Assembly (NCBI GenBank): GCA_024641705.1
Contig: JAHECO010000019.1
Location: 1 to 64,000, forward strand
From: Candidatus Kryptoniota bacterium
GTDB taxonomy: Bacteria > Bacteroidota > Ignavibacteria > Kryptoniales > JAKASW01
Direction: 5' to 3'
DNA length: 64,000 bases
The translations under genes and the position numbers were made by a program. The notes beneath the pieces are model-generated. The model was given only the letters and a program-made list of their open reading frames with translations, did no database searches and had not been told where the DNA came from. Of this stretch, positions 1-64,000 are shown piece after piece (position 1 is the stretch's first letter; every line of letters starts with the position of its first letter).

Positions 1-2
1 TT

Positions 3-248
3 ATCCCCACGCTCTATGTAGACATATCGAACGACTACGACACAAAGGTTGCGGCGATAAAGGCCCACAAATCCCAGTTTTTCAACCCGAGCAGCAAGGA
101 TCCTCAGACAATGCTGTCGACGCCGGAGTTCATGGAATATCTTCTCGGCAGAATGAGGTACCACGGCAGGATGGCGGGGGTCAGGTACGCCGAGCCGTTC
201 TGGACACAGGAGCCGGTGACGCTTATCAACTTCGACTCTGTCGTGTGA
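3..248 (+). CDS. bshB1: Bacillithiol biosynthesis deacetylase BshB1, C-terminal part
   Basis: This is the last 81 codons of a gene cut by the window start; the frame is open from base 3 to a TGA. The text AIKAHKSQFFNPSS, then the LSTPEFMEYL segment and the ending VRYAEPFWTQEPV, match the conserved tail of BshB1. In the family this zinc-dependent deacetylase removes acetate from N-acetylglucosaminyl-malate, the second step of bacillithiol synthesis in the cytoplasm. The metal-binding N-terminal half lies outside the window, so activity cannot be judged. Bacillithiol is typical of Firmicutes and of Bacteroidota/Chlorobi-type bacteria, which fits the rest of the window. The next gene starts 212 bases downstream from its own promoter, so this is probably the end of a transcription unit. 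Confidence 0.85.
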   Translation: MPTLYVDISNDYDTKVAAIKAHKSQFFNPSSKDPQTMLSTPEFMEYLLGRMRYHGRMAGVRYAEPFWTQEPVTLINFDSVV

Positions 249-326
249 AACGCAGCCCGCGATCTCCTCTCCCTTTCCGTTTCACCTGGTGTCCGGCAAG
301 TACTATTCAATCTCCCCTGAAGAGAA

Positions 327-354
327 CGGCTGCTCACGCGGAGTGAGCCGGCCG
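327..354 (+). other. Stem-loop downstream of bshB1
   Basis: GCTCAC (332-337) pairs with GTGAGC (343-348) around a five-base loop, and CGGC (327-330) can pair with GCCG (351-354) across a small bulge. It lies about 80 bases after the bshB1 stop. No T-run follows, so it is at best a weak or factor-assisted terminator. Confidence 0.3.
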
Positions 355-424
355 GAGGTCTCCGCACCCAATGCTTGCTCCTATCCGTCACGCTACGTGT
401 CGCTCGCACGCTCAGCGCCATGCT

Positions 425-453
425 TTGATAAAAACGCCGCCGCTCATTAACTT
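425..453 (+). promoter_or_regulatory. Promoter of the GWxTD gene, predicted leaderless
   Basis: TTGATA (425-430), 17 bases, TAACTT (448-453). The -10 box ends 7 bases before the ATG at 461, so transcription should begin at or next to the A of the start codon. The 7 bases between contain no Shine-Dalgarno sequence. The same architecture recurs upstream of other first genes in this window. Confidence 0.55.
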
Positions 454-460
454 GAATTAA

Positions 461-1723
461 ATGGTGGCTAAGTCTTTTCTCGCTGTCCTGCCTTTCATAG
501 CTTTGTTGTCCAATCCCGCGTTTACCCAGCCCAATGCACCGAAGACAAGTCCGGCACCGTCGACACATATCGTCGGCACGATTGGCGACAGCATCACAGT
601 CTGCGTCGCCTATGTCCTATCTTTCGACAAGATGGTTTTTGCCAAGTCGGGCAGTCTCAGTTGGCCGTTCTCTGCCGACCTCTCCTTCACTGTGGATGCG
701 CTGGATTCGATCAACGGAGTCAACTACCACGGGACAAGCGACAAGTCGGCGGCCGCCAGCACTTTTACAGAGACACAATCCGCTGCGAGCCGCGTTTCCG
801 ATTTCGTCACGGTCACCATACCGGCTTCGGTTTACAGAATAACGGCGGAGATTCGCGATGACAATCAGAGAATCACCTACCTGACTGCTGCCCTTCGAAG
901 GGACTTTACCGCGAACGACTCAGCAGACGTGTTGGCAGTAGTATTTCTGGATTCGCTTTCGGGCCGGACATACTATCCATCCGCAAGGGACGATGCTGCC
1001 CCATTTCCACTCCGTGTAAGGTTCCTCGTCCTGACCAAAGCGAACGATTCACGCCCGTTGTCGATTTCGGTGCTGCGCAAGGACGGTTCGTTGGTCGGAC
1101 TTTGCCCGGTCGTCGATTCGACACGCGGACGGCTTCAACCCGTTTCCGAAGGCAGCTCTTTTTACCTGTCGGAAGTCGCCGATCCGTCATGTTCACTTTA
1201 CCTCGGAGAACTTCCTGTGGATACCCTGTCAGAGGGGAATTACGAACTGAGATTATCACGGGGCGAGAATGCAAGCATTCACCTCTTCAATTATTACTGG
1301 GCTGATAAGCCTTTAACCCTTCGAAACATCCCCCTGGCTGTTTCGCTTTTGAAATACATCGCTCCAGATTCCGTTTATTCGGAGATTAATTCGGGAAGCT
1401 CTGAGGAGATAATGTCGAAGTTCAACGCTTTCTGGAAATCTCACGATCCGACTCCCGCCACCGCGTTCAACGAGCTTGAAGCGGAATATTACAGGCGCGC
1501 AGATTACGCTTTCGAGGAATTCAAATCGGTGGGAAACCGTAACGGGGCCGCCACCGACCGCGGGAAAGCCTATATGCTCTTCGGAAAGCCGGAGAGCGTT
1601 AAGCGCGAGTATAGAAGTGACGGGACCTATGAAATCTGGACTTACCTTAACCTGAAAAGAAATCTTGTATTCAAAGAACAGGGGTTCGGAGAATTCAAGC
1701 TGTATCAGACGGAGCAACTATGA
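461..1723 (+). CDS. Exported GWxTD-domain protein
   Basis: A 420-residue protein with a hydrophobic N-terminal signal segment (about residues 1-22) and no other membrane span. The C-terminal third (about 318-415) has the layout of the GWxTD domain, a family of unknown function found mostly in Bacteroidota, Chlorobi, Ignavibacteria and Acidobacteria. The signature itself reads GAATD (residues 362-366) followed by RGKAYMLFGKPE, so the tryptophan that names the family is replaced by alanine while the threonine, aspartate and following strand are kept. The middle is strand-rich and resembles exported beta-sandwich proteins of the family. The ATG at 461 is chosen because the signal peptide starts there and a promoter ends 7 bases before it. 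Its stop overlaps the pdxA start (ATGA), so the two are cotranscribed and probably translationally coupled. Function is not known. Confidence 0.75.
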   Translation: MVAKSFLAVLPFIALLSNPAFTQPNAPKTSPAPSTHIVGTIGDSITVCVAYVLSFDKMVFAKSGSLSWPFSADLSFTVDALDSINGVNYHGTSDKSAAASTFTETQSAASRVSDFVTVTIPASVYRITAEIRDDNQRITYLTAALRRDFTANDSADVLAVVFLDSLSGRTYYPSARDDAAPFPLRVRFLVLTKANDSRPLSISVLRKDGSLVGLCPVVDSTRGRLQPVSEGSSFYLSEVADPSCSLYLGELPVDTLSEGNYELRLSRGENASIHLFNYYWADKPLTLRNIPLAVSLLKYIAPDSVYSEINSGSSEEIMSKFNAFWKSHDPTPATAFNELEAEYYRRADYAFEEFKSVGNRNGAATDRGKAYMLFGKPESVKREYRSDGTYEIWTYLNLKRNLVFKEQGFGEFKLYQTEQL

Positions 1724-2721
1724 GTGTAATAGCAATAACGATCGGCGACTACAACGGCATCGGCCCGGAGGTCGCCCTGAAGTCCGCGGCAAGCCGCACG
1801 ATACGCGCGAACTGCACACCGCTGCTGATCGGCCCTTATAAGGCCTTCGAGTACTACGCCGAGAAGTATTCGCTGCGAAGAAAGATACTCAAAGTCGACA
1901 CGCCTTCGGACGCGGTCGGAAGAAGTGAAATCACCATCCTGGATATATGTCCGAGTTTCAACGAGAGGATCAAGTCGGGAAAGCTTACGAAGGAAAGCGG
2001 TCTGTGGGCAGGCCGCGCAATCGAAAAGGCTGTCGAACTCTGCGTAGCCCACGAGGCCGATGCCATCGTGACCGCACCTGTGTCTAAAGAGACGTTGAGG
2101 TCTGCCGGCTACTCATATCCCGGCCAGACTGAGATGGTCACAAACCTGTCCGATTCGAGCGGCTCGATCATGATCATGGTATCGGGATTCGGAAGGATCG
2201 CACTCGCGACAATTCACATTCCGATATCTGAGGTGTCAAGCTCGTTAACGAGGGAGGGAATCCTCGCGCGGCTCTCGGTTTTCAACGATTCGATAAGGAA
2301 AGACTTCGGCGTCAAAGCACCGAGAATAGCGGTCCTCGGCTTGAACCCGCACGCCGGCGAGAACGGACTGATCGGAAAAGAAGAGATCGAGATAATCAAG
2401 CCGGCGATCCAGGACGCGATCGCAAAGAAGATCGACGCCGAAGGGCCCTTCCCTGCCGACGCGTTCTTCGGCACGTACCGCGAGGGAATGTTTGACGGCA
2501 TTTTCGCGATGTACCATGACCAGGGACTTATACCGCTAAAGATGAGGTCTTTCAGCACAGGGATAAACTTCACCGCCGGTATAAACATCATCAGGACTTC
2601 CCCGGACCATGGAACGGCATTCGACATAGCCGGCAAGGGAATCGCGAATCCTTCGAGCACAATTGAGGCGATCAAGCTCGCGCTGCAGATTTCAAAGAAC
2701 CGGAAAGCCGTAAGGAAGTAG
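1720..2721 (+). CDS. pdxA: 4-hydroxythreonine-4-phosphate dehydrogenase PdxA
   Basis: A 333-residue cytoplasmic enzyme of normal family length. PdxA oxidises 4-phosphohydroxy-L-threonine with NAD; the unstable product decarboxylates and is used by PdxJ to make pyridoxine 5'-phosphate. Family signatures are GDYNGIGPEV (residues 9-18), TAPVSKETL with the following GQTE, the metal-site region AMYHDQGLIPLK (about 263-274, the histidine being a metal ligand) and RTSPDHGTAFDIAG. The GDYNGIGPE form, rather than GDPAGIGPE, is common in Bacteroidota and Chlorobi. It starts within the stop of the preceding gene (four-base ATGA overlap). No pdxJ is in the window. Confidence 0.95.
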   Translation: MSVIAITIGDYNGIGPEVALKSAASRTIRANCTPLLIGPYKAFEYYAEKYSLRRKILKVDTPSDAVGRSEITILDICPSFNERIKSGKLTKESGLWAGRAIEKAVELCVAHEADAIVTAPVSKETLRSAGYSYPGQTEMVTNLSDSSGSIMIMVSGFGRIALATIHIPISEVSSSLTREGILARLSVFNDSIRKDFGVKAPRIAVLGLNPHAGENGLIGKEEIEIIKPAIQDAIAKKIDAEGPFPADAFFGTYREGMFDGIFAMYHDQGLIPLKMRSFSTGINFTAGINIIRTSPDHGTAFDIAGKGIANPSSTIEAIKLALQISKNRKAVRK

Positions 2722-2830
2722 ACGGGGAGTCACCACGACGGCTTCGCTCTGCATCCATCATATCGACCTCTTCGACGCGCCCGCCGAGCAGGCTGCGCCC
2801 TACTCCGCCTCCGCCATCATCTACGATCAC

Positions 2831-3553
2831 ATGATGAAGGAGGTTGATTACCGCGGCTGGGCTAATTACATCGTCTTGCTAATGCAGGTTGCGAGTGGGG
2901 ATTCCGGGCGATCTAAGGTCAAGGGCAAGAAGTTGTGCGAATTCGCTTGCGGAACTGGCAACATATCGCTTATACTATCGAAACTCGGTTATGACGTGAC
3001 AGGTGTAGACAACTCAATAGACATGCTCACAGTTGCAGGTGAGAAGATCAGACGCCGCAAAAGCAACATGCGGATCGTCCACCACGACATGGTGACTTAT
3101 TCCTCGAAGGAATCGTTCGACCGCGCCGTTTGCGTCTACGACAGTATCAATTACATATCTTCGCCAGACGCCCTCGGTCGATTCTTCCGATCCGTTTACA
3201 CGAGCCTGAAACCCGGCGGCGTTTTCGCCTTCGATGCCAGTCTCGAGTCGAATTCCCTCGGCGATTCTTCACTCTTCGTTCAGAGGGGAAAGCACAGGGG
3301 GATTTATTACCATCGAAAGTCGCAATACGACCCGGCAGCAAAGACACACACGACATACGTCAGGGTAAAGAAGGACGGATGCGTGGCGGAGGAAGTACAC
3401 CGCGAATATGTGTATCCACCTGATCTTATCCGGAGGCTGTTTTCAGCTGCGGGCTTCCAGGAGAGATTCGCCGCCGGGGATTTCACAATGCTCGAAGCCG
3501 ACAGCTCATCTGAAAGAGTCCACTTTGTACTGGTGAAACCCGAACATGATTAA
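2831..3553 (+). CDS. Class I SAM-dependent methyltransferase, start uncertain
   Basis: A 240-residue ORF from the first possible start. It has the Rossmann motif I text CEFACGTGNISLIL, the acidic strand-2 end DVTGVDNS and a post-motif LKPGGVFAFD, so it is a methyltransferase of the broad Methyltransf_25/Methyltransf_11 type; the substrate is unknown. The annotated ATG has no Shine-Dalgarno sequence, and the same frame is open back to 2714 with strongly G/C-ending codons. That upstream translation gives APYSASAIIYDHMM joined to KEVDYRGWANYI, which looks like the conserved family N-terminus (a YD motif before the membrane-proximal helix). No ATG, GTG or TTG occurs in that stretch, so either a rare start codon is used or the sequence carries an error or mutation. 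Its 3' end overlaps the ftsE-like gene by 8 bases. Confidence 0.7.
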   Translation: MMKEVDYRGWANYIVLLMQVASGDSGRSKVKGKKLCEFACGTGNISLILSKLGYDVTGVDNSIDMLTVAGEKIRRRKSNMRIVHHDMVTYSSKESFDRAVCVYDSINYISSPDALGRFFRSVYTSLKPGGVFAFDASLESNSLGDSSLFVQRGKHRGIYYHRKSQYDPAAKTHTTYVRVKKDGCVAEEVHREYVYPPDLIRRLFSAAGFQERFAAGDFTMLEADSSSERVHFVLVKPEHD

Positions 3554-4214
3554 ATGTACTAACGTTGCGTTCGCTTTCGACGACCATCTGATCTTCTCGG
3601 ATGTCAACCTGACAATCCAGAAGGGTGAATTCGTCTACATCGTCGGCGAGACGGGATGCGGCAAGACGACGCTGATGCGGCTCCTGTATATGGACCTCGC
3701 CCCCACAACGGGGGTGGTGAACATAGAGGCTTTTTCCTCGGCGTCGATCAGGAAGAGAAGGCTCTACCAGCTGAGGAGGAAGCTGGGAATAATATTCCAG
3801 GACTTCAAACTGCTGGAAGACAGATCGGTATTCAACAACGTGACTTTTGCCCTGCAGGCGGTGGGGTTTTCGAGCCGCGATATGAAGATGCAGGCGACCC
3901 AGGCCCTTACGCAGGTCGGATTGATTCACAGAAAGAATTCGCCTATCGGGGAGCTCTCCGGCGGAGAGCAGCAGAGGCTTTCGATAGCGAGAGCCATCGC
4001 CAAGGACCCGATTGCCATTCTTGCGGACGAACCTACGGGCAATCTTGATCCGGCGACCTCGGCGGATATCCTCACATTGCTGAAGAAAATAAACCTCGGC
4101 GGTACTACCGTGCTCCTCGCCACGCACAATCACCAGCTCATCAAGAAATTTCCAGCAAGGACTGTCGCGATAAAAAACTACAAGTGCGAGGAGCTGGACC
4201 CTCTGTCTCTCTAG
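3546..4214 (+). CDS. ftsE: FtsE-like ABC transporter ATP-binding protein
   Basis: A 222-residue single ATPase domain. Walker A is GETGCGKTT (34-42), the signature is LSGGEQQR (about 136-143) and Walker B leads into ADEPTGNLD (about 157-165), the form typical of the FtsE/LolD/MacB branch. In FtsEX, FtsE pairs with the membrane protein FtsX and controls peptidoglycan hydrolases at the septum. The short length, the basic helix after Walker A and the aromatic-rich start argue for FtsE over LolD. No ftsX follows: the next gene is on the other strand. In some Bacteroidota-related genomes the two genes are separate, so this is not proof of another role. The start overlaps the preceding methyltransferase by 8 bases. 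Confidence 0.75.
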   Translation: MIKCTNVAFAFDDHLIFSDVNLTIQKGEFVYIVGETGCGKTTLMRLLYMDLAPTTGVVNIEAFSSASIRKRRLYQLRRKLGIIFQDFKLLEDRSVFNNVTFALQAVGFSSRDMKMQATQALTQVGLIHRKNSPIGELSGGEQQRLSIARAIAKDPIAILADEPTGNLDPATSADILTLLKKINLGGTTVLLATHNHQLIKKFPARTVAIKNYKCEELDPLSL

Positions 4215-4262
4215 AGAAAATCGGGGATGGGAGATCGGCCGGGACTCCCGTACTACCCTTAA

Positions 4263-4511
4263 TTAATTCGCCGCCAGTTCCACGCGCCTGACTTCCGTGA
4301 CCTTCAGGAGGACCGCCCTCTCAACCCCCGCCCGGAGCGTCATCGGTCTGAGCGGACAAACCGCACACGATCCCAGGAATCTGACCCGCAGGATGCCGTC
4401 GTGTTCGAGGTTGACGTACTCGACGCTGCCGTTGTCTTTCACCAGGAATCTGTTGGCCTCGGCAAGGATATCCCTGATCCTGCCGACCACTTCTTCACAA
4501 GCGTCGGTCAT
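4263..4511 (-). CDS. NifU-like C-terminal domain protein (Nfu-type Fe-S carrier)
   Basis: An 82-residue protein that consists of only the NifU C-terminal domain. It has the conserved pair of cysteines in GSCAVCPL (C49 and C52) and the preceding hydrophobic strand GILRVRFLG. Nfu proteins bind a labile [4Fe-4S] cluster, usually as a dimer through the CxxC, and pass it to apo-enzymes. It lies 4 bases downstream of the mrp gene on the same strand, which is a functional pairing because Mrp/ApbC proteins are also Fe-S carriers. It converges on the ftsE-like gene; the 48-base gap holds only a weak GGGAG/CTCCC stem and no clear terminator. Confidence 0.85.
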   Translation of the reverse strand: MTDACEEVVGRIRDILAEANRFLVKDNGSVEYVNLEHDGILRVRFLGSCAVCPLRPMTLRAGVERAVLLKVTEVRRVELAAN

Positions 4512-4515
4512 CTAC

Positions 4516-5604
4516 TCACATCTCGATTTCTATCTTGGGTTTGTCGGCCGCGGACATGTTCGTAATACTGATCTGCGCGGCAAGTTTCCTTGAGACCCTC
4601 TGAATCATTTGGGACTGTTCGGACTCCGGCTCCGTCAGGACGATCGGCCTGCCGGTGTCGCCCCCGATTCGTATGGGCGTATAGATGGGAATTTCCCCGA
4701 GAAACGGCACAGCGAAGGCCTCGGCAGTTTTCTTTCCGCCGCCGTGGCTGAAGATGTCTTCCCTGTGACCGCAGTGTGAGCAGACAAAATAACTCATATT
4801 CTCGATGACCCCCATTATCGGGACGTTCACTTTCTGGAACATCCTCACGCCTCTCCTGACATCGGCGAGGGAGACATCCTGTGGAGTCGTCACGATGACG
4901 GCACCTGTGAGCGGAATTGTCTGCACCAGGGTCAGCTGAACGTCTCCGGTCCCCGGAGGCAGATCGAAAATCATATAATCGAGGTCTTTCCACTCGACGT
5001 CGGTCAGGAACTGCTTGACCGCGCCGCTTGCCATCGGCCCCCGCCAGATCATCGGTGTCTCGGTATCGACCAGGAAGCCGATCGACATCATCTTGATGCC
5101 GAATTTCTCGACCGGATAGATCTTAAACCTCTTGTCGTCGATGCGTTCGGTCTCGGGCTTTTCGGTCACCCCGAGCATCAACGGGAGCGACGGCCCGTAT
5201 ACATCTGCATCGACGATACCGACTTTTGCACCGTCCTTTGCCAGCGCGACGGCCAGATTGACAGCGACCGTCGATTTGCCGACGCCCCCTTTGCCGCTCG
5301 CCACGGCTATCGTGTTCTTGACGCCGGGCAATATCTGTTCCCTGACCTGGTTCGCGTGGCTTACAACCTGACTCGTCATCACAACATTGACATCGCCCGT
5401 GAACCCCAGATTCCTTACTTCTGCCACCGCCTGCGATTTCATCTCATCGCGCACGGGGCATGCCGGCGTCGTCAACTGAATTTCAATGTCGACCTTTCCG
5501 TCGGCCAATTCGACTTTCTTCACAAAACCCAGAGAGACAATGTCCTTATTTAAATCCGGATCTTTTATATTTCCAAGTACTCCGATTATTTCATCACGTG
5601 TCAT
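4516..5604 (-). CDS. mrp: Mrp/ApbC family Fe-S cluster carrier ATPase
   Basis: A 362-residue two-domain protein. Residues 1-80 form a MIP18/DUF59 domain (DPDLNKDIVSLGFV near the start and a cysteine in TPACPVRD). From about residue 95 comes the MRP/NBP35 P-loop ATPase with the deviant Walker A SGKGGVGKST (103-112). A CSHCGH motif near residue 275 supplies the two cysteines that hold a bridging [4Fe-4S] cluster at the dimer interface. It is predicted to carry Fe-S clusters in the cytoplasm, together with the Nfu-type protein encoded 4 bases downstream. The ATG is preceded by TTGGAG at a suitable distance and by a promoter with a leader of about 36 bases. Confidence 0.93.
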   Translation of the reverse strand: MTRDEIIGVLGNIKDPDLNKDIVSLGFVKKVELADGKVDIEIQLTTPACPVRDEMKSQAVAEVRNLGFTGDVNVVMTSQVVSHANQVREQILPGVKNTIAVASGKGGVGKSTVAVNLAVALAKDGAKVGIVDADVYGPSLPLMLGVTEKPETERIDDKRFKIYPVEKFGIKMMSIGFLVDTETPMIWRGPMASGAVKQFLTDVEWKDLDYMIFDLPPGTGDVQLTLVQTIPLTGAVIVTTPQDVSLADVRRGVRMFQKVNVPIMGVIENMSYFVCSHCGHREDIFSHGGGKKTAEAFAVPFLGEIPIYTPIRIGGDTGRPIVLTEPESEQSQMIQRVSRKLAAQISITNMSAADKPKIEIEM

Positions 5605-5646
5605 CAGAAATTCTCCAATCGTTCCTTACAGTATTCGGTGAGTTTT

Positions 5647-5675
5647 AAATTAGCCATCACCGCCCCCACTTTCAA
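5647..5675 (-). promoter_or_regulatory. Promoter of mrp-nfu
   Basis: On the minus strand TTGAAA (5675-5670), 17 bases, TAATTT (5652-5647). The predicted start point is near 5640, giving a leader of about 36 bases that contains the GGAG ribosome-binding site of mrp. Confidence 0.55.
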
Positions 5676-5735
5676 GGATACCGGAATTACCTACAATACC
5701 GCCGCGCACTCTCAGAGCCTAATCGCCTGAATGGG

Positions 5736-6629
5736 TCAGTCGGGGAAAGGTTTCCGCTTCCCTGCATTGGGGAGCTTGATCCTGTGCACCGTATCGGTGA
5801 ATATCGAATCGAGCTCGATCGTCCCGACGTACGGTACGAACCCAAGCTGTCTTGATTTTATTATTATCTGGCCTCTGACAAGAGAGTCGGCAGGTGAAGC
5901 ATAGTCGAGTTGGAAGACCTTGATCCTGAATTTCTTCGCTTCCGCAAGGAGCGCTTTTGACCGGCTGTCTTCCAGGCTGTCGTTGCGCAACAGATAGCTG
6001 TCGGTGTTAAAGTCATAGTAGCCCATAAGGCCTTCCACCGCGATCCCGTCGACGTACGTGCCCACCCTGTCGATTATGGAACCACCTCCGTCGAGGATCA
6101 GGTAGCCTTTACCGAGTGCCCGCCTGATCTGTCGAACAAGCGAAGCGGCGCATGAATCTATATCCGGATACTCCTCCAGTGCGCCTGCGAAATCTATGAA
6201 CACTCCGCAGAAACCCTTGTTCATCACATCCGGAATTCTCTCTTTGGTCACAATGCGTGTCCAAGCTGGGTCACACATATCGACATAGTACCTATCACGC
6301 CAGTAGGGATCTGGCGAGATGATCATCGAGGTATCCACCATATTGAAATAGCTACGGTAGGTTTCCACCTCTCCAATGTTCATGTACGCGACCGGGATGC
6401 ACCCCCGCGATTTCAGTTTTGAAATGTCCGACGAATCGTAACTCGCCGGATCCAGGACGACCATGTCGAATTTCGCGAGTTCGTCGAAAGACTTCGAGGC
6501 AAAGTACACCGCGGCATAAGTGCTTACGCTGCTCAGGGGCTGATCGCACGGCGACCTCCCGTTCGCCTGAGCAAGGAGGGCTGCCGGAGAGATGACCGTA
6601 AGTAGGGCAATCGCTGCCGTTCGCTTCAA
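5736..6629 (-). CDS. Exported GH114-like (endo-alpha-1,4-polygalactosaminidase/TM1410-type) protein
   Basis: A 297-residue protein with a signal peptide (about residues 1-21) and a TIM-barrel pattern of the glycoside hydrolase 114/TM1410 family. The diagnostic strand ends are present: DMVVLDP (55-61), AYMNIGE (81-87), GVFIDFAG (142-149, with D146 at the likely active site) and IAVEG (196-200). Characterised GH114 enzymes cut alpha-1,4-linked galactosamine polymers, but many members are untested and the substrate here is inferred only. It lies 7 bases after the acyl-CoA dehydrogenase gene on the same strand, so it is probably cotranscribed although the two functions do not obviously relate. 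The exopolysaccharide locus in this window is a possible source of its substrate. Confidence 0.7.
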   Translation of the reverse strand: MKRTAAIALLTVISPAALLAQANGRSPCDQPLSSVSTYAAVYFASKSFDELAKFDMVVLDPASYDSSDISKLKSRGCIPVAYMNIGEVETYRSYFNMVDTSMIISPDPYWRDRYYVDMCDPAWTRIVTKERIPDVMNKGFCGVFIDFAGALEEYPDIDSCAASLVRQIRRALGKGYLILDGGGSIIDRVGTYVDGIAVEGLMGYYDFNTDSYLLRNDSLEDSRSKALLAEAKKFRIKVFQLDYASPADSLVRGQIIIKSRQLGFVPYVGTIELDSIFTDTVHRIKLPNAGKRKPFPD

Positions 6630-6636
6630 AGGGGAA

Positions 6637-7788
6637 TCATCCTTTGTTAAGTGCGATGATACTTCTCGAAATCACCATCTTCTGAATTTCGCTCGTGCCT
6701 TCACCGATGGTCAAGAGCTTGACGTCCCGGTAAAGCTTTTCCACAGGGAAATCCTTGACGAAGCCGTATCCCCCGTGGATCTGCACGGCCTCCTCTGCGC
6801 ATTTGACGGCAATCTCGCTGGCGAAATACTTTGCCGTCGCCGCAGCGAGTTTTATATCCTTGCCCTGGTCCTTCAGATAAGCGGCTTTATACGTGAGTAG
6901 TCTTGCGGCTTCTATCTTTGTCGCCATCTCAGATATCTTCCACTGGATCGCCTGGAATTCTGCAAGCGGCTTTTTGAACTGCATCCGCTCCTTCGAATAT
7001 TTTACAGAGGCGTCGAGCGCACCCTGTGCCACCCCCACGGCAAGCGCCGCAATCCCTATCCTTCCGGCGTCGAGTATCTGAAGCGCCTGTTTGAAACCTT
7101 CACCCTCTTCGCCGATACGGTTTTCCTTCGGTATTCTCATGTCCTGGAATATCATAGTCGAGGTATCGCTCGCCCTCATGCCGAGCTTATTCTCTTTATG
7201 CCCGACAGAGAACCCGGGTACCCCCCTGTCGAACACGAAAGCGCTTATTCCCTTTTTCTTTTTCGATGGATCGGTCATAGCCATCACAACAATCGTCTCG
7301 CCGACAGAACCGTGAGTCGTGAATTGTTTGCTCCCGTTGACGACATATGCATCCCCGTCAAGGACGGCGACGGTCCTCATGGCACCGGAATCACTTCCGC
7401 TTGCGGACTCTGTGAGACCCCACGCTCCGATTTTTCTTCCCGAAGCGAGATCCGGCAGGTAGTTTGCCTTCAGAGCTTCTCCGGCGAAATTGTATATATG
7501 TCCGGTACACAACGCGTTATGCGCCGCCACGGAGAGGCCGATCGAAGGGTCGACCCTGGATATCTCCTCAATAATAAGGCAATAGTCGACGTAACTCAAA
7601 CCGGCACCGCCGTATTTCTCCGGAAATGTAACTCCCATGAATCCCAACTCGCCGACTTTACGCATGATCTCCAGCGGAAATTCCTGCGACTCGTCAAATT
7701 TCATTACATTCGGCTTAATCTTCGTTTGCGCGAAATCGCGCGCCAGGTCCCTGACCTGCAAATTCTCGGGTGTCAGTTGAAGGTCCAT
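6637..7788 (-). CDS. Acyl-CoA dehydrogenase (short-chain/butyryl-CoA type)
   Basis: A 383-residue flavoenzyme of normal length. The three-domain acyl-CoA dehydrogenase fold is indicated by the FAD-binding signature GAWGLTESASGSDSGA, the middle beta-domain text NGSKQFTTHG and the C-terminal AVQIHGGYGFVKDFPVEKLYRD. The catalytic base is the glutamate in IGEGTSEIQ near residue 364. Such enzymes make the trans-2,3 double bond in acyl-CoAs during fatty-acid or branched amino-acid degradation and pass electrons to ETF. The ATG has GAGAGGA about 8 bases upstream. The downstream partner in the unit is the GH114-like gene. Confidence 0.92.
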   Translation of the reverse strand: MDLQLTPENLQVRDLARDFAQTKIKPNVMKFDESQEFPLEIMRKVGELGFMGVTFPEKYGGAGLSYVDYCLIIEEISRVDPSIGLSVAAHNALCTGHIYNFAGEALKANYLPDLASGRKIGAWGLTESASGSDSGAMRTVAVLDGDAYVVNGSKQFTTHGSVGETIVVMAMTDPSKKKKGISAFVFDRGVPGFSVGHKENKLGMRASDTSTMIFQDMRIPKENRIGEEGEGFKQALQILDAGRIGIAALAVGVAQGALDASVKYSKERMQFKKPLAEFQAIQWKISEMATKIEAARLLTYKAAYLKDQGKDIKLAAATAKYFASEIAVKCAEEAVQIHGGYGFVKDFPVEKLYRDVKLLTIGEGTSEIQKMVISRSIIALNKG

Positions 7789-7839
7789 CGGTCGTTCCTC
7801 TCGTTTGACGAAGCATCAAAGTCTTATGGTACTTCGCGA

Positions 7840-7864
7840 CGGCTGTGCCTTTTGGGCACGGCCG
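7840..7864 (-). other. Stem-loop immediately after meaB
   Basis: CGGCTGTGCC (7840-7849) pairs with GGCACGGCCG (7855-7864) around a five-base loop with one G-T wobble. It starts at the base next to the meaB stop. On the minus strand it is not followed by a T-run, so it could be a weak terminator or an mRNA 3'-end/processing structure between meaB and the acyl-CoA dehydrogenase gene. Confidence 0.35.
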
Positions 7865-8821
7865 CTATTCTTTGGTTAGTTCTTCCGCAAGCTGTATTGC
7901 AGAAAGTTTGTTCGTCAGTACAAGGTCCAGTCGTGTCTCGAGCTCCGATAATCGTCCCTGCGTCCAGAATTCCTTTTGCAGATTTTCTCCGACAATATCA
8001 AGGACGATTTTTCGCACTCTCTCTTTGCGCTTCGAAAACAGTTTTTCGGTTTCCATTAGATAGCGATGATGCCTCTTAATTCCCTTCACGACATCATCAA
8101 TCCCCCTGTTTTCGCTCGCTACAGTCTTAACAATGAATGGCGTCCATATGTTCTTCGCCGTTTCCGCTGTGGCGGGCCGCGTGGAGAGCTGAAGGACCGT
8201 CGAGATCGCGTTGTAAGACTGATCCACGCCGGGTCTATCCGCTTTATTCAACACAAAGAAGTCCGCAATTTCCATGAGACCCGCCTTCATTGCCTGGACG
8301 GAATCTCCCGATTCCGGGGTGAGCACCACTACCGTAGTATCGGCTGCCTCGACAATATCGAGCTCGGACTGGCCGACACCGACGGTTTCCATGAATACGT
8401 AATCGAATCCCGCGGCATCGAGCACATCGGCCGCGAGTTGCGTGGTCTTGCTAAGTCCTCCGAGACTTCCCCGCGTCGCCATACTCCTCACGAAAACGCC
8501 TTCACGTGAACTCAGGTCCATCATTCGGACCCTATCTCCGAGCAGCGCGCCTCCGGTAAAAGGGCTCGTCGGGTCGACCGCAATCACGGCCACTCTTGAG
8601 CCGGAATCGTTGAGGTGTTTGGCGAGCTTGCTGACTATCGTGCTTTTCCCCGCGCCCGGCGGCCCCGTGATCCCCACACGGTAAGCCCTGCCGAGATTCT
8701 TCTGAATAGCCTTGAGCAGTCCGAGATGCATGCTGTCCTGGTTCTCGACTGAAGTGATAGCCCTTGCTACGGCGAGCTTGTCCGCGACGAACAGTTTCTC
8801 AACGAGGTCGTGCTCTGTCAT
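7865..8821 (-). CDS. meaB: MeaB/ArgK-type G-protein chaperone of a B12-dependent acyl-CoA mutase
   Basis: A 318-residue SIMIBI-class GTPase. It has the P-loop GPPGAGKST (53-61), the conserved AVDPTSPFTGGALLGDR switch region, the EIAD-like FMETVGVGQSE strand and the base-specificity motif NKAD (about 206-209). MeaB loads and protects adenosylcobalamin in methylmalonyl-CoA mutase, the last step of propionate and odd-chain degradation. No mutase gene is in the window. Its place between acyl-CoA dehydrogenase and galE suggests an acyl-CoA degradation context. ArgK of E. coli was once described as a transport kinase, but the GTPase chaperone role is the accepted one for this family. Confidence 0.92.
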   Translation of the reverse strand: MTEHDLVEKLFVADKLAVARAITSVENQDSMHLGLLKAIQKNLGRAYRVGITGPPGAGKSTIVSKLAKHLNDSGSRVAVIAVDPTSPFTGGALLGDRVRMMDLSSREGVFVRSMATRGSLGGLSKTTQLAADVLDAAGFDYVFMETVGVGQSELDIVEAADTTVVVLTPESGDSVQAMKAGLMEIADFFVLNKADRPGVDQSYNAISTVLQLSTRPATAETAKNIWTPFIVKTVASENRGIDDVVKGIKRHHRYLMETEKLFSKRKERVRKIVLDIVGENLQKEFWTQGRLSELETRLDLVLTNKLSAIQLAEELTKE

Positions 8822-8938
8822 TTCCCGTTCATTCCTTACTAAACAGCCTTTCGATGCAGATGATTCGCGGCGACAAATTTCGGGACCGCCAGTCCGGGCC
8901 GCCGTTGTCGACTCTCCGGCTGGAAGCTCAGGCTGTTA

Positions 8939-8954
8939 CCGGACTTCAGTCCGG
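8939..8954 (-). other. Stem-loop over the galE stop codon
   Basis: CCGGACT (8939-8945) and AGTCCGG (8948-8954) form a perfect 7-base stem with a two-base gap that includes part of the galE TGA. No T-run follows on the minus strand. It may act at the mRNA 3' end. Confidence 0.3.
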
Positions 8955-9917
8955 GTAGCCATCCGGATATTTTCTGTGCCACGCCCAAGCCGTGGCGACA
9001 ATATCTTCCAACTTCGGATACTTCGGCTTCCATCCCAGCTCGCGGTTGGCCTTGTCGGCCTTAGCCACAAGCCGCGGGGGGTCACCCGGTCGCCGTGGTT
9101 TCTCGACCGAAGGAATTTTCTTGCCGGAAACCTTCACGCAGGCATCGATGACCTGTCGCACCGAATAGCCGTCGCCATTGCCAAGATTGTAGAAGCCCGA
9201 CTTGCCCGGCTGCAGCCCCAGGATGTGAGCCTGCGCGAGATCTTCAATGTGAATGTAGTCGCGGATGCAGGTACCGTCGGGAGTCGGATAATCAGTGCCG
9301 AAAATCTCGCAGTGATCCGTCCTGCCGAGCGCGACCTTGAGGACATTCGGTATCAGGTGCGTTTCGGTCCGGTGGTGTTCTCCATATTTCTCGCTCGCAC
9401 CTGCGGCGTTGAAGTACCGGAACGCTATGAAATCCAGTCCGTGTATGCTGCCGTACCACTGGAGAATTTTCTCGAACATGAGTTTCGACTCCCCGTATGG
9501 ATTTATCGGGCGCTGGGGAAGGTCTTCGGTCATCGGCTCACGCTCCGGCGGACCGTATGTAGCACAGGTCGAGCTGAAGACAAATTTTTTGACGTTACAC
9601 TGTACGGCCGCATCGAGGAGTTTCAGCCCGTTTGCGACGTTATTGTGGAAATATTTTCCCGGATTCGTCATCGACTCACCCACGAGCGCATTTGCCGCAA
9701 AGTGCATAATGGCATCGGGTGACGCCGATCTGACGGCATCCAGTATGTTTCCGTCCTCTTCAGGCTTTCCTAGAATGAATGTCGCACGCGGGTCGACCGC
9801 AGAGCGATGCCCCTCGCTGAGGTTGTCGTAAACCGTCACCTGATGGCCGGCGCTCAGAAGCTCCTCCGAACAAATCGAACCGATGTAACCCGCACCGCCC
9901 GTTACGAGAATTCTCAC
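8946..9917 (-). CDS. galE: UDP-glucose 4-epimerase GalE
   Basis: A 323-residue extended short-chain dehydrogenase. It has the NAD-binding motif TGGAGYIGS (6-14), the catalytic serine/threonine region SSTCATYG (115-122) and the active-site YGESK (Y141, K145). It interconverts UDP-glucose and UDP-galactose (or the N-acetyl forms) in the cytoplasm and would supply precursors for the polysaccharide locus. Its ATG overlaps the purD stop by four bases (ATGA), so it is expressed with purD and the upstream glycosyltransferase. Exact sugar specificity cannot be read from the sequence. Confidence 0.93.
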   Translation of the reverse strand: MRILVTGGAGYIGSICSEELLSAGHQVTVYDNLSEGHRSAVDPRATFILGKPEEDGNILDAVRSASPDAIMHFAANALVGESMTNPGKYFHNNVANGLKLLDAAVQCNVKKFVFSSTCATYGPPEREPMTEDLPQRPINPYGESKLMFEKILQWYGSIHGLDFIAFRYFNAAGASEKYGEHHRTETHLIPNVLKVALGRTDHCEIFGTDYPTPDGTCIRDYIHIEDLAQAHILGLQPGKSGFYNLGNGDGYSVRQVIDACVKVSGKKIPSVEKPRRPGDPPRLVAKADKANRELGWKPKYPKLEDIVATAWAWHRKYPDGYPD

Positions 9918-11212
9918 GCGGACTGCCCTTTCTTCTCTTCCAGGTCTATCGCAGTTTTGCCGATGTCATGCCTGAAGAACATCCCGTCGAATTGGATGCC
10001 CGCGAGCCGCCCATACGCGAGTTCCGCGGCTTTCTTGATCTTCCCTCCGGGATCGGTACCGGTGACGCCGAGAACTCTTCCCCCTGAGCTGACCACCTTC
10101 CCGTCCGCGAGCTTTGTTCCCGAATGGAGAACTTTGGTGGAGGCAGTTATCTCGTCAAGGCCGCGGATTTCTTTTCCCGTTTTGTGGTAATCCGGATACC
10201 CTTTCGATGCTGCGATAACACAGACTGAAGCTGCATTGTTCAGCTTCAGTCTGTAGGTGCTCATTTTCCTGATCGCTCCGGCTTCAAGCAGTCCGAGCAA
10301 TGAAGAGTCCAGAAGCTGAAGCACAGCCTGCGTTTCCGGATCACCGAACCTGACGTTGAATTCAACCACCTTCGGCCCTTCCTTTGTCAGCATCATACCG
10401 CAGTACAGGCACCCTTTGAAAGGAAATCCTTCTGCCGACGACCCTTCTATAACCTTTTCGATGACCGCCGATCTGATGGTCGCAAGCTCCGATTCACCGA
10501 CGAACGGAGTCGGCGCGAATGCTCCCATACCGCCCGTGTTCTTCCCGGTATCGTTGTCGCCTGCACGCTTGTGATCCTGTGCCGCCGGCAGGACAACGTA
10601 GTCCTTGCCGTCTGTGACGGCGAAAACTGAGGCTTCGGTCCCCTCCAGGAACTCTTCCACCACCACTCTCTCGCCAGCCCCGCCGAATATCTTCTGCACA
10701 AAGAGCCTATCCAGATCTCCCTCAGCCTCCCTTGCTGATTGTACAATCGAGACGCCCTTACCCGCAGCAAGGCCGTCCGCTTTCAGCACCAGCGGGTATC
10801 TTGCCGTCGCGAGATAGTCGAGCAATTCTCTTTGCTGTTGTATCGTGAAGGACTTGAAGCCGGCTGTGGGTATCCTCCACCGTTTCATGAACTCTTTCGC
10901 AAACACTTTGCTGGTCTCGAGCCGGGCTGCGAGCTTCCTTGGCCCGAATATCTTCTTCCCCCTGCTTTCGAACGCGTCCACAATCCCCGCGGCGAGCGGT
11001 TGTTCCGGACCAACGACAGTCAGGTCGATCTTGTTGTCGTCCACGAACCTCAAAAGCGGGAATACGTCGTCGGCTTTCAGATTCACAATTTCGGCCTGCC
11101 GGGCTATTCCCGCGTTGCCGGGCGCGCAGTAGACTTTTGCGTCCACCTCTCGCGATATGGCGTCCACGAGTGCGTGTTCGCGTCCCCCACCTCCGATCAC
11201 GAGGACTCTCAT
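9914..11212 (-). CDS. purD: Phosphoribosylamine--glycine ligase (GARS)
   Basis: A 432-residue ATP-grasp enzyme of normal length. It begins with MRVLVIGGGGREHAL, has the phosphate-binding and central text KADGLAAGKGV and VVEEFLEGTEASVF, the PAAQDHKR loop and a C-terminal metal-site region VVEFNVRFGDPETQ. It joins glycine to phosphoribosylamine in step two of purine synthesis. It overlaps galE downstream and the glycosyltransferase upstream by four bases each. guaB, another purine gene, lies two genes upstream on the same strand. Confidence 0.96.
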   Translation of the reverse strand: MRVLVIGGGGREHALVDAISREVDAKVYCAPGNAGIARQAEIVNLKADDVFPLLRFVDDNKIDLTVVGPEQPLAAGIVDAFESRGKKIFGPRKLAARLETSKVFAKEFMKRWRIPTAGFKSFTIQQQRELLDYLATARYPLVLKADGLAAGKGVSIVQSAREAEGDLDRLFVQKIFGGAGERVVVEEFLEGTEASVFAVTDGKDYVVLPAAQDHKRAGDNDTGKNTGGMGAFAPTPFVGESELATIRSAVIEKVIEGSSAEGFPFKGCLYCGMMLTKEGPKVVEFNVRFGDPETQAVLQLLDSSLLGLLEAGAIRKMSTYRLKLNNAASVCVIAASKGYPDYHKTGKEIRGLDEITASTKVLHSGTKLADGKVVSSGGRVLGVTGTDPGGKIKKAAELAYGRLAGIQFDGMFFRHDIGKTAIDLEEKKGQSA

Positions 11213-12525
11213 CTCACTACTCCCACTTTAGCATACGAGCCCCTGTAGTCCAGTTGGCTCGACAGTTCTCTGGCCATGTCGCCGGCGAGTTTAGCCCGGT
11301 CGAAGTTCCCGGCATATTCCGGGTCGATCTCAGGAAGCTGATCGCTTTCCCACAACCTGAAGTACTCCGCGATCGCGCGTTTGATCCCGTGGACGTCATC
11401 CGGCGCGACAACCTTGCCCGCGCCGGTCTCGAGTACTGCGCTTTTTGCGACGCCGTCAGGAACCAGGCCCAGGATGGGCTTCATGGCGCCGATGTATTCG
11501 TAAAGCTTACCGGTGGAAATCATGTCCTCCCCCTTCCCGTTGCCGACAGTCAGCCAAAGTACATCGCTTGCGATCAGGTACCTCACAGTCGACTTATGAT
11601 CCAGGTACCCGAAGACCTTGACCACGTCCTGCAACCCGAGAGATTCTATCATGGTCAGAGTCTCTTTGCGAACGACGCCGATAAAGACGGCCTCTACCTT
11701 GCTCCTGTACTTCGGCTGCTCTTTCAAGAACTCGGAAAGTGCACGGAGGAAATACTTCGGTGTAATGTTGCGGTAGAATGTGCCCGCGTAGGTAAGGCGC
11801 ATCTTGTCGGAGTAAGGGAGTTTCAGCGAATCTTCCACCCGAAAGTCCTCGGGGTCGAACCCCTGCGGGATTATGGCAATATCGTTATAGCCCAGGAAAC
11901 GATAACGCCGGATCATCAGCTCTTTTATCCTACGGTTAATCGTTATCACGCGTCCCGATGCGCGGAGGACTCTTTTCTCCATAAACCGATGTGCCGCCTT
12001 ATGTAACGGAGTCAGATAAAAGTGCTTCGGATTGTCTATCCACGCATCTCGATAATCGACTACCAGAGGGACACCGAATTCCCGCGACAATGCCGCACCG
12101 ATAAGGTGACAGGTATACGGAGGGGCAGTCGAAAGTATGACGTCAAAATTCTCCTGCCGCATCAACTTCTTCGCCGCCTTCAGCGCTTCATGTTTCCAGC
12201 CAATTTTGTTGTCCGGTATGAATATGGTCTGGCTAATGGCACTGAGGAAGGCCCGTAGTTTCTCGTGAGGCATCTTGACGGGCTTCCCGGCCTCGAAGAG
12301 ACGCGTGGGGTCAAGTGAGTTTGTTCTGACGGTCTTTATGTTGTTGTCGTTAAGCTCTCTAAGCATGCTGTAGTCAAGAGCATAGTATGCCGTCGGAGTT
12401 ACAGTCAGGACCGTCGGTTCCCAGTTATACTTTGAGAGATACTTCACGAATTTCAATGTTCTCTGGACGCCGCTGAGTCCCATAGGCGGGAAATAGTACG
12501 CGATAACAAGTACCTTGTTCACCAT
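11209..12525 (-). CDS. Glycosyltransferase family 4 protein
   Basis: A 438-residue GT-B fold transferase. The N-terminal half starts with a typical acceptor-domain text (KVLVIAYYFPPMGLSGVQR, residues 4-22), and the C-terminal half has the donor-domain motifs RLTYAGTFYRNI, KVFGYLDH and GKLYEYIGAMKPILG, where the glutamate of the EX7E-like segment binds the nucleotide sugar. It is predicted to work in the cytoplasm on lipid-linked or surface glycans, with unknown sugar. The ATG has GGAGG about 10 bases upstream. It sits between the prolidase gene and purD in a tight minus-strand unit, away from the main polysaccharide cluster. Confidence 0.85.
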   Translation of the reverse strand: MVNKVLVIAYYFPPMGLSGVQRTLKFVKYLSKYNWEPTVLTVTPTAYYALDYSMLRELNDNNIKTVRTNSLDPTRLFEAGKPVKMPHEKLRAFLSAISQTIFIPDNKIGWKHEALKAAKKLMRQENFDVILSTAPPYTCHLIGAALSREFGVPLVVDYRDAWIDNPKHFYLTPLHKAAHRFMEKRVLRASGRVITINRRIKELMIRRYRFLGYNDIAIIPQGFDPEDFRVEDSLKLPYSDKMRLTYAGTFYRNITPKYFLRALSEFLKEQPKYRSKVEAVFIGVVRKETLTMIESLGLQDVVKVFGYLDHKSTVRYLIASDVLWLTVGNGKGEDMISTGKLYEYIGAMKPILGLVPDGVAKSAVLETGAGKVVAPDDVHGIKRAIAEYFRLWESDQLPEIDPEYAGNFDRAKLAGDMARELSSQLDYRGSYAKVGVVR

Positions 12526-12572
12526 TCGTCTAAAGACCTCCGTTCAGAAGAACGGCGAGCGATGCATTTGGG

Positions 12573-13697
12573 TTAATGAGTGCCATGGGTTGAAATATAG
12601 TAATCTGCATCCTTGGAAAAATGTGAAAGTTGAACGACACCGTCCTTCGTCACGAGGAAATCATCCTCCAGCCGAACGCCCCCGAGGCGCGGTATATATA
12701 TTCCCGGCTCGATAGTTATCACGTTTCCTTCTTCGAGCACATCTTCACTAATTCTCGAAACTCGAGGAAGCTCGTGGATGCGGAGTCCCACGCCGTGACC
12801 CGTACCATGGCCGAAGAACTTTCCATACCCATGTTTTTCGATATGCTTCCTCGCCGCTCTGTCGACGTTCCTCGCTTTGACTCCGGCGCGGGCGGCGTCG
12901 ATGGCCTTACGCTGAGCGTCCCGGACGACCTGGTAAATCTTCATAAGCGCGGGTTTGACTCCGGGTCCGGTTTGAAAGGTACGAGTGATGTCCGAAGCAT
13001 AGCCGTCGAAGAAACAGCCGAAGTCGATCGTGACGAATTCGTCGTCCTCTATGTCTTTGGCGGAAGCGACTCCGTGAGGCATCGCCCCACGCGGCCCGCT
13101 CGCCACTATCGTGTCGAACGATTCTTTCGAAGCACCGAGGATCTTCTGGTTGAATTCCAGCATCGCCGATAATTCGGCCTCGGTCTTACCGACCCAGTCT
13201 TCCTGGGTCAGCACGTCAAACGCGCTCCCGCTAATGGAACATGCTCTCCTTATTCTCTTGACCTCAGACTTGTATTTGACCGAGGAAAGCTTCTCGATCA
13301 CTAACGAGGTTCTGACGAACTTGCAGCCGGTCAGCTTGCTCTCGGCTTCTCCGAAAGTCCCCACGGGTAAGCTGTCTTCTATTCCGATGGAAGGTTGCTT
13401 TCCGGCTGTTCTCCTGAAAAACTTCTTCCTGATGAAATCAAAAAGGTTGCCCGTGTATATGACTGTCTCGCAACTGGCCACATGGCTGTCTGCCTGTGTC
13501 CTGTAACGAAAGTCGGTTATAAAATATGCGCTGTCTCGGAAGACCAGGCAGAAACCGGAGGTACCGCTGAAAGTCGTGAGGTAGCGGACGTTCGGTATAT
13601 CGGCGCAGAAGAAAGCATCCAGCGAATTCTTCCGCATGTAGGCCTGCAATTTCTTGATGGACCTAATCGAGTCCGTCTGTAGATCAGTCAGCTTCAT
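12573..13697 (-). CDS. Xaa-Pro peptidase (M24B, PepP/PepQ type)
   Basis: A 374-residue protein with an N-terminal creatinase-like domain (residues 1-130) and a C-terminal pita-bread metallopeptidase domain. The five metal ligands are visible in [19 protein letters not shown] (two aspartates), [10 protein letters not shown] (histidine), TIEPGIY (glutamate) and [10 protein letters not shown] (glutamate). It should remove N-terminal residues next to proline or split X-Pro dipeptides in the cytoplasm. Its start overlaps the guaB stop by four bases, indicating cotranscription. Confidence 0.9.
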
Positions 13698-15160
13698 AAG
13701 TGGTAGTTCGGTGCCTCTTTTACGATATCGACGTCGTGCGGGTGGCTCTCGTTCAGTCCGGCAGCGGTAATTCTTATGAACTTGCCCTTCTTCTTCAGCT
13801 CGGGAATTGTCTTGCAGCCCTGGTAGCCCATCGCCGACCTCAGCCCGCCGACCATTTGATAGACCGTATCGCTCAGCGGTCCGCGGTACGGGACGCGACC
13901 CTCTATACCTTCGGGGACGAGCTTCTTGATATCGTCCTCCACGTCCTGGAAGTACCGGTCACTGCTCCCAGCCTTCATCGCCTCAAGGGATCCCATCCCG
14001 CGATAGGTTTTGTAAGCTCTCCCCTCGTAAAGCACCTTCTCGCCGGGACTTTCCTCGACTCCCGCGAATAGATTTCCAATCATGACGCTGTCCGCTCCGG
14101 CGGCAATTGCTTTGGCGATATCGCCTGTCTGTTTTATACCGCCGTCAGCGATCACGGGCACCCTGTTTCGGCCTGCGACCGAGGCGCACTCCATCACTGC
14201 CGTGATTTGTGGGATCCCTATCCCGGCGACCACGCGGGTCGTGCAAATGCTTCCGGGTCCGATACCCACCTTAACGGCGTCCACGCCTGCTTTGATCAGT
14301 GCGGCCGTCCCTTCCTTCGTACCGACGTTGCCAGCAACAAGCTGCAGACCGGGAAATTTCTTTCTCAACGTTTTGACCATCTCTATCACGCCGTGCGAAT
14401 GCCCGTGAGCCGTATCAACGACGACTACATCGACACCGGCTTTCACCAAGGCACCGACCCGATCGAGGGTCTCTGCCTTCACGCCGACTGCGGCCCCGAC
14501 ACGCAGCCTTCCACGTTCGTCCTTGCACGCGTAGGGGTAGCGCTTCTTCTTCTGGATATCTTTGAAAGTGATCAAGCCGCGGAGCTTACCTGAATTATCG
14601 ACTACAGGCAGTTTCTCGACTTTGTACTTCTGCAACGTCTTCTCGGCAGCCTCAAGCGTTGTACCGACTTTCGCAGTCACCAGATGTTCGGTGGTCATGA
14701 ACTCCGAGACTTTTCTATCGTGATCATCGACAAACCTCAGGTCCCTGTTCGTCAATATTCCGACCAGGAGTTCTCCGTTTACGATTGGAATTCCTGAGAT
14801 GTGATACTTATTCATCAGCGCAATCGCCTCGCGGACGGTGTGGTCGGGACCCAGGGTCACCGGGTCCGTAATCATGCCGCTCTCGGACCGCTTGACGTGG
14901 TCGACCTGCTCGGCCTGCTGGGCAATCGAGAAATTCTTGTGGATGACCCCGATTCCACCTTCGCGTGCCAGCGATATTGCAAGTTCGCTCTCGGTGACGG
15001 TATCCATCGCGGCGCTGACGAGAGGGATGTTGAGCTCTATGCCTCTCGTGAACCTCGTCCGCACGTCTGTGTCGCGCGGCAGGACCGCGGAATAATGCGG
15101 GACAAGCAGCACATCATCAAACGTCAAAGCATCGCCGGTTATCTTGTCACTAATCTTCAT
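13694..15160 (-). CDS. guaB: IMP dehydrogenase GuaB
   Basis: A 488-residue enzyme with a TIM barrel interrupted by two CBS domains (about residues 93-205, the regulatory Bateman module). The active-site loop [11 protein letters not shown] (about 298-308) carries the catalytic cysteine, and the flap region with RYFQ follows later. It oxidises IMP to XMP, the committed step to guanine nucleotides. The ATG has AAGGGAGAAG at a good distance. Downstream genes for a peptidase, glycosyltransferase, purD and galE follow with overlaps or short gaps. I could not find the common promoter pattern of this window upstream of it. Confidence 0.97.
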
Positions 15161-15235
15161 CTATTTCTTCTCCCTTGCTGTCAAAATAATACGAATCGAA
15201 TCTAAGCCTTTGGCTTCTTCAACGCTGTTCTAGTT

Positions 15236-15252
15236 CTGCCGGCGCACGGCAG
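15236..15252 (-). other. Stem-loop between the glutaryl-CoA dehydrogenase gene and guaB
   Basis: CTGCCG (15236-15241) and CGGCAG (15247-15252) form a perfect 6-base stem 14 bases after the stop of the upstream gene. No T-run follows on the minus strand. A second small AAGCC/GGCTT hairpin lies at 15205-15217. Confidence 0.3.
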
Positions 15253-15265
15253 GCAATGCCCGCGA

Positions 15266-16435
15266 TCAGGAGAACGCCTGGAGCCCGGTAATGTCGGCAC
15301 CTATGATGAGCGTATGAATATCATGCGTCCCCTCATATGTGTAAACGCTCTCCAGGTTCGCCATGTGTCTCATTACCGGATACTCATCCAGGATGCCGTT
15401 CGCACCGAGGATCGTGCGCGCGACACGCGCAATCTCGAGCGCATAGTGGACGTTGTTGCGCTTTGCCATCGAGACTTGTACCGGCTTGTGTTTTTCCTGA
15501 TCCTTCAATCTGCCGAGCTGGAGATCAAGCAGCTGCCCTTTCGTTATTTCGCTCAGCATAAAGACAAGCTTCTCCTGTGTAATCTGGAAAGCGGCGATAG
15601 GTTTGTCGAACTGGATGCGGGACTTCGCGTAGCTTAAAGCGGCATCGTAACAAGCCATGGCGGAGCCGATCGCTCCCCATGCAATACCGTAGCGCGCCTG
15701 GTCGAGACACATGAGAGGGGACCTCAACCCGGTCGAACCCGGCAGTAGATTCTCATCCGGTATCTCGCAGTCCTGGAAGACAAGCTCGCTCGTAACCGAA
15801 GCGCGAAGGGAGTGTTTCCCCTTCATCTCCGGCGCGCTGAATCCCTTCATCCCCTTCTCGACAAGAAACCCTCTGACCTTGCCGTCCAACTTCGCCCAGA
15901 CCACGGCGACATCAGCAATCGTACCGTTCGTGATCCACATCTTCGCGCCGTTGAGGACATACTTGTTTCCCTTCTTCTCGGCATGCGTCTTCATCCCTCC
16001 GGGATTGGAGCCGAAGTCCGGCTCCGTCAATCCAAAGCATCCTATTGACTCGCCCCTGGCGAGCCGCGGCAGCCATTTCTCTTTCTGCTCGTCGGTTCCG
16101 AAGGTGAAGATAGGATACATGACTAATCCGCTCTGCACGGACGCAAAACTTCTGATGCTCGAATCGCCGCGTTCCAACTCCTGCATGATCAGCCCGTACG
16201 ACACGTTGTTCATTTCCGCGCAACCGTACTTCGCCGGAAATGTCGGTCCAAGCAGCCCCAACTCACCCATTTTCTTTACGAGATGAATCGGGAAAGTACC
16301 CTCGCGAAAATGTTTCTCTATGACCGGGATAACTTCTTTGGAAACGAAGTCGCGCACGGTATCCCTGACAAGTTTCTCTTCCGCGGATAAAAGACTCTCG
16401 ATATTGAAGTAGTCAACGCCGCCAAACTGTACCAT
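15266..16435 (-). CDS. gcdH: Glutaryl-CoA dehydrogenase-type acyl-CoA dehydrogenase
   Basis: A 389-residue acyl-CoA dehydrogenase. The C-terminal block ESVYTYEGTHDIHTLIIGADITG is the glutaryl-CoA dehydrogenase form, with the catalytic glutamate in YEGT (about residue 371) and H-D-I-H after it. The central text CFGLTEPDFGSNPGGM and the arginine-containing SLRASVTSELVF region also follow that subfamily. GCDH oxidises and decarboxylates glutaryl-CoA to crotonyl-CoA in lysine and aromatic degradation; non-decarboxylating relatives exist and I cannot exclude one. The ATG has GAGG 5 to 6 bases upstream. A promoter and an inverted repeat lie about 110-145 bases upstream. Confidence 0.88.
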   Translation of the reverse strand: MVQFGGVDYFNIESLLSAEEKLVRDTVRDFVSKEVIPVIEKHFREGTFPIHLVKKMGELGLLGPTFPAKYGCAEMNNVSYGLIMQELERGDSSIRSFASVQSGLVMYPIFTFGTDEQKEKWLPRLARGESIGCFGLTEPDFGSNPGGMKTHAEKKGNKYVLNGAKMWITNGTIADVAVVWAKLDGKVRGFLVEKGMKGFSAPEMKGKHSLRASVTSELVFQDCEIPDENLLPGSTGLRSPLMCLDQARYGIAWGAIGSAMACYDAALSYAKSRIQFDKPIAAFQITQEKLVFMLSEITKGQLLDLQLGRLKDQEKHKPVQVSMAKRNNVHYALEIARVARTILGANGILDEYPVMRHMANLESVYTYEGTHDIHTLIIGADITGLQAFS

Positions 16436-16542
16436 CGCAACCTCAGGATTTTGGTGGGTTCTCTCCTACAGCACCCGGATAGAAATGGATGCGGTTGGAA
16501 CAAATGTTTAGCTTAACACGCGTCCGCCACAGGCGAACCAGG

Positions 16543-16562
16543 TTGGCTGAAAAATTAGCCAA
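16543..16562. promoter_or_regulatory. Inverted repeat over the gcdH promoter, candidate operator
   Basis: TTGGCT (16543-16548) and AGCCAA (16557-16562) form a perfect 6-8-6 palindrome. It overlaps the predicted -10 box (16552-16557) and start point of the leftward gcdH promoter. The position is that of a repressor site; no regulator gene is next to it. It could equally act as an RNA hairpin at the 5' end. Confidence 0.35.
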
Positions 16563-16580
16563 GAAGGGGCTTAGAATCAA
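16552..16580 (-). promoter_or_regulatory. Promoter of gcdH
   Basis: On the minus strand TTGATT (16580-16575), 17 bases, TAATTT (16557-16552). The predicted start is near 16545, leaving a leader of about 110 bases before the gcdH ATG. Confidence 0.5.
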
Positions 16581-16626
16581 GGTTGGAAGGTATTGGTTGT
16601 ACCCCCTCCAAGGTGCGTATTGCGCG

Positions 16627-16655
16627 TTGACGCTTCGGTTCCCTGTGTCTATATT
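16627..16655 (+). promoter_or_regulatory. Promoter of the HEPN-type gene
   Basis: TTGACG (16627-16632), 17 bases, TATATT (16650-16655). The predicted start is near 16662, about 39 bases before the ATG at 16701. It is arranged back to back with the gcdH promoter. Confidence 0.55.
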
Positions 16656-16700
16656 CGGACAAGTTGAAGCGACGGCAATTAAGCCGGACTCCTATCATAG

Positions 16701-17324
16701 ATGAACGAAAGAGCTGGAACCGAGTTAACACAAATGTCAACCAAACGTCGCAACGCAAAGAAATCAAGCCTGAGGGAAAGACGGCTTACAAAGGAAACGA
16801 CAGATCTAGTCAACTATCTGTACAACACCGGCGAGAAGGACCCAGAACTGAGGTACCACAATCTTAAAGAGTATCGCAACGAAGTTCTTAGAGGATTTGT
16901 GATCTATCTTCACCTTGCCTTGGAGGACTTGCTCAAACAGCTTCTTGTCGAGTTTCTGAAGCAAACGACTCGATCTCCCAAAGTGAGAAACCTAAGAAGG
17001 TTCGTGACAGGCTTGCGTTCTACCGACATACTTGAATGGTGTTTGCGTCTCGAGCTCGTGAGCAAAACACAATATGTTGATTTAAAGACACTCAATTCGA
17101 TAAGGAACTCCTGTGCTCACAACTGGTCGATTGCCATACCAAAATACAAGAAAATCGCAGTCAGAAGGCCGGCGCTCAGCAAATGGAAAAGGACACCTAC
17201 TGTCCTATTCCGCGGCAAGGATTTACTTAACCGCAGAGTATTTGTAGATGAGTTTTTGCCCGTATATGGGCCTATGCACGGCAAGCTTCCAGGAATATTA
17301 TGGCGGGCTCAAGGGCTGATTTGA
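16701..17324 (+). CDS. HEPN-type all-helical protein of unknown function
   Basis: A 207-residue, lysine- and arginine-rich, mostly helical protein. Near the end of its helical core is RNSCAH (R135 to H140), the R-x4-H motif that in HEPN proteins forms a metal-independent RNase active site, followed by NW as in several HEPN subfamilies. The basic first 35 residues and the C-terminal 50 residues match nothing I recognise. Its base and codon use is visibly more A/T-rich than that of its neighbours, which suggests acquisition. It is a single-gene island between two conserved metabolic genes with its own promoter, and no antitoxin, nuclease or other defence gene is adjacent. The start could also be the in-frame ATG at 16734; neither ATG has a clear ribosome-binding site. 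A role in RNA cleavage, stress or phage defence is inference. Confidence 0.55.
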   Translation: MNERAGTELTQMSTKRRNAKKSSLRERRLTKETTDLVNYLYNTGEKDPELRYHNLKEYRNEVLRGFVIYLHLALEDLLKQLLVEFLKQTTRSPKVRNLRRFVTGLRSTDILEWCLRLELVSKTQYVDLKTLNSIRNSCAHNWSIAIPKYKKIAVRRPALSKWKRTPTVLFRGKDLLNRRVFVDEFLPVYGPMHGKLPGILWRAQGLI

Positions 17325-17348
17325 GATTAACCCTTTGGGCAGTCAAAC

Positions 17349-17377
17349 TTGAAAGTCACCATTTCTTTCTTTAGTTT
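17349..17377 (+). promoter_or_regulatory. Promoter of the short-chain dehydrogenase gene
   Basis: TTGAAA (17349-17354), 17 bases, TAGTTT (17372-17377). The predicted start is near 17384, giving a leader of about 72 bases. A TTGACA at 17399-17404 has no matching -10 box and was not chosen. Confidence 0.5.
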
Positions 17378-17455
17378 TCAACACCCGATCTGAAACGTTT
17401 GACAGTAATTCACTTTTCGGATGAACTTCTTCACAAACAACCATCAGGGATAATC

Positions 17456-18226
17456 ATGAACTTTTTAAAGGGAAAGACCGCGATCGTGACAGGCGCGTCC
17501 AGCGGTATCGGAAGAGCAACTGCAAAGGCATTGGCAGAAGAAGGCGCGAACGTAGTGGCCGTTGCCAGAAACATCCAGCGGCTCAACACTCTCAAGGAGG
17601 AATGCCGCGAAGCTTCCGGAGAGATATTTCCTCTCGCAGGAAATGTAACGGTGGATGACGACCGGAGAAAATGTGTCGACACGGCCATAGAGAAGTTCAG
17701 GGGGATTGACATACTGGTGCAGGCCGCGGGGATCATATCCAACGGCACGATCGAGTCGACCACGGAATCTCAGTGGAGCGAGATGATGGATATCAACCTC
17801 ACGTCGGTGTACCGGCTCATGCAGCATGCCCTTCCCTCTATCATCGAACGGAGGGGAAACATTGTCAACGTTTCAAGCGTCACCGGGACGCGGGCCTTCC
17901 CCGGCGTGTTGGCGTATTGCGTCAGCAAAGCCGGCGTCGATCAGCTCACGCGCTGCTCGGCACTCGAGCTCGCCGCAAAAGGTGTACGCGTCAACGCGGT
18001 CAACCCGGGGGTAGTAGTAACGAATCTCCACAAGAACGGAGGAATGAACGAAGAGGCCTACGCCAGGTTCCTGGAACATTCCAGGGATACTCATCCCCTC
18101 GGGAGAGCGGGATCGCCCGAGGAAGTAGCAGAGTTAGTTCTCTTTCTCGCTTCCGACAGAGCCGGTTGGATCACCGGCGTAACGTACAGTATCGACGGCG
18201 GCCGCGCGCAGACCTGCTTCAGGTAG
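17456..18226 (+). CDS. Short-chain dehydrogenase/reductase (SDR)
   Basis: A 256-residue classical SDR of normal length. It has the cofactor motif TGASSGIGRA near residues 12-21, the NVSSVTGTRAF segment with the catalytic serine, and YCVSK with the catalytic tyrosine and lysine (about 155-159), and it ends with the common ITGVTYSIDGGR. It is predicted to be an NAD(P)-dependent cytoplasmic oxidoreductase; the substrate cannot be assigned. The ATG at 17456 is preferred over an upstream TTG at 17399 because AGGGA lies 5 bases before it and the protein then starts directly at the first strand. It is monocistronic and converges on the GH18-like gene. Confidence 0.88.
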   Translation: MNFLKGKTAIVTGASSGIGRATAKALAEEGANVVAVARNIQRLNTLKEECREASGEIFPLAGNVTVDDDRRKCVDTAIEKFRGIDILVQAAGIISNGTIESTTESQWSEMMDINLTSVYRLMQHALPSIIERRGNIVNVSSVTGTRAFPGVLAYCVSKAGVDQLTRCSALELAAKGVRVNAVNPGVVVTNLHKNGGMNEEAYARFLEHSRDTHPLGRAGSPEEVAELVLFLASDRAGWITGVTYSIDGGRAQTCFR

Positions 18227-18260
18227 GAGTCCGCACGTTCCCGATCCGCCGCAAGAAGCC

Positions 18261-19343
18261 TTACTTAACCCGCGCCGCCTTCACTTCCTTGCGGAGGACG
18301 TTCCATATGCCCGGATCTTCGAGCCCGAGAAGCCATACTGAGATTCCCCTCAGCCTGTGTGACTTTGCAAGCTCAAGTTTTGGCGCGAAACTCTTTGCAT
18401 CCTCAATGAAGAGCCAATTGAAGATGCCGCCCTCTTCCCAACGTGAGTACGCGACAGACTGATCGCTCATCCATTCTTCCTTCGCACCGAACTCATCGAG
18501 GAGGTTCATAGCCGCCGAATAGCCGATTTCCCTGCGAGTAGAACGCGGCCCATCCTGCTCCGTCCATGTCGGGTACCAATAATCGGAGTAGCTCGGAATC
18601 CCCAACGATATCTTCTCCGGCGGTATGCCAATGCTTAAGAGATAGTCAAGCATGCGTTTCATCCAGGGAAGACCGGCCACAGGGCCGGGGGGAGTGAGAC
18701 TCGTGTGCTGGTCGTACGTCATGAAGGAGATGAAGTCGCCCGCCTTGGCGATCGCAGGGATATCGTAACCACCGCGCCAGTTCTCGTAGAGATATTTCTG
18801 AAACGGCGGATTCCCCGATTCCGGCGCCGACTGAACGGACTTGACGACGGCCATGGAGATTTTGAATCCGTACTTGTGAAGGCTGTCGGCCGCCTGGCTG
18901 TAGAACGAAGTGTATGCGTCGCGATCCGGAAGATGGATATTTTCGATATCGAACTGCCAACCGTAATAACCGAACTGCCGGGCGTAGAATAGCATCAGCC
19001 GTATCGCTTCCAGCCGCGAAGAGGGAGTGTTCAGAAGTTCGTGAACTGCCGACTGATCGTGCGTGGCAAAGAGCGGCATAACCTTGATTGCCTTCTCCTT
19101 TGCAACCCGCAATACGCGCGGATCAACAAGGCCCGCCAACACGCCGTACTGATCGATGTAGTATGCCGCGGGACAGACTATCGAAATCTGGTCGGCATTT
19201 TGAACAAAGCTCTCGTAGCTCTGCTGTGAATCGACCATATAGAAGAGATTCTCGGAAGTGTATTCCTGGGCATTTGCCGGCAACGCGCCGAGAAGACTCA
19301 TAACAACTGCACTAAAAACAAATACCAAGTTCTTGAAAGACAT
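18261..19343 (-). CDS. Exported GH18-like glycoside hydrolase family protein
   Basis: A 360-residue protein with a signal peptide ending near residue 25 (LPANAQ). The barrel pattern is that of glycoside hydrolase 18 proteins such as spore-germination or chitinase-like lectins: the strand-4 motif reads YYGWQFDIEN (126-135). The catalytic acid E134 and D132 of the DGxDxDxE consensus are present, but the two earlier aspartates are replaced by Y127 and Q130. Later text DFISFMTYDQH and ISLGIPSYSDYW matches the substrate-side strands. It could cleave beta-1,4-linked N-acetylglucosamine polymers or only bind them. The ATG has AGGAGAG 9 bases upstream. It stands alone between the SDR gene and the exporter operon. 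Confidence 0.8.
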   Translation of the reverse strand: MSFKNLVFVFSAVVMSLLGALPANAQEYTSENLFYMVDSQQSYESFVQNADQISIVCPAAYYIDQYGVLAGLVDPRVLRVAKEKAIKVMPLFATHDQSAVHELLNTPSSRLEAIRLMLFYARQFGYYGWQFDIENIHLPDRDAYTSFYSQAADSLHKYGFKISMAVVKSVQSAPESGNPPFQKYLYENWRGGYDIPAIAKAGDFISFMTYDQHTSLTPPGPVAGLPWMKRMLDYLLSIGIPPEKISLGIPSYSDYWYPTWTEQDGPRSTRREIGYSAAMNLLDEFGAKEEWMSDQSVAYSRWEEGGIFNWLFIEDAKSFAPKLELAKSHRLRGISVWLLGLEDPGIWNVLRKEVKAARVK

Positions 19344-19378
19344 GGTTCTTTCTCTCCTGAAGGGATTGATTTGATAAC

Positions 19379-19407
19379 TAAATACTTAAATCGGGGAAAA
19401 CAAACAA
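19379..19407 (-). promoter_or_regulatory. Possible promoter of the GH18-like gene
   Basis: On the minus strand TTGTTT (19407-19402), 17 bases, TATTTA (19384-19379). The match is weaker than at the other promoters listed. The predicted leader is about 30 bases and contains the AGGAGAG ribosome-binding site. Confidence 0.35.
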
Positions 19408-19473
19408 GTTTCGGAATGCATTGGACGAATCCCGGCCCGCAATAAGCGCGCGCATGAAATCGAGATTCTTGCC

Positions 19474-20610
19474 CTAACGCAGAGAACGTCTGAAAGTGTA
19501 GACGCTGAGAGAAAGCACACCCGCGCCGATTACGAAGAGGGCCAGCGTTTGAGGCCAGAGGTCCGCGAAACCGTCTCCCTTCAGAAAGATCCCCCTTACA
19601 ATTTCCATGAAATACCTGACAGGGATCAGGTAGGTCACGTACTGGAAGAATTTCGGCATGTTCTCGATCGGGAAAATGAATCCCGACAGGATGAGCATAG
19701 GCATCATTACAAAAAACTGGGCCGTCATCGTCGCTTGTTGTTGCGTCTTGGATATCGAGGATACGAAAAGTCCCAGACCCAATGCCACCATGACGAAAAG
19801 AAGACTCAGGATCAACAAGGTCGCAACATTTCCCCGCAGCGGCACATGGAAGATATAGACGCTGACGAAAAGCACCAGTAGCACTTCCACGATGCCGATC
19901 AGGGTAAACGGTATCATTTTGCCAAGTATGAATTCCAGATCGTGGAGCGGCGTCACGACGATCTGCTCAATTGTCCCGTTTTCCTTTTCTTTGACTATCG
20001 CCAGTGAAGTTATTGTCAGCGTTATGACCATCAACACCATGACTAGGACGGCGGGCACCATGAAGTTTACGCTTTTCAGGTCGGGGTTGTACCATGCTCT
20101 CGACTGCGCGACGACCTGCGGAAGATCGTCGGGGCTTTTGATCAAGTTGAATTTCTCCGCCCTTTGGACGACTATGTTGCGGGCGTAACTGAGCGCGATG
20201 ACGCTTGCGTAACTCAGTCCGATCCCGCTCGTGTTGGAGTCCGACCCGTCGGCGATAATTGCGAGCTGCGGACTCTTCCCCGCCAGGATATCGCGGCCGA
20301 AATGCACCGGTACCACGAGCGCCATGCCTGCCTTTCCGCTCTTCAGGTAATGGTCAATGTCATTGACGTCGTTTATGTAGGCAACCGGGATGAAGTAATC
20401 CGAGCTGGTAAAATGGGACACGAGCTCCCTGCTTTGTTTTGTATTATCCATGTCACAAATGACGATCGGGATGTTGCGCACATCCACGGTAGCGGCATAA
20501 CCGAGGAGCACGAGTTGGAGGACCGGCGCCACGAAAAGCATCCCGAACATCCGTTTATCACGCCTGAGCTGGAGGAATTCTTTCTCCACGACCCGCAATA
20601 TCCTTTTCAT
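19474..20610 (-). CDS. ABC-2 type exporter permease (YbhR-like)
   Basis: A 378-residue membrane protein with one N-terminal span (about residues 22-42), a large extracytoplasmic domain and five spans in the C-terminal half, the ABC2_membrane_3 layout. It starts MKRILRVVEKEFLQLRRDKR, typical of the YbhS/YbhR permeases, and has the cytoplasmic KEKENGTIEQIVVTPL segment that contacts the ATPase. Its gene begins 1 base after the stop of the other permease gene, so the two presumably form a heterodimer. It is the last gene of the tetR-hlyD-ABC-tolC-ABC-permease-permease unit. Substrate unknown; relatives export drugs or other small amphipathic compounds. Confidence 0.88.
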   Translation of the reverse strand: MKRILRVVEKEFLQLRRDKRMFGMLFVAPVLQLVLLGYAATVDVRNIPIVICDMDNTKQSRELVSHFTSSDYFIPVAYINDVNDIDHYLKSGKAGMALVVPVHFGRDILAGKSPQLAIIADGSDSNTSGIGLSYASVIALSYARNIVVQRAEKFNLIKSPDDLPQVVAQSRAWYNPDLKSVNFMVPAVLVMVLMVITLTITSLAIVKEKENGTIEQIVVTPLHDLEFILGKMIPFTLIGIVEVLLVLFVSVYIFHVPLRGNVATLLILSLLFVMVALGLGLFVSSISKTQQQATMTAQFFVMMPMLILSGFIFPIENMPKFFQYVTYLIPVRYFMEIVRGIFLKGDGFADLWPQTLALFVIGAGVLSLSVYTFRRSLR

Positions 20611-20611
20611 C

Positions 20612-21742
20612 TCAGAATCCCTTCCTGCTCAGCCTTATCGAGGCAAACGCCGGCACCGCAATCGCGAAGATTATGAGCGGATAAATCTGGTTGTAAATAT
20701 CGGCAAACCCCGATCCCTTAAGCATAATTGCCCTGAGTGCGGAAAGGAAATATCTTCCCGGGAGGAGGTAGGTGACGAGCTGAAGAGGAAGGGCCATACT
20801 GTTTATGGGGAAGACGAATCCGGACAATATGAAGGTCGGGAGTATCGAGAGGAGACTCGCTACCAGGAAAGCCATTTGTTGCGAACTGGTAAAGGTCGAG
20901 ATCAATACCCCGATACTCAGGGTCCCGATAAGGAAAATCACTATCGTGACCGCGAGAAGCAGAAGGCTCCCCCGTATGGTAACATCGAACAGGAGAAAGC
21001 TGGCACCGATAACCAGGACAGACGCCACAAGCGATAATACAAAATAGAGTGTGGTCTTCCCGAGTATGATCTCAAGTGAAGTTGTCGGGGCCATACTGAT
21101 ATGTTCAAGAGTCCCCCGCTCCTTTTCCCGAACTACCGATATGGCGGGCGTCACGATACTCAGTATCATGAGAATGAAGCCTATCAGCCCGGGGATGAGG
21201 AACTTCGCACTCTTCAGCTCCGGGTTGTAATAGACTCTCGGCCTGTAATCGATCCCGGCTGGGGCCATGCGGAACCCTTTACGGTTCATGTAGCTCGCCG
21301 TAAGGTTCGCGGAATAATTCTGGAGCACTCCGTCCACATAGCCCATTATGATGGTGGCGGTGTTCGAGTTGGCCCCGTCCAGAATCACCTGGACATCGAC
21401 CCGCTTGCCCAGCAGGAGCTGCTTCGCGTAGTCGCGGGGTATCACGAGAACCGCCTTGCTTCTGTCATCCTGAATGAACTTGTCGATCGCGGTCTCTCCA
21501 GGTACGACACCGGCAAAATCGAAATACTCGGTGCTGAAGAATTTCTGCTGGAGCTGCCGGCTCTCCTTGGTCATCGACTCGTCAAGGACTCCAAGCCGGA
21601 CATGTTTGACGTCAAAGTTCAGCGCGTACCCGTAAAGTAGGAGCATGAGAGTCGGGACGAGAATGATCGCGGACAAGGACAGCTTGTCGCGTTTCAGCTG
21701 TCGAAACTCCTTCAGATAAATCGTGGCGATGTTCTCAAACAT
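20612..21742 (-). CDS. ABC-2 type exporter permease (YbhS-like)
   Basis: A 376-residue protein with the same plan as its downstream neighbour: a start of the form IATIYLKEFRQLKRDKL, one N-terminal span, a periplasmic domain and five C-terminal spans. The ATPase-contact segment is VREKERGTLEHISMAPT. It overlaps the upstream ATPase gene by 8 bases. It should form the heterodimeric membrane channel of the exporter. Sequence divergence between the two permeases is large, which fits a fixed two-subunit complex and not a recent duplication. Confidence 0.88.
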   Translation of the reverse strand: MFENIATIYLKEFRQLKRDKLSLSAIILVPTLMLLLYGYALNFDVKHVRLGVLDESMTKESRQLQQKFFSTEYFDFAGVVPGETAIDKFIQDDRSKAVLVIPRDYAKQLLLGKRVDVQVILDGANSNTATIIMGYVDGVLQNYSANLTASYMNRKGFRMAPAGIDYRPRVYYNPELKSAKFLIPGLIGFILMILSIVTPAISVVREKERGTLEHISMAPTTSLEIILGKTTLYFVLSLVASVLVIGASFLLFDVTIRGSLLLLAVTIVIFLIGTLSIGVLISTFTSSQQMAFLVASLLSILPTFILSGFVFPINSMALPLQLVTYLLPGRYFLSALRAIMLKGSGFADIYNQIYPLIIFAIAVPAFASIRLSRKGF

Positions 21743-22673
21743 TCCCGCTGCCTCTCTTGGGCCGGGTTTCCTTTACGAATATGTCCTCCAGTGTGGGGGC
21801 TGCTTTCGTAATTTGAAAGCCGGAAATCCCGGCTTTTTTCAGGGCGGCTTCGATGGAGGATACGGGTTCTCCGGTTTCCGCGTAGACGTGGACTGTGTTC
21901 CCGTAGATCGCCGCGTCGGTGATCCAGGATTCCTGCTCGAGCGTGTTGAATACATTCAGCGGCTTAGCGGTCTCTATTTCAAACAGTGGAAGATCCGAGA
22001 ACTCCTTGCGGATTCCCTCCGGCGAGCCGTTTACCACTATCTTTCCGAGGTGCATCATGATGATGTTCTCACAGAATTCCGCCTCCTCGAGATGGTGGGT
22101 CGTCACGATTATCGTGGCTCCCTCACCCGACAGCTGGCCGATAAGCTGCCAGAATTTGTCCCGAACCACCGGGTCCACGCCGCTCGTTGGTTCATCCAGA
22201 AAGACGATCTTCGGATGATGAAGAACGGCGCATCCCAGCGCCAGCCGCTGACGCCAGCCTAGCGGGAGATCCCTCGTCAACAGGTCCTCCCTCCCCTTCA
22301 GGTCGGCAACCTCTATCACCCATGAGAACCTTTCCCTCAGCTTGTTGTTGCCGAGGCCGTAAACGCCGCCGTAGAATTCTATATTCTCCTTGACGGTCAA
22401 ATCGCTGTACAGAGAGAATCTTTGAGACATGTATCCAATGTTCTCCCGCACTTTCTCGGGATGTTCAGCCACGTCAAAGCCCGCGACCTCGACCTTGCCA
22501 TCCGTCGGCTTGGTCAGTCCGCACAGCATCTTTATCGTCGTCGACTTCCCTGCGCCGTTGGCGCCGATGAAGCCTACAACCTTTCCCTCTTCGACCTCGA
22601 AAGAGATCGAGTCGACTGCCGTGAAGCTGCCGAACTTCTTTGTAAGTGCTGCGGCTTTGATCGCGTAAGACAT
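21735..22673 (-). CDS. ABC transporter ATPase (YbhF second-half type)
   Basis: A 312-residue ATPase. Walker A is GANGAGKST (37-45) and Walker B leads to FLDEPTSGVDP. The signature is LPLGWRQRLAL instead of LSGGQ, the same degenerate form found in the second ATPase domain of E. coli YbhF. The C-terminal 80 residues form the extra domain seen in exporter ATPases of this group. With the separate ATPase at 24013-24933 it would rebuild a YbhF-like pair that powers the two permeases. The gene ends inside the first permease gene and starts 2 bases after tolC. Confidence 0.88.
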   Translation of the reverse strand: MSYAIKAAALTKKFGSFTAVDSISFEVEEGKVVGFIGANGAGKSTTIKMLCGLTKPTDGKVEVAGFDVAEHPEKVRENIGYMSQRFSLYSDLTVKENIEFYGGVYGLGNNKLRERFSWVIEVADLKGREDLLTRDLPLGWRQRLALGCAVLHHPKIVFLDEPTSGVDPVVRDKFWQLIGQLSGEGATIIVTTHHLEEAEFCENIIMMHLGKIVVNGSPEGIRKEFSDLPLFEIETAKPLNVFNTLEQESWITDAAIYGNTVHVYAETGEPVSSIEAALKKAGISGFQITKAAPTLEDIFVKETRPKRGSGNV

Positions 22674-22675
22674 GC

Positions 22676-23998
22676 CTATATTCTTCCGACGGCCTTTTCC
22701 ATGTTGACCCTTGCAATTTCCAGATCGGTAAGCGCCTGCGAGTAGTTCAACTTGGCCTGCAAGAGTGCGACTTCTGCGTCCATAAGGTCGGTATTGGTGA
22801 CAAGCCCGACTTTGAACTTCTGTTCCGAGATTCTGTAGCTCTCCTCGGCATCCTTCACTGTTGTTTCTGCGACTCTTATCCTGTCCCTCGCCTGTTTGAA
22901 GTTCAGGTAGCTCTGTGTGACGTCGAGATAGACTCCATCGGCAGCCTGCTGCTCCGCAAGCCGGGCCTGTTGGCTCTGCGCCTTTGCCTCGTCAATCTTC
23001 GACTGTGTCTGCCCCCAGTTCCAGATCGGCAGGCTCACTACGACGCTGGCGTCCCAGGTATTCTTGAAAACATCCTGCGTGGGAAAGATCCTCTGGTTCG
23101 GCTTCTGGTAATAGAAATTGCCGACTACGGACACCTGTGGCAGATAGGCTCCCCAGGCGGCCGCGGCTGCCGCTCCAGCCGCTTGCGCTCTCAGCTTAAG
23201 CGAGTGGAGTTCGCTGCGGTTCTCCAGGGCGTCCTTCAGAAGATCCGCCACTGCCGGCAGCGTCGTGTCTCCTGCCTGCGGTTGCGACTCTATTTTGTAG
23301 TCAGTATTAAGCGGCACGCCGAGGACGTTGTTCAAAGCTACCTCAGCCAACCTGAGGTTATTCTCCGCATTCAAGAGCATCAGCTCGCTGTTTGAGACCT
23401 GTACCTTGACGCTTAGCACATCGCTTTGAGTGAGCATGCCCTGTGCCAGCATGTTCTCAGCCTGTTGATAATGCGACTTGGTTCTGTCCAGATTCTCCTG
23501 CATGAATTCCCTGGCATTGAGAGCGTTGTAAACGTTCCAGTATGCTGTTGCGATCTGGACCTTCAGGTTCGACTTGTCGGTCTTTGCATCGAACCGCGCC
23601 GCCTCGGCGTTGTCTTTGGCGGCTTTCGACGCATTCGAGAGTTGAAAACCCGTGAAGATAGGCTGCTGGACTGATAGCTCAAGGTTATAATTGTCGAAAA
23701 CGTTCGGCGATATCTGGAACGAATTTCCGACGCCCGGAATCGTCACCGGCAGCGTGAGTACCGAAGGCGGTATCGTGGAGAGGCGCGTGTATCTTCCCTG
23801 GAACGACAATCCGGCCCACCGGCTCGAACTAACCTCATGGTATTTCGCCTCCGCTGAGACAGCGCTAAGTTCCGAAATCTTCAGCGTCTTCGAGTTCTCC
23901 AGGCCCACCTTGAGAGCGTCCTGCAGCGTCAACGGAACCTGCGCGTGCGCAGAGATTGCTATGCATAATATCCCGAACATGACTATGATTTTCCGCAC
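22676..23998 (-). CDS. TolC-family outer membrane efflux protein
   Basis: A 440-residue protein with a signal peptide (about 1-19, ending AHA) and two OEP repeats, each a long coiled-coil helical pair with short strands, as in TolC. The internal duplication can be read in the paired segments ending NNVLGVPLNT and in the final helices rich in alanine and glutamine. It should form the trimeric outer-membrane duct of the exporter. The start is GTG with a strong GGAGG 8 bases upstream. Its position between the two ATPase genes is unusual, since tolC-type genes mostly sit at one end of such operons. Confidence 0.9.
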   Translation of the reverse strand: MRKIIVMFGILCIAISAHAQVPLTLQDALKVGLENSKTLKISELSAVSAEAKYHEVSSSRWAGLSFQGRYTRLSTIPPSVLTLPVTIPGVGNSFQISPNVFDNYNLELSVQQPIFTGFQLSNASKAAKDNAEAARFDAKTDKSNLKVQIATAYWNVYNALNAREFMQENLDRTKSHYQQAENMLAQGMLTQSDVLSVKVQVSNSELMLLNAENNLRLAEVALNNVLGVPLNTDYKIESQPQAGDTTLPAVADLLKDALENRSELHSLKLRAQAAGAAAAAAWGAYLPQVSVVGNFYYQKPNQRIFPTQDVFKNTWDASVVVSLPIWNWGQTQSKIDEAKAQSQQARLAEQQAADGVYLDVTQSYLNFKQARDRIRVAETTVKDAEESYRISEQKFKVGLVTNTDLMDAEVALLQAKLNYSQALTDLEIARVNMEKAVGRI

Positions 23999-24012
23999 GA
24001 TTGTTTCCTCCT

Positions 24013-24933
24013 TTACGACTTTATCAAACTTGCAAAAACATTGTCCAGAGATGCACTTATCTCCTTCATCTCCGCTTTCTCATCAACTTTACTTCTTACG
24101 GCATTCAAAACGGAACCGGCCTTGTCCCGTGACTCGGCCTGGGCCACGAAAGAAATCCTGTCGCCGAGCACGACCAGGTTTTCCGCGAAGTCGAAATCCG
24201 AGACAACCCTGAACGCCTCCCTCAGATTGCGGGAATGCACTTCGAAGACATGCAACGGTACCTCCGATATGAGCCCCGGCACGCTATTATATCGCAACAA
24301 TTTTCCGCCGTTAAAGAGAGCAACTTTGCTGCATCTTTCAGCCTCGTTGAGATACGGCGTCGCGACAAGTATCGTCATTCGATTCCTGAGGAAGGAAGCG
24401 AGTATGAGCCATAACTCCCTTCTGGAGACCGGGTCAACTCCGGTTGTGGGTTCGTCGAGTATCAATATTTTTGGCTGGTGGATGACGGCGCAACACACTC
24501 CCAGCTTCTGCCTCATCCCGCCCGATAGTTGGTCAGCGAGCCTCGACTTGAATTCGTTAAGCCTGGCAAACTGAAGTAGGCGCTCTCCACGCTCTTTCCA
24601 GTCCCTCACTTTCCTTATTTTCCCGAAGAATTCTATGTTCTCCCAAACGGTAAGATCGCCATACGCCTGACTCATCTGCGAAAGGTATCCGATGTCCTCC
24701 TTCAGTTCACCGCGATTCTTCTCGAAAGTCTTACCATTAACGAGAAGGCTCCCGCTTGTCGGCTCGAGCGCTCCGGACAACATCCTGAGAAAAGTCGTCT
24801 TGCCGGCACCGTCGGGGCCGATGATGCCGACCAGCTCCCCTTCCTCGACTGTCATGGAGACATTGTCCACGGCAGTCAGGTTGCCGTACTTCTTCGTTAT
24901 ATCTTTTGCCTGTATGATCATAGTTTTCGGCAT
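24013..24933 (-). CDS. ABC transporter ATPase (YbhF first-half type)
   Basis: A 306-residue ATPase with Walker A GPDGAGKTT (39-47), a canonical signature LSGGMRQKLG (about 138-147) and Walker B followed by LDEPTTGVDP. The GPDGAGKTT form is that of the first ATPase domain of YbhF, so this gene and the one at 21735-22673 look like a YbhF split into two proteins. The first ATG is used; an in-frame ATG four codons later is possible. A 65-base spacer with heptad repeats separates it from the hlyD-type gene upstream. Confidence 0.88.
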   Translation of the reverse strand: MPKTMIIQAKDITKKYGNLTAVDNVSMTVEEGELVGIIGPDGAGKTTFLRMLSGALEPTSGSLLVNGKTFEKNRGELKEDIGYLSQMSQAYGDLTVWENIEFFGKIRKVRDWKERGERLLQFARLNEFKSRLADQLSGGMRQKLGVCCAVIHQPKILILDEPTTGVDPVSRRELWLILASFLRNRMTILVATPYLNEAERCSKVALFNGGKLLRYNSVPGLISEVPLHVFEVHSRNLREAFRVVSDFDFAENLVVLGDRISFVAQAESRDKAGSVLNAVRSKVDEKAEMKEISASLDNVFASLIKS

Positions 24934-24940
24934 TCCACGT

Positions 24941-25001
24941 TCAGAAATCAGCAGTCGACGGCTGGTAGTCTTGACAGCTGATCGCTGATCGCTGGCTGCT
25001 A
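24941..25001. repeat. Heptad-repeat spacer with inverted halves
   Basis: GCTGATC occurs twice in tandem (24977-24983 and 24984-24990) followed by GCTGGCT (24991-24997). The left part of the same spacer carries the opposite orientation, with TCAGAAA and TCAGCAG at 24941-24954, so the two halves can pair as an imperfect hairpin. The element ends at the stop codon of the hlyD-type gene. It lies between two genes that should be cotranscribed. Confidence 0.5.
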
Positions 25002-25961
25002 TTTAGTATAGATACTCGCGTCAGCCGGCAACCCTGCCTTGAGGTATCCTTCAGGGTTAGCTATCGCCAGCTTGACAGCGAACACGAGTTTAATCCTGTC
25101 CTGCTTTGTCTCCACATTCTTCGGCGTGAACTCCGCTGTAGGGGAAATATAGATAACCTTCCCGTCGAACGGATGTTTGGGCATTCCGTCCAGCAGCACC
25201 TTAGCATCGTCTCCGAGCCTTACACGGGCAAGATCCGTCTCGCTCACGTACACAGTCATCTTCATGGTACGCAGGTCGGACACTGTGTAGACAGGCGTCC
25301 CGACGGTAGCGAAATCTCCCACTTCGAGGAGTCTCTCCAATACAGTTCCTGTGATAGGGGAAGTGACATATGAATGCTCGAGTGCAATCTTCGCGGCGTC
25401 AAGGCCCGCCTGTGCCTGTTGCACCTGGGCCGCAGCGGCACGAATCTCCTGTGGACGGGCAAACTGCTGCAGCTTGGCAAGCGTTTGCTGCGCCGACTTG
25501 AGCTGCGCACCGGCCACTTCGTACTGCGCTCTGGCTGCATCCATCTGTGCCTGCGAGACGCTATGGCCCGAGAAAAGCTTCTCTGTGCGGTTGTAGGCAA
25601 GTTGTGCGAGATTGAAGTTGGCCTGCGCTTGCTTCACTCCCTCTTCGGCAACCTTCAAATCTTCGCTCCTGGCCCCCTTTACGAGGAGGTCGTACTGTTG
25701 CTGGGCCATGACGAGTGTCGCCTGGGCTTGATTCACCTGCTGGACGAGAGATTCGTGGTCGGTTTCGGCAAGCGTGTCTCCCGCCTTGACCTGCGCCCCT
25801 TCCTCGTAGTTCATCCGTATGACTCTTCCGGGAACCTGGGCAGCGATCGAGCTTTCCGTCGCTTCTATAGTTCCGGTCGCGGTGACGGCCTTGTCGTTCA
25901 AATTGCCGCCGCAACCGAAAGTCAGAAATGCGAACAAAAGAAAAACTGCGGACCTTTTCAT
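24999..25961 (-). CDS. HlyD-family periplasmic adaptor (YbhG-like)
   Basis: A 320-residue membrane-fusion protein. The N-terminus MKRSAVFLLFAFLTFGCGGN is a signal that may be lipidated at the cysteine, although TFGC is a poor lipobox. Residues about 35-75 and 190-230 form the split biotinyl-lipoyl domain, separated by a long alanine/glutamine-rich coiled coil, and the rest is the beta-barrel domain. It should link the ABC permeases with TolC across the periplasm. The ATG at 25961 is chosen because the longer frame has no signal and overlaps tetR; this start lies 1 base after the tetR stop. Confidence 0.88.
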   Translation of the reverse strand: MKRSAVFLLFAFLTFGCGGNLNDKAVTATGTIEATESSIAAQVPGRVIRMNYEEGAQVKAGDTLAETDHESLVQQVNQAQATLVMAQQQYDLLVKGARSEDLKVAEEGVKQAQANFNLAQLAYNRTEKLFSGHSVSQAQMDAARAQYEVAGAQLKSAQQTLAKLQQFARPQEIRAAAAQVQQAQAGLDAAKIALEHSYVTSPITGTVLERLLEVGDFATVGTPVYTVSDLRTMKMTVYVSETDLARVRLGDDAKVLLDGMPKHPFDGKVIYISPTAEFTPKNVETKQDRIKLVFAVKLAIANPEGYLKAGLPADASIYTK

Positions 25962-25962
25962 C

Positions 25963-26559
25963 TTATCTTTTTCTTCCTTTCTCGGTAAGAATACCTTCGG
26001 TGAACATCCTGAATACCTGCTTGGGCACTTCCGATTCCGATAGCGCATGCTTGGAGAGGAAATCCGTTTTCATCAGTTCCCTCACGACGCCGACGTAGGC
26101 CGTGGTGAATACCACTGCATCGATGTCCTTCCGTACCCAACCGTTCTTCTGGCCGTCGGCGAATATCTTTTGCCAACCCACAGCCAGTCGTTCCTGAATT
26201 ATCGTATCGACCTCCTTAAAAAGCGCGGGCGCATTCAACCGGACTTCGATAAGAATTCTCTGCCATTGCTCGTTGATGTGGGTTCCCACAATCTCGGAGA
26301 TGGCCTCTATTTTATTGACGGACGACTCCTTAAGGGATTGTATTCTCTCGAAAGCTCCTGTGAGCGTATTCATCTTGTCCAGTACGACTTCCCTGAGTAT
26401 CTCTTCCTTGCTCGGAAACAGCTTGTAGACCGTCTTCTTACTTATCCCGAGTTCCGCTGCTATCTCGTCTATAGTCACCTTCTTGAACCCGTGCCGCGCG
26501 AATTTCGCGTAGGAGAGCTCGAGGATTGCCTGTCGGAGGTTGTCTATGCCTGGCACCAT
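25963..26559 (-). CDS. TetR-family transcriptional regulator of the exporter operon
   Basis: From the ATG at 26559 this is a 198-residue protein: an N-terminal helix-turn-helix (VTIDEIAAELGISKKTVYKLF) followed by a helical ligand domain of unknown specificity. It is the first gene of the exporter unit and lies 1 base before hlyD. Upstream in-frame starts exist (GTG at 26631, ATG at 26589), but the ATG at 26559 fits the family N-terminus and lies 7 bases after a predicted -10 box. A perfect inverted repeat covers the promoter, so it probably represses itself and the exporter, as CecR does for ybhGFSR in E. coli. Confidence 0.85.
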   Translation of the reverse strand: MVPGIDNLRQAILELSYAKFARHGFKKVTIDEIAAELGISKKTVYKLFPSKEEILREVVLDKMNTLTGAFERIQSLKESSVNKIEAISEIVGTHINEQWQRILIEVRLNAPALFKEVDTIIQERLAVGWQKIFADGQKNGWVRKDIDAVVFTTAYVGVVRELMKTDFLSKHALSESEVPKQVFRMFTEGILTEKGRKR

Positions 26560-26589
26560 GGAAACCAAATTAGTGTTTTCAGTTTCCAT
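26558..26589. promoter_or_regulatory. Candidate TetR operator
   Basis: ATGGAAAC (26558-26565) and GTTTCCAT (26582-26589) are perfect 8-base inverted arms with a 16-base spacer. The left arm in the transcription sense follows the -35 box directly, the -10 box lies in the spacer, and the right arm contains the tetR start codon. This is a classic position for autorepression. Confidence 0.55.
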
Positions 26590-26595
26590 TGTCAA
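26567..26595 (-). promoter_or_regulatory. Promoter of tetR and the exporter operon, predicted leaderless
   Basis: On the minus strand TTGACA (26595-26590), 17 bases, TAATTT (26572-26567). The -10 box ends 7 bases before the ATG at 26559, so the mRNA would begin at or one base before the start codon. Confidence 0.55.
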
Positions 26596-26730
26596 GGGTT
26601 GCCACGCGAGATACTGCTTTCCCGACTTCACAGAATAAGCCGCTGATTATCGGTACCCTTTAGCAGGGGGAAGACGAATATGAGACCGGCTCTTGCCGGC
26701 AGTGTAGCGGACGATCGGGAGGCTGTGAAA

Positions 26731-28704
26731 TCAGGCTCGCCCACGAAGCTGAAGAAGGCTCTTCGCGATGATCTCGAGGTCGAGCCAGACGGACTGGTTC
26801 CGTGCGTAATAAACGTAAAGCTTCTCGACCTCTTCAGGAGAGAGGGATTGCCCCCGGTTAAGTTGAACGACGCCCGTAATCCCAATCTTTCCGAACAGCT
26901 CCTCACTCCCCTGCGGATGATATTCAGACCGGCCCACAACCGAAAGTTCGCCGGACAGCACCCTCGGCAGTTTCCGGAAGACTCGCCGCAAAGCCCCGTC
27001 CTTTCCGGTCAGAGCAGCCGGCCAGAGGAGAGCGAGTCCGGCGATGGCGAACAATACATCGAACATTCGCTTCGCCCGGATATTCCTGCTGCGGTGCAGG
27101 CTGTAATCGATCTCAACAAGAGGGATATCCGACAATCCGTCTACGTAGGTCTTTCCTATGATCACGTCCATCGTGTCGGGGACGAGCTTGAAGTTGACCG
27201 CAGGATTCTCCACACTGGCGACCGCCTGCAGAACCTGCGAATACGAGATCCGTCCCGATGCGAACACGACATCATCGATCTTCTTCTCTTTGATCAATCT
27301 CGGAAGTTCCGACAGCGTTCCGACGACCTTGATCCCCAGCAACCTTGTCTCCGACGGCGCATCCTCCGCGACTATTCCCACAATATCGTAGCCCATCGAT
27401 ACACGTCCCCGGATCTTTTTGATGAGCTCCACGGCGCGTTGGTCCATTCCGACGACCAGGGTTTTCCTCCCGAAAAACGGATGACGCGAGCTGCCGACCG
27501 ATGTCTTCAGCTGATACAGCAGCCTGTACCCTGGAAGGACCGCGAGCATGACCGCACTCGCCGAAAGGACCATCAACCTGGAAAAAGCGAACTCCTTGAA
27601 GAAGAAGGTCAGCGAAGAGAAGAACAGGAATGTCAGAAAACCTGTGAGTATCGACAGCCGGAAGGAATACTTATTCTCGCCGTATATCCCAAGCGACATC
27701 CCGAACAGGGCGAAAACTATTGCAGGTGCAATATAGAAGTAAGGGCGTCCGTACGCGGGGATCGCGTAGATCCTGTGCGATTTCAGAAACTCGCCGATGA
27801 ACATTGCCGCCACTATTGCAGAGAAATCCACGAAAACCGGCCACGTCTTCCCCAGCCACAGGAAGACTCGGCGCATCTGGCGGTTGACGAGTATAGCTCC
27901 TCTCAGTGCCCGTGACAAGAAAGTGTTCACACCATACCTCTTTTCAACGAACACGCCCATAGCGCGATAGAATTCGTAAGTCTGGTTTATGTTGCTGCGC
28001 CTGGTACTTTCCCCTTTGAAATGAATGGCCGTCGTTCTCGGTGTGTAAAAGACCTTGTATCCGGCATTCTTGATCTTGTAGCAAAGATCTATATCTTCCC
28101 CGTACATGAAGTAATCTTCATCGAAGCCCCCGACCTTGTCGAACACGCGCCGCGGGATGAACATGAAGCTCCCGCCTATGGCGTCGACTTCGTGTTCTTC
28201 ATCTGGATTGAGATAAGTGAGGTTGTACCTCCCGAACATCTTCGTCCGCGGGAAAAGGGTGCTCAATCCGGAGATCTTTGTAAATGCGACCCAGGGCGTC
28301 GGGAATCCTCTTCTGCATGTTTTCTGAAGCGTGCCGTCGCCGTTGAGCACTTTGCAGCTTGCGGCCCCTGCTTCCGGGTGAACCGCGGAGAACGCAAGCA
28401 TCTCCTTGACCGTATTCTCTTCTACGACGGCATCCGGATTTATCAGAAGGAGATACTCGCCCGACGATATCTTGACACCCTGGTTGTTCGCCTTGCCGAA
28501 ACCGACGTTCACATTGTTTTCGATCAGCCTCACTGCCGGGTAGTTCTTCTTGATTACCTCGACAGTATCATCGTCCGAAGAATTGTCCACAACGATTATT
28601 TCAGAGTCTATCCCGATCAACGCACGATTTAGAGACGTGATCAGGTTCTCCAGGAACCCCCGCACATTGAAGCTCACAATTACAACGGAGACCTGCTTCT
28701 TCAA
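26731..28704 (-). CDS. GT2 glycosyltransferase fused to a core-deleted sugar-transferase (WbaP-type) half
   Basis: A 657-residue protein. Residues 1 to about 235 are a GT2 domain of the rhamnosyltransferase type (VSVVIVSFNV at the start, an INPDAVV metal-site region, GFDEDYFMYGEDIDLCYK). Then come four or five membrane spans (about 290-400) and a nucleotide-binding-like domain (KTLVVGMDQRAVELI). The last 120 residues start as a polyprenyl-phosphate sugar transferase (AKRMFDVLFAIAGLALLWP) but jump to the distal part (LSGELSVVGRSEY). The catalytic middle with its PGPV, KFRSM and DE residues is absent. The intact enzyme encoded at 29505-30923 shows what is missing. The GT2 half may work; the C-terminal half cannot be a normal phosphosugar transferase. 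It is the last gene of the polysaccharide operon. Confidence 0.75.
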   Translation of the reverse strand: MKKQVSVVIVSFNVRGFLENLITSLNRALIGIDSEIIVVDNSSDDDTVEVIKKNYPAVRLIENNVNVGFGKANNQGVKISSGEYLLLINPDAVVEENTVKEMLAFSAVHPEAGAASCKVLNGDGTLQKTCRRGFPTPWVAFTKISGLSTLFPRTKMFGRYNLTYLNPDEEHEVDAIGGSFMFIPRRVFDKVGGFDEDYFMYGEDIDLCYKIKNAGYKVFYTPRTTAIHFKGESTRRSNINQTYEFYRAMGVFVEKRYGVNTFLSRALRGAILVNRQMRRVFLWLGKTWPVFVDFSAIVAAMFIGEFLKSHRIYAIPAYGRPYFYIAPAIVFALFGMSLGIYGENKYSFRLSILTGFLTFLFFSSLTFFFKEFAFSRLMVLSASAVMLAVLPGYRLLYQLKTSVGSSRHPFFGRKTLVVGMDQRAVELIKKIRGRVSMGYDIVGIVAEDAPSETRLLGIKVVGTLSELPRLIKEKKIDDVVFASGRISYSQVLQAVASVENPAVNFKLVPDTMDVIIGKTYVDGLSDIPLVEIDYSLHRSRNIRAKRMFDVLFAIAGLALLWPAALTGKDGALRRVFRKLPRVLSGELSVVGRSEYHPQGSEELFGKIGITGVVQLNRGQSLSPEEVEKLYVYYARNQSVWLDLEIIAKSLLQLRGRA

Positions 28705-29447
28705 TGCTTCCTCAAGCCGAGAAACCTCAGAGCCCTTCCTATGCCGAGTATCAGAACGATCATGACCCCTTCGAACACTATCTTCTTGGACATCTTGCTG
28801 GTCCCCACCCGGCGTTCAGTGAAGACGATCGGCACCTCGACTATCCTGAATCCTTTGCGGTAAGCGCGGACGTTCATTTCGACCTGGAACGCGTAGCCGT
28901 TCGACCTTATTGAATCCAGATCTATCGATTTAAGGACCTCGATTTTAAAGGCCTTGAACCCGCTCGTCATGTCGTTGACAGGAACACCGGTGACGATCCT
29001 GGCATACAAGTTAGCGCCATAGCTGAGGAGCAATCGCTTCATGGGCCAGTTGAGAACCGAAATCCCGGAGGCGTACCGGGAACCGATTGCGACATCGGCG
29101 TGATCGACGAGTGCTTTGCAGAAGCGAGGTATTTCACCCGGCTCGTGAGAGAGATCCGCGTCCATTTCCACGACAAAGTCGTATCCATTCTCGATCGCAT
29201 ATCTGAAACCCGCCACGTACGCGGTGCCCAATCCTTCTTTGCCTTTGCGGCACACGATGCGCACGCGGCTGTCGTTCTGCGAAATGCTTTCGACAATCTT
29301 CTGAGTCCCATCCGGCGAGTTATCATCCACCACCAGTACATGCGTGTTTGGGCAGGCGCCGAGGACTTTCGGAATTACAGCCCCGATATTTTCGGCCTCG
29401 TTGTAGGTCGGGATTATCACCAGAACCTTTTTATCGTTTTCAGTCAT
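28701..29447 (-). CDS. Polyprenol-phosphate mannosyl/glycosyltransferase (DPM1-like GT2)
   Basis: About 248 residues from the ATG at 29447. The GT2 motifs are VIIPTYNEAENI, VVDDNSPDGT and EMDADLSHEP, all in the dolichol-phosphate-mannose-synthase form, and FTERRVGTSKMS matches the C-terminal end of that group. It has a short hydrophobic tail and no long membrane domain. It probably moves a sugar from a nucleotide carrier to polyprenyl phosphate at the inner face of the membrane. The ATG at 29447 is preferred because GGTGA precedes it; an ATG at 29492 would add 15 residues. Its 3' end overlaps the fusion gene by four bases. Confidence 0.87.
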   Translation of the reverse strand: MTENDKKVLVIIPTYNEAENIGAVIPKVLGACPNTHVLVVDDNSPDGTQKIVESISQNDSRVRIVCRKGKEGLGTAYVAGFRYAIENGYDFVVEMDADLSHEPGEIPRFCKALVDHADVAIGSRYASGISVLNWPMKRLLLSYGANLYARIVTGVPVNDMTSGFKAFKIEVLKSIDLDSIRSNGYAFQVEMNVRAYRKGFRIVEVPIVFTERRVGTSKMSKKIVFEGVMIVLILGIGRALRFLGLRKH

Positions 29448-29504
29448 CAGGAAACTCACCCTCGCGGTATTGATATTGGGCGGGAGAGACATCGGGATTT
29501 CTCG

Positions 29505-30923
29505 TCACGTGTGCCCCTTCCCGAGCAGGACATGAAAAATTGTCCAAAAGAGTATCTGAAAATCAAGTCTCAGCGACATGTTTTCAATGTAATATAGATC
29601 GTACTGCAAATCTATTTTGACGTCCTCAATACTCTCGTCGTACTTGTACTTGACTCTCGACAGTCCGGTCAGTCCCGGCTTCACTTTATACCTCCTCTTA
29701 TAGAGAGGAATTTCTTTGGAGAGTTTCTCTACGAAGTATGGCCGTTCAGGCCGGGGACCGACGAGACTCATCTCACCCTTCAGTACGTTGAGGAATTGAG
29801 GAGTCTCATCAAGATGAGATTTTCTGAGAAATCTTCCGACTCCCGTGACGCGCGGGTCGTTTTTCGATGCCCACACGGGGCCGGTCTGCTTCTCCGCGTC
29901 GACGCGCATCGACCGGAATTTGAGAAGTGTAAAGTCCTTCTGATCTCTTCCGACCCTCACCTGCCTATAGATAACAGGCCCCTTTGAATCGAGCTTGATT
30001 GCCGCAGCCAGCAGGAGCCAGAGAGGGAGCCCGACGACGAGCGAAATCCCGGAAACGCCGATATCCATGAGGCGTTTGGTCGCGACCTGCCACTGTTGCA
30101 TGAGTTGCGGGACGACGTCGATCAGCGGGAAGCCGTAAAGTTGAGATGTCCTGGCCTGCCCGGCGATTGAGTCGTAAAGATCGGGGACAATCTTTATCGA
30201 TGCCTCCAGGCCGTTTACACCGGTTATGATACTGTAGAGATTCTCCTTTTCATTTTCTTCAAGGGCAATGATGATTTCCCTGGCCTGGTGTTTTTCCAGC
30301 GTTTCGTTGAGGTCCGACACCCCCGACAGTATCGGCGCGGGCAAACCATCCGGGTTTCCCGTTTCCCCGACCCTGACAAAGCCGAGCGGGTCGTAGCCGA
30401 GGCTCCTGTACTTTTTTGCAAGATCATAAACCGAGCGGGCTCTCTCGCCGGAGCCTACGATTATCGCCTTGCGCAACCCGATGCCTCTCATCAGCAGCTG
30501 TTTCTGAAGAGTCCTGAACGCGACTCTCACAATCGAGACGAAGAAGACTATGAGGCACCAATAGAACATGATGAACATACGGAGATGGGGTATTCTTCCA
30601 GACGCCGCGTCGTCAAAGAATATTGCAAAGAAGAGGATAAACACGCCGAGCGTGACAACTTTCAGGACGGCTATTATCTCATCCAGCCGGGAGCTCAGGT
30701 AAGTGAATTTGTACATCCCCCAGAACCAGAACAGGAACATCATGAAGAGCGATAGGAGAATGACCGGGCCCCAGAAATCGGGAACCGCCATCACATGGAA
30801 AAGGCCGCTGCGGATACGTATGTAATAGTAAATTGCATTTGCAGAGACCAAGGATACGGAGTCCGCGATGAGGAGGAAGAGGAGGTTCCCTCCTCTTGCG
30901 GTCAGTTTCTCGACACTTCCCAT
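29505..30923 (-). CDS. Undecaprenyl-phosphate phosphosugar transferase (WbaP/WcaJ type)
   Basis: About 472 residues from the ATG at 30923. Four or five membrane spans fill residues 10-130, a nucleotide-binding-like domain (KAIIVGSGERARSVYDLA) follows, and the C-terminal domain is an intact bacterial sugar transferase: DSKGPVIYRQ, KFRSM near residue 335, HLDETPQ with the catalytic acid pair region, and SLVGPRPERPYF. It should start repeat-unit assembly by moving a sugar-1-phosphate onto undecaprenyl phosphate. The longer open frame upstream encodes a cysteine-rich nonsense N-terminus and overlaps the previous gene, so it was not used. The gene overlaps the preceding GT2 gene by 22 bases. Confidence 0.9.
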   Translation of the reverse strand: MGSVEKLTARGGNLLFLLIADSVSLVSANAIYYYIRIRSGLFHVMAVPDFWGPVILLSLFMMFLFWFWGMYKFTYLSSRLDEIIAVLKVVTLGVFILFFAIFFDDAASGRIPHLRMFIMFYWCLIVFFVSIVRVAFRTLQKQLLMRGIGLRKAIIVGSGERARSVYDLAKKYRSLGYDPLGFVRVGETGNPDGLPAPILSGVSDLNETLEKHQAREIIIALEENEKENLYSIITGVNGLEASIKIVPDLYDSIAGQARTSQLYGFPLIDVVPQLMQQWQVATKRLMDIGVSGISLVVGLPLWLLLAAAIKLDSKGPVIYRQVRVGRDQKDFTLLKFRSMRVDAEKQTGPVWASKNDPRVTGVGRFLRKSHLDETPQFLNVLKGEMSLVGPRPERPYFVEKLSKEIPLYKRRYKVKPGLTGLSRVKYKYDESIEDVKIDLQYDLYYIENMSLRLDFQILFWTIFHVLLGKGHT

Positions 30924-32056
30924 TTTGTCTCCGGCCGTTTCACAATAGAACTGACATATCCGATCAAAAGTGCCCCGTTGGCAACTGCAAAGTAGCCCAG
31001 GTGCGAAGCAAGAGGTATATGGATCCCCCTGAGCAATCCCACAACACCTATCGCTGCCACGGCATAGCACACGATTTGCATTACCAGTGTAAAATAAAAA
31101 AGAGTACTTTGAGAAACGAGAAACAAATTCGAGACAAATAAAACAAATAGAAGGAACGGGACCCCCCACCTGATGATTTTGTGCGACCAGAGCGAATAGG
31201 CCGCGAACCCTCTTAGCGGGTTCAGGAGGGATTTGATTGTTCCCAGAGTCGCCATCACGGCGGCGCCTATCCTCACTTTCCGCCTGAACTCGCCTCTGAG
31301 GTCTCCCGACTGTTCGATTGCAAGGGCCTCAGGCTCGTAAACGAAATAGTACCCCTGTTCGATGATCTTAAGAGGCAACACGAAGTCGTCAGCGATGCGC
31401 GCATGCGTGGCGAACGGCACGAACAACTCGCGCCTGACAGCGTAGACCGCCCCGTTGCCGCCGAGGGTCATTCCCTGATCCCCCTCCAACTTCTTCAGCC
31501 AACCTTCGAACGCCCAGTATTCGGATTCTAGTTTTAGCCCGCCCGGGTCTTCGGGCGGAAGAATCTCCTGACGCCCGCAGACGCCCCCAACTTTCTCATT
31601 TGCGAAGTGGTGCTCAATTTTTCTCAACGCCCCGGCCTGAAGTCTCGTATTGGCGTCCGTAAACATCAAGATGGTTCCGGTGGCAAGCTTCTGCAAATCG
31701 TTCAGTACCCACACTTTGCCCCTGTTTTTTTCGAAAGGTACTACTTTCAGTCTGGGGTCTTCGATCCGATTCAAAAATTCCGTAGTCCGGTCCGATGTCC
31801 CATCGACCCCGACGATGATCTCAAACGACGGATAGTCGATGGACAGGAATCCTCTTACTCGTTCTTCGATGGTCCTCTCTTCGTTGAAAGCGGAGATCAG
31901 GATGGAAATACTTCTTGTCGACTCACCGTCTCCGGCGGGGCAGCGATAACGTTTCCTGAAGATCGACAAACACGCAAGGGATGCCGGATAAAGGACGTAA
32001 GAGTGCAGGATCAGTATGAAAGCCCCCCAGAACAATACGCTGAATAGCTCGGTCAT
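30902..32056 (-). CDS. Membrane GT2 glycosyltransferase
   Basis: A 384-residue processive-type GT2. A first span (about 5-25) is followed by the catalytic domain with ISILISAFNEERTIEE, MFTDANTRL, a GGNGAVYAVRR acceptor-site segment and RIADDFVLP, and then three or four C-terminal spans. An RRK segment replaces the usual QxxRW box, so it is likely a non-synthase member that adds single sugars. It lies in the polysaccharide operon 2 bases from the GT4 gene. Confidence 0.85.
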   Translation of the reverse strand: MTELFSVLFWGAFILILHSYVLYPASLACLSIFRKRYRCPAGDGESTRSISILISAFNEERTIEERVRGFLSIDYPSFEIIVGVDGTSDRTTEFLNRIEDPRLKVVPFEKNRGKVWVLNDLQKLATGTILMFTDANTRLQAGALRKIEHHFANEKVGGVCGRQEILPPEDPGGLKLESEYWAFEGWLKKLEGDQGMTLGGNGAVYAVRRELFVPFATHARIADDFVLPLKIIEQGYYFVYEPEALAIEQSGDLRGEFRRKVRIGAAVMATLGTIKSLLNPLRGFAAYSLWSHKIIRWGVPFLLFVLFVSNLFLVSQSTLFYFTLVMQIVCYAVAAIGVVGLLRGIHIPLASHLGYFAVANGALLIGYVSSIVKRPETKWEVSRN

Positions 32057-32058
32057 CT

Positions 32059-33234
32059 TTACGAAAGCGTCCCGCAGGCTTCAATCAGCTTCTGGCCGAC
32101 GGAGTCCCAAGTATACTTCTCGGAAACAAGCCTCCTTGCATTCTCACCGAGTCTTCTGCGCAGATCAGGCGAGGACGAAAGGAGAACAATTTTCTCGGCG
32201 ATCTTCTCGGGTGAATCCGCAATTAGCAGATGCTTCCCGTCCTCGACCTCAATCCCCTCCGCACCGACGGAAGTCGAGACAACCGCCATACCGAGAGCCA
32301 TCAACTCAAGCAGCTTAATACGGATTCCCGAACCGATTCTGAGCGGGATAACCGCGACGGAGGCCATCGATGCGAACTTGTTGAAATCATCCACATAGCC
32401 GATCACGTCGCATCCCTCAGCGATCTCGGACCGCGGCAGCCTGTCGGTCGCTTTACCCGCGATGAGTGTCCTGATGTGCGGCGCTCGTTCTCTCAATGCG
32501 GGAACCACATTCCTCATATAGAAACGGAAACCGTCGGTGTTAGGTAGCCAGTCAAAACTTGAGAGGAACAGGACGCGATCGGAAGCGGGGTCTGACGACG
32601 GAATGAATTTCTCAATGTCTACTCCGGCAGGTACGACGAATGAGTGCATCCGCGGCACGAGATCCTTCATCTTCTTCTCGTCCACACCCGAGATCGGTAG
32701 AACCAGATCAACCTTGCCCAATACTTCGGACTCGAATCTAAGCATTCTGGAATATTGCAGCCTCGCGTACCATTTCATAACCGGGTTCGTCGCATGCTGG
32801 GATACCCGTCCCATTATGTGGGATTCAAAATTGTGTTCGCGCAGGGCAACTTTCGCACCGAACATTCCTTTCAACGCAATACCGTAAGGCGCCATGTGAA
32901 GATGATCGACGTGAATGAAGTCGAATGATCCCTTTTCGTAAACACTTCGCAATGTGTCCAGGCCCTCCCTGACAAAATATCTTTCCATGTTATAGGGGCG
33001 CGAGGAAAACAGATTTTCAATACCGCCCAATATTGAATATCCTTTGATCCGCGGCAGCGGTGTAAAACATACCATCGACGTGAATCTCGGGTCAATCTCC
33101 TCGTCGTCGACTGGCGCCGCGAAATGGATTTCCGCGCCGTGCTTCAGGTACTGTTTCGTGAGATTGAATATCCCGACTCTGCTGCCGTCTTTCATCGGGT
33201 AAGGCACCTTGGTGGCAATCTGCAGAATCTTCAC
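32059..33234 (-). CDS. Glycosyltransferase family 4 protein
   Basis: About 391 residues starting from the GTG at 33234, which puts the protein start directly at the first Rossmann strand (KILQIATKVPYPMKDGSRV). The donor-domain text includes VPAGVDIEKF, RVLFLSSFDWLPN, DVIGYVDD and RIGSGIRIKLLELMALG, where the glutamate of the EX7E motif is present. The longer open frame upstream has an arginine-rich N-terminus and overlaps the next gene, so it is unlikely. No good ribosome-binding site is seen before the GTG. It is part of the polysaccharide operon. Confidence 0.85.
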   Translation of the reverse strand: MKILQIATKVPYPMKDGSRVGIFNLTKQYLKHGAEIHFAAPVDDEEIDPRFTSMVCFTPLPRIKGYSILGGIENLFSSRPYNMERYFVREGLDTLRSVYEKGSFDFIHVDHLHMAPYGIALKGMFGAKVALREHNFESHIMGRVSQHATNPVMKWYARLQYSRMLRFESEVLGKVDLVLPISGVDEKKMKDLVPRMHSFVVPAGVDIEKFIPSSDPASDRVLFLSSFDWLPNTDGFRFYMRNVVPALRERAPHIRTLIAGKATDRLPRSEIAEGCDVIGYVDDFNKFASMASVAVIPLRIGSGIRIKLLELMALGMAVVSTSVGAEGIEVEDGKHLLIADSPEKIAEKIVLLSSSPDLRRRLGENARRLVSEKYTWDSVGQKLIEACGTLS

Positions 33235-33280
33235 CCGAAAAACTATGACAAAATCGCCAAAATTACAAGACTTGCATCGT

Positions 33281-34231
33281 TCACTTGAACAGAGTCTCAG
33301 GAGGCTCTGATGAAAATATTCCCCTGATGGCAGCTTCAAATGTGTATAGCGCCTTCGCCGCGGTGCCGATGCGGAACGTCGCCAGTGCCAGAAGAAGATA
33401 GAACGGAACCCGGATAAGGAGGCCGACAATTTTAACGAATTCAGACCCGGCCCTCTTGAAGCCGGTGAAGTGGCGCCTGATGAATTTCAGTTGCGCCAGA
33501 TGCATCGCGAGTATGTAGCGGCGGGAGACCCTTGAGCCGGCTTCAGGACCCGCATGGACTGCACTCGCGCCGGGAAAAAACTTCACCGGCACTCCGAGCT
33601 GCCTCGCACGATAGCACAGGTCGGTGTCTTCGCTGTAAAGAAAGAAGTGCTCGTCGAACCCATGAAGCCTTTCAAACACATCACGTGGAATCAAAAAAAA
33701 CGACCCCTCGACGGCATCCACGTCCATCGGGGTATCCCGACTGATGTGGGTATAGTAGTAGGCTCCGAGCGTCTTTGATTTCGGAAACAGCTTGTAAAGA
33801 AAGAGAGCTTCGGAGAGTTGGTTCAGTAACGAAGGGAAACTCCTAAGAGTATTCGTAACCTTCCCTGCCTCATCGATCACCAATCCACCGACTATCGCCC
33901 CTTCGCTAAGATCACCCTCAAATGCACTCATTTGCTGCAACGCATCTCCCAACAAAAATGCATCAGGGTTGAGAAAGACAAGATCTTTGCCCGTCGCTTC
34001 GCGCGCCCCCGTGTTGCATGCCGCCGCAAATCCAAGGTTTGCCTTATTTTCAATAATTTTCGCCATCCCAAGGCTCCTCACGATCGACAAAGTGCTGTCC
34101 GTGGAATTGTTGTCCACAACGATTATTTCGAATTCCATGCGGCCGGCCGACGAGGGAATACTCTTAAGGCACCGCTCTACAGAATCGGCGGAATCGAAAG
34201 CGACAACGATGACCGACAGATCCTTTGCCAT
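33281..34231 (-). CDS. GT2 glycosyltransferase (rhamnosyltransferase type)
   Basis: A 316-residue GT2 enzyme with LSVIVVAFDSADSVERC, EIIVVDNNSTDST, FLNPDAFLL and GFDEHFFLYSEDTDLCYRA, the same plan as the GT2 half of the fusion protein at the operon end. A hydrophobic C-terminal segment suggests peripheral membrane binding. It probably adds one sugar to the lipid-linked repeat unit; rhamnose is only a family guess. It lies 71 bases after the methyltransferase gene. Confidence 0.86.
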   Translation of the reverse strand: MAKDLSVIVVAFDSADSVERCLKSIPSSAGRMEFEIIVVDNNSTDSTLSIVRSLGMAKIIENKANLGFAAACNTGAREATGKDLVFLNPDAFLLGDALQQMSAFEGDLSEGAIVGGLVIDEAGKVTNTLRSFPSLLNQLSEALFLYKLFPKSKTLGAYYYTHISRDTPMDVDAVEGSFFLIPRDVFERLHGFDEHFFLYSEDTDLCYRARQLGVPVKFFPGASAVHAGPEAGSRVSRRYILAMHLAQLKFIRRHFTGFKRAGSEFVKIVGLLIRVPFYLLLALATFRIGTAAKALYTFEAAIRGIFSSEPPETLFK

Positions 34232-34302
34232 CCTAGAATACGGCTTTCATTTCGTCTTCCCCGAAGGCCTCGCAGAGACGGTTTTCTCCCTCGTGTAGCA
34301 GT

Positions 34303-35298
34303 TCACGTCTTCCTTATCTTTCTCGAGATCAGATTACTGTGTGTGGCCAGAAGTTCTTCCTCGGGGTAAGTTGAATATCTTTCGGAGAGTCTGATCGAGT
34401 GCAGTTGCTCTACTGTGCCCACCCTGTCTCTACGTTCAATCACTTCGAAACCCGAGTCTCCGAGCATTCTTTCGAAATCCGAGATCCTCAACCTGTTTTG
34501 AGGTTGTATGGAATTGTCAATCAACCTCCATTGGCCATCGGTAAATTTCAGGAAATTGAAGTTGGTAATGGTCTTGTCGAGGTGGGCAAAATGATCGCTC
34601 ATGTCGATATTGTGCGACATTACTCCCAGCGGGTGGAGTGTCCTGTTGAACTCACGAAAGATTCGACGGAGGACATCCGGGTAGATATGTTCAAGCGTGT
34701 TGTTTGAGTGGATGAGGGAGAAAGAGTTGGCAGGAAAATCTGTCGAGCTCGCGTCGCCGACCACAAGGTGAATACCCATTTCGCTCATCATATCAGATGA
34801 GTTCAAGTTACGGCTCGCTAGATCCCTGGCGTTATTCAGGCGTGCTTCGTCGACATTCGGAAGGAAGGTTGAAAGCCTCCCTGTCATACTGTAGTCCGAA
34901 TAACGATTTATTGCCGCGATGATAGAGTCCCTTGAAATCAGTGGCGAAATATCAATAGAAACAACGGTCGAGAAACCGCTGAGATAGAGGCCGATAGGCA
35001 CGACAGGATACCAGCCCGTTCCGATCTCCAGGGAGCTGTCCTTCTCTGTACGCGCATACTTCTCGAAGGCGGCCACATGGCTCCCGCAATGAGTTAGCTT
35101 GTCTTCAAACAGTTCATCCGTCAGGTGCGCGCCCTTCGTCACATACTTCTGAAAGAAATAGTTCAGGCGATGCCTGTAGGGCATGACCGAAATCGTCTTT
35201 TGCACTGCCGCCTTGAGAATCCAGCGCGTCATCGTCCGATAAGGCTCTCTGGTCGTCTCGTAGCACAAAAGCGAGCTTCCGGAATACGCCAATCCCAT
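34303..35298 (-). CDS. SAM-dependent methyltransferase of the polysaccharide locus
   Basis: About 331 residues from the ATG at 35298. Motif I reads SLEIGTGWYPVVPIGL, the acidic loop is VVSIDIS, and SNNTLEHIYP with LHPLGVMSHNID gives the later motifs. The N-terminal 70 residues look like an accessory region of a glycan-modifying methyltransferase. The start at 35298 is chosen because AGGAAGAG lies 9 bases upstream, inside the end of the previous gene, and the longer frame would overlap that gene by 104 bases. It probably methylates a sugar of the surface polysaccharide; the acceptor is unknown. Confidence 0.8.
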   Translation of the reverse strand: MGLAYSGSSLLCYETTREPYRTMTRWILKAAVQKTISVMPYRHRLNYFFQKYVTKGAHLTDELFEDKLTHCGSHVAAFEKYARTEKDSSLEIGTGWYPVVPIGLYLSGFSTVVSIDISPLISRDSIIAAINRYSDYSMTGRLSTFLPNVDEARLNNARDLASRNLNSSDMMSEMGIHLVVGDASSTDFPANSFSLIHSNNTLEHIYPDVLRRIFREFNRTLHPLGVMSHNIDMSDHFAHLDKTITNFNFLKFTDGQWRLIDNSIQPQNRLRISDFERMLGDSGFEVIERRDRVGTVEQLHSIRLSERYSTYPEEELLATHSNLISRKIRKT

Positions 35299-35302
35299 TC
35301 GC

Positions 35303-35977
35303 TCAACACTCTTCCTGGTCCTTCCTCGCAACTCCAAAAATACTCCAGCCAAACAGATTCCAGAATGAATAGACGATAGGGGCTCTCTGGCCTGATAAAA
35401 ATCCAAAGACTATCTTGCCGATGTCGAATGGCAGTTTCATGAAATTGCGGACCGACGCTACCCTGACAACATGCAATCCACATCCTTGATAGAGAAACAC
35501 GAACAAGCCCTGTTTCGACCAAGGTTTTGAATGTGTTGGATCATCATAGAAATTGAACGGATGAAGCTGATCTCTCCGGAATCCAAAGGAGGGCACGAGG
35601 GTGCTTGTCCAATTGGGTGTCTCCACGTAGACCATTCCACCTGTTTTCAGTACTCTTCCAATTTCCTTGCCAACTCTGAAAGGATGGGTCAAATGTTCAA
35701 TGACATGAGTGAATACGATCGCGTCGAAAGTCTCATCTGGATACGGGAGATTCTCATTGTCGATATCAACGAAACTGTAACGATAAAACTCAGGCACACT
35801 TTCGGGAGGCAGCATGTCGACGCCGTAGAACTCGACTTCGGGCAGTATTTCTCTGACGAATTTTCCGTTCTGGCCGGTGCCACATCCAAGATCAAGGATA
35901 CGGGGGGAGCGCTCAAATTGCCTGCAGAATTTAGCTAACGGGCTGAATGACCTAAAGAGTCTACTCACATTGCGCAT
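35303..35977 (-). CDS. Class I SAM-dependent methyltransferase
   Basis: A 224-residue enzyme with motif I ILDLGCGTGQNGKFV, acidic loop FYGVDML, THVIEHLTHP (motif IV region) and LKTGGMVYVETPNW, the usual pattern of Methyltransf_11/23 proteins in O-antigen and capsule loci. The C-terminal 80 residues are rich in aromatics. The ATG has GGAG 7 bases upstream. It is followed at once by the second methyltransferase gene. Substrate unknown. Confidence 0.85.
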   Translation of the reverse strand: MRNVSRLFRSFSPLAKFCRQFERSPRILDLGCGTGQNGKFVREILPEVEFYGVDMLPPESVPEFYRYSFVDIDNENLPYPDETFDAIVFTHVIEHLTHPFRVGKEIGRVLKTGGMVYVETPNWTSTLVPSFGFRRDQLHPFNFYDDPTHSKPWSKQGLFVFLYQGCGLHVVRVASVRNFMKLPFDIGKIVFGFLSGQRAPIVYSFWNLFGWSIFGVARKDQEEC

Positions 35978-36220
35978 TCATTTTCTCCAGATAACGGATT
36001 GATCAAGCGCAGCCGCAGTTTTCGGATCCGCCGACGGAATAGCATTCCGGGAACCCGGTCGGCGACTCACCTCTGGGTCGAATACCTCCTGCGGAATGAT
36101 CGCTGTCGGGATCTTAGCGTTCCGAGAGAAAGACAATCGAGCGTAGTGTCTCCTGGAATCCCAATTCACTATTGACTCTCTCTCCTCGAATTCTAACATA
36201 CACCTGAATATGACAGACAT
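35978..36220 (-). CDS. Possible small ORF or gene remnant (80 codons)
   Basis: An 80-residue reading frame whose TGA is directly followed by the ATG of the methyltransferase gene. The protein is arginine- and proline-containing, without a recognisable motif, and no ribosome-binding site precedes its ATG. It may be the tail of a decayed gene. Confidence 0.2.
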   Translation of the reverse strand: MSVIFRCMLEFEERESIVNWDSRRHYARLSFSRNAKIPTAIIPQEVFDPEVSRRPGSRNAIPSADPKTAAALDQSVIWRK

Positions 36221-36256
36221 CTAAACCAAAAACCAATCCGAAGGAGACGACATTCC

Positions 36257-36266
36257 GATCACCTCC
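36257..36266 (-). promoter_or_regulatory. Perfect Shine-Dalgarno sequence in the operon gap
   Basis: On the minus strand the sequence is GGAGGTGATC, the full complement of the usual 16S rRNA 3' end. It is followed 3 bases later by an ATG that opens only ten codons. Such a strong site in front of almost nothing suggests a lost gene start or a regulatory ribosome-loading site. Confidence 0.5.
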
Positions 36267-36444
36267 GGGTTGACAAAATTGTTAAGAGTACCGTCTCAAC
36301 GGGAATACGGAGCACGTGTGTGACGGTATCCTTGAAATAAAATCTCGAGGCAACCGGTGAGCTGGTTAACCAGTTCATTACTAACAGATAAACGCGGAGG
36401 GAGCCAAATATGACCCGCCGTAGTACATCGTGCTTTAGTCCCAT
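36259..36444 (-). CDS. Possible small protein (61 residues)
   Basis: The 61-residue frame encodes a basic, hydrophobic, helical peptide (VIFGSLRVYLLVMNWLTSS early on, IPVETVLLTIL near the end). Its stop lies within the strong Shine-Dalgarno sequence at 36257-36266. I do not recognise it. It could be a real membrane-associated small protein or a fragment of a decayed gene; there is no convincing ribosome-binding site for it. Confidence 0.3.
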   Translation of the reverse strand: MGLKHDVLRRVIFGSLRVYLLVMNWLTSSPVASRFYFKDTVTHVLRIPVETVLLTILSTRR

Positions 36445-36515
36445 CCTGAGTCAGCCCTGTTTTCCATTGCGAATACAATGCCCAGCCCTAGCATCATGTC
36501 AAAGTAAGGGTTCAC

Positions 36516-37652
36516 TCACACCATCCGTCTCAGTAGAAGGTTAAGTCTGTCAGCGAAAGATTCCGGCGAAAAAAGCTTGGCGCGTTCAATTCCCATTGCG
36601 GACAATTCTTTAAGCAACCCGCGGTTTGTCCTCAATGCTTCAATGGCATTTGCCAACGCGCGGCTATCACCTTCCGGGAAGATGAGTCCCGCTTCTCCTA
36701 TAACCTCGGGGATCGCGCCTGAGGAAGAACCCACTACCGTTATCCCACAAGCCATTGCCTCGACCAAAACGCGGCCGAACTGCTCCTTCCACATTTTGGT
36801 CGTACGGGAAGGAAGGACCATAACGTTAAGCCGATTCATCACCTCACGAACTTGCGCCGAAGAGACCGCAGGCAGAAAGAGAACTTTTTCTTCCAACGAA
36901 ATACGTTTCGCGATTACCTTAAGCCTTTCTTCGTCCGGCCCGCTCCCTACAATCACCAACCTCACGGAAGGATCGACTAGTTTCATGGCGTACAGGAGCG
37001 TGTCGATCCCTTTCATTTCCAGCAGTCTACCGATATAACCGACGACAAACAAATCCGCCGGTAGATTCCCCAATTCCTTTAGGGGCGGTTCGGCATTCCC
37101 TTCAGGTACGCGTAAAGTGACGCCATAGTAAAGCTTCTCCACTCGGTTCGGAAAAGCAGCGCTGTAATACTCCGTTCCCTCTTCGTTTGCGGTAAGAAGC
37201 AAGTCGGCCTGCGTCATCACGAACTCAAATACAAGTCTGTAGAACCACGATGGCCTGTACCAGAAGTGATGCCCCTTGGCCAGATTGTCCCATGTAATAA
37301 ACACGAGGCGGGATCTTCTGGCGAATATCAACCGAAAGACGGCCGTTTGGAGTGCGAACAGGCTGAATGGCTCTTCGTAGCACATGATGATTTCCGGTCT
37401 GAAGGAGCGTATTACCCGACTATATCCCCTGGTAAAGAATGCCCGGTTTTCCTTTCCCGGCCAATGGACCGGCAAAGAAACGATCGGGAAATTCTCGACC
37501 GACCTTTTATCGAATTGTAACCGCCTGAAATTCTCAATCCATATTGCCGGACTGACCCCCAACATTTCCACTCCAGGTTTCGCGGCCAGCAATCGCCACT
37601 TCTGGTGATTAATGGGATCCACCAGATTCTGGTCAACCAGCAGGATCTTCAT
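36516..37652 (-). CDS. Glycosyltransferase family 4 protein
   Basis: A 378-residue GT-B enzyme. Donor-domain features are FVVGYIGRLLEMKGIDTLLYAM, RLVIVGSGPDEERLK, LFLPAVSSAQVREVMN and FGRVLVEAMACGITVVGS, which has the EX7E-type glutamates. The N-terminal half includes IIMCYEEPFSLFALQ. It overlaps the wzx gene by four bases and should add a sugar to the repeat unit. Sugar specificity is not readable. Confidence 0.88.
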   Translation of the reverse strand: MKILLVDQNLVDPINHQKWRLLAAKPGVEMLGVSPAIWIENFRRLQFDKRSVENFPIVSLPVHWPGKENRAFFTRGYSRVIRSFRPEIIMCYEEPFSLFALQTAVFRLIFARRSRLVFITWDNLAKGHHFWYRPSWFYRLVFEFVMTQADLLLTANEEGTEYYSAAFPNRVEKLYYGVTLRVPEGNAEPPLKELGNLPADLFVVGYIGRLLEMKGIDTLLYAMKLVDPSVRLVIVGSGPDEERLKVIAKRISLEEKVLFLPAVSSAQVREVMNRLNVMVLPSRTTKMWKEQFGRVLVEAMACGITVVGSSSGAIPEVIGEAGLIFPEGDSRALANAIEALRTNRGLLKELSAMGIERAKLFSPESFADRLNLLLRRMV

Positions 37653-39151
37653 ACACTGAGCCTCAAAACTTTCCGAACGTCGGCATATGTGATCAGTCTG
37701 AGTCCAAAGAAGCCTCCGAAAAGAATCAGAAGCACGGCGACGATTTCAACGGGAAGATTCTCATGCGGCAAAACCGTCGCCATCGCAATTTCGGCTAAAG
37801 CGGGCGGAACCAATGCCCTGAAAAAAGTCCCAGCCAAACCGACGACATTCACGTAGTCTCTGACCACGAAAAGATTGCACAGGACAAGGATCGTCTCGGT
37901 GAGCACTGTGATTATTGCCGCCCCCTCGACACCCATAGATTTGATGAGGAAGTAGTTCAAAGCGATATTCAGCAGCGTGACGAGAAGGACAAAAATGTTT
38001 GACGTTCTTTGGCGATCCAGCGCGGCCACGAGGCTGCCGGCGGCGAAATTGATGCTGATAGGGATCATTGTCAAAGCCAACAGACCAACCGAGGTGATAG
38101 CGGGTGCGTATCCTGATCCAAAAAAGAGCAGGGTTATCGAGTTGCGGAAAATAAGGATAGATGATGAAATCAGCACACTGAGAAAAAGGAGGACGCGGGC
38201 TGCCTCCGAAATCACATGTCTGACCTGCTCTTTGTTATCCCTCATTCTGGAAATGACTGGATATATCGGCGCGACAATGATCGTGGGCACGAGCATGAAT
38301 GATTCGACCAGCTTGTAGCCTGCGTTGTAATAACCGACTAACTCCTCTCTTCCCGTAATCGCCTCCAGCATGAGCGTTCCAGACCTGAAATAGATTATCG
38401 TAAAGAGATTCAGGACAGCGAAGGGCAGCGCAGGTTTGAGAATCTCGGTCCAGAGATAAGAGGCGCTGAGCTTAAACCTTGGGACCCCTATTTTGCGCAA
38501 AAGGAGACTGAAGGTCACAATACTCGCGATAGTGTAAGCCACGACGTAAGCCGCCATGTACTCCTCGACGCCCTGACGCGCAAGGAGAATGCCGCCGCAA
38601 AGAATAATCACTGCCCCTTTCTCCAGGACCATCGAGACGGCCTCGTACTTTAACACTTCGAATGCTCTGAAGACCGATCTGAAGTGGAGCAGGAAGGAAT
38701 TTGCCAGACTGTAGAAAGATGCAAGGGATACAAGGATTACTATTTCTCTCTGCATCTTCAACATCAAGGCAGCGCTGACGGCAAAGATGATGCTGAGGAC
38801 ACCCGAAAACAATTTCGCCGAAAGTGAATGCGATAGAAAACTCCTGTATTCACCGGTCCTTGTCGATAATTCCCGAACGGTCAGCGTGTCCACGCCACCT
38901 TCAAAAATCACTGAAGCGACCGAGACGAAGGAAATCGCTAACATGAATTCACCAAATCCTGCCGCGCCAAGGATTCGCGCCGTCAATAGTATCAGAACAA
39001 ACCATAACGGTTTAACTATGATATTTCCGGCGACAAGCCAGGTGATGTTGCTGAGGATGGTTTGCTTCTTTATTTCTCCACCTCTTCCCTCTGAGGAGAA
39101 AATCGATACAATAGAACGAAGGCGGGATTTCAAATCAATCTTGTCGTTCAC
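37649..39151 (-). CDS. wzx: Polysaccharide flippase, Wzx type
   Basis: A 500-residue integral membrane protein with about 12 to 14 predicted spans and the MATE/MOP-superfamily opening (TILSNITWLVAGNIIVKPLWFV, about 28-49). The pattern of paired spans, LIRR-like loops and a C-terminal GLRLITYADVRKVL segment is typical of Wzx/RfbX exporters. It should flip lipid-linked repeat units across the inner membrane, with the Wzz and Wzy-like proteins encoded just upstream. It overlaps the GT4 gene downstream by four bases. Confidence 0.87.
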   Translation of the reverse strand: MNDKIDLKSRLRSIVSIFSSEGRGGEIKKQTILSNITWLVAGNIIVKPLWFVLILLTARILGAAGFGEFMLAISFVSVASVIFEGGVDTLTVRELSTRTGEYRSFLSHSLSAKLFSGVLSIIFAVSAALMLKMQREIVILVSLASFYSLANSFLLHFRSVFRAFEVLKYEAVSMVLEKGAVIILCGGILLARQGVEEYMAAYVVAYTIASIVTFSLLLRKIGVPRFKLSASYLWTEILKPALPFAVLNLFTIIYFRSGTLMLEAITGREELVGYYNAGYKLVESFMLVPTIIVAPIYPVISRMRDNKEQVRHVISEAARVLLFLSVLISSSILIFRNSITLLFFGSGYAPAITSVGLLALTMIPISINFAAGSLVAALDRQRTSNIFVLLVTLLNIALNYFLIKSMGVEGAAIITVLTETILVLCNLFVVRDYVNVVGLAGTFFRALVPPALAEIAMATVLPHENLPVEIVAVLLILFGGFFGLRLITYADVRKVLRLSV

Positions 39152-39223
39152 ATTTGGTTTTCAAGATACTCTCGTGATTGGGGACAATTTTTCCGTAATT
39201 CATGAACGCTGCAGCTTGAAGCG

Positions 39224-40540
39224 TCATGAGAAGCTCGACATCTCCGCTCTTTGCGGCGAACCCTCACTCCGTTTTGCTGTGCCCGACGAAATTCCCCACA
39301 TGACCGTCAGTATCAAGATAGCTACCCTGTCGTAATATTGCGGGGACGTGAAGTTCACAATCAGCATCGCACACATGATAGATGCAAACGACAACAGTAA
39401 AATCTTAGCTGTTTCATCATCCTGCTTTCTGGCTGTCACAAAAGTCTTTCTGAGCATGTGAAAATAGAAATATAGATACAGCACAACTCCAACGAGCCCG
39501 AATTTGAAAAGCAGGAACAAGTTGCCATTATGGACATACCATGTGGTCAAAGTCTCATACGTAATGGGATTGAAGAATGAAAACTCCGCTCCCATGCCGT
39601 ATCCTATCACGGGGCTGAGAACCGAACTCTTCAGGACAACCGCTGACTCGGCCAGACGGCTCTGCAGGGAAAGATCATTGCCCCCCAGAGCGGCTATCCT
39701 AGCGCCCAGCCCTTCAATCAAGTCTACAAATACCCTCGGAAACACAATGGCCGCGACGACCGCGACCGTAATCAGGCTAACCATCCCGAGGTTCACGACT
39801 CGCCTGCGTGGCACTCCCTTCAGGATGAAGACGAGCAAGATCAAGCCGATGGCCGTAGCCCCCCAATATCCTCTCGAAAATGTGAGCACCAGCGCAATAG
39901 AGCTGATCGCGATGAGCGTTACGATGAGGGTAAGATTATATTTCTTCGCCGCTACGAATCCGAACATGATGATAATTGAAGTCATCATCAGAGGCTCGCC
40001 CAGGTTTTCGCGCTTCCCTATGATCTGCCAGAAATAGTGAGCTATGGCCATCGACAGCCTGTACTGGACAATGTCGAAGACGGCAACAGACATGCAGACG
40101 GCCAGGAGCGCGACGACAATGTTCTTCTCATCGTTTTCGGCCACATAGTCCCTGAGGGGGAAGTACATCAAGTAAGGAATGAAGAGGGCAAATTCCCTGA
40201 TGCCTTTCACGGAGGAAAAGCCGTAGAATGAAGCCCAACCGACACTGAGCAAGGCGAGTACAAGAAATGCAATCATCGCCAGCTCGGCCAAATTGTCTAT
40301 GATTTTTTTCGATGAGACAATCTGCTTCGCGAACCACCAGAACAATCCCGGGAAGAACAACAGTGAGTACGCGACCGCCTGATAGACCGTGGTATCCGCA
40401 CCACGTTTATGCAGGAATAGAATCAGGTGTGAAAGGATCGCCACGATGAGCCAGGCTTCAGTCGATTTGACTGCAAACCACAGGAGAAGCAGCCCCAGGA
40501 CTCCTGCGAGAGCTAGCGTGACGATATTCAGGTGAACCAT
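39224..40540 (-). CDS. O-antigen ligase/polymerase family membrane protein
   Basis: A 438-residue protein with about 11 spans and one large periplasmic loop near residues 285-345, the Wzy_C/WaaL pattern. The text KGIREFALFIPYLMYF before the mid-span block and FSRGYWGATAIGLIL are typical, and YGMGAEFSFFNP with TTWYVHNGNLFLLFKFGLVG carries the conserved histidine of the loop (H in YVHN). Either a polymerase (Wzy) or a ligase (WaaL) role is possible; the neighbours wzz and wzx favour polymerase. It lies between wzz and wzx, with short gaps on both sides. Confidence 0.83.
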   Translation of the reverse strand: MVHLNIVTLALAGVLGLLLLWFAVKSTEAWLIVAILSHLILFLHKRGADTTVYQAVAYSLLFFPGLFWWFAKQIVSSKKIIDNLAELAMIAFLVLALLSVGWASFYGFSSVKGIREFALFIPYLMYFPLRDYVAENDEKNIVVALLAVCMSVAVFDIVQYRLSMAIAHYFWQIIGKRENLGEPLMMTSIIIMFGFVAAKKYNLTLIVTLIAISSIALVLTFSRGYWGATAIGLILLVFILKGVPRRRVVNLGMVSLITVAVVAAIVFPRVFVDLIEGLGARIAALGGNDLSLQSRLAESAVVLKSSVLSPVIGYGMGAEFSFFNPITYETLTTWYVHNGNLFLLFKFGLVGVVLYLYFYFHMLRKTFVTARKQDDETAKILLLSFASIMCAMLIVNFTSPQYYDRVAILILTVMWGISSGTAKRSEGSPQRAEMSSFS

Positions 40541-40549
40541 CGTAAAATA

Positions 40550-41806
40550 TCAGACCTTCAAATCATTTGACTGAAGGAAACCGGGGTTCAACTTTCCGAT
40601 CCACTTAATTGCGAATTCATGATACTTCTTTTGGAGTGATTCGGCGGCATGATCCTTCTTCATTCCGCCCACGAGGAAAAGTATAAAGACTGCAGACAAT
40701 ACGAACCCCAGTACCATGGCCGATAGCACTATCAGGGCCCGCATCGGCCTCACCTTCTTCTCCGGCGGAGCAGCACGGTCAAGGACCAACACCGTCGGAG
40801 TCTCGCGCGCTTCTTCAAGTTTTGCCTGTTCGTACAACGGGTAAATCAGCTCCAGAAGCTTCGACTGAATCTCCACTTCCCTGTAGAGATCGACATAGCG
40901 CATCGCCCTGCTCGGCATCTCTTTGAATGGAAGCAGCACTCCGGAATTGTCGCCTCCGACCATATCCTTCCCTGTTCTCATGTCGGCAATCTTTTGTTTC
41001 AGGGCCTCGATTTGCTGCGTGAGGGTCACGACCTCCGGAGATTCTGCACTGAACTGCTTCTGAAGCGCAGAAAGTTTCACCTGGGCAAGGATTAACTGTG
41101 ACTCCAAATCAGCCCCGGCCAGAACCGATGCCTTCGCCTGATCGGGCAATGAAAAGAGCCCGTACCTTTGCTGGAAAACCTTCATGCTGTCTTCTGCGCT
41201 TTCGAGGTCGGCAAGGTTTTTCGAATAGCGAGCCTCGATTACCATCCTGAGGTTTCTTGCGTCTTCCGAAGAGAGGTTTCCGTTAATCTCATTTAGGACG
41301 GATACGAAGTAATTAGCCATCGCAGCAGCGCGAACCGGACTCTCATCCAGGACTTTCACAACTACCGCGCCAAATTTGTCAATTTCGAAATCGGTATTGT
41401 CACGCAGTTTCTTCACCGTCTTGTCCATAGAGGAGTCGCCGATGGAGTAGACCTTCATAAGGTTAAACTTCCTGACTACCTTAACCATCGCATCACGGCT
41501 GTTCAGGATCGCGAGGTAACTGAAACCCGAGCCTATCTGTGTTTCACTTCCTCCGACCAGAGGCGCAAACTGCTTCGCCAGGCTGGAGACCGCCGAGCCG
41601 GCCCCGCCCCCCAACATGCTCAGCATGGCGCTCTTCTGGGACGGCAATACCGAGGCAACTCCCTGATACTCCTTCGGCAGAACAAGCGCCAGGACTATAC
41701 CCAGCACGACAAAAACGGCCGTGACGATCAGGATAAACTTCCTCCAGGCGTAACAAAGCTCGAAAAACTCCCAGGATGCAGATCTCTTCTCTTCTTTACC
41801 GTTCAC
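40550..41806 (-). CDS. wzz: Chain-length determinant (Wzz/PCP-type) protein
   Basis: A 418-residue protein with an N-terminal span (about 27-48), a long periplasmic coiled-coil region and a C-terminal span (about 362-384), the Wzz plan. The text VLPKEYQGVASVLPS after the first span and APPEKKVRPMRALIVLSAMVLGF before the last are conserved in polysaccharide co-polymerases. No tyrosine-kinase domain is attached. It controls polymer length together with the polymerase. Its start overlaps wecB by four bases. Confidence 0.88.
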   Translation of the reverse strand: MNGKEEKRSASWEFFELCYAWRKFILIVTAVFVVLGIVLALVLPKEYQGVASVLPSQKSAMLSMLGGGAGSAVSSLAKQFAPLVGGSETQIGSGFSYLAILNSRDAMVKVVRKFNLMKVYSIGDSSMDKTVKKLRDNTDFEIDKFGAVVVKVLDESPVRAAAMANYFVSVLNEINGNLSSEDARNLRMVIEARYSKNLADLESAEDSMKVFQQRYGLFSLPDQAKASVLAGADLESQLILAQVKLSALQKQFSAESPEVVTLTQQIEALKQKIADMRTGKDMVGGDNSGVLLPFKEMPSRAMRYVDLYREVEIQSKLLELIYPLYEQAKLEEARETPTVLVLDRAAPPEKKVRPMRALIVLSAMVLGFVLSAVFILFLVGGMKKDHAAESLQKKYHEFAIKWIGKLNPGFLQSNDLKV

Positions 41807-42957
41807 TTATCAGACTCCTCACTGTTTTTATTGCCTCCTACGGCCGGCACGGCTTCGGATGATTCCAACAGGATGTCCGCGATCCTCTCGGCCGCCTTTC
41901 CGTCCCAAAGTTCCGGGACCGAACTGACCTTCCATTTCCCCTCATGGCATTCTTTCGTAAGGGCGACGACTCTCTCCACATCGAGTCCCGCAAGTACGTT
42001 CGTCCCAATCGCTATCGTCGCGGGACGTTCGGTGTTTTCCCTCATCGTTATGCACGGAACGTTGAGGAAAGTCGTCTCCTCCTGGATCCCGCCCGAGTCG
42101 GTCAGAACGATCTTCGCATCCATCATCAGGTTCAGAAAATCCAGGTAACCCAGGGGATCAGATAGCACAAGGCCCTTCAACGAACCGAATTCGTCCGTAA
42201 GACCGTACTCCTCGATGCGCCTTCTCGTCCGTGGATGAATCGGGAAGATTATCTTGCCGAGCTTCTCGATTCCTTTGAATGTTCTCATGATCCTCGTAAG
42301 GTTCTCCTTGTCGTCGACATTCGCCGGGCGGTGAAGCGTAACCAGCGTATATCCCTGGCCTTTCACATTCAGCGCCTCCTTGATCCGGGAACGTCTGGCC
42401 TTCTCTCGATAGATCGTCAGCGAATCGATCATGACATCGCCGACTAGAAAGACTTTGCTGTCGTCTATCCCCTCATGTTTCAGGTTAACGACGCCGCTTT
42501 CCTCCGTGACGAAGAGGTAATCGCTGAGAACGTCCGTCACCATCCTGTTAAGCTCCTCAGGCATTGTCCTGTCGAAACTGCGCAGGCCCGCCTCCACATG
42601 AGCGACCGGGATCAGGAGTTTCGCCGCCGCAAGGCTGCAGGCCACGGTGGAGTTTACGTCACCCACGACGATAACCAGGTCGGGCTTCTCTTTCAACAAT
42701 ACCTTCTCGAACTCGACCATCACTTTCGCCGTCTGCTCCGCGTGCGAACCCGAACCCACGCCGAGGTAGACGTCCGGCCTCGGAAGCTCCAGGTCCTCGA
42801 AGAATACTTTGGACATGTTGGCGTCGTAATGCTGCCCGGTGTGGACTATCAAATGCTCAAGCGAGTCGATCCTGGAGAACGCTCTGTGCAAGGGGGCGAC
42901 TTTCATAAAGTTGGGGCGTGCCCCTACGACGCTGATGAACTTGAGCCTGCGGGTCAC
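41803..42957 (-). CDS. wecB: UDP-N-acetylglucosamine 2-epimerase (non-hydrolysing)
   Basis: A 384-residue enzyme of normal family length with VVGARPNFMKVAPL, IVHTGQHYD, VVGDVNSTVACSLAA, HVEAGLRSFDRTMPEE and LTDSGGIQEETTFL, all hallmark motifs. It interconverts UDP-GlcNAc and UDP-ManNAc. With the dehydrogenase encoded next to it, it supplies UDP-ManNAcA or a related uronic acid for the polysaccharide. The C-terminus continues about 15 residues beyond the usual end with a glutamate/serine-rich tail. Four-base overlaps link it to both neighbours. Confidence 0.95.
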   Translation of the reverse strand: MTRRLKFISVVGARPNFMKVAPLHRAFSRIDSLEHLIVHTGQHYDANMSKVFFEDLELPRPDVYLGVGSGSHAEQTAKVMVEFEKVLLKEKPDLVIVVGDVNSTVACSLAAAKLLIPVAHVEAGLRSFDRTMPEELNRMVTDVLSDYLFVTEESGVVNLKHEGIDDSKVFLVGDVMIDSLTIYREKARRSRIKEALNVKGQGYTLVTLHRPANVDDKENLTRIMRTFKGIEKLGKIIFPIHPRTRRRIEEYGLTDEFGSLKGLVLSDPLGYLDFLNLMMDAKIVLTDSGGIQEETTFLNVPCITMRENTERPATIAIGTNVLAGLDVERVVALTKECHEGKWKVSSVPELWDGKAAERIADILLESSEAVPAVGGNKNSEESDK

Positions 42958-44288
42958 TTTCCGTCTCCCAGCAGCACTATTTTCTCCCTCCCCTTCTTCA
43001 CGTTCTTCGTGGCGTTCCGGGCGTCAATGACGCACTTCGCATTCTTCACTATCGAGTCGTAGTCGTATAAAGAATGGTCGGTGGTGATGAGGACGCAGTC
43101 CATCGATTTCACCAGCCTTGGCGTCAATTTGACGGACTCGAAATCTTTGCCGTCCACGTGGGCCGTGGGTACATAAGGGTCGTTGTAGAAAATATTCGTG
43201 GCTCCGTCCTGCAGCAGCAGCTCCATCACCTTCAGTGCGGGAGAATGCCGGGTGTCGTCGACATCCTTCTTGAACGCCACCCCGAGTATCAGGATCTTGG
43301 CCTTCCTGAAGCTCACGGGTTTGAAGCTCAGTTCACGCTGTACCATGTTCCGCACGTAGAAGGGCATGTTTTCGTTCACTTCGGCAGCCAACGAGATGAA
43401 GTTTGTCTGGAAGTCGTACGCCTTCGCGAGCCACTCGAGATAATACGGATCGATGAGAATACAATGACCGCCGATGCCGGGCCCGGGATAGAACGGCATG
43501 AACCCGAAAGGCTTCGTGCCGGCTGCGTCCACCACCTCCCAGATGTTTATCCCGCCCATCCTGTCGCAGAACTGTGCCAGCTCATTGACCAGCGCGATAT
43601 TCACACTCCTGAAAATATTCTCGAGGAGCTTCTCCATCTCCGCCACTTTCGGATTGGAGACTTTGACTACATGCTCGACGCTTTGTCCCACAACTAATGC
43701 CGCCAGCTCAGTGCTTAGCCCGTTGACGCCTCCGACGACAGTAGGGATGTTGCTCGTCTTGAACTTTTTGTTTCCCGGATCTATGCGCTCGGGTGAAAAC
43801 GCGAGGAAGAAATCCTTCCCGGCGACAAACCCTGTTTTTTCGAGAATAGGCTGCACGTAACCCTGTGTCGTGTTCGGGAACGTCGTGCTCCTGAGGACTA
43901 TGATCTGATTCTTCCTGAGCTGTTTGGCTATCTCCTTTGTCGACTCGACGATGTAAGAAATGTCGGGTTCCTTATTCGGAGTGAACGGCGTGGGAACGCA
44001 GATGAAGATCGCGTCGCAGGTGCCGATCGATTCATAGTTATTTTCGGCCGTCAGCTTCCCGGATTTCGTAACGGCTTGAAAATCTTCGGGTGTCACATCG
44101 TCGATATAGTTTTTTCCCCTCTTCAGACTATCGACCTTCTTTGTGTCCAGATCTACGCCAAGCGTTTCGAATCCCCTCGACGCGAACTCAACCGCAAGGG
44201 GCAGCCCGACGTAGCCGAGACCAACCACGCCTATTTTGAGTTTCCTTCCTTCTATTGCAGCCCCGATTGTTTCTAGAATGCTGTTCAT
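42954..44288 (-). CDS. UDP-N-acetyl-D-mannosamine/glucosamine 6-dehydrogenase
   Basis: A 444-residue nucleotide-sugar dehydrogenase. It has the NAD motif GVVGLGYVGLPLA (19-31), the VPTPFTPNKEPDISYI segment, and the catalytic cysteine in GIGGHCILIDPYYLEW. The WbpA/WecC branch is suggested by KRGKNYIDDV and the strand order. It oxidises C6 of UDP-ManNAc or UDP-GlcNAc in two steps with NAD. The adjacent 2-epimerase gene favours UDP-ManNAc (wecC role), but the sequence alone fits WbpA too, so no symbol is given. Confidence 0.9.
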   Translation of the reverse strand: MNSILETIGAAIEGRKLKIGVVGLGYVGLPLAVEFASRGFETLGVDLDTKKVDSLKRGKNYIDDVTPEDFQAVTKSGKLTAENNYESIGTCDAIFICVPTPFTPNKEPDISYIVESTKEIAKQLRKNQIIVLRSTTFPNTTQGYVQPILEKTGFVAGKDFFLAFSPERIDPGNKKFKTSNIPTVVGGVNGLSTELAALVVGQSVEHVVKVSNPKVAEMEKLLENIFRSVNIALVNELAQFCDRMGGINIWEVVDAAGTKPFGFMPFYPGPGIGGHCILIDPYYLEWLAKAYDFQTNFISLAAEVNENMPFYVRNMVQRELSFKPVSFRKAKILILGVAFKKDVDDTRHSPALKVMELLLQDGATNIFYNDPYVPTAHVDGKDFESVKLTPRLVKSMDCVLITTDHSLYDYDSIVKNAKCVIDARNATKNVKKGREKIVLLGDGK

Positions 44289-45313
44289 CTTTCCTCATAT
44301 TGAAGTTTGTAGTAATCCTGATATTCGCCCGAAATTATTCTTTGCCACCAATCCTGGTTCTTGAGATACCAGTTTATCGTCAGGTCTATCCCTTCCTTGA
44401 ACGACCTTGTTGCTTTCCAGCCAAGTTCGGTTTCGATCCTGGAAGAGTCCATGGCATAGCGCCTGTCGTGGCCAGGCCGGTCTTTCACAAACTCGAGCAG
44501 GGATTCCGGTTTGTCCAGCTTCGACAAGATGAGTCTGGCCATTTCTATGTTCGCCACCTCGTTGCCGCCGCCGATGTTGTAGATCTCCCCGACCTTGCCC
44601 TTGTAAAGCACGACATCCACGGCATCACAGTGGTCTTCCACATATATCCAGTCGCGAACGTTCATCCCGTCGCCGTAGATGGGCAATTTCTTATCCCGGA
44701 GGGCGTTCGCGATCATCAGAGGGATGAATTTCTCGGGAAACTGAAACGGGCCATAGTTGTTGGAGCAGCGCGTCACGAGAGTGGGTACTCCGAAGGTTTT
44801 CCACCATGCCCGCGCAAGCATGTCTGCGGACGCTTTGCTCGCCGAGTAGGGGCTATTCGGAGAAATATGCGTCGACTCGGTGAACTTGCCGGTCGGCCCG
44901 AGCGAGCCATAGACTTCGTCGGTAGAAACCTGAAGGAACCTCTCTACCCCGAACTCCCTCGAGACTTCCAGGAGAGCCATTGTCCCGCGAACGTTCGTAT
45001 CTATGAACGCGGAGGGACCGAGGATGCTCCTGTCGACGTGGGACTCGGCGGCAAAATTTACCACGGCGTCGAAATGCCACTCGTTGAAGAGCCTTCGGAC
45101 AAAAGCTTCATCTGCGATATCGCCGCGGTAGAAATGGTAGAGCGAATTCTTCTCGACATCTCTCAGACTCTCCAGATTTCCCGCGTAGGTAAGCTTGTCC
45201 AGGTTGACAACTTCGACATCCCGGTGTCTGTCGAGAAACATTCGAATGAAATTGCCGCCGATGAAGCCGGCCCCGCCGGTAACAAGTATGGTCTTTATTC
45301 TAGGTGTACTCAA
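44285..45313 (-). CDS. rfbB: dTDP-glucose 4,6-dehydratase RfbB
   Basis: A 342-residue extended SDR with TGGAGFIGGNFI (12-23), VVNFAAESHVDRSI, STDEVYG, YSASKASADML (active-site tyrosine and lysine) and TRCSNNYGPFQFPEK. It makes dTDP-4-keto-6-deoxyglucose, the precursor of rhamnose and other deoxysugars; rfbA, rfbC and rfbD are not in the window. The start codon is TTG at 45313, within the stop of a 21-codon leader frame (TTGA overlap). It is the first enzyme gene of the polysaccharide operon. Confidence 0.94.
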   Translation of the reverse strand: MSTPRIKTILVTGGAGFIGGNFIRMFLDRHRDVEVVNLDKLTYAGNLESLRDVEKNSLYHFYRGDIADEAFVRRLFNEWHFDAVVNFAAESHVDRSILGPSAFIDTNVRGTMALLEVSREFGVERFLQVSTDEVYGSLGPTGKFTESTHISPNSPYSASKASADMLARAWWKTFGVPTLVTRCSNNYGPFQFPEKFIPLMIANALRDKKLPIYGDGMNVRDWIYVEDHCDAVDVVLYKGKVGEIYNIGGGNEVANIEMARLILSKLDKPESLLEFVKDRPGHDRRYAMDSSRIETELGWKATRSFKEGIDLTINWYLKNQDWWQRIISGEYQDYYKLQYEER

Positions 45314-45375
45314 AACTTTAAGCTTGCCAGCCTGCCTGACGTTTGTGTGGGTTCACGGAATTCTGCTCTTCGCAT
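45310..45375 (-). CDS. Possible leader peptide of the polysaccharide operon (21 codons)
   Basis: ATG at 45375 opens a 21-codon frame that ends in TGA at 45312-45310, overlapping the rfbB TTG by four bases. The predicted transcript start is about 3 bases before this ATG, so the ribosome would load at the mRNA end and reach rfbB by translational coupling. The peptide itself is arginine-rich and has no known motif; its codon use is not strongly gene-like. The case rests on geometry. Confidence 0.3.
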   Translation of the reverse strand: MRRAEFREPTQTSGRLASLKF

Positions 45376-45384
45376 GTGATGAAA

Positions 45385-45413
45385 AATATATCAATGCAGG
45401 CGTGGAGTTTCAA
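45385..45413 (-). promoter_or_regulatory. Promoter of the polysaccharide operon
   Basis: On the minus strand TTGAAA (45413-45408), 17 bases, TATATT (45390-45385), close to the general bacterial consensus. The predicted start is near 45378, about 65 bases before rfbB and about 3 bases before the leader ATG. Confidence 0.6.
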
Positions 45414-45512
45414 CACAGAAATTTGATCGGTGAGGCCGGTCAGAAGAGCGCGTAACCGGATCACCGACGTGGAAATGCCGCGCATACGGGGCGGTCCACA
45501 CCTGATCGATCT

Positions 45513-45541
45513 TTGGAAAATTGACGCAGAGGCGTTAAATT
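45513..45541 (+). promoter_or_regulatory. Promoter of rpmB
   Basis: TTGGAA (45513-45518), 17 bases, TAAATT (45536-45541) gives a leader of about 16 bases with GGAG (45554-45557). An alternative, TTGACG (45521-45526), 16 bases, TACAAA (45543-45548), overlaps it but would leave the ribosome-binding site at the very 5' end. Confidence 0.45.
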
Positions 45542-45563
45542 GTACAAAATTTCGGAGAATTAG

Positions 45564-45755
45564 ATGGCAAAAGTTTGTGAGGTCTGCGGCAAGAAGCCGA
45601 TATACGGACACAATGTCAGTCACGCGCACAATATTACCAACCGGAGATGGAATCCGAACCTGCAGAGCGTCCGGGTAGTCATTGACGGCAAGGTAAAGCG
45701 CGCGAAGGTCTGCGCATCCTGCATAAAACAGGGCCGCGTCAGAAAAGCTGCTTAG
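45564..45755 (+). CDS. rpmB: 50S ribosomal protein L28
   Basis: A 63-residue L28 of the short bacterial form. It keeps both zinc-binding cysteine pairs, C5/C8 (CEVC) and C50/C53 (CASC), so it is the C+ (zinc-ribbon) version. The [19 protein letters not shown] block is the L28 core. It assembles into the large ribosomal subunit. The gene is monocistronic, with GGAG 6 bases before the ATG, and is divergent from the polysaccharide operon. Confidence 0.97.
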
Positions 45756-45801
45756 TAAATTCCCGGTTGATAACTCATCCGGCTTCCCCAGCCAAAGTTA
45801 T

Positions 45802-46872
45802 TCAACCGGTATTTACAGTTCCTTTTCCCGCATCTATCTTGGTGATCCCGTAAGACTCGAGCCCCCAGTAAGTCTCTTTAGCTACAACCCTGAAGACGGT
45901 ATATAGCGGCACTGCCAGCACCATTCCAAGCACCCCCTTCATCTCGGCAGCTACAAGTATCAGCAGAACGACTGTCAGCGGATGCATCGACGCACCGCGG
46001 GAGTAGACGGCCGGCACGACTATTATATCGTCTATCAACCTGATCGACACGAAGAGGATTACGATCGGGACCAACATGTGAAAGTCCCCGGTCTGCACGA
46101 ACGAGACGACGATAGCCGGCAAAGCCCCGACTACCGGTCCAAGATACGGGATGAGATTGGCGATCCCGGCTACGGTCCCGATTATGACCGCATACTTGAC
46201 CCCCATTATCGCCAGGCCTATGATTGAGAGCGCCCCCACAATCGCCGCTTCGGTCAACCATGCGCGTATGTAACGCCCCAGCTGTACTCCGATCTTGTAG
46301 ATCACATTCAAAGTCATTTCGAAGTATCTGTTCGGTATAAGAGTCACGAAACCTCTTACGAACGCGTCGCCGTCTTTGAGCAGAAAGAATGTTACAAAGG
46401 GGACGATAACCAGCACCAACAGCGCGGACCCGGCGCTGGTCAGAATCTCCAGCCATTTGCTTGCCAATTGAACGAGGACCTGGCTTATCTTGCTCGATAT
46501 ATCACCGAAGTCGATGAACGGCAGTTTGCTCTGCAGCCCGGCCTGGACATTCTCAATCTGCCTACCAAAGTTCGGAGATCTCACTGCCTGTTCGAGGCTG
46601 GACACCTGATCTATTAAAGGAGGGAGCAAAGTCCGCAGGAGCCCGAATATCAATATTGCTATGAAGACGTAAACAATAAGAATCCCGTATGCCCTTCTTA
46701 TCCCCTTGACTTCAAGGGACTCCACCACGGGAGAGAGGAGAAACGTGAGCAGGGTGGATAAGATCAGGAGAACGAACACACCTCCCAGAAGAGACAGGAA
46801 CCAGAGCACCAGGAGCATGAACGAGACCAGGAGAAAAACCTTGAAACTGTTCTTCTTAAAGATCGATCGCAT
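45802..46872 (-). CDS. AI-2E/PerM family membrane transporter
   Basis: A 356-residue protein with about eight spans and a long extracytoplasmic/coil region after the second pair, as in the AI-2E (PerM/TqsA) family. The text GTVAGIANLIPYLGPVVGALPAI and the C-terminal MHPLTVVLLILVAAEMKGVLGMVLAVPLYTV are diagnostic. Members export signalling compounds, organic solutes or sodium for protons; this one cannot be assigned. The ATG at 46872 is used since AAAGGTGA lies 5 bases upstream; the gene overlaps the recX end by 17 bases. Confidence 0.88.
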   Translation of the reverse strand: MRSIFKKNSFKVFLLVSFMLLVLWFLSLLGGVFVLLILSTLLTFLLSPVVESLEVKGIRRAYGILIVYVFIAILIFGLLRTLLPPLIDQVSSLEQAVRSPNFGRQIENVQAGLQSKLPFIDFGDISSKISQVLVQLASKWLEILTSAGSALLVLVIVPFVTFFLLKDGDAFVRGFVTLIPNRYFEMTLNVIYKIGVQLGRYIRAWLTEAAIVGALSIIGLAIMGVKYAVIIGTVAGIANLIPYLGPVVGALPAIVVSFVQTGDFHMLVPIVILFVSIRLIDDIIVVPAVYSRGASMHPLTVVLLILVAAEMKGVLGMVLAVPLYTVFRVVAKETYWGLESYGITKIDAGKGTVNTG

Positions 46873-47500
46873 CTGCGTCACCTTTGAAAATCTTTCGCGT
46901 TACCCTTCTGATGATATCCCAATCGAATCCTCGTCTTGCCAGGAATGCCGTCAGCTTGTCGCGTCGTTTGGCGGGATCGAATCGCCTCAGCGTCCTCAGC
47001 TTCGTCTCAGCGGCGGCGAGTGCGAGCTTGAGCTGTGTGTCATCATCCCGCACCGCCGAGACGGCCTTCTCGGCCGCCTCCTTCCCAACACCCTTCTCCC
47101 GCAGGCCTCTTTCCAACTCCCTTCGGCCGACGGGCTTGGAGGCAATCTTCGTCGCAACAAATGCTTCCGCGAACCGCGAATCATCGATCAATCCGACCCG
47201 GGTCAATTTGCCGATCACTCTTTCCACGATCTCTTGAGGATAACCTTTCTTGCGCAGCCTCTGGTCCAGCTCACTCCTGGTCCTCAACCTATAGTTGAGA
47301 AGACGTCCCGCGGCAAAATATGCATCGCGGAAGAGTTGTGCATCTTTCAGATGCGCGACCGCCTCCTCAGTCATCTCGTCGTTCCGGCGGAGGCCGAAGT
47401 CTATGATCACCTCGCGGCTGAGGGCAAGTTCCGTCCCGTCGTCAAATGAAACCGTGAACTTCCCGCCTCTACGGGCCTTTTCAATCGACAGGATCCGCAT
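46856..47500 (-). CDS. recX: Regulatory protein RecX
   Basis: A 214-residue protein of three-helix repeats. Conserved RecX segments are LLNYRLRTRSELDQRLRKKGY and DDSRFAEAFV, followed by the GRRELERGLREKGV repeat. RecX binds RecA filaments and limits their growth. The gene follows recA by 23 bases on the same strand, as is common. The N-terminal 60 residues form a beta-rich extension (FTVSFDDGTELALS) seen in longer RecX proteins. Confidence 0.92.
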   Translation of the reverse strand: MRILSIEKARRGGKFTVSFDDGTELALSREVIIDFGLRRNDEMTEEAVAHLKDAQLFRDAYFAAGRLLNYRLRTRSELDQRLRKKGYPQEIVERVIGKLTRVGLIDDSRFAEAFVATKIASKPVGRRELERGLREKGVGKEAAEKAVSAVRDDDTQLKLALAAAETKLRTLRRFDPAKRRDKLTAFLARRGFDWDIIRRVTRKIFKGDADAIDL

Positions 47501-47523
47501 GGCTCAGCCGGCGTCCGGAGCGC

Positions 47524-48603
47524 CTACTCTTTCTGTTTCCTGGTTTCCTTCGTCTTTTCCGCTTTCTCTTGTGCGGGGGCGCTCCCATTGCCGCCGTTCT
47601 TCGAAGGGCTCAATCCGAGCTTTGATCTGATCTCACCTTCGAGGTCTTTCAGTGCAGCAGGATTCTCCTGGAAGTATTTCTTCGCGGCCTCTCTTCCCTG
47701 TCCGAGCCGCTCGCTCTTGTAGGAGAACCAGGTACCGCTTTTCTGCACGACGTTCTGATCCACCCCGACATCGAGAAGATCTCCGATGCGGGAAATACCT
47801 TCGTTGTACGCGATATCGAACTCTACCTCTTTGAACGGTGGTGCGACCTTGTTCTTCACGACCTTCACGCGGACTCTGTTGCCGATGACTTCCTGTCCTT
47901 CTTTAATGTGGTCGCGCTTACGTATGTCGAGGCGCAGCGCCGCGTAAAACTTCAGGGCGTTTCCTCCCGTAGTGGTCTCGGGATTTCCGTACACTACTCC
48001 GATCTTGCTCCGCAGCTGGTTAGTGAAGATCACCGAAGTGTTGCTCTTGTTGATTGCCGCAGTGAGTTTTCTGAGCGCCTGGGACATCAGACGGGCCTGC
48101 GCGCCCATCTGCGCGTCGCCCATCTCACCTTCGATTTCCGCGCGCGGAGTAAGGGCTGCGACGGAGTCTATCACGACAACGTCGATGGCTCCGCTGCGGA
48201 CGAGTGTTTCGACTATGTCGAGTGCCTGCTCGCCGAATTCCGGCTGTGACAGTAGAAGATTGTTCGTGTCGACCCCGATCCTCTTCGCGTAATTCATATC
48301 AAGCGCATGTTCGGCATCTATGAAAGCGGCAATACCGCCCTGCCTCTGAGCTTCGGCTATCACGCTCAGGCAAAGAGTCGTCTTGCCCGAACTCTCCGGT
48401 CCAAAAATCTCGGTAATCCTCCCCCGCGGTATGCCTCCTATGCCAAGTGCCCAGTCGAGTGAAATTGATCCGGTTGAAATTGCATCGATCTTCGCGATGG
48501 GACCCTCGCCCAATTTCATCACAGCTCCCTTGCCGTAATCGCGTTCGATCTGGTTTAGCGCGATGTCAAGCGCCTTAAGCTTAGCCTCTTTTTCCTCTGC
48601 CAT
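47524..48603 (-). CDS. recA: Recombinase RecA
   Basis: A 359-residue RecA. It has Walker [10 protein letters not shown] (about 65-73), the MAW-like start [17 protein letters not shown], Walker [11 protein letters not shown], the L2 loop [22 protein letters not shown] and a C-terminal acidic/lysine-rich tail of about 30 residues after the core. It forms filaments on single-stranded DNA for recombination and repair. The ATG at 48603 is preferred because AAGGA lies 9 bases upstream; an in-frame ATG two codons earlier is only 3 bases from that site. No SOS-type box is recognisable. A perfect stem-loop lies between thpR and recA. Confidence 0.97.
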
Positions 48604-48636
48604 CTTCATAAATCCTTTCCGGTCTCCATGACCCCT

Positions 48637-48656
48637 TCGGAGAATCAACTCTCCGA
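48637..48656 (-). other. Stem-loop between thpR and recA
   Basis: TCGGAGA (48637-48643) and TCTCCGA (48650-48656) form a perfect 7-base stem with a six-base loop, beginning 2 bases after the thpR stop. No T-run follows. It may adjust recA expression relative to cinA-thpR or protect the upstream mRNA end. Confidence 0.4.
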
Positions 48657-48657
48657 C

Positions 48658-49272
48658 CTATTCTAATGAATACTCCTGTAAAATTCTATATTGCGAGCCC
48701 GACGGCTTCAAAGTACTTTCGAACAGTGCAACGCTTGTGGGGAAGAATCGTTCGACCGATAATTTACTTTCACCTACCAACTTCTGCAAGTCTGCGGTGG
48801 AACGCGATTCGGCGCGCCCCGGACGTCCGTAAACGCCATACGTTCTCCTTTGTTTGTCAACGGCTTCCCTCAACCTTGCTATGGTAATGTGAGGCTTGAA
48901 TGCGCGCGACTCAGGGACAATTCCGAACTCCCAGGAGGCAGTCTTCAATGCGTTGGCAAAGGTAGCGAGCGACCCGTCGTCTCTGCAGTCGAGCCATATC
49001 CCCCGCCTCACCCTTTCGTCTGGAAAATAGCTGATGCCGGTAATATCGGTGGCGGGTGATTTGTGCGTGCAGTGCCCGAGTTGCTCCACAGCGGACGCGA
49101 AGAGTCGATCGAGCTCACGTTCGCTGAAGTCGCCGATAAACTGCAGCGTAATATGAAGCTTGTCCACTCCCTCAAACCGGGCGGTGGGTATATTCGGGCG
49201 GAGTGTCTCCTGGATCTCCGTTATCTCGCGCTTCGTGGCGTCCGGAAGCGTCGCTCCGAAGAAGATTCTCAT
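48658..49272 (-). CDS. thpR: RNA 2',3'-cyclic phosphodiesterase ThpR
   Basis: A 204-residue 2H phosphoesterase. The two catalytic HxTx motifs are HITL in KLHITLQFIGD (about residue 45) and HITI in FKPHITIARLREA (about residue 127). The family opens RNA 2',3'-cyclic ends and was once called 2'-5' RNA ligase (LigT). It lies between cinA and recA, an order found in many bacteria. It starts 6 bases after the cinA stop. Confidence 0.92.
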   Translation of the reverse strand: MRIFFGATLPDATKREITEIQETLRPNIPTARFEGVDKLHITLQFIGDFSERELDRLFASAVEQLGHCTHKSPATDITGISYFPDERVRRGIWLDCRDDGSLATFANALKTASWEFGIVPESRAFKPHITIARLREAVDKQRRTYGVYGRPGRAESRSTADLQKLVGESKLSVERFFPTSVALFESTLKPSGSQYRILQEYSLE

Positions 49273-49278
49273 CTCACT

Positions 49279-50526
49279 TCACGCCAGGCCAAGGACTCTT
49301 CTTCTCACAAGTTCCAAAGCCGCCTGCGACGTACGATCCTTGAAACGCAGTCTCTCATCCGGGAAAATATGCTTCCGGACTATTGTGCCCCCGGAATCTG
49401 ACAGGGCGATGAACACCAATCCCACCGGCTTCTCAGGTGTCCCGCCCGTCGGACCAGCGATGCCGGTTACGGCAACGCCGATGTCCGTTTTCGAGATTCT
49501 CCTGATCCCTTCAGCCATCGAGCGAGCCACCTCTTCGCTGACGGCACCGAAATGATCGAGAAGGTCGGCAGGCACACCGAGCAATTCCATCTTGGCTTCG
49601 TTGCTGTAGCTGACTACGCCGCGGTTATAATAAGCGGAGCTGCCGGAGACGTTCGTCAGCCGATGCGATATGAGTCCGCCAGTGCAGCTTTCGGCGACGG
49701 CGATGGTGAGGTTCTTTTGCTTCAAGAGCCGGCCGACAGTCTCTTCGATGTCTACTTCGCCTCCGGAATAAATGTACTTCTCTGCCCTGCTCCGGATTTT
49801 CGACTCCACATCCGCGATAACGGAGTCAGCCTCAGTTTCCGTCCCGGCCTTCACGGTGATTCTCAGTCTGACTCCGAACTGACTTGGGAGAAATGCCAGT
49901 TTGGCCTTCCCGCCCAGAATACTGTCCATATCTCCCAGAAGTTCGAACAGACTCGATTCCGCGATCCCAGTCGTCTTCAATACCCGGTGCTTGATGACCT
50001 GCCCGGCACCCTTTTGCTTCAGCCGGGGGACTATGTACTCGGTCATTATATTCTGCATCTCGTGGGGAACTCCGGGCATAACGGCGAAGAATCCCTCCTC
50101 TCTTTCGAACAACATCCCGGGGGCCGTCCCCCAATGGTTCATCAACACGGTGCAGCCCTCAGGCACCAGCGCCTGATCCTCGTTCACTTTCCTCACGGCG
50201 ATGTTCCGTTTAGAGAGGCGGTCCCTCACATTTGCCAGGACCGAATCATCCGTCACGAGTCGGACGTTGAAGAAATCCGCAACGACCTTCTTCGTAATAT
50301 CGTCGTGCGTCGGTCCGAGTCCGCCGGTGACCAACACCACGTCGAACTCCTTTTCGTACTCCCTGAAGGCGTGCATTATCTCGGCTTCATTGTCGCCGAC
50401 AACCAGTGTGCGGACCACCTCTATCCCCACCTCCGACAGCTTCTGTCCTATGAATGCCGCGTTCGTGTTGGTTACCTGTCCAATGAGTATCTCATCGCCG
50501 ATCGTCAAAATAGCTGCTGTCTTCAT
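49279..50526 (-). CDS. cinA: CinA-family nicotinamide-nucleotide amidohydrolase
   Basis: A 415-residue protein with both parts of long CinA. The N-terminal molybdopterin-binding-like domain (MKTAAILTIGDEILIGQVTN, VVLVTGGLGPTHDD) cleaves ADP-ribose-type pyrophosphates in some members. The C-terminal domain (AVAESCTGGLISHRLTNVSGSS, GVAVTGIAGPTGGT) deamidates nicotinamide mononucleotide to the acid. It recycles pyridine nucleotides in the cytoplasm and is often linked to recA. No clear Shine-Dalgarno sequence precedes the ATG. Confidence 0.94.
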   Translation of the reverse strand: MKTAAILTIGDEILIGQVTNTNAAFIGQKLSEVGIEVVRTLVVGDNEAEIMHAFREYEKEFDVVLVTGGLGPTHDDITKKVVADFFNVRLVTDDSVLANVRDRLSKRNIAVRKVNEDQALVPEGCTVLMNHWGTAPGMLFEREEGFFAVMPGVPHEMQNIMTEYIVPRLKQKGAGQVIKHRVLKTTGIAESSLFELLGDMDSILGGKAKLAFLPSQFGVRLRITVKAGTETEADSVIADVESKIRSRAEKYIYSGGEVDIEETVGRLLKQKNLTIAVAESCTGGLISHRLTNVSGSSAYYNRGVVSYSNEAKMELLGVPADLLDHFGAVSEEVARSMAEGIRRISKTDIGVAVTGIAGPTGGTPEKPVGLVFIALSDSGGTIVRKHIFPDERLRFKDRTSQAALELVRRRVLGLA

Positions 50527-50722
50527 CTCAATTCATCCGTTTGTTCGTGTGACCCGCATCTCCATTTCAGAAATGATTCCGCTGCGTCTTCGCGTTCCTC
50601 GAATCCTGACACAGGCGCAGGTTGGTACTGTTCGTAAATATCCCTGGAGATGTTCGATAAAAAACATAGGTTTGCATGAGACTCCGAGAAAATTTCAGAC
50701 CGAAGGAACCGACGAGGAACAG

Positions 50723-51250
50723 CTACCTTCCGAAATAAAGATAGAGTTGCAGGAGTATGTTCGTATATACGCCACACACCAAGTCGTCCATCATGATGGA
50801 TAAGCCACCGTTGTGCCTGTCGAAGTAACCTGCCGGGAACGGCTTGAAAACATCGAGTATCCTGAAAATCAGAAATGCCATGACGGCAAGTAACAGGCGC
50901 TTCGGAAGAAACAGCAGGGATATCCACATCGCCACGATTTCATCTATCACCACTCTCGAAGGATCGTGGCCGTAGCTCACTTCCATCCTGGAAGCGGCAG
51001 AAGTCCCCCATACGAAGAAGACGAGTATGGCGGGGATGATGAAGTATGCCCTCTCAAACCCCGGCGCGAAATAGATGATGAGACCCAACAAAGAACCCAC
51101 CGTGCCGGGTGCTACCGGCGACAGTCCCGTTCCAAGGCCGGTCGATATCAGTTTATCGATGAAGTTAGCCGGGCGGAGGACGTTCGCGCTGCCGGCCTTC
51201 AGCTCGGCATCGCTCCCGGATGGAGGTTCACTCTGATTGCGTTCTTCCAC
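50723..51250 (-). CDS. pgpA: Phosphatidylglycerophosphatase A
   Basis: A 175-residue PgpA with a hydrophilic N-terminal extension of about 25 residues. Family signatures are GTGLSPVAPGTVGSLLG, DPSRVVIDEIVAMW and IMMDDLVCGVY, whose acidic residues bind magnesium, and it has three or four membrane segments. It removes the phosphate from phosphatidylglycerophosphate, the product of PgsA encoded directly upstream with a 23-base overlap. Together they make phosphatidylglycerol in the inner membrane. The 196 bases after its stop, up to cinA, hold no gene that I can support. Confidence 0.93.
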   Translation of the reverse strand: MEERNQSEPPSGSDAELKAGSANVLRPANFIDKLISTGLGTGLSPVAPGTVGSLLGLIIYFAPGFERAYFIIPAILVFFVWGTSAASRMEVSYGHDPSRVVIDEIVAMWISLLFLPKRLLLAVMAFLIFRILDVFKPFPAGYFDRHNGGLSIMMDDLVCGVYTNILLQLYLYFGR

Positions 51251-51833
51251 TTAACGCCCGAAAGGAGGAATAGATCATCTTGTAATTCTCGACCAGGTAC
51301 TGTACACCTGTACCGAGAGTCAGCACGGTAACAAACAGCATGGAGTAATACAGCACGTCCGCATTCAGGACGAAGTTGAACACAGGCAGAAGTTGCGGGA
51401 TGCTGGTCTTCAGAACTACTGCCAGCAGTACTGCGTAGATGAAAATCATCTGAGAGAAAGTCTTCACCTTCGCGGTGTAGTTTGTCCGCAGGGTCTGGCC
51501 GCGCAATTCGCAGAAAGAGCGGAGCAGCGTGATAGAGATATCCCTGACGACGATCACCCACACCATCCACCAGTCGACAAACCCGAGCCAGGCGAACGCG
51601 ATGAAGGCGGCCGAGGTCAGGACTTTGTCGGCAAAAGGATCGAGGAATATCCCCCATCTTGTCACCTTCCCGAATTTCCTCGCCACCCAGCCGTCATACC
51701 AGTCCGTCAGTGCCGCAACCGCGAACACTATCACGGACAGCTGCTTGAGAATAATGTTACCGCTGACGAACAATGCGACGAATATCGGCGTCAGAATGAT
51801 TCTCAAAACAGTCAGTTGGTTAGGTACCGTCAT
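51228..51833 (-). CDS. pgsA: CDP-diacylglycerol--glycerol-3-phosphate 3-phosphatidyltransferase
   Basis: A 201-residue integral membrane enzyme. The CDP-alcohol phosphotransferase motif is complete: D44, D47, G48, A51, R52, G61, D65 and D69 within TDWYDGWVARKFGK and WGIFLDPFADK. It starts at the conserved PNQLTVLRI. It makes phosphatidylglycerophosphate from CDP-diacylglycerol and glycerol-3-phosphate. It is divergent from the M20 peptidase gene. Its promoter ends 8 bases before the ATG and no ribosome-binding site is present, so the message is likely leaderless. Confidence 0.95.
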   Translation of the reverse strand: MTVPNQLTVLRIILTPIFVALFVSGNIILKQLSVIVFAVAALTDWYDGWVARKFGKVTRWGIFLDPFADKVLTSAAFIAFAWLGFVDWWMVWVIVVRDISITLLRSFCELRGQTLRTNYTAKVKTFSQMIFIYAVLLAVVLKTSIPQLLPVFNFVLNADVLYYSMLFVTVLTLGTGVQYLVENYKMIYSSFRALSGRTQSE

Positions 51834-51841
51834 CCTGCACC

Positions 51842-51870
51842 AATTTAAGTTTACTCATATTCGAGTTCAA
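51842..51870 (-). promoter_or_regulatory. Promoter of pgsA-pgpA, predicted leaderless
   Basis: On the minus strand TTGAAC (51870-51865), 17 bases, TAAATT (51847-51842). Eight bases separate the -10 box from the ATG at 51833, so the transcript starts within a base or two of the start codon. Confidence 0.55.
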
Positions 51871-51923
51871 GTCCGGGCCCCTTTTGGCAGTAAGGCCGCG
51901 TCAACTTTAAATCGCCGTTGCAA

Positions 51924-51952
51924 TTGAATTTAAGGCATGCAGGAAATATTTT
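51924..51952 (+). promoter_or_regulatory. Promoter of the M20 peptidase-glnE unit, predicted leaderless
   Basis: TTGAAT (51924-51929), 17 bases, TATTTT (51947-51952). Six bases separate the -10 box from the ATG at 51959. An AGGA 14 bases before the ATG is too far to act as a ribosome-binding site and lies inside the promoter spacer. Confidence 0.55.
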
Positions 51953-51958
51953 TAATCA

Positions 51959-53176
51959 ATGACAGACCGAATCCTTTCACTTTCAAGGAAAATCCTCCCC
52001 GATATTATAAAAATTAGAAGGCGGCTTCACCAACATCCTGAGCTGGCATTCGAGGAGGTGGAGACCGGAAGGTTCATCGCCTCAGAACTTGACAAACTCG
52101 GGATAAAGGTGCGGCGCGGGATCGGGAAAACCGGCCTGGTCGGAATGCTAAACGGCAACGGCAAGGCGGGCGTTGTCGGGTTGAGAGCCGACATGGACGC
52201 GCTCCCCATAACCGAAGAGAGCGGGGTAAGTTTCTCCAGCCGCAACAAAGGTGTCATGCATGCCTGCGGACACGACTCGCACATGGCGATGCTCCTTGGA
52301 GCCGCCAGGATCTTGTGTACGCTGAAAAGAGAGCTACCCGGGACGGTGAAGTTCATTTTCCAGCCGAGCGAGGAAAAGAATCCGGGCGGGGCGCCTTTCA
52401 TGATAAAGGATGGCGCACTCAGCGGACCGAAAGTCGATGCAATATTCGGCCAGCACATTACCACCGACCTGCCTGTCGGAAAGTTCGGGTTTCGTCCCGG
52501 TCCGCTGATGGCGTCGGCAGATGAGTTTTATATAACGGTTCTGGGACGAGGCGGACACGGCGCCAAGCCGCACAAAGCGATCGACCCGGTATTCATCAGC
52601 GCGCAGCTCGTCACGTCTCTTCAGGCGGTCATCACGCGTATGAAGGATCCGCTCGAGCCCTCCGTCCTGACGATCGGCTCGATACACGGCGGAACGGCGA
52701 CAAACATAATTCCCGACTCGGTCAAACTTTCAGGCACTCTAAGGACGATGAACGAGGCTTGGCGGAAGAAGGCACTCCAGCTGATAGAGAAGGCGGCGGT
52801 CGAATGCGTGGGCGGGCTCGGCGGTCGCTGCAAAGTAGAAGTCAGCCACGGGTATCCAGTGTTGGTCAATTCGGAAGCTGAGACTTCGCTTGCCCGCAAG
52901 ACTGCCGCGTCGCTTTTCGGCGGAGGTGCGGCAGTCGTTGTGCCGCCGCAGATGGGGGCGGAGGATTTCTCATATTATCTCCAGAAAGTGCCGGGGAGCT
53001 TCTGGTGGGTTGGCGCGGCGAACAAGAAATCCGGCGCGACCGCATCCATACACAGCTCCAGGTTCACGGTTGACGAGGCTGCATTCATGTACGGATCCGC
53101 CCTCCTCGCCTCCGTCGCGCTCGAATACCTAACCCGGAAAGTCTCAAACGGAAGCAAGCGTGGACGCCGCGACTAA
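51959..53176 (+). CDS. M20D-family amidohydrolase
   Basis: A 405-residue zinc peptidase/amidase of the M20D group (N-acyl-amino-acid, hippurate, IAA-conjugate or N-acetyldiaminopimelate hydrolases). Motifs are GLRADMDALPITEESG, MHACGHDSHMAML and FQPSEEKNPGG, with the metal-binding cysteine/histidine and the catalytic glutamate pair, and GQHITTDLPVG. The dimerisation domain carries GRGGHGAKPH. It removes an acyl group from an amino-acid substrate in the cytoplasm; the substrate is unassigned. Its 3' end overlaps glnE by 17 bases. Confidence 0.9.
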   Translation: MTDRILSLSRKILPDIIKIRRRLHQHPELAFEEVETGRFIASELDKLGIKVRRGIGKTGLVGMLNGNGKAGVVGLRADMDALPITEESGVSFSSRNKGVMHACGHDSHMAMLLGAARILCTLKRELPGTVKFIFQPSEEKNPGGAPFMIKDGALSGPKVDAIFGQHITTDLPVGKFGFRPGPLMASADEFYITVLGRGGHGAKPHKAIDPVFISAQLVTSLQAVITRMKDPLEPSVLTIGSIHGGTATNIIPDSVKLSGTLRTMNEAWRKKALQLIEKAAVECVGGLGGRCKVEVSHGYPVLVNSEAETSLARKTAASLFGGGAAVVVPPQMGAEDFSYYLQKVPGSFWWVGAANKKSGATASIHSSRFTVDEAAFMYGSALLASVALEYLTRKVSNGSKRGRRD

Positions 53177-56027
53177 AGAAAACATCTCCGTCCTGCTTCA
53201 AAAAATCTTCGAACTGATCATCAATTCCGGCGCGGCTATCAGCCCTGCGGAGTTTACCGACAGGCTGGAAGAATCCACGGCGGCGCTCCCGGATCAGTTC
53301 ATGACCCTCAATAATTTTGAGCGGTTTCTCGCGACGACCCCGAACTCCGCATCCGTCCTTTCCGACCTCTCCAAAGACGCAAAACTTTTCGCCGATTTTC
53401 TCAGGATAATATCGACGAGCCAATATCTTGCCGATATCCTCGTTAGACACCCGTCCTATTTCCGGTTCCTCTTTTCCCCTTCCGGGATCGAATCCCAGCT
53501 CCGCCCGGAATCTCTGATGACCGAACTCACGAACCAGGTCGGCGTTTACAGCGAGGCACCGCATAAGAACGATTTCGTCCGCAGGATTTATAAAAGAGAA
53601 ATACTCAGGATCGGGGGGAGGGATATTTGCGGCAGGGACAACCTGGAGACTACGACACTCCAGATATCGCAGCTCGCCGAATCCATCCTGCAGGCCTTCT
53701 TCTCCATCGCAGCCGCGGAAGTGAAATCGAAGCGCGGTCCGGCAAAAGCCGCGATCTCTTGCATCGCCCTCGGAAAGTTCGGAGGTAACGAGCTCAACTA
53801 CAGCTCAGATATCGACCTGATTTTTCTTTATGCGAAAGGAAAAGGACAGGGAGACCTCGAGGCTTCAGAGGAGGCAAACCAATTCGTAAGCGAGCTGATA
53901 AAACACCTGACTGCGGAATCGGCCGAGGGACACCTCTACAGGGTCGACCTGCGGCTGAGACCGGACGGTTCCTCGAGCGCTGCCGCCCAGAGCCTTGAAG
54001 GGATGATCGCCTACTACGAGTCGCGAGGAGAATTGTGGGAGAGGCAGATGCTCATCAAGGCGAGACACGTCGCCGGTGACGAGACTCTGAGTCGGACTTT
54101 TCTCAACCATATCCGCCCCTTCATCTATCCGCGTACGTGGCTCGAGAACCCCATCGACGAGATCCCGCGGATGAAGGTAAGGATCGAGACCGCAAACCCG
54201 AACGAGTTTAACATCAAGTTGCGGCGGGGCGGGATCAGGGACATAGAGTTCGCGGTGCAGGCCCTCCAGCTCCTGAACGGCGGCATCAAACCGGAAATCC
54301 AAACCGGCAACACCCTGCGCGCAATTCGGCTTCTCGGGAAGAACAAGATCCTGAGCAAGCAGGAAACCACCGTTCTCGCCAGCGCGTACAAGTTCTTCAG
54401 GCTTGTCGAGCACCGCCTTCAGCTTTTCAGCAACATGCAGACCCACACCCTCCCTACGGACGCGGTGGAATTCAGAAACCTTTCGAAACGATGCGGGTAC
54501 AAAAACGAAAGGAAATTTCGCAACGAGCTGTTCGGCTATTTCGACTCCGTATCCGACCTTTTCAACAGCGTGTTCAGGATAGAGCAGCCCATAGAGAGGT
54601 CGGAGATCGAGCAGCTTCTTGAGGGATCGATCAACGACGAGCGTACCAGGCGCGTTCTCGAGAACTACGGACTTGCCAGGTTGGAAGAAAGCTACAGGAA
54701 CGTGAAGTTCCTCTCGCGCGGCGTCACGAGGGCGGGTGATATCGAATTCCCCTCCGGCGTGACGAAAGCATTTCGCGAGGTGGCACCCGAACTGTTTGAG
54801 GACATAAAATTAACGGTCGACCAGGATCTGACACTGAAGAACCTGTCCCGGGTCATCACGGCCGTAAAAAGCCTGGAGGTATTCTATAAGTCGCTCGCAG
54901 ATGAGAATTTCAGGAAGCTGATTCTTACCCCGTGTTCGAAGGCGACGAGGTTCGTCGACTATCTCACCGTTGAACCACTGCTCCTCGACCTCCTGATATC
55001 ACCTGAGCGGCTCCTCGACGTCGATACTTATTTTTCCGAGAATCTCCCCCTCTCGATCGTGAAAGAGTTCAACGAGATTAAGCTCGGCATGTTGTACCTC
55101 CTCGAGGATATTCCACTTTCCGAGACCCAGGCAAAATGGACGATGGTGGCGGAGCGGTTCTTCCTCGATGCCGTGGAGCAGGTCTTCCCCAAGACTCCAC
55201 CGGTGATCATCGCGGGCGGCAAATTCGGCTCCCGCGAGATGGCGTTCACCTCCGACCTCGACGTTGTTTTCATTCTCCCCGATAAACTCAAGCAGAGTAA
55301 GCCGGCGTTCGAGAAGAAGATCCCGGAAATCCAGAAGAAGATGCTCGACGCCAACGAGAACCATGTCTTCACGGTGGATTTAAAGCTGAGGCCGGAAGGA
55401 AAGAGCGCGCCTCTCCTGATGACCGAGTCGGAGTACGAAATGTACCTGGAAAAGCGCTTATCAGTGTGGGAAGTCATGGCAATGACGCGCTTCCGGAGCG
55501 TCGTCGCCTCGGAAAGGATCTCCGAAGCTATCACGCACACGCTGGATGGCTTCAAACTGACCCGTCCCGCTATCGAAGAGATATCGTCGCTATACGGCAA
55601 AGTAATCCAGAGCAAGAGCTATTTTCAGGAGATCGATGTGAAATCCGGAGACGGCGGGATGTTCGCGGTCGAATTCCTCGTGCAGGCACTTGTAATCGCA
55701 CACCTGGACAAGCTGCGCACCTTCCTCCCGGACACAATACCCGGGCTGATAGACAGGCTTGAGAATCTGGATGTGCTGCCTGATGAGACTGCGGAAGAAG
55801 TGAAAGAGAGCTACGCTTTCTACAGAATGATAGAGTTTTCCATCTATGCCTCGTTATCGAAGACGAATCATAAGATCCCGCACGATGAGCGAGAGCTCGC
55901 CTCACTGTCGGCGCATCTCGACTTCAAGAACGCGGACGAGTTCCTTGACAGCCTGAAATCAAGGATGAGGCGGATGAGTTCCCTCTTCAGGAAAGTGATT
56001 GCAGAACTAACGGAAGCTGCGGTTTAA
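53160..56027 (+). CDS. glnE: Bifunctional glutamine synthetase adenylyltransferase/adenylyl-removing enzyme GlnE
   Basis: A 955-residue protein, the normal length for GlnE. Both nucleotidyltransferase domains are intact: GKFGGNELNYSSDIDL (metal aspartates D217 and D219) and GGKFGSREMAFTSDLDV (D699 and D701), each followed by its helical domain (VDLRLRPDGSS and VDLKLRPEGKS). It adds AMP to, and removes it from, glutamine synthetase in response to nitrogen status. The start is GTG, overlapping the M20 gene. glnA, glnB and glnD are not in the window. GlnE is rare in Bacteroidia, which argues for a Chlorobi/Ignavibacteria-like host. Confidence 0.95.
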   Translation: MDAATKENISVLLQKIFELIINSGAAISPAEFTDRLEESTAALPDQFMTLNNFERFLATTPNSASVLSDLSKDAKLFADFLRIISTSQYLADILVRHPSYFRFLFSPSGIESQLRPESLMTELTNQVGVYSEAPHKNDFVRRIYKREILRIGGRDICGRDNLETTTLQISQLAESILQAFFSIAAAEVKSKRGPAKAAISCIALGKFGGNELNYSSDIDLIFLYAKGKGQGDLEASEEANQFVSELIKHLTAESAEGHLYRVDLRLRPDGSSSAAAQSLEGMIAYYESRGELWERQMLIKARHVAGDETLSRTFLNHIRPFIYPRTWLENPIDEIPRMKVRIETANPNEFNIKLRRGGIRDIEFAVQALQLLNGGIKPEIQTGNTLRAIRLLGKNKILSKQETTVLASAYKFFRLVEHRLQLFSNMQTHTLPTDAVEFRNLSKRCGYKNERKFRNELFGYFDSVSDLFNSVFRIEQPIERSEIEQLLEGSINDERTRRVLENYGLARLEESYRNVKFLSRGVTRAGDIEFPSGVTKAFREVAPELFEDIKLTVDQDLTLKNLSRVITAVKSLEVFYKSLADENFRKLILTPCSKATRFVDYLTVEPLLLDLLISPERLLDVDTYFSENLPLSIVKEFNEIKLGMLYLLEDIPLSETQAKWTMVAERFFLDAVEQVFPKTPPVIIAGGKFGSREMAFTSDLDVVFILPDKLKQSKPAFEKKIPEIQKKMLDANENHVFTVDLKLRPEGKSAPLLMTESEYEMYLEKRLSVWEVMAMTRFRSVVASERISEAITHTLDGFKLTRPAIEEISSLYGKVIQSKSYFQEIDVKSGDGGMFAVEFLVQALVIAHLDKLRTFLPDTIPGLIDRLENLDVLPDETAEEVKESYAFYRMIEFSIYASLSKTNHKIPHDERELASLSAHLDFKNADEFLDSLKSRMRRMSSLFRKVIAELTEAAV

Positions 56028-56039
56028 CAGGAAGTAATA

Positions 56040-58028
56040 TTGAAGGAACAGAGCAAGAGCGATGCCGGTCACCGCGGACAGCGGGGAGAGCCGGAGGGCA
56101 AACCCGTGCCCGGCATTGAGCCGAACCGCCAGGATCGCATAATAGCCGGCATCGTCGTCGCATTGTCGCTCCTTGTCTACATCCACACGATGTGCAGGAG
56201 CATCCCGTATATCGACGGGGGTGAGCTCACTACCGACCTCTGGACGCTCGGTATCGCTCACCCGACCGGATACCCGCTCTTCACTTTGCTCGGTTACCTG
56301 TTCGTGCATATCCCGATTCTCCCCGAAGTCTCCATGAGGGCAAACCTCTTCGCCGCCCTCTGCACGTCGGTCGCGGCCGGCATTTTCTATCTGGTGTTCT
56401 TCAGCGCCCAGTCTATCCTCACATCCACAGACGGACGGGCCGGGCGCGGGACGAAGGGGAGAAAGAGCTCTAAAGAGTCCCATCATCTGCCGCCAGCCGA
56501 TATGGCACGCTTCATCCGCTGGAGTTCTGCCATTGCGGTTCTGACGCTGGTTTTTTCGCGTACTTTCTGGGACCAGAGCACGTCCGTTGAAGTCTATCCT
56601 CTCCAGCTGGTCCTGTTCGCCTTGATTCTGCTAGTCTGGCTCAGGTTCTACGCGGAGCCCCGGAAATCCCACGCCTTCGCTGCGGGCCTCGTCCTCGGAC
56701 TCGGATTTACAAACCATATGACGACCATCCTGACTCTCCCGGCACTTGCCTTCCTCCTATTTGTTCGTTTCAGGAATGACAAGACCAAACTGAAGCTTTT
56801 GATGTATGTCGCCTGCGGAGGTCTGCTCGCATCGCTTCTCTACCTGTACCTTCCGATCCGGGCCTCTCAGAATCCCCTAATGAACTGGGGCGATCCGGAC
56901 AACCTGCAGAGATTTGTCAGGCACGTGACAGGGTGGCAATTCAGGACGTGGATGTTCAGCTCGTTCGACGTTTTCCAGCATCAGCTGGGGACTTTCTTCG
57001 GCTCACTCTATGGTGAGTTCAGTATTTCGCTCGCCGCGGTAATCGCAGGAGTCTTAATCTCTTTGTTCTTCCACAGACGCCTCTTCTGGTGGACGCTGCT
57101 GCTTATCATCGGCGACCTGATCTATGCAGCGAATTACAGCATCCACGACATTTCCAGTTACTTCCTCCTTTCCTATATTTCCCTTGCATTATTCGGGGCG
57201 GTAGGATTCAGGTACGTGCTTGAACGGTTTGCAGACGTAAAATCATGGAAGTATATGGCAGCCGCACTGCTGGTAGTATTTCCCGGAGTCTCCGCGGTTG
57301 CCAATTTGTCAAAGGTCGACAAGAGCAACGATTATTCCGTGGAAATGTACACCAGAGATATACTGACAAGCCTGCCGAGGAATTCCGTCGTGTTGTCCTT
57401 TCAATGGGACGATTTCGTTTCTGCCTCAATATACTACCAGCATGTCGACGGCATCCGCCCGGATATAACGGTAATCGACAAGGAACTACTCAGGAGATCA
57501 TGGTATGCGGCCGAAGTTCACAGCCGCGACGCATTTCTATTTCCCACGGACGACCCGGTGTACAGAGCATACCGGGCAAATCTCAGGCTGTTCGAGAACG
57601 GTCTTCCCTACAACGGCGACAATATCGAACGCACCTATTCAGATTTCATCCGGGAAATTATCTCGGGTGCCTTGCGTGACGGTCGAGATGTCTTCGTCGG
57701 GCCGGAGATGGAGGATCGGTATCTTTACGGATTCAACAAGGTACCGTTCGGTTTATTGTTCGAGCTTATAACCGACACCAACTATGTTAACCTGAGTCCG
57801 GCCGGCCTGAAGGGGTTTGAGGCTTCGCAGAAGATACACAACGATTACACGATCCAGATCCTGGGTTTCTACACGCGCATGTTCCTGGGGCGCGCTCAGT
57901 ACGAATATTCGCACCGTCATCTCCGACGAACGCTGGCGTGGCTCGACAAGGCACTGGAAGTCGATCCGTCTCTGCAGGCAGCGCAGAACGCCAGGGCACG
58001 CGTAGCACAGGAACTTGAATCCAGGTGA
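56040..58028 (+). CDS. DUF2723 membrane protein (predicted lipid-dependent protein O-glycosyltransferase)
   Basis: A 662-residue protein with about 10 spans in the first 430 residues and a soluble C-terminal domain. The diagnostic DUF2723 text LGIAHPTGYPLF (about 74-85) follows a catalytic-type acidic loop IDGGELTTDLWT after the first span, as in GT-C enzymes of the PMT/PglB kind. A glycine-, lysine- and arginine-rich linker (about 138-152) and a terminal TPR-like repeat (about 625-655) are present. It may transfer sugars from a polyprenyl carrier to exported proteins. The TTG start has AGGAAG 5 bases upstream. It overlaps the downstream GT2 gene by four bases. Confidence 0.82.
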   Translation: MKEQSKSDAGHRGQRGEPEGKPVPGIEPNRQDRIIAGIVVALSLLVYIHTMCRSIPYIDGGELTTDLWTLGIAHPTGYPLFTLLGYLFVHIPILPEVSMRANLFAALCTSVAAGIFYLVFFSAQSILTSTDGRAGRGTKGRKSSKESHHLPPADMARFIRWSSAIAVLTLVFSRTFWDQSTSVEVYPLQLVLFALILLVWLRFYAEPRKSHAFAAGLVLGLGFTNHMTTILTLPALAFLLFVRFRNDKTKLKLLMYVACGGLLASLLYLYLPIRASQNPLMNWGDPDNLQRFVRHVTGWQFRTWMFSSFDVFQHQLGTFFGSLYGEFSISLAAVIAGVLISLFFHRRLFWWTLLLIIGDLIYAANYSIHDISSYFLLSYISLALFGAVGFRYVLERFADVKSWKYMAAALLVVFPGVSAVANLSKVDKSNDYSVEMYTRDILTSLPRNSVVLSFQWDDFVSASIYYQHVDGIRPDITVIDKELLRRSWYAAEVHSRDAFLFPTDDPVYRAYRANLRLFENGLPYNGDNIERTYSDFIREIISGALRDGRDVFVGPEMEDRYLYGFNKVPFGLLFELITDTNYVNLSPAGLKGFEASQKIHNDYTIQILGFYTRMFLGRAQYEYSHRHLRRTLAWLDKALEVDPSLQAAQNARARVAQELESR

Positions 58029-59131
58029 CCTTGGTCCACCTACTCGCGATCTTCGGGCTGCTCTACTCTATTGAACTCGCATTCTACGCTTACGCGGCGC
58101 GGTTGTCACGCAGAAGAAGCGCGATGAAGAAAGAGCCTGTGGCTCGTCCCCGTGTCTCGGTGATCGTGGCGGCGAAAGACGAGGAGAAGGACCTTCCTGC
58201 CTGTCTCGAATCACTCGTGAAACTCGACTACCCGCAGGAGCTCCTGGAAGTAATTATCGTAAACGACCAGTCCGGAGACTCGACCGCGGCGGTGATCGAC
58301 GGTTTTTCCGCGAACTACGGATTTGTAAAACGTGTCGACGCCGTTTCAGGCAGCGAAATGCGCGGAAAGGCGAACGCCCTTTCTCAGGGCATCGACGCGG
58401 CCAACGGCGAGTATATCTTTCTTACGGACGCCGATTGCTCTGTGCCGACCACGTGGGTGTCCGGCACACTGAAGTACTTTTCAGATGACACCGGCATTGT
58501 AGGCGGAGTAACTCTGATCTCGGAAACGGGGAACGAAGTGGCCGGGGTGCAGGCTCTGGACTGGGATTTTCTGCTTAGCGTGGGGGCCGGTGCCGCGACT
58601 GTCGGCAAACCTGTAGCCTGTCTCGGAAATAACCTGGTCTTCAGGAAGAGAGCATACGAAGACGTCGGCGGGTACCGGAATATCAAGTTCAGCGTCACGG
58701 AGGATTACGCTCTCTTCAAGTCGATAGCAGGATCCGGGAGGTGGAGTTACAGTTACCCGATGGACAGGGAGACGCTGGTCCAAACGCTTCCCGTGAAGAC
58801 GCTGAAAGCGGTCTTCGAACAAAGGCGGCGCTGGGCGACCGGCGGAAAGGATACAGGCCTCTTCGGGATCGTCACGCTGGCCCCGGGGTTCCTCTTCCAT
58901 TGGGCGATTATCGTTTCGGCTTTCTTGGCTCCGGCATGGTTTGCCGTCTTCCTCCTGTTGAAGATCATACTCGATGCGGCGTTCGTTGTTCCCACGCTGA
59001 GGTACTATGGAAAGATTGGTCACTTGAAATTTATACTCGGTTTTGAGATTTATTATCTGATTTATGTCGCGATTCTCCCGTTTTCTGTCTACCTGGGGAA
59101 GTCAATTACCTGGAAAGGACGAAAGTATTAA
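58025..59131 (+). CDS. Membrane GT2 glycosyltransferase (cellulose-synthase-like)
   Basis: A 368-residue GT2 enzyme with a first span, the catalytic text RPRVSVIVAAKDEEKDLP, IVNDQSGDST, LTDADCSVP and the QRRRW motif in FEQRRRWATGG, and three C-terminal spans. QxxRW is typical of processive or lipid-acceptor synthases. Coupled to the DUF2723 gene by a four-base overlap (GTG start), it may make the lipid-linked sugar donor used by that protein. Substrate not readable. Confidence 0.85.
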   Translation: MTLVHLLAIFGLLYSIELAFYAYAARLSRRRSAMKKEPVARPRVSVIVAAKDEEKDLPACLESLVKLDYPQELLEVIIVNDQSGDSTAAVIDGFSANYGFVKRVDAVSGSEMRGKANALSQGIDAANGEYIFLTDADCSVPTTWVSGTLKYFSDDTGIVGGVTLISETGNEVAGVQALDWDFLLSVGAGAATVGKPVACLGNNLVFRKRAYEDVGGYRNIKFSVTEDYALFKSIAGSGRWSYSYPMDRETLVQTLPVKTLKAVFEQRRRWATGGKDTGLFGIVTLAPGFLFHWAIIVSAFLAPAWFAVFLLLKIILDAAFVVPTLRYYGKIGHLKFILGFEIYYLIYVAILPFSVYLGKSITWKGRKY

Positions 59132-60127
59132 GTGTCCGAATACTGGCAAAGATTCGAAAACATAGAGACATTCTCGATCTCGTGGAGGAAGATGAAGATT
59201 CCCCTCCATGTCGGATTATTTCTCATAACGCTCATTACGACGACGATGGCAGGAGTCCAGTGGATCGGAAGAGATCCGCTGAACCTGCTGAACTTCGGAC
59301 GTGGTTTGACATACAGCCTTTCGCTGCTTCTCATTCTCGGTTCTCACGAATTCGAGCACTTTTTTTATTCCATCAAACACAAAGTGCAGGCGACACTTCC
59401 CTATTTCATCCCGTTCCCTTTCATCCCGGGCATGCTGAATTTCGGCACCCTCGGCGCGGTAATACGGACGAAGACACCCGTCCCCTCGCGGAAGGCGATA
59501 TTCGACATCGGAGTGTCGGGACCTATCGTCGGATTTATCGTGAGCGTCGCTGTGCTCATATTCGGTTTCACGCACCTGCCGTCGCGAGAGTACCTGTTGC
59601 ACATCCACCCGAATTATGATTTTGCGACGAACGCCGTCCCGGCGTCAGACGGGCTCCCCCTCGCCTTCGGCAATACCATCCTTTTCAAGCTGCTCGAGGT
59701 CATCTTCACTAACCCGCACACCGAGTTTGTGCCGCCGATGACGGAAATCTACCATTACCCTCTCCTGTGCACCGGTTGGTTCGGGCTCTTCGTGACCGCA
59801 ATGAACCTCCTCCCCATCGGGCAGCTGGACGGCGGACACATGATCTACGCGATGTTCGGGCAGAAGCACAGAAGGATAGCGAGGGCTTTCTTTTTCATCA
59901 TCCTCGCAATAGGATTGCTCGGGCTGCTTCCTCTGGTCGGCATCAACGCCGAGCTTGGTTGGACGGGCTGGCTCTTCTGGTGCGCGATACTCTTTTTCCT
60001 GATCAAGCTCGATCATCCGCCGGTCATGGATGATACTCCGCTCGACAGAAAGAGGATGATCATCGGCTGGATCACAATCCTCATCTTCGTCGTCTGTTTC
60101 TCTCCAATCCCCTTCACAATTTCATAG
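59132..60127 (+). CDS. Site-2 protease family (M50) membrane metalloprotease
   Basis: A 331-residue protein with about seven spans. The zinc-binding HEFEH (H72 to H76) lies in the second hydrophobic segment, and the third ligand is in NLLPIGQLDGGH (N225 to H236, aspartate D233). No PDZ domain is present, so it belongs with the short EGY1/SpoIVFB-like members. It should cut a membrane-embedded substrate, often to release a regulator. The GTG start directly follows the GT2 stop; the lipoprotein gene starts 8 bases downstream. Confidence 0.87.
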   Translation: MSEYWQRFENIETFSISWRKMKIPLHVGLFLITLITTTMAGVQWIGRDPLNLLNFGRGLTYSLSLLLILGSHEFEHFFYSIKHKVQATLPYFIPFPFIPGMLNFGTLGAVIRTKTPVPSRKAIFDIGVSGPIVGFIVSVAVLIFGFTHLPSREYLLHIHPNYDFATNAVPASDGLPLAFGNTILFKLLEVIFTNPHTEFVPPMTEIYHYPLLCTGWFGLFVTAMNLLPIGQLDGGHMIYAMFGQKHRRIARAFFFIILAIGLLGLLPLVGINAELGWTGWLFWCAILFFLIKLDHPPVMDDTPLDRKRMIIGWITILIFVVCFSPIPFTIS

Positions 60128-60135
60128 AGGCTAAT

Positions 60136-60954
60136 TTGAAAAGAGTCTTCCTCCTCCTGTGTCTCAGCCTGATTGTGGGCGCATGTCAGAAGGCCGACAA
60201 CATCGTAATCGACAGCTCGAGGGTGGTTGACCCTCAGCTTACCTACTTTAATAACGACAGCGTCGACATAGCGCAATACATAAACAAACCTGCCTCCCAG
60301 CTTGTCATGAGCGACAGCTTCCAGGTCGTCATGAGCTATCCGGCGAATTTCGATTATTTGCAGGTAAGCGTGCAGAACGATTCAGGGGCAGCCATTGCCA
60401 CTAACAGTTACACTTCAATCGCCGACAGCACGGTGAGCGGAAGCATCACGGTCGTGCCGCCGAGCGTTTACGTCGGCGATCTCACTTACAAATTTACGGC
60501 GTACAACAGAGTGGGTGCTCCGGGAAATTCCGTCTCCTCGCTCGTCAAGCTCTTCAACTCAAAGAACCGCCCTCCGATGCTCGACAGCGTATCCGCCCCC
60601 GATTCGGTAATGATAGACAGTACACAGGCAATACTCTTCAGCCTTTACGCCACGGCGAGCGACTCCGATGGGTTGAACGATATAAAAGAAGTTTACTTCG
60701 ATACCTTCAAGCCGAACGGTAATCCCTCGTCGGGCAATCCGTTCCTCATGTACGACGACGGAGGCGCAAGCGGCAGCCCGGCCGACGGAGATTCCGTAGC
60801 CAACGACGGCGTCTACACGCTCACAATCCAGCTGCCTCCTCTCATCGCTCCCACTCCTCCCGCCCTAGGAGACTACACTTTCAAGTTTTACGCGATGGAC
60901 AGGAGCGGGGCTGTGAGCAATCCAGTTTCACATATTATCAGGGTTTACAAATGA
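60136..60954 (+). CDS. Lipoprotein with Ig-like/choice-of-anchor-type domains
   Basis: A 272-residue protein with a type II signal: MKRVFLLLCLSLIVGACQK, where VGAC is a good lipobox and C17 becomes lipidated. The mature part is two beta-sandwich-like domains; the second contains FLMYDDGGASGSPADGD and NDGVYTLTI, a pattern seen in exported Bacteroidota-type proteins. It is probably attached to the outer membrane. The TTG start and the four-base overlap with the next gene link it to the secretion-related genes downstream. Function unknown. Confidence 0.75.
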   Translation: MKRVFLLLCLSLIVGACQKADNIVIDSSRVVDPQLTYFNNDSVDIAQYINKPASQLVMSDSFQVVMSYPANFDYLQVSVQNDSGAAIATNSYTSIADSTVSGSITVVPPSVYVGDLTYKFTAYNRVGAPGNSVSSLVKLFNSKNRPPMLDSVSAPDSVMIDSTQAILFSLYATASDSDGLNDIKEVYFDTFKPNGNPSSGNPFLMYDDGGASGSPADGDSVANDGVYTLTIQLPPLIAPTPPALGDYTFKFYAMDRSGAVSNPVSHIIRVYK

Positions 60955-62483
60955 AGATCCTACTTTCTCTGTCATTAGTGGTAGCCGTCTCGAGCACATT
61001 TGCACAAACCGCTCTGAGAACGTACAAGCTTGGAGACGTTCAGGCACAGGCATACCCTTCGAGCAATTCGGTAAGCCAGATACTTATAAAGAATGGCGCC
61101 GTCTATCTTGCAACAAACAAGGGGCTGAACGTCTCGACCGATGGCGGAGCGACGTTCAAAACGGATTGGGGGACGAACGGACCGACCACAGCCGGCACTA
61201 ACGCGGTCGCCGTAGAAGGCGACACGATCGTTGTTGCCGCTTCCACGAGTTACTACCAGGGAGGAGAAGCATTGCAGGTCGGACAGGGACTCTACGCCTC
61301 CACCGACAACGGCACGACCTGGACTTACGAGCCTCAGAGCATAGATTCGACAAACGATACAACGGTCACGTACGGCCACAACGTCTTAAAAGCCCTTGCC
61401 GTAACAGTGGATATCCAGAACATAACCTTCTCCCTCGTGTTTCACAAAGGCTACCTCTACACCGCAAACTGGGCCGGCGGACTGAGGAGAAGCCACGATC
61501 TTGGAAAGACGTGGGAAAGAGTTGTGCTCCCCCCCGATTATCTCGACTACATCACCGCCGACAGCACCTACGACTTCGAGTTATCCGTCCAAGGGGGCAA
61601 ACTGACGAGCGAGTCAAACCTCAACCAGCGCGCCTTCTCGCTGTATTCGGACGGGGACAGCGCACTCTACGTGGGAACAGCCGACGGGATTGACAAGACA
61701 ACGGACAACGGTTACTCGTGGCGCAAGTACAACCATCAGAACAATAACGGGATTTCAGGCGACTTCGTCGTGTGGATCACGGGACAGGACTATGGAAGCG
61801 TCCACAACATATGGGGTGCGACAGTCAACGCCGATGATCCAAATGAAATCCCCGCCCTCAGTTACACAGGAGACGGCGGCGCTACGTGGCACCACATCAT
61901 GGACGGACACTTCTTCCACAGCATCGCTTTCAGCGGGCAGACCGTCTACGCCGCCTCAGACGACGGCCTCTTTCGCACCGCGGATTTCGGCAAGACAACC
62001 GATATCCTCACGAGTATCTTCGACCAGGCCAACAGCCAGTCGATACTGTCACAGGTATTTTACGGGGTCAACGCAACCGGCGACACAGTGTGGACCGCAT
62101 CTGCCGACGGTGTCGCAATCGGGATCGATCCGGGGACCGGATTCGTCCAGAACGACTGGCGCGTCCTGCGCACATTTTCACCGATCGGTACTGCCAATTC
62201 CACATACTTCTACCCGAATCCATTTTCGCCCAACCTCGATGTGGGAAGAATTCATTACAGCGTCAAGAAGCCCGGGAGTACGGTAACGATAAGGATCTTC
62301 GATTTCTCCATGCATGTCGTCCGGACTCTGATACAGGATGCGCCCCGGCCTACCGGCGAAACCGACGACCCATGGAACGGGACAGACGACACGGGCCGCA
62401 TCGTCGATAACGGCGTTTACTTTTATAGTGTTGTCATCGACAACGGATCACCCGTCTGGGGGAAAATTTTGGTGATAAGATGA
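60951..62483 (+). CDS. Secreted BNR/sortilin-like repeat protein with T9SS-type C-terminal domain
   Basis: A 510-residue protein with a signal peptide (about 1-19). Several Asp-box/BNR repeats are visible (STDGGATFKTDW, STDNGTTWTYE, SHDLGKTWERV, TTDNGYSWRKY, TGDGGATWHHI), which suggests a beta-propeller. The last 95 residues (YFYPNPFSPNLDVGR to the end WGKILVIR) form an Ig-like FlgD/T9SS sorting domain. It is predicted to cross the outer membrane through a type IX-like system and stay on the surface. The next two genes encode PorV/PorQ-family barrels, a matching context. Enzymatic activity is not expected from what I see. Confidence 0.83.
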   Translation: MKILLSLSLVVAVSSTFAQTALRTYKLGDVQAQAYPSSNSVSQILIKNGAVYLATNKGLNVSTDGGATFKTDWGTNGPTTAGTNAVAVEGDTIVVAASTSYYQGGEALQVGQGLYASTDNGTTWTYEPQSIDSTNDTTVTYGHNVLKALAVTVDIQNITFSLVFHKGYLYTANWAGGLRRSHDLGKTWERVVLPPDYLDYITADSTYDFELSVQGGKLTSESNLNQRAFSLYSDGDSALYVGTADGIDKTTDNGYSWRKYNHQNNNGISGDFVVWITGQDYGSVHNIWGATVNADDPNEIPALSYTGDGGATWHHIMDGHFFHSIAFSGQTVYAASDDGLFRTADFGKTTDILTSIFDQANSQSILSQVFYGVNATGDTVWTASADGVAIGIDPGTGFVQNDWRVLRTFSPIGTANSTYFYPNPFSPNLDVGRIHYSVKKPGSTVTIRIFDFSMHVVRTLIQDAPRPTGETDDPWNGTDDTGRIVDNGVYFYSVVIDNGSPVWGKILVIR

Positions 62484-63409
62484 AGACAATAATCCTAAGT
62501 TTGTTCGTTTGTTCAGCGGCAGTCGCGCAGAGTTATCCCGGCAGTTTCTCGAGGATCGGTCTCAACGCGAAGGGGATGGCACTTGGAAACTCGATATCCG
62601 CAATGACCGAGGGGAACGTTTATACCTACTACAACCCGGCGCTTGCCTCGTTTCAGGAGGGCGGCGACGTGTCAGGGTCGGTGTCGCTTCTCTCGCTCGA
62701 CCGCCAGCTCAACGTTATCACGTACACACAAGGATTGAAACCGACGGCGGGCTTCTCCGTGGGGTTGATAAACGCGAACGTGTCGAACATCGACGGCCGA
62801 GATGCCGACGGCGTCCACACCTCCACCCTCTCGACCAACGAGTACCTCGCCTTCTTCAGTTTCTCCAACCAGTTCACACCCGGGCTATCCCTGGGATTGA
62901 GTCTCAAGATGTACTACTACAACCTTTACTCGGGAATGACCGCGACAGGGTTGGGCTTCGACTTTGGCGGCCTCTACAAGGTGACCGGAGCTCTCTCCGT
63001 CGGAGTTGTAGTCACCGATGTTGGAGTCCAGTACCATTGGGATTCTTCCAATCTTTACGGCACAGACGGTTCGAATTTCATCTCGAAATTCCCGCACGTA
63101 CTGAAAGTCGGCGCATCGTATGACTTTCCGATATTAAACTCGGTCCTTTCGGCAGAATACGATTCGGGACCCAGTTCCCTTTCCGGCTTCAGGGCAGGAG
63201 TGGAATACGCCCCGCTCGCGATACTCGTGATACGTGCGGGCATCTCTACCTCTAACCAGCTTCATCTCGGGACCGTGGTCACCCCATCGTTTGGATTCGG
63301 GGCAAAAATCGGATTCCTTGATTTTACACCCGAGATAAACTACGCTTACGTGTCGGAACCGTTCACACCGTACGGGACACAGACAATTTCACTAATGTTC
63401 GGATTCTGA
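62480..63409 (+). CDS. PorV/PorQ-family outer membrane beta-barrel
   Basis: A 309-residue protein with a signal peptide (about 1-17, AVAQ) and alternating amphipathic strands up to a C-terminal phenylalanine (SLMFGF). The N-terminal block FSRIGLNAKGMALGNSISAMTEGNVYTYYNPA is the hallmark of the PorV/PorQ (UPF0164) family. PorV shuttles T9SS cargo between the translocon and the attachment complex; other members have unknown roles. It overlaps the BNR-repeat gene by four bases. Confidence 0.87.
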   Translation: MKTIILSLFVCSAAVAQSYPGSFSRIGLNAKGMALGNSISAMTEGNVYTYYNPALASFQEGGDVSGSVSLLSLDRQLNVITYTQGLKPTAGFSVGLINANVSNIDGRDADGVHTSTLSTNEYLAFFSFSNQFTPGLSLGLSLKMYYYNLYSGMTATGLGFDFGGLYKVTGALSVGVVVTDVGVQYHWDSSNLYGTDGSNFISKFPHVLKVGASYDFPILNSVLSAEYDSGPSSLSGFRAGVEYAPLAILVIRAGISTSNQLHLGTVVTPSFGFGAKIGFLDFTPEINYAYVSEPFTPYGTQTISLMFGF

Positions 63410-63413
63410 AAAC

Positions 63414-64000
63414 ATGAAATCGACGGTCCTTGCCCTTGCAGCGCTGCTGCTGATCTCTTCGCAGGCATACTCTCAAGCCGGGAGCGCCGGCTTTCAGATC
63501 CTGAGGCTAGGTTACTCCGCGCGCGACCTCTCGCTCGCCGCATCCGCTGATGCGCTTACATCCGAACCCGTGGCCGTGTTCACAAACCCGGCCGGACTCG
63601 CCTTCGGAGAAAATCCGCCGGGCATCGGATTCGACATCATGCTGACACACCGGACGTACATTGCCGGATCGACTATCGACATGTTCGGCACCCGGTTCAG
63701 CAGCGGGAATATGTCGTACGGTACAAGCCTCCTGCTGTCCAGCGTCCCCGATATCCAGGTGAGGACGGTTCCCGGAGATCCTCAGGCAACGTTTTCCGCG
63801 AAAGATTTCGCATTTGCGGCCGGTGCCGCGCGAAGGTTCGGAAGATTGGATGTCGGCGTTTCCGCGATATACCTCTACGAAAAACTCTTCATCTATGAAT
63901 CGAGCGGGTACGCATTCAACGCGGGAGTGAAATATGCCGTTGCCGACAATGCCCGGCTCGGCATCGCCTTCGGCAATCTCGGATCGACGTCAGCGATGAT
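63414..64000 (+). CDS. PorV/PorQ-family outer membrane beta-barrel, N-terminal part
   Basis: The first 195 codons of a gene that runs off the window. It begins with a signal peptide (MKSTVLALAALLLISSQAYS) and the family block AGFQILRLGYSARDLSLAASADALTSE followed by VAVFTNPAGLAF. It lies 4 bases after the first barrel gene and is clearly related to it in plan, but differs along its length, so this is an old pair and not a fresh duplication. Confidence 0.87.
   Translation, partial: MKSTVLALAALLLISSQAYSQAGSAGFQILRLGYSARDLSLAASADALTSEPVAVFTNPAGLAFGENPPGIGFDIMLTHRTYIAGSTIDMFGTRFSSGNMSYGTSLLLSSVPDIQVRTVPGDPQATFSAKDFAFAAGAARRFGRLDVGVSAIYLYEKLFIYESSGYAFNAGVKYAVADNARLGIAFGNLGSTSAM

Follow-up and report, generated by a model that had tools for sequence, protein, structure and literature searches.

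The locus and its product

The window, the whole stretch of 64,000 nucleotides from a Candidatus Kryptoniota bacterium analysed here, carries on its minus strand an open reading frame at 26731-28704 that encodes 657 residues, has a TTG start and zero internal stops, and is kept in frame, as an earlier note on this DNA had said. The start of the gene overlaps the stop of the upstream gene in the four bases TTGA. Its product is confirmed as a GT2 glycosyltransferase joined to a large monotopic phosphoglycosyl transferase (Lg-PGT) without an active site. The features are listed below.

26731..28704, minus strand: whole fusion gene, 657 aa (open reading frame, TTG start)
27850..28698, minus strand: GT2 glycosyltransferase domain, residues 3-285 (Pfam, alignment and fold search)
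27493..27849, minus strand: four-transmembrane-helix bundle of the Lg-PGT type, residues 286-404
27175..27474, minus strand: Rossmann-like domain PF13727 (the 'DUF' of WbaP), residues 411-510
27097..27174, minus strand: residues 511-536, which align with the last part of the DUF and with the beta-hairpin that joins WbaP dimers (low model confidence; passages of PMC10942596)
27010..27090, minus strand: re-entrant membrane helix, residues 539-565, with K545-R546, D549 and P562 (D-x12-P; residue roles from sections of PMC12802240 and PMC6133551)
26953..27018, minus strand: excision site, residues 563-584, 22 residues against 82 in the paralogue, which there holds the K59, R88, D93 and E94 equivalents
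26740..26952, minus strand: retained distal PGT tail, residues 585-655, with Y633 and D642 (PglC D168 equivalent)
28701..29492, minus strand: DPM1/polyprenyl-phosphate-glycosyltransferase-like GT2, 263 aa, the most widespread neighbour
29505..30923, minus strand: intact Lg-PGT, 472 aa, candidate partner of the fusion

Pfam places PF00535 (GT2) at residues 6-134 of the fusion product (77.5 bits, cut-off 23.3) and CoA_binding_3 (PF13727) at 351-509, and of Bac_transf (PF02397) it recovers the distal portion alone (profile positions 94-175 of 179, 41.3 bits, cut-off 27). TIGR03025 is matched by residues 292-565 at 140.7 bits, below its cut-off of 295.55, and none of the NCBIfam cut-offs is reached. 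From residue 286 onward the order of elements is that of an Lg-PGT, with the four-helix bundle and the PF13727 domain ahead of the PGT domain. In the GT2 domain NPD (89-91) and ED (203-204) are invariant among 53 aligned members; D91, E203 and D204 are presumably its metal-binding and catalytic sites. The paralogue at 29505-30923 matches Bac_transf profile positions 1-178 and is a complete Lg-PGT, and the third PF02397 match of the genome, on contig C91, is complete as well.

Loss of the catalytic segment and retention of the membrane determinants

Between the proline of the re-entrant helix and the glycine of GELS the fusion has 22 residues (P562 to G585) and the paralogue 82 (P300 to G383), in line with the roughly 60 extra residues that the earlier note had counted in the latter. 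The stretch lost from the fusion holds KGPV, KFRSM, LRK and DE in the paralogue; KFRSM and DE had been placed there correctly, and the first motif had been misread as PGPV. The earlier note also had the helix running straight into LSGELS, which needs correction, as about 20 residues (AALTGKDGALRRVFRKLPRV) lie between ...LLWP and LSGELS. A second, short loss follows the missing GPRP motif, with paralogue positions 399-401 gapped in 138/138 members and 396-398 in 133-137.

To map individual residues, 172 distinct C-terminal halves of fusions (from a pool of 183 members, 11 short or cut ones being excluded) were aligned with 51 intact PGTs. Residue roles in PglC were taken from section 8 of PMC12802240, which supplied the active-site list (K59, R88, D93, E94, R111), and from parts of PMC6133551, and PglC numbering was paired with that of the paralogue through motifs and motif spacing. 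The two classes of residue behave very differently. Active-site equivalents are found in almost none of the fusion halves (K59 0/172, R88 8/172, D93 2/172, E94 1/172, R111 11/172) vs nearly all intact PGTs (K59 50/51, R88 48/51, D93 51/51, E94 48/51, R111 48/51), and some of the few matches among fusions stand at the edges of alignment gaps and may be accidental. Helix and lipid residues are kept in the fusion halves (K7 162/172, R8 148/172, D11 162/172, P24 160/172, D168 165/172) as they are in the intact PGTs (K7 50/51, R8 50/51, D11 51/51, P24 50/51, D168 51/51). The fusion at 26731-28704 itself has all five helix-lipid residues, with D-x12-P and the C-terminal Asp in place, and each of its five active-site positions is either lost or occupied by another residue.

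The DE pair is absent from 172/172 aligned halves, and neither DExPQ nor KFRSM occurs anywhere in them. Because the gap is common to every aligned relative, it lies far beyond chance. We looked for an orthologue with an intact core in the same place, deliberately fetching the longest frames of the phylum search, and found none among the 172 halves. A longer remnant of the lost segment survives in WOR-3 fusions (P24-to-G spacing 48) and in families f32, f33 and f48 (42-54 for all of these together, vs 62-94 in intact PGTs); the active-site pair is absent from these members despite the longer remnant. These alignments support the view of the earlier note that the half is no longer an enzyme, and a C-terminal half of this kind would be incapable of PGT activity. 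We rate the fusion as a pseudoenzyme branch of the Lg-PGTs joined to a GT2 domain.

Structure models

The remnant folds confidently both in a model of the whole protein (mean pLDDT 82.9) and in a model of the C-terminal half alone (82.5), the latter having been proposed as a check in the earlier note. The half was modelled alone since, when the whole model was used for a fold search, GT2 structures took up the entire list. Both models show the re-entrant helix unbroken in their DSSP strings, although a kink would be expected there, an observation that speaks against the docking platform proposed below. A search with a profile of the half recovered WbaP (8t53) at E 3.5e-29, the core appearing as an insertion in WbaP, and the model of the half matches WbaP with a Foldseek E of 3.4e-11 and, against 8t53, a VIA Z of 13.4 over 298 residues; the rmsd of 15.0 means that the domains are probably placed differently. 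The PGT fold itself is recognisable with its core removed, as residues 252-371 of the half superpose on PglC (8g1n) with Z 11.4, 117 aligned residues, rmsd 3.0 and 27% identity. The GT2 domain resembles 6p61 (Z 23.5, 185 aligned, rmsd 1.9) and the WrtF fucosyltransferase (Z about 21.5).

Distribution, age and selection

A search for the same architecture and gap in other genomes, suggested by the earlier note, found full-length relatives in 87/100 genomes, the fusion's own genome counted, at the criterion of a single match from residue 13 or earlier to residue 648 or later; outside the 87, several relatives are cut by contig ends. Among 247 genomes drawn from the phylum, 100 hold a near-full-length match, one that starts no later than residue 13 and extends to residue 640 or beyond, and in other genomes of the phylum the match is limited to a GT2 form some 400 residues long. 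Ignavibacteria, WOR-3, Stahlbacteria, Saprospiraceae and Chitinophagaceae are among the relatives by name. The fusion design is old and has been kept across a large bacterial group.

In a tree of C-terminal halves from which the core columns had been removed, all 52 sampled fusions fall on one side of one branch with support 100/100, with a root that could move under wider sampling since the PGTs came from fusion- or GT2-bearing genomes only. The PGTs attach beside the f32, f33 and f48 fusions. These families, like WOR-3, retain more of the lost segment than other fusions do, and the picture fits a history of a single fusion event, loss of the active site and then further trimming, down to members with neither helix nor tail. 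Such members are L073 (4983-6641) and L075 (3694-5385), which end after PF13727, have lost the re-entrant helix and the PGT tail, and have a DPM1-like gene directly upstream. The tails of Chitinophagia-, Saprospiria- and Rhodothermales-like members no longer have a PGT-like score (most 0-7 bits).

For the tail, comparisons within the genus give a dN/dS of 0.035-0.038 (three of the six closest pairs had a computable dS), and for the GT2 domain a similar one, 0.022-0.047 (four of six pairs), with dS near or past saturation in most pairs. Few pairs were usable, and in these the tail is under purifying selection, so the earlier claim that the half is retained held up. A recent deletion, a decaying pseudogene half or an assembly error, for which the missing segment itself is the whole case, can be dismissed given the architecture shared by 87/100 and 100/247 genomes in many independent assemblies, the one old branch and the low dN/dS.

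Gene neighbourhood

Loci of the Ignavibacteria type have the order PGT, often one extra gene, DPM1-like GT2 and fusion, with an intact PGT linked in 20/20. At L047 the extra gene is a DegT aminotransferase, and accA and an EPSP synthase gene follow the fusion. Of the full-length loci with at least 3.3 kb of upstream DNA, 30/49 have both an intact PGT and a DPM1-like gene upstream and 19/49 have neither; in a further set of nine loci both are close to the fusion in 4/9 (families f32, f33 and f48). At other loci recR or a 2-oxoacid dehydrogenase E2 gene adjoins the fusion. Calditrichota-like and Fibrobacter loci have a DPM1-like gene and no PGT, which makes the DPM1-like gene, and not the PGT, the most widespread neighbour. 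At least one intact PGT is present somewhere in each of the 16 genomes with a fusion or a GT2 that were tested, beside a base rate of 9/14 in control genomes only; the 16-genome set takes in the part-architecture loci L051, L073, L075, L097, L099 and L104.

In raw counts over 92 of the 129 loci, a PGT-like tail is present in 45/54 PGT-linked vs 7/38 unlinked loci. After correction for kinship, linkage and tail conservation were no longer associated across 6 independent pairs (mean 0.8 for, 0.3 against, median p 1), and linkage was therefore rejected as proof of a partnership. The earlier note had proposed a scaffold or lipid-binding partner of the real transferase two genes away. Its lipid-binding part is favoured by the selective retention of lipid and membrane determinants. 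Its partnership part finds only partial support: linkage is complete in Ignavibacteria-type loci and occurs in other lineages too, and against it stand the 19/49 loci with no PGT nearby and the negative corrected test.

A possible role at the membrane

Domain order, active-site loss, selective retention, age, a common branch and linkage are the observations to be explained, and the simplest mechanism that we can offer is that the ancient pseudo-PGT is now a platform for docking to membrane and polyprenol, which keeps the GT2 domain next to its lipid-linked acceptor. We give this reading a probability of about 60%. On this reading an Lg-PGT became joined behind a GT2 domain and then lost the nucleotide-sugar-binding segment, the Asp-Glu pair of catalysis included. 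What was kept comprises the four-helix bundle, the Rossmann-like domain, the C-terminal Asp and a re-entrant helix that still has its Lys-Arg pair and D-x12-P. The pseudo-PGT half may seat in the inner leaflet and grip or orient the undecaprenyl-linked sugar that a live PGT has made, and the GT2 domain, held at the membrane surface and presented with this acceptor, would add the next sugar. Lipid binding by the pseudo-PGT half is suggested, through homology, by what the equivalent residues do in PglC, where, according to parts of PMC6133551, activity but not the re-entrant fold depends on Pro24, a residue also associated with the binding of polyprenol, Arg8 contacts a lipid headgroup and Lys7 pairs with a C-terminal Asp. 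The fusions keep these features and have lost the catalytic dyad and the residues that orient the substrate. The short GT2 forms of about 400 residues in parts of the phylum count against the docking platform, and since the PGT-like tail score is lost in some lineages and L073 and L075 have neither helix nor tail, such a platform would not always be needed.

Two main rivals were considered, a bare anchor and a heteromer formed with the live PGT. As an anchor, the pseudo-PGT would simply tether the GT2 domain, and the kept residues would maintain fold and re-entrant topology, neither lipid nor partner being recognised. Pro24 and the Lys-Arg pair are also among the residues that set the re-entrant topology of PglC (portions of PMC6133551); their conservation would also follow from simple anchoring in the membrane, and the dropping of the tail in some lineages would suit a tether. 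However, four transmembrane helices would suffice for that purpose, yet the helix proline (160/172) and the C-terminal Asp (165/172) stay, and within the genus selection on the tail is purifying. We consider the anchor an unlikely account.

In the second rival the pseudo-PGT would pair with the upstream intact PGT through the four-helix bundle and PF13727, either as a two-step initiation complex or to modulate the PGT. Sections of PMC10942596 describe a WbaP dimer joined by the PF13727 domain, and EpsZ, another Lg-PGT, is reportedly activated by a partner protein (passages of PMC12802240), so partner control of the Lg-PGT fold has a precedent. The PGT and DPM1-like genes upstream in 30/49 loci and near the fusion in 4/9 are consistent with such pairing, and the dimer-hairpin segment (511-536), which has pLDDT below 50 in the monomer model of the whole protein, is gap-free in most fusion members. 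On the other hand, its sequence differs from that of PGTs. The loci with no PGT nearby include WOR-3, whose tails are nevertheless well kept, and the association of linkage with tail disappears in independent pairs. A heterodimer of the fusion with the neighbouring PGT is the least supported step, and we hold it, like the hetero-oligomer as a whole, to be doubtful.

It is less likely still that PF13727 binds uridine nucleotides and tunes the GT2 domain as a nucleotide sensor. UMP, UDP and UTP stabilise the WbaP domain (parts of PMC10942596), but the GxG turn has mostly decayed in the fusions, its second Gly being kept in 27/138 of them vs 26/33 PGTs, and we regard a sensor as improbable.

A broader reading can be put forward tentatively. 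A phylum-wide class of GT2 enzymes might read its lipid-linked acceptor through a gutted PGT, an initiating enzyme stripped of its catalytic and nucleotide-sugar part that has kept its polyprenol grip, is joined to the next enzyme of the pathway and could pair with the live initiating PGT. The hand-over between the first two steps at the membrane would then take place within a single assembly.

Relation to known enzymes

The closest known arrangement compared is that of WbaP (8t53; an Lg-PGT of the TIGR03025/TIGR03022 type), in which four-helix bundle, PF13727, re-entrant helix and PGT tail follow one another as they do in the fusion; the fusion differs in its N-terminal GT2 domain, in having no catalytic segment and in its sub-threshold TIGR03025 score. 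PglC (8g1n, 8e37), a small monotopic PGT, shares the fold of the superposed 117 residues, whereas its active-site residues have no equivalents in the fusion; of the features of monotopic PGTs (PF02397), the fusions thus have the re-entrant helix with D-x12-P and the C-terminal Asp and do not have the DE pair with K59, R88 and R111. Bi-PGTs, described in parts of PMC10942596 as PGTs that carry fused functional domains at the N- or C-terminus, likewise have a second domain on the PGT chain, but they have a working PGT catalytic domain; the PGT half of the fusion is dead, so that it is not bifunctional in the Bi-PGT sense. GT2 inverting glycosyltransferases (PF00535; 6p61, WrtF) share the fold and acidic residues of the N-terminal domain and differ from the fusion in its C-terminal pseudo-PGT.

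We found no description of a GT2 domain fused to an inactive PGT in the literature searched, and an earlier one may exist. The fusion is a natural experiment in which the parts of a monotopic PGT that serve catalysis are separated from those that handle membrane and lipid, and it offers a clean system for asking if the re-entrant helix binds polyprenol alone. It also provides a defined case in which to test how the second enzyme in the making of a lipid-linked glycan may dock to its acceptor or to the first enzyme. For annotation it is a hazard, as such fusions can pass the PF02397 cut-off (41.3 vs 27 bits) and be miscounted as initiating sugar transferases.

Variant forms and other observations

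Several loci depart from the common form. In WOR-3 (L051, CP070802.1, 4971-7043) one in-frame TGA divides the fusion into a GT2 half and a pseudo-PGT half, which may reflect a sequencing error, a true split or decay. In L247 and L248 (genomes G159 and G132) the short GT2 form of about 400 residues stands beside an E2 acyltransferase gene and is apparently the same gene minus most of the pseudo-PGT half. Fibrobacter loci L104, L105 and L106 have GT2 proteins of about 550 residues that adjoin DPM1-like genes and may be a further decayed form; the C-terminal 250 residues of the L104 protein matched no Pfam family. The fusion of L244 (G202) lies inside an open frame of about 1,490 codons from stop to stop, a possible further N-terminal fusion, and in L216 (G319) the Rossmann-like domain is interrupted by a long low-complexity insertion rich in Gly, Ala and Pro. 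In the window, an efflux cluster at 19474-26631 (TetR, HlyD, ABC and outer-membrane factor, named by eye) follows directly after the fusion on the same strand, and parts of this cluster also adjoin the fusion in the close relatives L034, L035, L038 and L039.
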